From: an uncultured Clostridium sp.
GTDB taxonomy: Bacteria > Bacillota > Clostridia > Lachnospirales > Anaerotignaceae
NCBI GenBank assembly: GCA_947246775.1
Contig: CAMXTM010000019.1
Location: 1-14,102, forward strand
Length of the DNA: 14,102 nt
Direction of reading: 5' to 3'
The position numbers and the translations under genes are program-made. Shown piece after piece: positions 1 through 14,102 of this stretch; positions within the stretch are counted from its first letter, which is position 1, and every line of letters starts with the position of its first letter. The notes beneath the pieces were generated by a model that saw nothing but the letters and a program-made list of their open reading frames with translations, was not told the origin of the DNA and searched no databases.

Positions 1-36
1 AACAAATTACAATGGGTTGGGGTACGGTTGGGGTAA
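1..36 (+). CDS. Possible C-terminal end of a truncated gene at the window edge (integrase-like tail?)
   Basis: Frame 1 is open from the left edge and ends with TAA at 34-36, reading NKLQWVGVRLG. Frame 3 is also open and stops at 57-59, so the frame is not certain. A short tail of this Gly/Val type, pointing at the 3' end of a tRNA gene, recalls the C-termini of tyrosine recombinases that integrate into tRNA genes; this is an impression from memory, not a domain match. Only 11 codons are visible, so any identity is speculative. Confidence 0.2.
   Translation, partial: NKLQWVGVRLG
15..35 (+). repeat. Direct repeat of GGTTGGGGTA
   Basis: Two identical 10-base copies, at 15-24 and 26-35, are separated by a single C. 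The G-runs could in principle form a two-layer quadruplex on the plus strand. They may simply be the codons of a gene ending here. Confidence 0.6.
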
Positions 37-71
37 AAAACACAAAAAATGGAAAATGAACAAAAAAAGAA

Positions 72-101
72 AAGCCCTAGAACCATTACATTCTAAGGCT
101 T
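72..101 (-). terminator. Intrinsic terminator of the tRNA gene, probably bidirectional
   Basis: Arms at 72-82 and 91-101 pair over 11 positions with one G-T wobble around an 8-base loop. On the minus strand the hairpin lies just past the tRNA 3' end and is followed by a T-rich tract (rc of 61-74). On the plus strand it is followed by a run of T at 100-105, so it could also end transcription entering from the left. Confidence 0.75.
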
Positions 102-109
102 TTTTGCAA

Positions 110-183
<74 letters not shown>

Positions 184-208
184 TCAAAAATACTTTACTA
201 CAAAACAT

Positions 209-237
209 AGTATATCCCTATCTTTTCCATTTGTCAA
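209..237 (-). promoter_or_regulatory. Sigma-A type promoter of tRNA-fMet
   Basis: On the minus strand TTGACA (232-237) and TATACT (209-214) are separated by exactly 17 bases. The -10 box ends 25 bases before the mature tRNA 5' end, leaving a short leader for RNase P to remove. The near-consensus match suits a strongly expressed stable RNA. Confidence 0.88.
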
Positions 238-281
238 TAACACTTTTAAAATAAAACAATTATTTTTACATATTTTATCAG

Positions 282-342
282 TTTTTTTAAAAAACACAGG
301 TGAGACTGCCCACTTTACAAACGCAAGCAGGCAGCAGCACCT
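282..342 (-). terminator. Terminator of the Cys/His-rich secreted protein gene
   Basis: Downstream of the stop at 366, minus-strand arms at 338-342/298-302 (AGGTG/CACCT) enclose a second stem at 330-334/306-310 (CTGCC/GGCAG). A T-rich stretch follows at 282-296. The hairpin is interrupted, but the T-tract position fits intrinsic termination. Confidence 0.55.
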
Positions 343-365
343 ATATTATAAATGTACCTTCTTAT

Positions 366-647
366 TTAGTGACAGCCATGATGTCCATAACAACCGCTAG
401 TATTAGAATTATTTACTGTAACACAAGAGCCATCACAATAGCCACTACTATGATTATAACCACAGTAAGTAACGCCATTATGAGCATGGCGACCTGTTTC
501 AGCGCAGCCATCTACTGTACAAACAGCCGGACAAGTGTTAGTTACTTGTGTTTGTCTATGATGTCCATGTGCGAAAGCTGGCAGGGCAAGGCAAGCAGTT
601 GACATAACAGTAATTGTTCCTACTGCCAGCAATTTTTTAATACGCAT
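366..647 (-). CDS. Small secreted Cys/His-rich protein, function unknown
   Basis: A 93-residue protein. The start at 647 is chosen because AAGGAGG lies 9 bases upstream (657-663); an in-frame start 10 codons earlier would place this site inside the gene. Residues 1-26 form a classical Sec signal peptide (MRIKKLL, hydrophobic core, cleavage after AFA). The mature part of about 67 residues begins HGHH, ends GHHGCH, and holds eight Cys and about ten His, with a repeated theme of the CTVDGCAETGRHAHNG/YCGY type. Small secreted proteins of this kind occur in Clostridia (from memory). The spacing of Cys and His suggests metal binding or disulphide bonding outside the cell, but this is inference. It has its own promoter and terminator, so it is monocistronic. 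Confidence 0.85.
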   Translation of the reverse strand: MRIKKLLAVGTITVMSTACLALPAFAHGHHRQTQVTNTCPAVCTVDGCAETGRHAHNGVTYCGYNHSSGYCDGSCVTVNNSNTSGCYGHHGCH

Positions 648-694
648 AAAAATACGCCTCCTTAATACTTCATACAAAACAATATTACAATATT

Positions 695-723
695 ATTATA
701 TCAAAATAAGATGATATTGTAAA
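695..723 (-). promoter_or_regulatory. Promoter of the Cys/His-rich secreted protein gene
   Basis: Minus-strand TTTACA (718-723) and TATAAT (695-700) are 17 bases apart. Initiation near 688 would give a leader of about 40 nt carrying the AAGGAGG site. Confidence 0.8.
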
Positions 724-788
724 CAAGGATTGCATTGTATACAAAAAAATAAAATATTTTCACTATTGCAATTATTCATTAAAAAACA

Positions 789-1934
789 TTAACTTCCGAA
801 CAACTCTTTTGCTTGTTTCATGCTTTCGATAATAGAAACGCCAAAAGGGCAACGTTTTTCGCAAGCACCGCAAGCAATACAATCTCCTGCTTTTGCGTCC
901 AGTGCCATATAATGTTGATAAACAGTTTCTGGAATTTCTCCTTGTGCCTTTGCCAAATTTAAAAACTTCATAACAGATGCGACATCAATAGACTGAGGGC
1001 AAGGAGCGCAATGACCGCAATACATACAATGCCCTTGCCAGCTTATTTTTGTAAAACTAGCAAAAACAGAAGCATAATCTTTTTCTTCATCAGAAGCATA
1101 TTCATACTGCAATGACTTTTTCAAATCGTCCATAGAGCGCACGCCAGAAAATACAGTTGAGACAGCAGGACGCGTCAATGCGTAGTGAATACATTGGCTT
1201 GGTGTCATTGCCTTTCCTGCTGGGGAATACTCTGACAACAAGTCACCGCCGCCAAACACTTTCATCACTGTAATACCTACCCCCAAGCGTTGGCAAGTTT
1301 CGTATAACTTTTCTCTATCAGGGTCTAAATTAAACAGTGGTTTTTGATAACTTTCTTCTGCCCACAGTTTTTCAACATCTTCATCAGCAGGCAGCAAATC
1401 ATAGCAAGGATTGACGCTAAACATAAGCACTTCAATCAATCCGCTATTGACTGCTTCCAATGCTACAATAGGGTTATGGCTGCTCATACCAATATGTTTT
1501 ATTTTGCCTTGCTTTTTGAGTTCTAAAGCATATTGCATAATTTCCCCTTTTGCGATTTGCTCCCATGTTTTTAGAGAATCTACATAGTGTATCATACCAA
1601 TATCAATGTAGTCTGTATTGAGGTTTTTAAGCATGGTTTCAAAAGCTGTTTTTACTTCTTCTATGTTTCGTGTTGCCTTATATTGTCCATCTTGCCATAT
1701 GGTACATAGATGTGCTTGCAAGATAAAATCTTTTCTTTTTTTGTGAATGACATTTCCAACACGCCTATGTAAATCAGGGTTAGGGCTGTATAAGTCCATG
1801 CAGTTTACTCCTTGCTCCAACGCAAGCGCAAACATTTCATTGGTAAAATCGTCATCTTTTTCGTTAAAGCCCTCACAGCCTAAGCCAATTTCGCTGACCT
1901 CTAGCCCTGTGTTGCCAAGTTTGCGATATTTCAT
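789..1934 (-). CDS. Ferredoxin-type aldo/keto reductase, atypical active site
   Basis: A 381-residue cytoplasmic oxidoreductase. The start at 1934 follows a GGGAGAGG site; an in-frame start 9 codons upstream would overlap that site. Residues 1 to about 290 form an aldo/keto reductase barrel (opening KLGNTGLEVSEIGLG; later IDIGMIHYVDS). The C-terminus carries two cysteine motifs for 4Fe-4S clusters: C303/C306/C309/C312-P and C352/C355/C358/C362-P. Of the usual Asp-Tyr-Lys-His tetrad, Asp47 and His116 seem present. The Tyr position falls in the segment SPNP, and the Lys position reads QAHLC instead of the ATK seen in the neighbour at 3369-4499. I recall relatives with similar replacements, so it may be a subfamily trait. 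It is the last gene of the redox cluster, 28 bases after an intercistronic hairpin. Substrate unknown. Confidence 0.88.
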   Translation of the reverse strand: MKYRKLGNTGLEVSEIGLGCEGFNEKDDDFTNEMFALALEQGVNCMDLYSPNPDLHRRVGNVIHKKRKDFILQAHLCTIWQDGQYKATRNIEEVKTAFETMLKNLNTDYIDIGMIHYVDSLKTWEQIAKGEIMQYALELKKQGKIKHIGMSSHNPIVALEAVNSGLIEVLMFSVNPCYDLLPADEDVEKLWAEESYQKPLFNLDPDREKLYETCQRLGVGITVMKVFGGGDLLSEYSPAGKAMTPSQCIHYALTRPAVSTVFSGVRSMDDLKKSLQYEYASDEEKDYASVFASFTKISWQGHCMYCGHCAPCPQSIDVASVMKFLNLAKAQGEIPETVYQHYMALDAKAGDCIACGACEKRCPFGVSIIESMKQAKELFGS

Positions 1935-1962
1935 AATCCTCTCCCTTTCTAAAATATTCAAA

Positions 1963-1990
1963 AGCAGGAAATCTTTTTTGATTTCCTGCT
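1963..1990 (-). terminator. Intercistronic hairpin, terminator or attenuator
   Basis: A perfect 10-bp stem (AGCAGGAAAT, 1963-1972, with ATTTCCTGCT, 1981-1990) and an 8-base loop sit 5 bases past the acetyltransferase stop. On the minus strand only TTTTG follows, a weak T-tract. The next gene's ribosome binding site begins about 15 bases later and no promoter fits in the gap, so partial termination with readthrough, or mRNA processing, is more likely than full termination. Confidence 0.65.
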
Positions 1991-1995
1991 AGATA

Positions 1996-2625
1996 TTATT
2001 TTAATTGTTCTATGTTTCCCTGTTGTATTGCTTCTATATTTTGGGCAATCCGTTCTTTTGTCCAATCCCACCATTTTATTTGAGTCAAATCAGCAATTAC
2101 TTTTTCTGAAAAACGCTTTTTAATGGGTTTTGCTGGCACACCACCTACAATCGTATAAGCTGGTACATCGCTTGTGACAACTGCTCTTGCTGCTATGATT
2201 GCGCCATCTCCTATGGTAACGCCTGACAATATTACTGCTTCATAGCCAATCCAAACATCATTACCAATCACAATGTCACCTTTGTTATCCCATGCGTCTG
2301 CTACCTTTTTACTATCTAATCCCCACTGTTCATAAAAAAGAGGAAAGGGATAAGTAGACAGGGAGTGCATTGCATGATTAGCGCTATTAAACAAAAAACG
2401 TGCGCCACAAGCAATAGAACAAAATTTACCAATGATCAATTTATCATGGTTAACAGGATAGTGATACAATACATTATTTTTTTCAAATTGTACAGGGTCA
2501 TGTACAAAATCATGATACATCGTATATTCCCCAACAATAATATTTGGGTTTGTAATGACATCTTTTAAGTAAATTGTCTGTTTATCTGCTGTACGAGGAT
2601 AAATTTTTAAATCTGGAATAGTCAT
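1996..2625 (-). CDS. Vat/CatB-like xenobiotic O-acetyltransferase (hexapeptide repeat)
   Basis: A 209-residue left-handed beta-helix acetyltransferase. The ATG at 2625 is preceded by AAAGGA at 8 bases; an in-frame TTG 8 codons upstream is less likely. Features seen: VGEYTMYHD (32-39), LYHYP (53-57), [10 protein letters not shown] (62-71), the loop NSANHAMH containing the probable catalytic His84, STYPF (90-94), hexapeptide-type [12 protein letters not shown] (116-127), [17 protein letters not shown] (138-154) and [15 protein letters not shown] (159-173). The pattern and length match streptogramin A acetyltransferases (Vat, about 210-220 aa) and the related CatB group. Such enzymes transfer acetyl from acetyl-CoA to a hydroxyl of the substrate, usually as a trimer. 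Many chromosomal relatives have no proven drug substrate, so resistance is possible but not shown. It lies third in the redox cluster. Confidence 0.87.
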
Positions 2626-2649
2626 AAATGTCGTCCTTTCTATATTCAA

Positions 2650-2697
2650 TTAACATTTTACTGTAACCATTCCAGTTAATACAATGCAGCGTTTCAC
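2650..2697 (-). CDS. Possible 15-codon upstream reading frame (leader peptide?)
   Basis: On the minus strand AGGAAGTG precedes a GTG (2695-2697) that opens the frame VKRCIVLTGMVTVKC and stops at TAA (2650-2652), in the same frame as the acetyltransferase whose ATG lies 24 bases further on. Genes for antibiotic-inactivating enzymes in Gram-positives are often controlled by short leader peptides, which makes the position suggestive. No competing hairpins that would hide the acetyltransferase start are obvious, and a chance frame of this length is quite possible. Confidence 0.2.
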   Translation of the reverse strand: MKRCIVLTGMVTVKC

Positions 2698-2716
2698 CAA
2701 ATCACTTCCTAAAACA

Positions 2717-3334
2717 TTATCTTATAAAATTCGTGTAAATTCTTTCTTCTTTTTGAGGCAAGCCAAATTTTTCTTTACCAAGTGCAATACTATTAATTAA
2801 AAATGACATATTATCTGCTAATACGCGCATTGTTTGCAGCCCCTCTGCGTCTTGTTGTGCTTCTTGTACTGTATTGCCATGAACACTATTCCAATATTGG
2901 CTAGATGCAACAGGCATACCAGATATGGTAAAATATTTATTCAGTTCATCAAAAGTAGCAGATAGTCCGCCACGTCTTGCTGTTACAACGCTTGCGCCTA
3001 CTTTCATTGTTTTATCAAAATGACTGCTATAAAACAGTCTATCTAAAAATGCGATCAATGTGGCATTTGCTGAGGCATAATAAACAGGGCTAGAAACCAC
3101 AATACCATCTGCTTTTTCAAATTTTGGCGCAACTTCATTTACAATGTCATCAAAAGCGCATTTGCCATGTGTTGCACAGTAACCGCAGGCAGCACAGCCC
3201 CGAAGTGCTTGCTTTCCTACTTGTATTATCTCTGTATCAATTCCATTTTTTTGAAATACTTTTGCCATTTCGCTTAAAGCAGTAAAGCCAACACCCTCAC
3301 TATGAGGACTTCCATTTATCAATAGTACATTCAT
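2717..3334 (-). CDS. NADPH-dependent FMN reductase-like iron-sulfur flavoprotein
   Basis: A 205-residue flavodoxin-fold protein. AAAGGAG lies about 10 bases upstream of the ATG at 3334. The N-terminus MNVLLINGSPHSEG carries the phosphate-binding loop for FMN (GSPH, 8-11), and SPVYY (82-86) is the second FMN contact of the family. Four cysteines, C47, C50, C53 and C59, lie in GCAACGYCATHGKCAFDD; similar compact motifs bind a 4Fe-4S cluster in archaeal and clostridial iron-sulfur flavoproteins, where they help electron transfer to FMN. The likely job is two-electron reduction of a quinone, nitro compound or similar acceptor, or electron relay to the flanking Fe-S aldo/keto reductases. The partner is inferred from position only. 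It lies 34 bases after the upstream reductase gene. Confidence 0.88.
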   Translation of the reverse strand: MNVLLINGSPHSEGVGFTALSEMAKVFQKNGIDTEIIQVGKQALRGCAACGYCATHGKCAFDDIVNEVAPKFEKADGIVVSSPVYYASANATLIAFLDRLFYSSHFDKTMKVGASVVTARRGGLSATFDELNKYFTISGMPVASSQYWNSVHGNTVQEAQQDAEGLQTMRVLADNMSFLINSIALGKEKFGLPQKEERIYTNFIR

Positions 3335-3368
3335 ATCTTTATTTCTCCTTTTTTATTTATTATTCTTA

Positions 3369-4499
3369 TCATGCTTTTAGTTTCGTTGCAAAGTCTGACA
3401 TTGCTTCTGATATTTTAATTTGCTGAGGACAGACTTTCTCGCAACTTCTACAGCCAATGCAGGCACTAGGGCGTTTTTCTTCTGGCATGGTACTAATGAC
3501 CATTGGCGCAATAAAACCGCCGCCTGTAAAGCTATGCTCATTATAAAGTTCCAATATTTTTGGAATATCTAATTTTTGTGGACAGTGTGTTGTGCAGTAG
3601 TGGCAGGAAGTGCAAGGCAATTTGCCATTTAACATACCATCTGCAACAGCAAACAAGGCTTCTTTTTCTCTATCGGAAAGTGGTTTTTCTGTTTCAAAGG
3701 TTTTGATATTTTGTTGTACTTGCTCCAAACTAGACATACCAGAAAGTATCATCGTCACTTCTGGCAAGGTCTGCAAAAAGCGGAAAGCCCATTCTGTAGC
3801 ACTTACATCTGGACGCAATGCCTTGAGTGGTTTGATTTGCTCATCAGAAAGATTAGAAAGTTTGCCGCCACGTAATGGTTCCATGACCCAAACAGGCAGA
3901 TGATACTCTTTTAACAGCTCCATTTTTGATTTTGCATCTTGGAATGACCAGTCTATGTAATTGAGCTGTATTTGACAAAATTCCATATCTTTGCCGTATT
4001 TTTCTAAAAAGCGTTTCATGACATCGTAACTGCCATGTGCGGAAAAGCCTAAATGTTTAATGCGTCCATTTTGTTTTTGTTTTACAAGATATTCTTGTAT
4101 TTTGTATTTTTCATCTAAATAAGCATCAATATTCATTTCACATACATTGTGTACTAAATAAAAATCAAAATAGTCTACTTTGCATTTTTCGAGCTGTTTT
4201 TCAAAAATTTGCTCTACCTTATCCATGTTGGAAAGGTCATACCCTGGAAATTTTGTAGCAAGATAGAATTTTTCACGAGGATATTTGCTTAAAATATTTC
4301 CAATCGCAATTTCTGAATTGCCATTGTGATAGCCCCATGCTGTGTCATAATAGTTGATACCATTTTGCATGGCATAGGCTACCATTTCAGCCGCTTTTTG
4401 TTCGTCAATTTCTGAAATATCTTTCCCAATCAGTGGCAAACGCATCGTACCCATGCCCAGCGCGGATAGCTTTAATTCCTTAAAATTTTTGTAAACCAT
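3369..4499 (-). CDS. Ferredoxin-type aldo/keto reductase, first gene of the redox cluster
   Basis: A 376-residue cytoplasmic oxidoreductase with AAGGAGG 9 bases before the ATG at 4499. Residues 1 to about 285 form the aldo/keto reductase barrel with an intact catalytic tetrad: Asp52 and Tyr57 in YDTAWGYHNGNSE, Lys83 in LATKFPG and His117 in FYLVHN. The C-terminal 80 residues carry two 4Fe-4S motifs, C296/C299/C302/C306-P and C347/C350/C353/C357-P, so electrons may come from ferredoxin as well as NAD(P)H. Family members reduce aldehydes and ketones. It is transcribed from the promoter at 4557-4587, whose inverted-repeat spacer suggests induction by a MerR-type regulator, perhaps one responding to reactive electrophiles. 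Physiological substrate unknown. Confidence 0.92.
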   Translation of the reverse strand: MVYKNFKELKLSALGMGTMRLPLIGKDISEIDEQKAAEMVAYAMQNGINYYDTAWGYHNGNSEIAIGNILSKYPREKFYLATKFPGYDLSNMDKVEQIFEKQLEKCKVDYFDFYLVHNVCEMNIDAYLDEKYKIQEYLVKQKQNGRIKHLGFSAHGSYDVMKRFLEKYGKDMEFCQIQLNYIDWSFQDAKSKMELLKEYHLPVWVMEPLRGGKLSNLSDEQIKPLKALRPDVSATEWAFRFLQTLPEVTMILSGMSSLEQVQQNIKTFETEKPLSDREKEALFAVADGMLNGKLPCTSCHYCTTHCPQKLDIPKILELYNEHSFTGGGFIAPMVISTMPEEKRPSACIGCRSCEKVCPQQIKISEAMSDFATKLKA

Positions 4500-4556
4500 T
4501 TCCTATTCCTCCTTTATCGGTTGTAAAATAAGATGGATTTTTTTCCATACATTACT

Positions 4557-4587
4557 ATTATACAACTTAGAGTGAACTCTAAGTCAA
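4557..4587 (-). promoter_or_regulatory. MerR-type promoter and operator of the redox cluster
   Basis: On the minus strand TTGACT (4582-4587) and TATAAT (4557-4562) are separated by 19 bases. The spacer and -35 region hold a perfect 7-bp inverted repeat with a 4-base centre, CTTAGAG-TTCA-CTCTAAG (4566-4583). An over-long 19-bp spacer filled by a dyad is the hallmark of promoters activated by MerR-family proteins, which twist the DNA to realign the two boxes. The sequence closely resembles the CTTAAAG-N4-CTTTAAG box that I recall for the aldehyde-responsive regulator AdhR of Bacillus subtilis. The -10 box ends 57 bases before the first aldo/keto reductase. Confidence 0.85.
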
Positions 4588-4600
4588 TGGTTTTCTATAA

Positions 4601-4631
4601 AAAAAGTAAAAAGACCTTGAGGGCGCTGCCC
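4601..4631 (-). terminator. Probable terminator of the TerD/AIM24-like operon
   Basis: On the minus strand, 22 bases past the stop at 4654, GGGC-AGC-GCCC (4621-4631) forms a short GC-rich stem. It is followed by TCAAGGTCTTTTTACTTTTT, ending in two T-runs. The stem is short, and the hairpin lies just upstream of the -35 region of the next promoter. Confidence 0.45.
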
Positions 4632-4653
4632 AGAGCAAAGAGTAACGCCTATC

Positions 4654-5358
4654 TTAATCAATACTAACGCTGATACCGCCTGCCCTTTCGTTTGGCTGCA
4701 CAATGACAGACACTCTTGCATTTCCTCCCCACTCAAAGCTATAGGATTCTCCAGAAGTCTGCCCGATAAACGTTTTCCAATTGACGTCCATTTTAATATC
4801 AGGGTCACAATATCCCTGTCCCAGCCAACAAACGACTGCATCAGGGTCAACAGAAATCGTATTCCCTGTAAACACATTGCTTAATACAATCGGGTTGCCA
4901 TCGACTAAAATAGCAACATAGGAATTTGCGCCCATTCCTGTCAAAGTTGAGGTAGCAAGTCCCTTTTGTGATACCACGCCCGAGCCAATAAATCGCACAT
5001 CATATTTACACTCTGGCGTAAAGGCAAGGATATTTTCGGATTCTATGGAAAGCACTTCTCCCTTTTCCAACTGATATACTACAATGTGCTGCCCATGATT
5101 GGCATAATACGTGACGCTATCGCCGTTTAACATGACTTTCATAAGTGGTAAATTTTCTCCTGTGACTCTACGCATAATCGAACCCATCAATGCTTGTCCT
5201 CTACTTTGCTGAGGACCAAGCAACAACTTTTCAAATTTATAGTTTTTATAGCCTGCATTTTCTCCGCAGATAAAACAACCTGCTTTTGCTATCAAAGTTT
5301 CATTTCCTGTACAAGTTACTTTTAAGGTCAATTCGTTTACGGTTTCAAATTTTAACAT
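4654..5358 (-). CDS. AIM24 / TIGR00266-like protein
   Basis: A 234-residue soluble beta-rich protein; AAGGAGGGG sits just upstream of the ATG at 5358. It has no signal peptide or membrane segment. The body shows the spaced glycine and beta-strand pattern of AIM24-type proteins, including AKAGCFICGENAG near residue 25, FIGSGVVSQKGLATSTLTGMGANSYVAILVDGNPIVLS around 123-160 and DAVVCWLGQG around 173-182. Proteins of this group are common in Firmicutes next to TerD-family genes, as here, 19 bases after the TerD-like gene. Their biochemical role is not established; the yeast namesake affects mitochondrial inner-membrane organisation. Joint action with TerD in a calcium- or membrane-linked stress response is inference from gene order. 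Confidence 0.8.
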   Translation of the reverse strand: MLKFETVNELTLKVTCTGNETLIAKAGCFICGENAGYKNYKFEKLLLGPQQSRGQALMGSIMRRVTGENLPLMKVMLNGDSVTYYANHGQHIVVYQLEKGEVLSIESENILAFTPECKYDVRFIGSGVVSQKGLATSTLTGMGANSYVAILVDGNPIVLSNVFTGNTISVDPDAVVCWLGQGYCDPDIKMDVNWKTFIGQTSGESYSFEWGGNARVSVIVQPNERAGGISVSID

Positions 5359-5377
5359 ATTTCCCCTCCTTACGCAT

Positions 5378-6214
5378 TTATACTACTTCAACACCATAAA
5401 AGGCACACACACCTGCTAAATCCTTTGCAATGCCATTGCCGATTGCATTGACTTTCCACTTGCCATTATAAAAATAGACTTCTGCCATCATCATAGAAAT
5501 AATACTTGTATCATAGTCTGTTATAGGAAAACTGACTAATTCACTTTGGTTTTGCTGCAATATTCTAACATAAGCGTCTTTTATCATGCCAAAATGTAAG
5601 CGGTTCTGTATTGCTTCGTTGATGGTTAGCACAAATACAATTTTTTTGACGGCACTGTGTAGTTTTGAAAAATCAATGCGAATTTTTTGCCTGTCAAGCG
5701 CTTGCTCTGTGGTTAGGACTGTACTTTTGTCTGGGCTTGTCGTCTGCCCATAAAATACAAACCAGTCGTCTCCTAATACTTTGTCATTTTCTCCCAGCAA
5801 AAACGCTGACGCATCAACATCACAACGCGTATCTTTTACATTCCAGCCAAAACATACCTCTATCTTGTCGCTGCTACCAATCGGCAATACCACTTTTTGC
5901 CCTTTTTGTATGCTTTTTTGTAGCTTGGGCATGGCTCTGTCAGTCGTAATGGTATTGCTCATGTTGCTGGGCTGTGCTGGCGTCCTGCTTTGGCTTTGAT
6001 ATAGAGTTTGGCTTGCATTTTGAGATGCACTTTGCTGTCTGTGTTGGCTCATCGCTTGCCTTTGATTGTTCATTTGATTGTTATAATTGTTGCGTGGCTG
6101 CATGACGCTTTTGATGTTGCTTTGATTTTTGACACTCTGTGCATCTGCTACATTAACAGATAATAATGTATTTTTGTTTTCCGCACCTTTTACTTTATTT
6201 TCTATCGTTATCAT
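5378..6214 (-). CDS. TerD-family stress protein with Gln/Asn-rich N-terminal extension
   Basis: A 278-residue protein; GGAGGG lies 7 bases before the ATG at 6214. Residues 98-278 are a full TerD domain: LQKSIQKGQKV (98-108), FGWN (122-125), CDVDASAFLLG with the acidic calcium-binding residues D132/D134 (131-141), DDWFVFY (149-155), RIDFSKL (179-185), FVLTINEA (194-201), FGMIKDAYVRI (208-218), AEVYFYNGKWKVNAIGNG (244-261). TerD proteins bind Ca2+ and belong to systems linked to tellurite, phage, colicin and other envelope stresses; the exact reaction is unknown. The first 97 residues are not part of the domain: they are low complexity, rich in Q, N and S (about 25-90). TerD proteins are usually near 190 residues, so this is an added disordered tail. 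It forms an operon with the AIM24-like gene. Confidence 0.9.
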   Translation of the reverse strand: MITIENKVKGAENKNTLLSVNVADAQSVKNQSNIKSVMQPRNNYNNQMNNQRQAMSQHRQQSASQNASQTLYQSQSRTPAQPSNMSNTITTDRAMPKLQKSIQKGQKVVLPIGSSDKIEVCFGWNVKDTRCDVDASAFLLGENDKVLGDDWFVFYGQTTSPDKSTVLTTEQALDRQKIRIDFSKLHSAVKKIVFVLTINEAIQNRLHFGMIKDAYVRILQQNQSELVSFPITDYDTSIISMMMAEVYFYNGKWKVNAIGNGIAKDLAGVCAFYGVEVV

Positions 6215-6341
6215 GCTATCCCTCCTCTCTTGAAAGACCTTTAATTGAAGAATTCTTAAGTTTTTTTAGAGTAATAATTGTTTCCATATATTTATTGTTG
6301 TTTAAAATAAATCTTATATATTCTATTAAATAATGAATTAA

Positions 6342-6370
6342 ATAAAGCAGGGCAACAAGTCCTGCTTTAT
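6342..6370 (-). terminator. Terminator of the three-gene unknown operon
   Basis: A perfect 10-bp stem (ATAAAGCAGG, 6342-6351, with CCTGCTTTAT, 6361-6370) and a 9-base loop lie 3 bases past the stop at 6374. On the minus strand the 3' arm ends in TTTAT followed by TTAATTC, a modest T-tract. The arms resemble those at 1963-1990 and 10594-10615. Confidence 0.72.
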
Positions 6371-6373
6371 CTA

Positions 6374-6955
6374 TTAATATGCAAATCCAGTATTTCTTTC
6401 ATTAAGTGTTTCTGCATCCTCTCTTCTCATTAAATATATAGTTAATTTAACTACAAAAAGATAATAGCCTATTTGATTTAACGATGCTATCCTATGTATT
6501 TTTCCATTTTTGATTCCATTCATAATCAGGTTTTTGCTAAATGTGTTCATTATTTCAAAATCAACAAACTTATCTATTAGCTTTCCATCTGAAATATACA
6601 TATAATCAATTACTTTATTTTTTTTAAGCTCTACTAAATTTCCCTCATAAATTTCTAAAGGCATTACTGGAACTAAAACTAATTTATTCTTCTGGTCAAT
6701 ATGACAGGAAGTTGATAATACTAAAGCCTCTAAATCAAATTTTTTCTGTTCTCCATTTTCATCGAAATAATAAAATGGAACTTCTGAGATAATATCCCCT
6801 TGAGATAATTCTAAAAGAGGTTTTAAAGTTAAATATTTAATTTGTTCTCCATTTTTTTCAAATTGTGCAATTGCCTCTTGTATACCTTCTTTTGTTTCCA
6901 TAGGAACAGAGGGTAAAATGCTATCCACAAATTCAATAAATTCTTTTATTAACAT
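6374..6955 (-). CDS. Unknown protein, third gene of the AT-rich operon
   Basis: A 193-residue protein with no signal peptide. Its ATG (6953-6955) overlaps the end of the preceding gene by 7 bases as ATGTTAA; the upstream AGGGGTG is about 14 bases away, so translational coupling is likely. Visible landmarks: an acidic helical N-terminus (1-45), LSQGDIISEVPFYYFDENGE (50-69), LVLSTSCHID (78-87) followed by a strand KLVLVPV (91-97), and a C-terminal block RIASLNQIGYYLFVVKLTIYLMRRED (155-180) whose hydrophobic core could be a buried or membrane-touching helix. The combination of a GDI-x-P motif, an LS-x-x-C motif and the RIASL-type C-terminus recalls uncharacterised accessory-region proteins that I know only from memory. 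The single Cys84 next to His85 is the obvious candidate functional residue. Function not known. Confidence 0.8.
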   Translation of the reverse strand: MLIKEFIEFVDSILPSVPMETKEGIQEAIAQFEKNGEQIKYLTLKPLLELSQGDIISEVPFYYFDENGEQKKFDLEALVLSTSCHIDQKNKLVLVPVMPLEIYEGNLVELKKNKVIDYMYISDGKLIDKFVDFEIMNTFSKNLIMNGIKNGKIHRIASLNQIGYYLFVVKLTIYLMRREDAETLNERNTGFAY

Positions 6956-7293
6956 ATATCGAAAAAATTCACCCCTGTATCTTTTGAAATCTTTTTAATA
7001 TAATTATTTATGCTTGCCTGTTCTTCTGGTGTTGCATCACGCATTTCTCCAAATAGTTCATTTGCTATTTTTTCCAATCTTGTTGATGAATTTGTTTTAT
7101 ATATATTATTAACATCAATTTTAAATGGATTTGTTAAATATTTATCATCATAGTATCTATGATTTGCTATTTGAATTTTATAGTTATCATTTATATTTAC
7201 AGGTATTGTACTATTTGCACTTATTGTTGAAAGAGCAAAACTTAAAAGGCAAGCTGTTCCAGAAATATTTCTTATAAAATTTTTTTGTTCCAT
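6949..7293 (-). CDS. Unknown small protein, second gene of the AT-rich operon
   Basis: A 114-residue protein; AAAGGAGA lies 9 bases upstream of the ATG at 7293, inside the end of the previous gene, whose stop is 2 bases away. Residues 12-27 form a mildly hydrophobic stretch that could be a weak signal or anchor, but there is no clear cleavage site. The C-terminal half (70-114) is helical and charged, with RLEKIANELFGEMRDATPEE (72-91) and a final TGVNFFDIC. That ending looks like a conserved tail of small partner proteins rather than random sequence. Size and position between two larger genes suggest a subunit or adaptor of a complex, by inference only. I do not recognise a family. Confidence 0.75.
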   Translation of the reverse strand: MEQKNFIRNISGTACLLSFALSTISANSTIPVNINDNYKIQIANHRYYDDKYLTNPFKIDVNNIYKTNSSTRLEKIANELFGEMRDATPEEQASINNYIKKISKDTGVNFFDIC

Positions 7294-7295
7294 AC

Positions 7296-8027
7296 TTAAT
7301 ACTCTCCTTTCTCAATCAATGTAGTAAGTTTATTATTAATGATATTTCCCATAGATTCAATCAATTTATTAAGCATACTACCATTTGATGTATAATTTGG
7401 ATTAGTATTGAAACTATATCTGTCATTAATGTCAATAATTGCACCAATTAATTCTGCAACTTGGTCTTTTGCATTTAATGCTCCTGCTTCAGTTGCAATA
7501 ACTCCATTTTTAAATAATCTTGCATTTTGAAGCATTATATTTACAAATAAGTTTTCATCTTCAACAAATGTATATCTGATATTTATATCATAAAGATTTT
7601 TAATTTTTTTAGTATTTAGAAGATTTTCTGATATTTTTCTAGTACCTTCTTGCTCTACTTCATCATAAATGATGTTTGAAACAAGACCGATATACTCATA
7701 AGTATTTCCAGTAAGAATATTTAAAAATTCAAATACTTTAGTCATTCGATTAGTAATATAATCTGAACATGCTTTCCAATCTCTTTCAAATCCTGCATCA
7801 TAGTGAACTTCAAAAGTTGCTGCTATTGGGGATATGCTCAACTGTGCATGCTCATTCCTTGTTTTAATAAGAATTCTTGGAATTTCAAATGGAGCTTCAT
7901 CAGGAATAGGCAAAACAGTTGCTGCATTAAAATATTCTTTTAATATATCTTCATTATTATAATATACTTTTTTAATTCCTTCTATTTTTTTATAGGTAAC
8001 AGTAATAGATGTTCCTTGTATTAACAT
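7296..8027 (-). CDS. Unknown protein, first gene of the AT-rich operon (TIGR04255-like?)
   Basis: A 243-residue protein. The start at 8027 is chosen because GGAGG is 8 bases upstream; an in-frame TTG five codons earlier lies within that site. There is no signal peptide or membrane span. The N-terminal third alternates beta strands with a Pro-rich turn (PIPDEAPFEIPRILI, 40-54) and a strand pair around AQLSISPIAATFEVHYD (61-77). Then comes a helix (about 80-105) with DYITNRMTKVFEFL, a mixed middle, and a C-terminal helix rich in N and I. The layout recalls TIGR04255, a sporadically distributed family of unknown function, but I see no decisive motif. It opens a compact operon (2-base gap, then a 7-base overlap), so the three products probably work together. 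Confidence 0.8.
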   Translation of the reverse strand: MLIQGTSITVTYKKIEGIKKVYYNNEDILKEYFNAATVLPIPDEAPFEIPRILIKTRNEHAQLSISPIAATFEVHYDAGFERDWKACSDYITNRMTKVFEFLNILTGNTYEYIGLVSNIIYDEVEQEGTRKISENLLNTKKIKNLYDINIRYTFVEDENLFVNIMLQNARLFKNGVIATEAGALNAKDQVAELIGAIIDINDRYSFNTNPNYTSNGSMLNKLIESMGNIINNKLTTLIEKGEY

Positions 8028-8321
8028 TCTAAATTCCTCCAAATCAATTAAATATGGCTATATAGTATTATAACATAAAATAAGCCTATTTTGTTCATAA
8101 ATTTATATCATTTTATAAAATCTTGTACTACTTTGGCTTTTTTTATATTTCACTTTCGCTTATATCAAAATGTTATCATTCAATAATTTCTATTTTTACT
8201 GAGTCTATACAATACTTATTTTGCACATAATTTCAAATTTTATTACATATTATTTCTACTCTTGTATTTGTCAGGTTTAATATTAAAATATTCAAATTGA
8301 TTGTAATATAGAAATCTGGCA
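8028..8321. other. AT-rich intergenic region upstream of the unknown operon
   Basis: About 290 bases between the rlmD-like stop and the first unknown gene. It holds the candidate -10 box at 8067-8072. I see no reading frame with a ribosome binding site, no RNA gene and no convincing hairpin terminator for the rlmD-like gene. Confidence 0.6.
8067..8072 (-). promoter_or_regulatory. Candidate -10 box of the three-gene unknown operon
   Basis: TATAAT on the minus strand, preceded by ATGT, lies 39 bases before the ATG at 8027. The matching -35 region is poor: only a GAACAA-like sequence at roughly 17-19 bases. Confidence 0.5.
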
Positions 8322-9674
8322 TTACTTACGGCAATAAACAACTGTCTCAACGTGCACTGTTCTAGGGAACTGGTTGACCATTTTTACCCGTTTGACTTGG
8401 TAGCCATTTTGCTGGAAAATTTGCAAATCTCTAGCAAGGGAAGTCGGTTTACACGAAACGTAAACCATTTCAGGCGCGCCAAAGGCAATAATTTTATCAA
8501 TCGCCTTTGGGTGTATGCCATCTCTAGGCGGGTCAAGGATAATCAAATCTGGTTTCTCCTGCAACTCCTCTATTTTTTGCAGCACATCGCCCGCAATAAA
8601 TTCACAATTTGACAAGCCATTTCTTTGTGCGTTTTCCTTTGCCGCAACAATGGCTTCCTCTACCAATTCGATGCCGATGACCTTTTTTGATTTTCCAGCC
8701 ATAATTTGGCTAATCGTGCCTGTGCCGCAGTACAAATCAAACACAACTTTATTTTTGACTTCTCCAGCAAATTCCTTTACAATTTCGTACAATTTTTCTG
8801 CACCTTTGGTATTGGTTTGGAAAAAGGAAAAGGCGGACACTTTAAACTCTAAATCAAACAGTTTTTCTATAAAATAATTGTTGCCATAAAGGATATCCGT
8901 TTGGTCACTCTGCACCACGTCTGCTAGTCCATCATTTTTAGTATGCAGAATACCACATAATTTCCCTTGTAATTCCAAATCAAGCAAGGCATTTTTGTAT
9001 TCTTCTAAGGAAAACGGAATTTCTGATGTTGTCACCAAATTGACTAAAATTTCTCCTGTTGCTTCGCCTTTTCTGACGACTAAGTGCCGCAAAATGCCCT
9101 CATGTCGTGACTTGTGATAAAAAGGGATATTTCTAGTTTGAAAAAAGTGCAATACAGCATCAATGATTTTTAAAAAATCTGCATCTACAATATTGCAATT
9201 TGTGAGCGTCACGACTTCATAATAACTCTGTCTTTTTCTCATGCCTAACGCTAAATTGCCGCCTTTTTGCTCATCTCCAAAGGAAAACTCGCATTTGTTG
9301 CGATATGTCTTTTGTTTTGGGGAAGATACAATGCCCTCCCAAGATTCCACTTCTATCCCAGCCTGCTCCAACAACTGCATCACTTGTTTTTGTTTCATGT
9401 CATTTTCCGCTTCTATGGTCATATTTTGATAAGTACAGCCGCCACACTGTAAAAAATGGCTACACTCTGACGCCTGTTCAAAAGGAGATTGCTGTAATAC
9501 TTCTTCTAGGCAAGCTTCTATGCCGCTGCTGCGCTTTTTTGTAATGCGTGCTAATACTTGCTGCTTAGGCAAAACGTTTTTGACAATGACCTTTTGTCCC
9601 TCTATATAGCCGATTCCCTTGTTGGGAAACGTAACTTGTTCTATGTTTACTACTATTTTATCATTTTTTTTCAT
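8322..9674 (-). CDS. rlmD: 23S rRNA (uracil-5-)-methyltransferase, RlmD/RumA type
   Basis: A 450-residue SAM-dependent enzyme that methylates C5 of a uridine in 23S rRNA (U1939 in E. coli numbering; some Gram-positive homologues, RlmCD, modify two sites). GGAGG lies 7 bases before the ATG at 9674. Residues 1-60 form a TRAM RNA-binding domain. The 4Fe-4S ligands include C71, C77 and C80 (CSHFLQCGGC) with a further Cys in LTNCNIVD. The methyltransferase core shows the SAM loop DLYCGTGT (313-320), DPPRDG (381-386), the catalytic nucleophile Cys408 in VSCKPTSLARDL and the general base Glu443 in HVETVVYC. Length is normal and all key residues are present. It is transcribed away from the S1-domain gene; its own promoter is not clear. 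Confidence 0.94.
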   Translation of the reverse strand: MKKNDKIVVNIEQVTFPNKGIGYIEGQKVIVKNVLPKQQVLARITKKRSSGIEACLEEVLQQSPFEQASECSHFLQCGGCTYQNMTIEAENDMKQKQVMQLLEQAGIEVESWEGIVSSPKQKTYRNKCEFSFGDEQKGGNLALGMRKRQSYYEVVTLTNCNIVDADFLKIIDAVLHFFQTRNIPFYHKSRHEGILRHLVVRKGEATGEILVNLVTTSEIPFSLEEYKNALLDLELQGKLCGILHTKNDGLADVVQSDQTDILYGNNYFIEKLFDLEFKVSAFSFFQTNTKGAEKLYEIVKEFAGEVKNKVVFDLYCGTGTISQIMAGKSKKVIGIELVEEAIVAAKENAQRNGLSNCEFIAGDVLQKIEELQEKPDLIILDPPRDGIHPKAIDKIIAFGAPEMVYVSCKPTSLARDLQIFQQNGYQVKRVKMVNQFPRTVHVETVVYCRK

Positions 9675-9706
9675 CTGTCTTCCTCCAAAAAAAGCATATA
9701 AACTAT

Positions 9707-9735
9707 TTGTATTTTACCATAAATTATGGTATAAT
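9707..9735 (+). promoter_or_regulatory. Plus-strand promoter with inverted-repeat operator in the spacer
   Basis: TTGTAT (9707-9712) and TATAAT (9730-9735) are exactly 17 bases apart. A 17-base dyad, TACCATAA-A-TTATGGTA (9715-9731), fills the spacer and touches the -10 box, the usual place for a repressor site. The dyad lies between the divergent rlmD-like gene and the S1 gene, so one protein could affect both. Transcription would begin near 9742, just before the stem-loop region. Confidence 0.7.
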
Positions 9736-9739
9736 CGTT

Positions 9740-9757
9740 GTGGTAGTTGTGGTAGTT
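9740..9757 (+). repeat. Tandem direct repeat of GTGGTAGTT
   Basis: Two adjacent identical 9-base copies (9740-9748 and 9749-9757) begin a few bases after the -10 box at 9730-9735, at the predicted transcription start. Confidence 0.8.
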
Positions 9758-9761
9758 GAAT

Positions 9762-9967
9762 ACATAGCGTGTCGATAAATCGCCACGCTATGTCGAAAAC
9801 AGGTTTTCGACTTACTTAAACAGAGGAATAAACAGCTTGTTCCAGCGGCTTGCAGCCTTGAAACTCGCTGTTTTCCTCAAGCGGGCAAAGCCCGCTTTGC
9901 GGATTAGAATGGGAACTTGCAGTTCCCAAGCCCTTTGCTCTTTATTGTTAAAATTAGTTTTAACAAT
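9762..9967 (+). other. Train of stem-loops: structured leader, small RNA or dispersed intergenic repeat
   Basis: The 376-base gap between the rlmD-like and S1 genes carries at least six hairpins. Arms: 9762-9771/9784-9793 (ACATAGCGTG) with an inner CGAT/ATCG; 9792-9800/9803-9811 (GTCGAAAAC), sharing two bases with the first; 9831-9836/9867-9872 (AACAGC) around 9847-9850/9854-9857; 9881-9886/9890-9895 (GCGGGC), which competes with 9885-9891/9894-9900 (GCAAAGC); 9911-9917/9921-9927 (GGGAACT); 9944-9953/9958-9967 (ATTGTTAAAA). No reading frame or known riboswitch consensus is apparent. A promoter upstream (9707-9735) and the S1 gene downstream make a structured 5' leader or an independent RNA possible. 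An inserted palindromic repeat is the main alternative. Confidence 0.6.
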
Positions 9968-10004
9968 CTAAATTATAGCAAATTTCTATTCTGTATTTAT
10001 GTAA

Positions 10005-10010
10005 TATAAT
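10005..10010 (+). promoter_or_regulatory. Candidate -10 box close to the S1-domain gene
   Basis: TATAAT lies 40 bases before the ATG at 10051. The -35 region (TTTCTA, spacer 16) is weak. It would give the S1 gene a short leader independent of the stem-loop region. Confidence 0.5.
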
Positions 10011-10050
10011 ACAAAAATTATGATAAAATCGAATGGGAGTGTAAAATTTA

Positions 10051-10506
10051 ATGTCAGAAAAAGTTCAAGTTGGTAGTGTTGTTGAGGGTAAAGTATTACG
10101 CATCAAACCTTTTGGTGCTATTGTTTCACTTGGTGATAAAACGCAAGGGTTAGTCCATATTTCCCAAATCGCAAATAGTTTTGTACAAGATATTAACGAA
10201 CATATTGCTGTTGGTGACATTGTAAAAGTGAAAATTCTTTCTGTAGATGAAGCCTCCAACAAAATTTCCCTTTCTATCAGAGAGGCACTTCCTACTCCGC
10301 CAAAGACTGCAAAACCACATTTTGAAAAAAAATTCCGTTCTAAAGAGCAAAAGTCTAATTATGAAAATAGAACCATGCGCCCTGCTGATGATTATTTTAA
10401 ACCACAGGCTGCACCCTCTGATTTTGAGGACAAAATGAAAGACTGGCTAAAACAATCTAACGAAAGACAAGCAGGATTAAACAAAAGAGCAAACAAACGC
10501 TCCTAA
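10051..10506 (+). CDS. Small S1-domain RNA-binding protein (YabR/GSP13-like)
   Basis: A 151-residue protein, the only clear plus-strand gene; GGGAG lies about 11 bases before the ATG. Residues 6-77 are one S1 domain: VGSVVEGKVLRIKPFGAIVSL, GLVHISQIANSFV, then VGDIVKVKILSVDEASNKISLSI. Single-S1 proteins of this kind bind RNA and often associate with ribosomes; B. subtilis YabR and YugI/GSP13 are similar in layout. The C-terminal half (80-151) is basic, low complexity and probably disordered, ending in FEDKMKDWLKQSNERQAGLNKR and a Lys/Arg tail. Such tails are usual in clostridial members. It is followed by an intrinsic terminator, so it is monocistronic. The exact RNA target cannot be read from the sequence. 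Confidence 0.88.
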   Translation: MSEKVQVGSVVEGKVLRIKPFGAIVSLGDKTQGLVHISQIANSFVQDINEHIAVGDIVKVKILSVDEASNKISLSIREALPTPPKTAKPHFEKKFRSKEQKSNYENRTMRPADDYFKPQAAPSDFEDKMKDWLKQSNERQAGLNKRANKRS

Positions 10507-10593
10507 AAAGACCTTAAGGCGCTCTATCAGGCTTTGCTTGTGTTTGTAAGGAAAGCTTCACTATCAAGTAAAACAAATATTTTTTCATAATTT

Positions 10594-10619
10594 AAGCAGG
10601 AAAAACTTCCTGCTTTTTT
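10594..10619 (+). terminator. Intrinsic terminator of the S1-domain gene
   Basis: A perfect 9-bp stem (AAGCAGGAA, 10594-10602, with TTCCTGCTT, 10607-10615), a 4-base loop and a T-run to 10619. A textbook rho-independent terminator 88 bases past the stop. Confidence 0.9.
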
Positions 10620-10717
10620 GTTGTGGGCTGCGCACCTACCTATCCCTTTAGAATATCTGACCAAAAATTAACATTCCCTAGTCGCTATATTTCTCTTTGC
10701 CACAAAAGGGGGTTGGT

Positions 10718-10803
10718 TAAGGGGGATTTTCCCCCTTAGCTCGGGAGGGTGTGGGGCGCTTCGAAACGCCCCACGTTTTTGGCTACTTTTTTAAAAAAGT
10801 AGC
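10718..10803. repeat. Cluster of three strong palindromes
   Basis: Arms: 10718-10726/10730-10738 (TAAGGGGGA); 10751-10758/10767-10774 (GTGGGGCG) with a TTCGAA-containing loop and GTTTTT after it on the plus strand; and a perfect 22-base palindrome at 10782-10803 (GCTACTTTTTT and its complement). The middle hairpin could terminate plus-strand transcription. Three unlike palindromes in 86 bases exceed what a convergent gene end needs and look like a dispersed intergenic repeat. Confidence 0.65.
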
Positions 10804-10876
10804 AAGCAACTTTCTAAAAAAGATGATATTTTTTTATTTAGTATAAATTATAATATCAGTTTAATCTATAAAGCTT

Positions 10877-11209
10877 TTACAAAGTTTTTGCATCGCTCCA
10901 CAGATGGTCTAGTCCGTAAAACTCCCTTTGCTCCTTATTAAACAAATGCACCAACACATTGCCAAAGTCCAACAATATCCATGTTGCTACAGTATATCCC
11001 TCTGAATGATGTAATTTTACGCCTGCCTTAAACAATTTTTGTTCTACTTCATCTGCCATTGCTCTTAAATGGTTTACATTATTTCCGCTTGCAATAATAA
11101 AATAATCCGTAATATTAGAGATTCCTCTCAAATCCAATGCTTTTACATCTTCTGCCATTTTATCCTCTAATGCTTCTTGCGCTATTTTTACAACTTCGAT
11201 TGCTTCCAC
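10877..11209 (-). CDS. rsfS: Ribosomal silencing factor RsfS
   Basis: A 110-residue protein of the RsfS/YbeB/Iojap family, which binds ribosomal protein uL14 on the 50S subunit and blocks joining with 30S when nutrients are short. It starts with GTG at 11209, 6 bases after AAAGGAGGT. Family hallmarks are DVKALDLRGISNITDYFIIASGNNVNHLRAMADEV (about 21-55), the HHSEGY segment (67-72), WILLDFGNVLVHLF (77-90) and REFYGLDHLW (94-103). Length is normal. It is the last gene of the obg operon, 13 bases after the nadD-yqeK fusion, a conserved Firmicutes order. No good T-tailed terminator follows at once; the palindromes at 10718-10803 may serve. Confidence 0.95.
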   Translation of the reverse strand: MEAIEVVKIAQEALEDKMAEDVKALDLRGISNITDYFIIASGNNVNHLRAMADEVEQKLFKAGVKLHHSEGYTVATWILLDFGNVLVHLFNKEQREFYGLDHLWSDAKTL

Positions 11210-11222
11210 AATACGACCTCCT

Positions 11223-12455
11223 TTATTTATTTTTAAAATATTCTAATGCTTCTTGGGACAGCGGGTGCAGTTTCATTTTTCGTTCCTTTACATAAGCAAT
11301 AGTATGCTCTAGTGTATATTTCATCGCCATATCTAGGTCTAAATAGGACAATCTTCTTGCTTCATCTAGTCCATCAAAATTTGCCCGATTTGGTTCAATA
11401 TAGTCCGCCAAAAATATAATTTTTTCTAAAAGGCTCATTTCTTTTCTTCCCGTTGTGTGATACCTTATGGCATTTAAAATATCTTCATCGTCTACTAAAT
11501 ATTCTCTTTTTGCAACTTCCGCGCCCAAAAATGGGTGAATTAAATCCTTTTGCTCTTTTAAAACATCATCTAGTTTGACATGATATTCTTTACATAAACG
11601 TATTTTTAAATCATTTGGATAGTTTTTAGCGCAGTCGTGCAAAAGTCCCGCAACTTCTGCTTTCTTTTTATCCTGCGCTGTACCATAAATTTCTGCTAAT
11701 TTCATTGCTTCCTCTGCGACTCCCATGGTATGAATATATCTTTTTACAGAAAGTGCTGATTGCAATTTTTCTTTCATTACATCTGTTGTCAACATAAACT
11801 TTACCTCTTTTTCTGTACTATTTTCATATAAGCCAAATTTATAAATATAGTCCTCTACTTCTTGAGGCAAAAGATATTTGATGGGTCTACCGTTTTGCAC
11901 CCTTTGGCGAATGTCAGATGAGGATATTTCCAGTCCAGGTACTTCCATATAGTGTATTCTACTAGCGAATTTATCCCTAATTTCTTCAATTTCGTCAAAC
12001 AGCTTATTTTTACCATAGCCTGAACGTGTCACCGCCACAAAATCACACATGGTCAGCAATTTTTCTGCATTTTTCCATGTAAAAATTTGGTGTATGGCAT
12101 CTGCTCCCGTAATAAAATATAAACGGGCGTCAGGGCGACAGATTCTTTTTAATTCTTCAATCGTATCTATGGTATAGGTTTGTCCTGGACGCTCAATCTC
12201 AATACGGGATACGTCAAAATTTTCATTTCTCATGGTTGCTAATACGGTCATCAAATATCTATGCTCATGATGGGTTACAACTTTATCTGCCTTGTGGGCA
12301 GGATTGCCTGTGGGCATAAATATCACTTTATCTACTTTAAAACGATGTCGGACTGCGTCTGCTGTTGCTAAGTGACCATAGTGTATTGGGTCAAATGTTC
12401 CTCCCATGATTGCAATACTTTTACAATTTTTAAAATTTTCTATACTACTTCTCAT
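11223..12455 (-). CDS. nadD: Fused nicotinate-mononucleotide adenylyltransferase (NadD) and HD-domain Ap4A hydrolase (YqeK)
   Basis: A 410-residue two-domain protein. Residues 13-211 are NadD, which adenylates nicotinate mononucleotide to deamido-NAD: GGTFDPIHYGH (18-28) binds ATP, with FMPTGNPAHK (46-55), FITGADA (114-120), and ISSSDIR (177-183) as the C-terminal nucleotide motif. Residues 221-410 are YqeK, an HD-domain metal-dependent hydrolase that splits Ap4A symmetrically: H242, the HD pair H273-D274 in LLHDCAK, H333 in RYHTTG and D351 in FLADYIEPNR. In B. subtilis these are separate adjacent genes; here there is no stop between them, only a short linker (212-220). Fusion of the two is known in some Mollicutes and other Firmicutes (from memory). 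A GGAAAGAG site precedes the ATG at 12455. An internal ribosome binding site and ATG lie exactly at the YqeK start. Confidence 0.92.
   Translation of the reverse strand: MRSSIENFKNCKSIAIMGGTFDPIHYGHLATADAVRHRFKVDKVIFMPTGNPAHKADKVVTHHEHRYLMTVLATMRNENFDVSRIEIERPGQTYTIDTIEELKRICRPDARLYFITGADAIHQIFTWKNAEKLLTMCDFVAVTRSGYGKNKLFDEIEEIRDKFASRIHYMEVPGLEISSSDIRQRVQNGRPIKYLLPQEVEDYIYKFGLYENSTEKEVKFMLTTDVMKEKLQSALSVKRYIHTMGVAEEAMKLAEIYGTAQDKKKAEVAGLLHDCAKNYPNDLKIRLCKEYHVKLDDVLKEQKDLIHPFLGAEVAKREYLVDDEDILNAIRYHTTGRKEMSLLEKIIFLADYIEPNRANFDGLDEARRLSYLDLDMAMKYTLEHTIAYVKERKMKLHPLSQEALEYFKNK
11793..11808 (-). promoter_or_regulatory. yqeK: Internal ribosome binding site and ATG at the YqeK domain start
   Basis: Inside the fusion gene, minus-strand AGAGGT (11803-11808) is followed after 7 bases by ATG (11793-11795, Met221), in frame and at the natural start of YqeK (MLTTDVMKEK). 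Translation from here would give a free 190-residue YqeK, the usual length of that protein. Confidence 0.55.
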
Positions 12456-12474
12456 AACACTTACACTCTTTCCA

Positions 12475-12768
12475 TCATTTTGGCAGCTCTATGGTTGGTT
12501 TCTTTTTGGACTGACGGAACAGGATAAAACGGTTGCCGATGACTTGCACCACTTCTGCACCTGTTCTATCTGCCAATATCCCCGCTGCCTCTCTTGCTCC
12601 TATCATATTATTATCTAATACATTCATTTTGATAAGTTCTCTTGCTTCTAATGCCTTGTCTACGGCATCTCTTAGTTCTGGCGTAATACCACTTTTGCCT
12701 ACTTGAAATATGGTGTCTAAACTATTCGCCATTCCTCTCAAATAGGCTCTTTGTTTACTTGTTAACAT
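12475..12768 (-). CDS. yhbY: YhbY-family CRM-domain RNA-binding protein
   Basis: A 97-residue protein that is one CRM domain and little else, the normal size for the family, which binds the pre-50S ribosomal subunit and helps its assembly. The ATG at 12768 follows GGAGGGG by 4-5 bases; an in-frame start 11 codons upstream would put that site inside the gene. Seen: LTSKQRAYLRGMANSL (2-17), the GxxG loop in VGKSGIT (23-29), ELIKMNVLDN (44-53), and AEVVQVIGNRFILFR (71-85) followed by a basic tail. It sits 16 bases after obg and 19 bases before nadD, consistent with one transcript for ribosome maturation and NAD synthesis genes. Confidence 0.95.
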   Translation of the reverse strand: MLTSKQRAYLRGMANSLDTIFQVGKSGITPELRDAVDKALEARELIKMNVLDNNMIGAREAAGILADRTGAEVVQVIGNRFILFRQSKKKPTIELPK

Positions 12769-12784
12769 CTTTCCCCTCCACTTG

Positions 12785-14101
<1,317 letters not shown>

Positions 14102-14102
14102 G

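Follow-up and report, generated by a model that had tools for sequence, protein, structure and literature searches.

A mobile three-gene module with a predicted toxin-like, exchangeable third gene: probably a new three-part toxin switch of phages and other mobile DNA

Three small genes were found together in the window, a 14,102-nucleotide stretch of DNA from an uncultured Clostridium sp. (contig CAMXTM010000019.1), and their products are called P1, P2 and P3 here. The module is probably (at about 0.6) a horizontally mobile, three-component toxin-antitoxin-like system, probably of the abortive-infection type, with P3 as the effector. A toxin-antitoxin-like or defence role, as suspected in the sequence-only reading of this DNA, was the best reading because P3 is predicted to have a toxin fold and because PIN or HEPN genes replace the third gene elsewhere. 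Since the last gene is predicted to be toxin-like and is swappable, the module is probably a new three-part toxin switch on phages and mobile DNA. By computation, its gene order is fixed, its distribution is sporadic, it is mobile and carried by phages, and the replacement of the third gene occurs behind a gene 1 of the same or an equivalent family. The module is compact and co-oriented with small overlapping genes and, in this as in its mobility and sporadic occurrence, it is like type II-like toxin-antitoxin modules.

All three genes are located on the minus strand. Gene 1 (7296..8027; 243 aa) starts with the ATG at position 8027, with GGAGGA ahead of it, and is separated from gene 2 (6949..7293; 114 aa) by exactly 2 bases, while the stop of gene 2 and the start of gene 3 (6374..6955; 193 aa) share exactly 7 bases, ATGTTAA (6949..6955, minus strand). 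The three coupled open reading frames of 243, 114 and 193 codons were thereby confirmed, and the motifs quoted from them were all found in the translations; the final C of TGVNFFDIC in P2 is a by-product of the overlap. The same overlap of genes 2 and 3 was present in 8 of 17 other loci measured (L004-L009, L024, L051). The AT-rich island described before was also recovered, with a GC content of 0.262 (26%) in the module versus 0.374 (37%) in the window without 4601-8337 and a minimum of 0.345 over 457 stretches of the module's length taken from other parts of the window. A -10 box claimed upstream stood only as a hexamer: TATAAT, for which no -35 was recognised, is present at 8067..8072 (plus-strand coordinates; minus strand), but the promoter scan gave no sigma-70-like site at this position, and with 13 promoter-like sites against 17.5 in shuffles the region showed no excess. 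The hairpin reported 3' of gene 3 is real (6339..6373; arms 6339-6351 and 6361-6373, 92% complementary, loop of 9 nt) and may be a weak terminator; a terminator scan with a loop limit of 8 and a required T run reported none at this site. The left-hand neighbour was correctly named terD (PF02342, 7e-48); beyond it lies an AIM24-like gene (PF01987, 1.2e-19), and an rlmD-like gene forms the other flank.

The predicted model of P3 showed a MazF/CcdB/Kid fold, an SH3-like barrel, in residues of about 48-179. Most of residues 41-170 had a pLDDT of 86-96, but the value fell to about 50 for the N-terminal 40 residues and was weak (64) at residues 81-90, the part with Cys84. At E values up to 0.1 P3 had no match in Pfam or NCBIfam, PF02452 included, and no sequence relation to a profile of 29 MazF proteins from relatives was detectable (hhalign 0.3%). 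The best match among solved chains was an unrelated antigen (E 0.14). P3 is covered nearly in full length (residues 6-181) by PHROG 4575 (PHROGs v4; 4.9e-27), a family annotated as of unknown function. At E values up to 0.001 the protein database contained 193 P3 proteins including the query, and few among the best 120 were named, with hypothetical or uninformative names. The conserved set of P3 comprises QGD (52-54) and Cys84, giving the signature QGD...Ser/Thr-x-x-Cys. The catalytic residues of MazF are an arginine and a threonine. As judged by motif register, these do not appear to be conserved in P3, so P3 may not be an RNase. The module thus resembles MazF/PemK/Kid and CcdB in the predicted fold of P3, in its small overlapping genes and in the position of the toxin-like gene at the end, while P3 differs from these toxins by the missing sequence match, its own QGD...Cys signature and an extra N-terminal helical region.

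MazF/PemK toxins are encoded in two-gene operons with an upstream antitoxin of the AbrB/RHH type. The module, in contrast, has three genes, and the two partner genes set it apart from MazF and CcdB operons because they belong to no recognised antitoxin family; no DNA-binding antitoxin family was recognised, and neither P1 nor P2 had an AbrB/RHH-type match in Pfam or NCBIfam. At E values up to 0.1, P1, the constant component, matched nothing in Pfam or NCBIfam, and its confident predicted model is of the alpha/beta type. It is matched over residues 3-243 by PHROG 22817 (PHROGs v4; 2.6e-34), also annotated as of unknown function; for both PHROG families the library gives neither a function nor an operon link. 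The protein database contained 156 P1 proteins (E up to 0.001, query included), and the best 120 of them were, as with P3, rarely named and then only hypothetical or uninformative. An assignment of P1 as Lamassu LmuB was rejected, as there was only a weak partial match (0.0013, 16.7 bits, residues 49-101) and no Pfam ATPase match. P2 gave Pfam and NCBIfam matches of 0.046 or weaker, all below the cut-off. It consists of an N-terminal hydrophobic segment, a variable middle and a C-terminal tail. Among 17 P2 sequences compared, a moderately hydrophobic N-terminal segment was common, though weak in L005, L024 and L026, and the tail LFG-MRDAT-E...TG-NFFD was present in most operons with a P3-type gene. 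The P2 of L053, a PIN-type operon, keeps the N-terminal segment but has a different tail, and from this single case P2 might be guessed to be an adaptor, with its N-terminus directed to gene 1 and its C-terminus to the effector.

The gene order was compared across hosts, and homologues were found in the same order in distant hosts and in a phage, as the sequence-only reading had asked of a dedicated system. Scanning genomes once with the P1 alignment yielded 18 loci, and in 10 of these (L004-L013) P3 was encoded two genes downstream of P1. The order P1-P2-P3 was also present in Leptospira phage LnoZ_CZ214, in the viral contig L024 and in genomes G027 and G164. Operons in this order were found in Firmicutes as well as in the Leptospira phage. 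Neighbouring genes were spaced by -20 to +10 in the 18 loci that have a P3-type gene. As most loci were fetched through P1, the co-occurrence of P1 and P3 is partly due to selection. Searches driven by P3, one of them with the P3-type gene of L098, gave seven independent loci besides the window (the Leptospira phage, a Dobby-type Pseudomonas phage, L024, G027, G164, G149 and the Methylocystis plasmid L101); the P3 search of genomes chosen for carrying P1 is left out of this set. In six of the seven, the gene two places ahead of the P3-type gene belonged to P1 or TIGR04255. The exception was G149 (L058), where P3 is 164 aa long, its usual C-terminal part being absent, and where neither P1 nor a gene of P2 size lies upstream. 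Loci were counted once: L002 was merged with L023, L022 with L012, and L025 and L026 with Dobby, while L001, L027-L035, L037, L038 and L059-L064 are second copies.

Behind P1, the third position was occupied by different genes. There were 29 distinct P1-family loci, 28 of which were judged; L015, in which gene 1 is cut by the contig end, was dropped before the tally, as was L036, a 17-residue match removed beforehand. The third gene was P3-type in 17 of the 28 (the window, L004-L013, L023, L024, L051, L052, L056 and L065), a share that is biased upwards, as close relatives of the window were used to build the P1 profile. For L056 the label rests on an hmmsearch value of 8.2e-4, and for L065 on the group L098, L065 and L101 (hhalign to P3 96.1%, E 2.9e-9). 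A PIN gene took the third place in two loci, above the Pfam cut-off in L019 and as two pieces, each just below it, in L053; there, the gene (7579-8000) is split in two frames, and each half corresponds to one end of PF01850. A six-member group (L017, L018, L020, L021, L055, L057) looked HEPN-like by eye, with an hhalign probability of 0.7% to HEPN-type genes, a best Pfam HEPN match of 0.041 and no solved relative found; L054, likewise HEPN-like by eye, had no Pfam match. The third gene of L014 (11053-11607) is aspartyl-protease-like, of the retropepsin-like kind (PF13975 at 2.5e-4, below the cut-off; PADLOC candidate PDC-M08B at 5.1e-7), and that of L016 (1 of 28) had no family label. In L014 a mutS-looking gene follows the protease gene, and a protease would be unusual as an effector. 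An AbiEii-type nucleotidyltransferase look was noted by eye for a gene adjoining the P1-family operon in L055 (7176-7679).

Operons of the same kind were also headed by TIGR04255, an NCBIfam model named 'sporadTIGR04255' for which no function is given and which is similar in length to P1. Seven such loci were collected (L003 from phage Dobby, L096, L097, L098, the Thermus plasmid L099, the Crinalium plasmid L100 and the Methylocystis plasmid L101); five scored above the model cut-off, and L099 and L100 carry the name in their records. The third gene was P3-type in three (L003, L098, L101), HEPN in two (L099 above the cut-off; L097 at 0.008, below it) and without family label in L096 and L100. 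Since L003 and L101 were reached through the third gene, the five loci reached through gene 1 comprise one P3-type, two HEPN and two unlabelled genes. Dobby forms the bridge between both kinds of operon: its P3 was found from the P3 of the window alone at 2e-6, and its first gene scored 2.3e-23 against TIGR04255. P1 itself did not match the TIGR04255 model at E values up to 1, and the P1 core did not exceed reversed controls in a profile comparison (0.6%). A distant P1 group was slightly above these controls (0.0059 vs 0.14 and 0.086), and the P1 relative of L021 matched the model at 1.9e-4, below the cut-off. The Dobby unit sits between an integrase and a portal gene; for P2-like phages of E. 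coli, a passage of PMC9122126 describes the cos-proximal region between gpA and gpQ as an anti-phage hotspot. In the Dobby record (MK034952.1; L003, 1090-1854) the TIGR04255 frame is open from 1090, and GenBank annotates only 1483-1854. On the Thermus brockianus plasmid pTB1 (L099) the HEPN gene at 4803-5195 (PF05168, 4.2e-6) follows TIGR04255 near VapC and Cas6 genes and is missing from the PLSDB gene table.

If the module acts in a toxin-antitoxin-like manner, P3 would be a MazF/CcdB-fold effector that stops growth by attack on RNA or another core target. P1 would serve as a constant sensor or antitoxin scaffold, and P2 as a small adaptor keeping P3 inactive in complex with P1. P3 would be set free when the module is lost or a phage signal arrives, and the benefit would be defence or maintenance of the element. 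Toxin-antitoxin and abortive-infection units are a known kind, and the module is best read as one of them with no established family in any position. Toxin-swapping type II networks, in which one constant partner reportedly goes with different toxins as validated by experiment, are alike in this arrangement, whereas their protein families are, to our knowledge, different. Such networks are the topic of PMC10440598. Among the literature matches listed there was no description of a module like the present one, and the string TIGR04255 did not occur in the literature searched. The proposal gives the orphan families TIGR04255, PHROG 22817 and PHROG 4575 together a testable function and predicts an effector that has the MazF fold but not the MazF sequence. 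It also suggests a rule for finding further toxin types: gene 1 would mark the loci, and the effector would be encoded two genes downstream of it. If this rule is general, a sizeable new superfamily would follow, with a constant gene 1 (P1 or TIGR04255), a fast-evolving adaptor and a third slot for unrelated effectors (MazF-fold, PIN, HEPN, possibly aspartyl protease). We consider the existence of such a large superfamily of immune or addiction modules slightly short of an even chance; if it is true, P3 would represent a new class of effectors with a MazF fold.

The main rival, which we regard as unlikely, is a defence or exclusion system other than toxin-antitoxin, in which P1 or P2 activates P3 on infection, P3 is harmless alone and all three genes are needed. 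DS-5, a validated system of a PIN protein and a partner, needs both genes and is described, in a passage of PMC13092281, as likely not toxin-antitoxin. The conserved set of P3 differs from that of MazF, so that basal activity may be absent, and the carriage of the module by phages and prophages, partly recognised by eye, would also suit this alternative. Against it, toxin-type folds occupy the third slot and the sole partnerless P3 (L058, n=1) is decayed, both of which suggest that the effector has to be kept in check.

The view that the module is dedicated and acquired held up, given its fixed order in distant hosts and a phage, its low GC content and its absence from congeners. P1 was present in 2 of 60 relatives, in 2 of 397 genomes of another family and, across the phylum, in 8 of 398 genomes, of which one had only a 17-residue match; P3 was present in 2 of the 60 relatives and 3 of the 398 genomes, and all these counts include the centre genome. 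Both were absent from all four congeners. In congeners G001 and G002 the segment corresponding to 366-4603 of the window is inverted and lies directly beside rlmD, so 4604..8337, which holds the AIM24-like gene, the TerD gene and the module, is missing; the inversion and the absence of these genes point to a rearrangement breakpoint at the island. Congeners G003 and G004 had no match to the window left of rlmD within the stretch taken. The module was poorer in GC than its flanks in all 18 loci measured; the difference was 1 to 20 points and held also for flanks as GC-rich as 54-61%. By eye, phage tail, lysis or integrase genes lie beside the module in L012, L024 and L052, and L012 also occurs as IMG/VR contig L022.

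These settings bear on a further alternative, that the genes are a moron, i.e. a fitness set of the phage or element with a non-defence role, such as the control of lysogeny or of the host, and an incidental toxin-like fold. It is favoured by the occurrence of the module in Leptospira phage LnoZ_CZ214 and Pseudomonas phage Dobby and by the phage genes for structure or lysis that adjoin it in L012, L024 and L052, but other loci lie among defence-type genes, such as L013 with its helicase-related neighbour and the TIGR04255 operons L101 (abortive infection family protein) and L099 (VapC, Cas6), and we consider it improbable. It is still less probable that gene 1 encodes the effector, with P3 acting as an SH3-like domain for sensing or inhibition on a borrowed MazF fold, since PIN and HEPN genes rather than antitoxin families replace P3 and no catalytic family was recognised for P1. 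An ordinary metabolic or housekeeping operon is very improbable in view of the sporadic distribution (P1 in 2/60 relatives and 8/398 genomes of the phylum), the low GC content and the lack of any match of the three proteins to ordinary metabolic families in Pfam and NCBIfam, matches which the sequence-only reading had named as arguing against a dedicated system.

Proximity to defence genes, which the sequence-only reading had proposed as a check, was only suggested. Defence models including DrmD, DrmA, HEC-01 and type II restriction-modification were matched in the flanks, in a tally of 106 of 118 flanking proteins (12 of L023 left out) that covers the first 25 of 142 families, nearly all resting on a single protein. 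This tally is only suggestive because it was not split by protein and several models may match one helicase. A large neighbour in L011 fell away as a candidate defence gene, being a subtilisin-like protease, while the neighbour in L013 resembles 'helicase-related' plasmid proteins. Methyltransferase and endonuclease-like genes were recognised by eye near the module in L010, and mobilisation-like genes in L006 and L051. In the Leptospira phage (L002, 5627-8936) a His-Xaa-Ser radical SAM peptide-maturation cluster (HxsA, D, B, C) lies directly 3' of the module.
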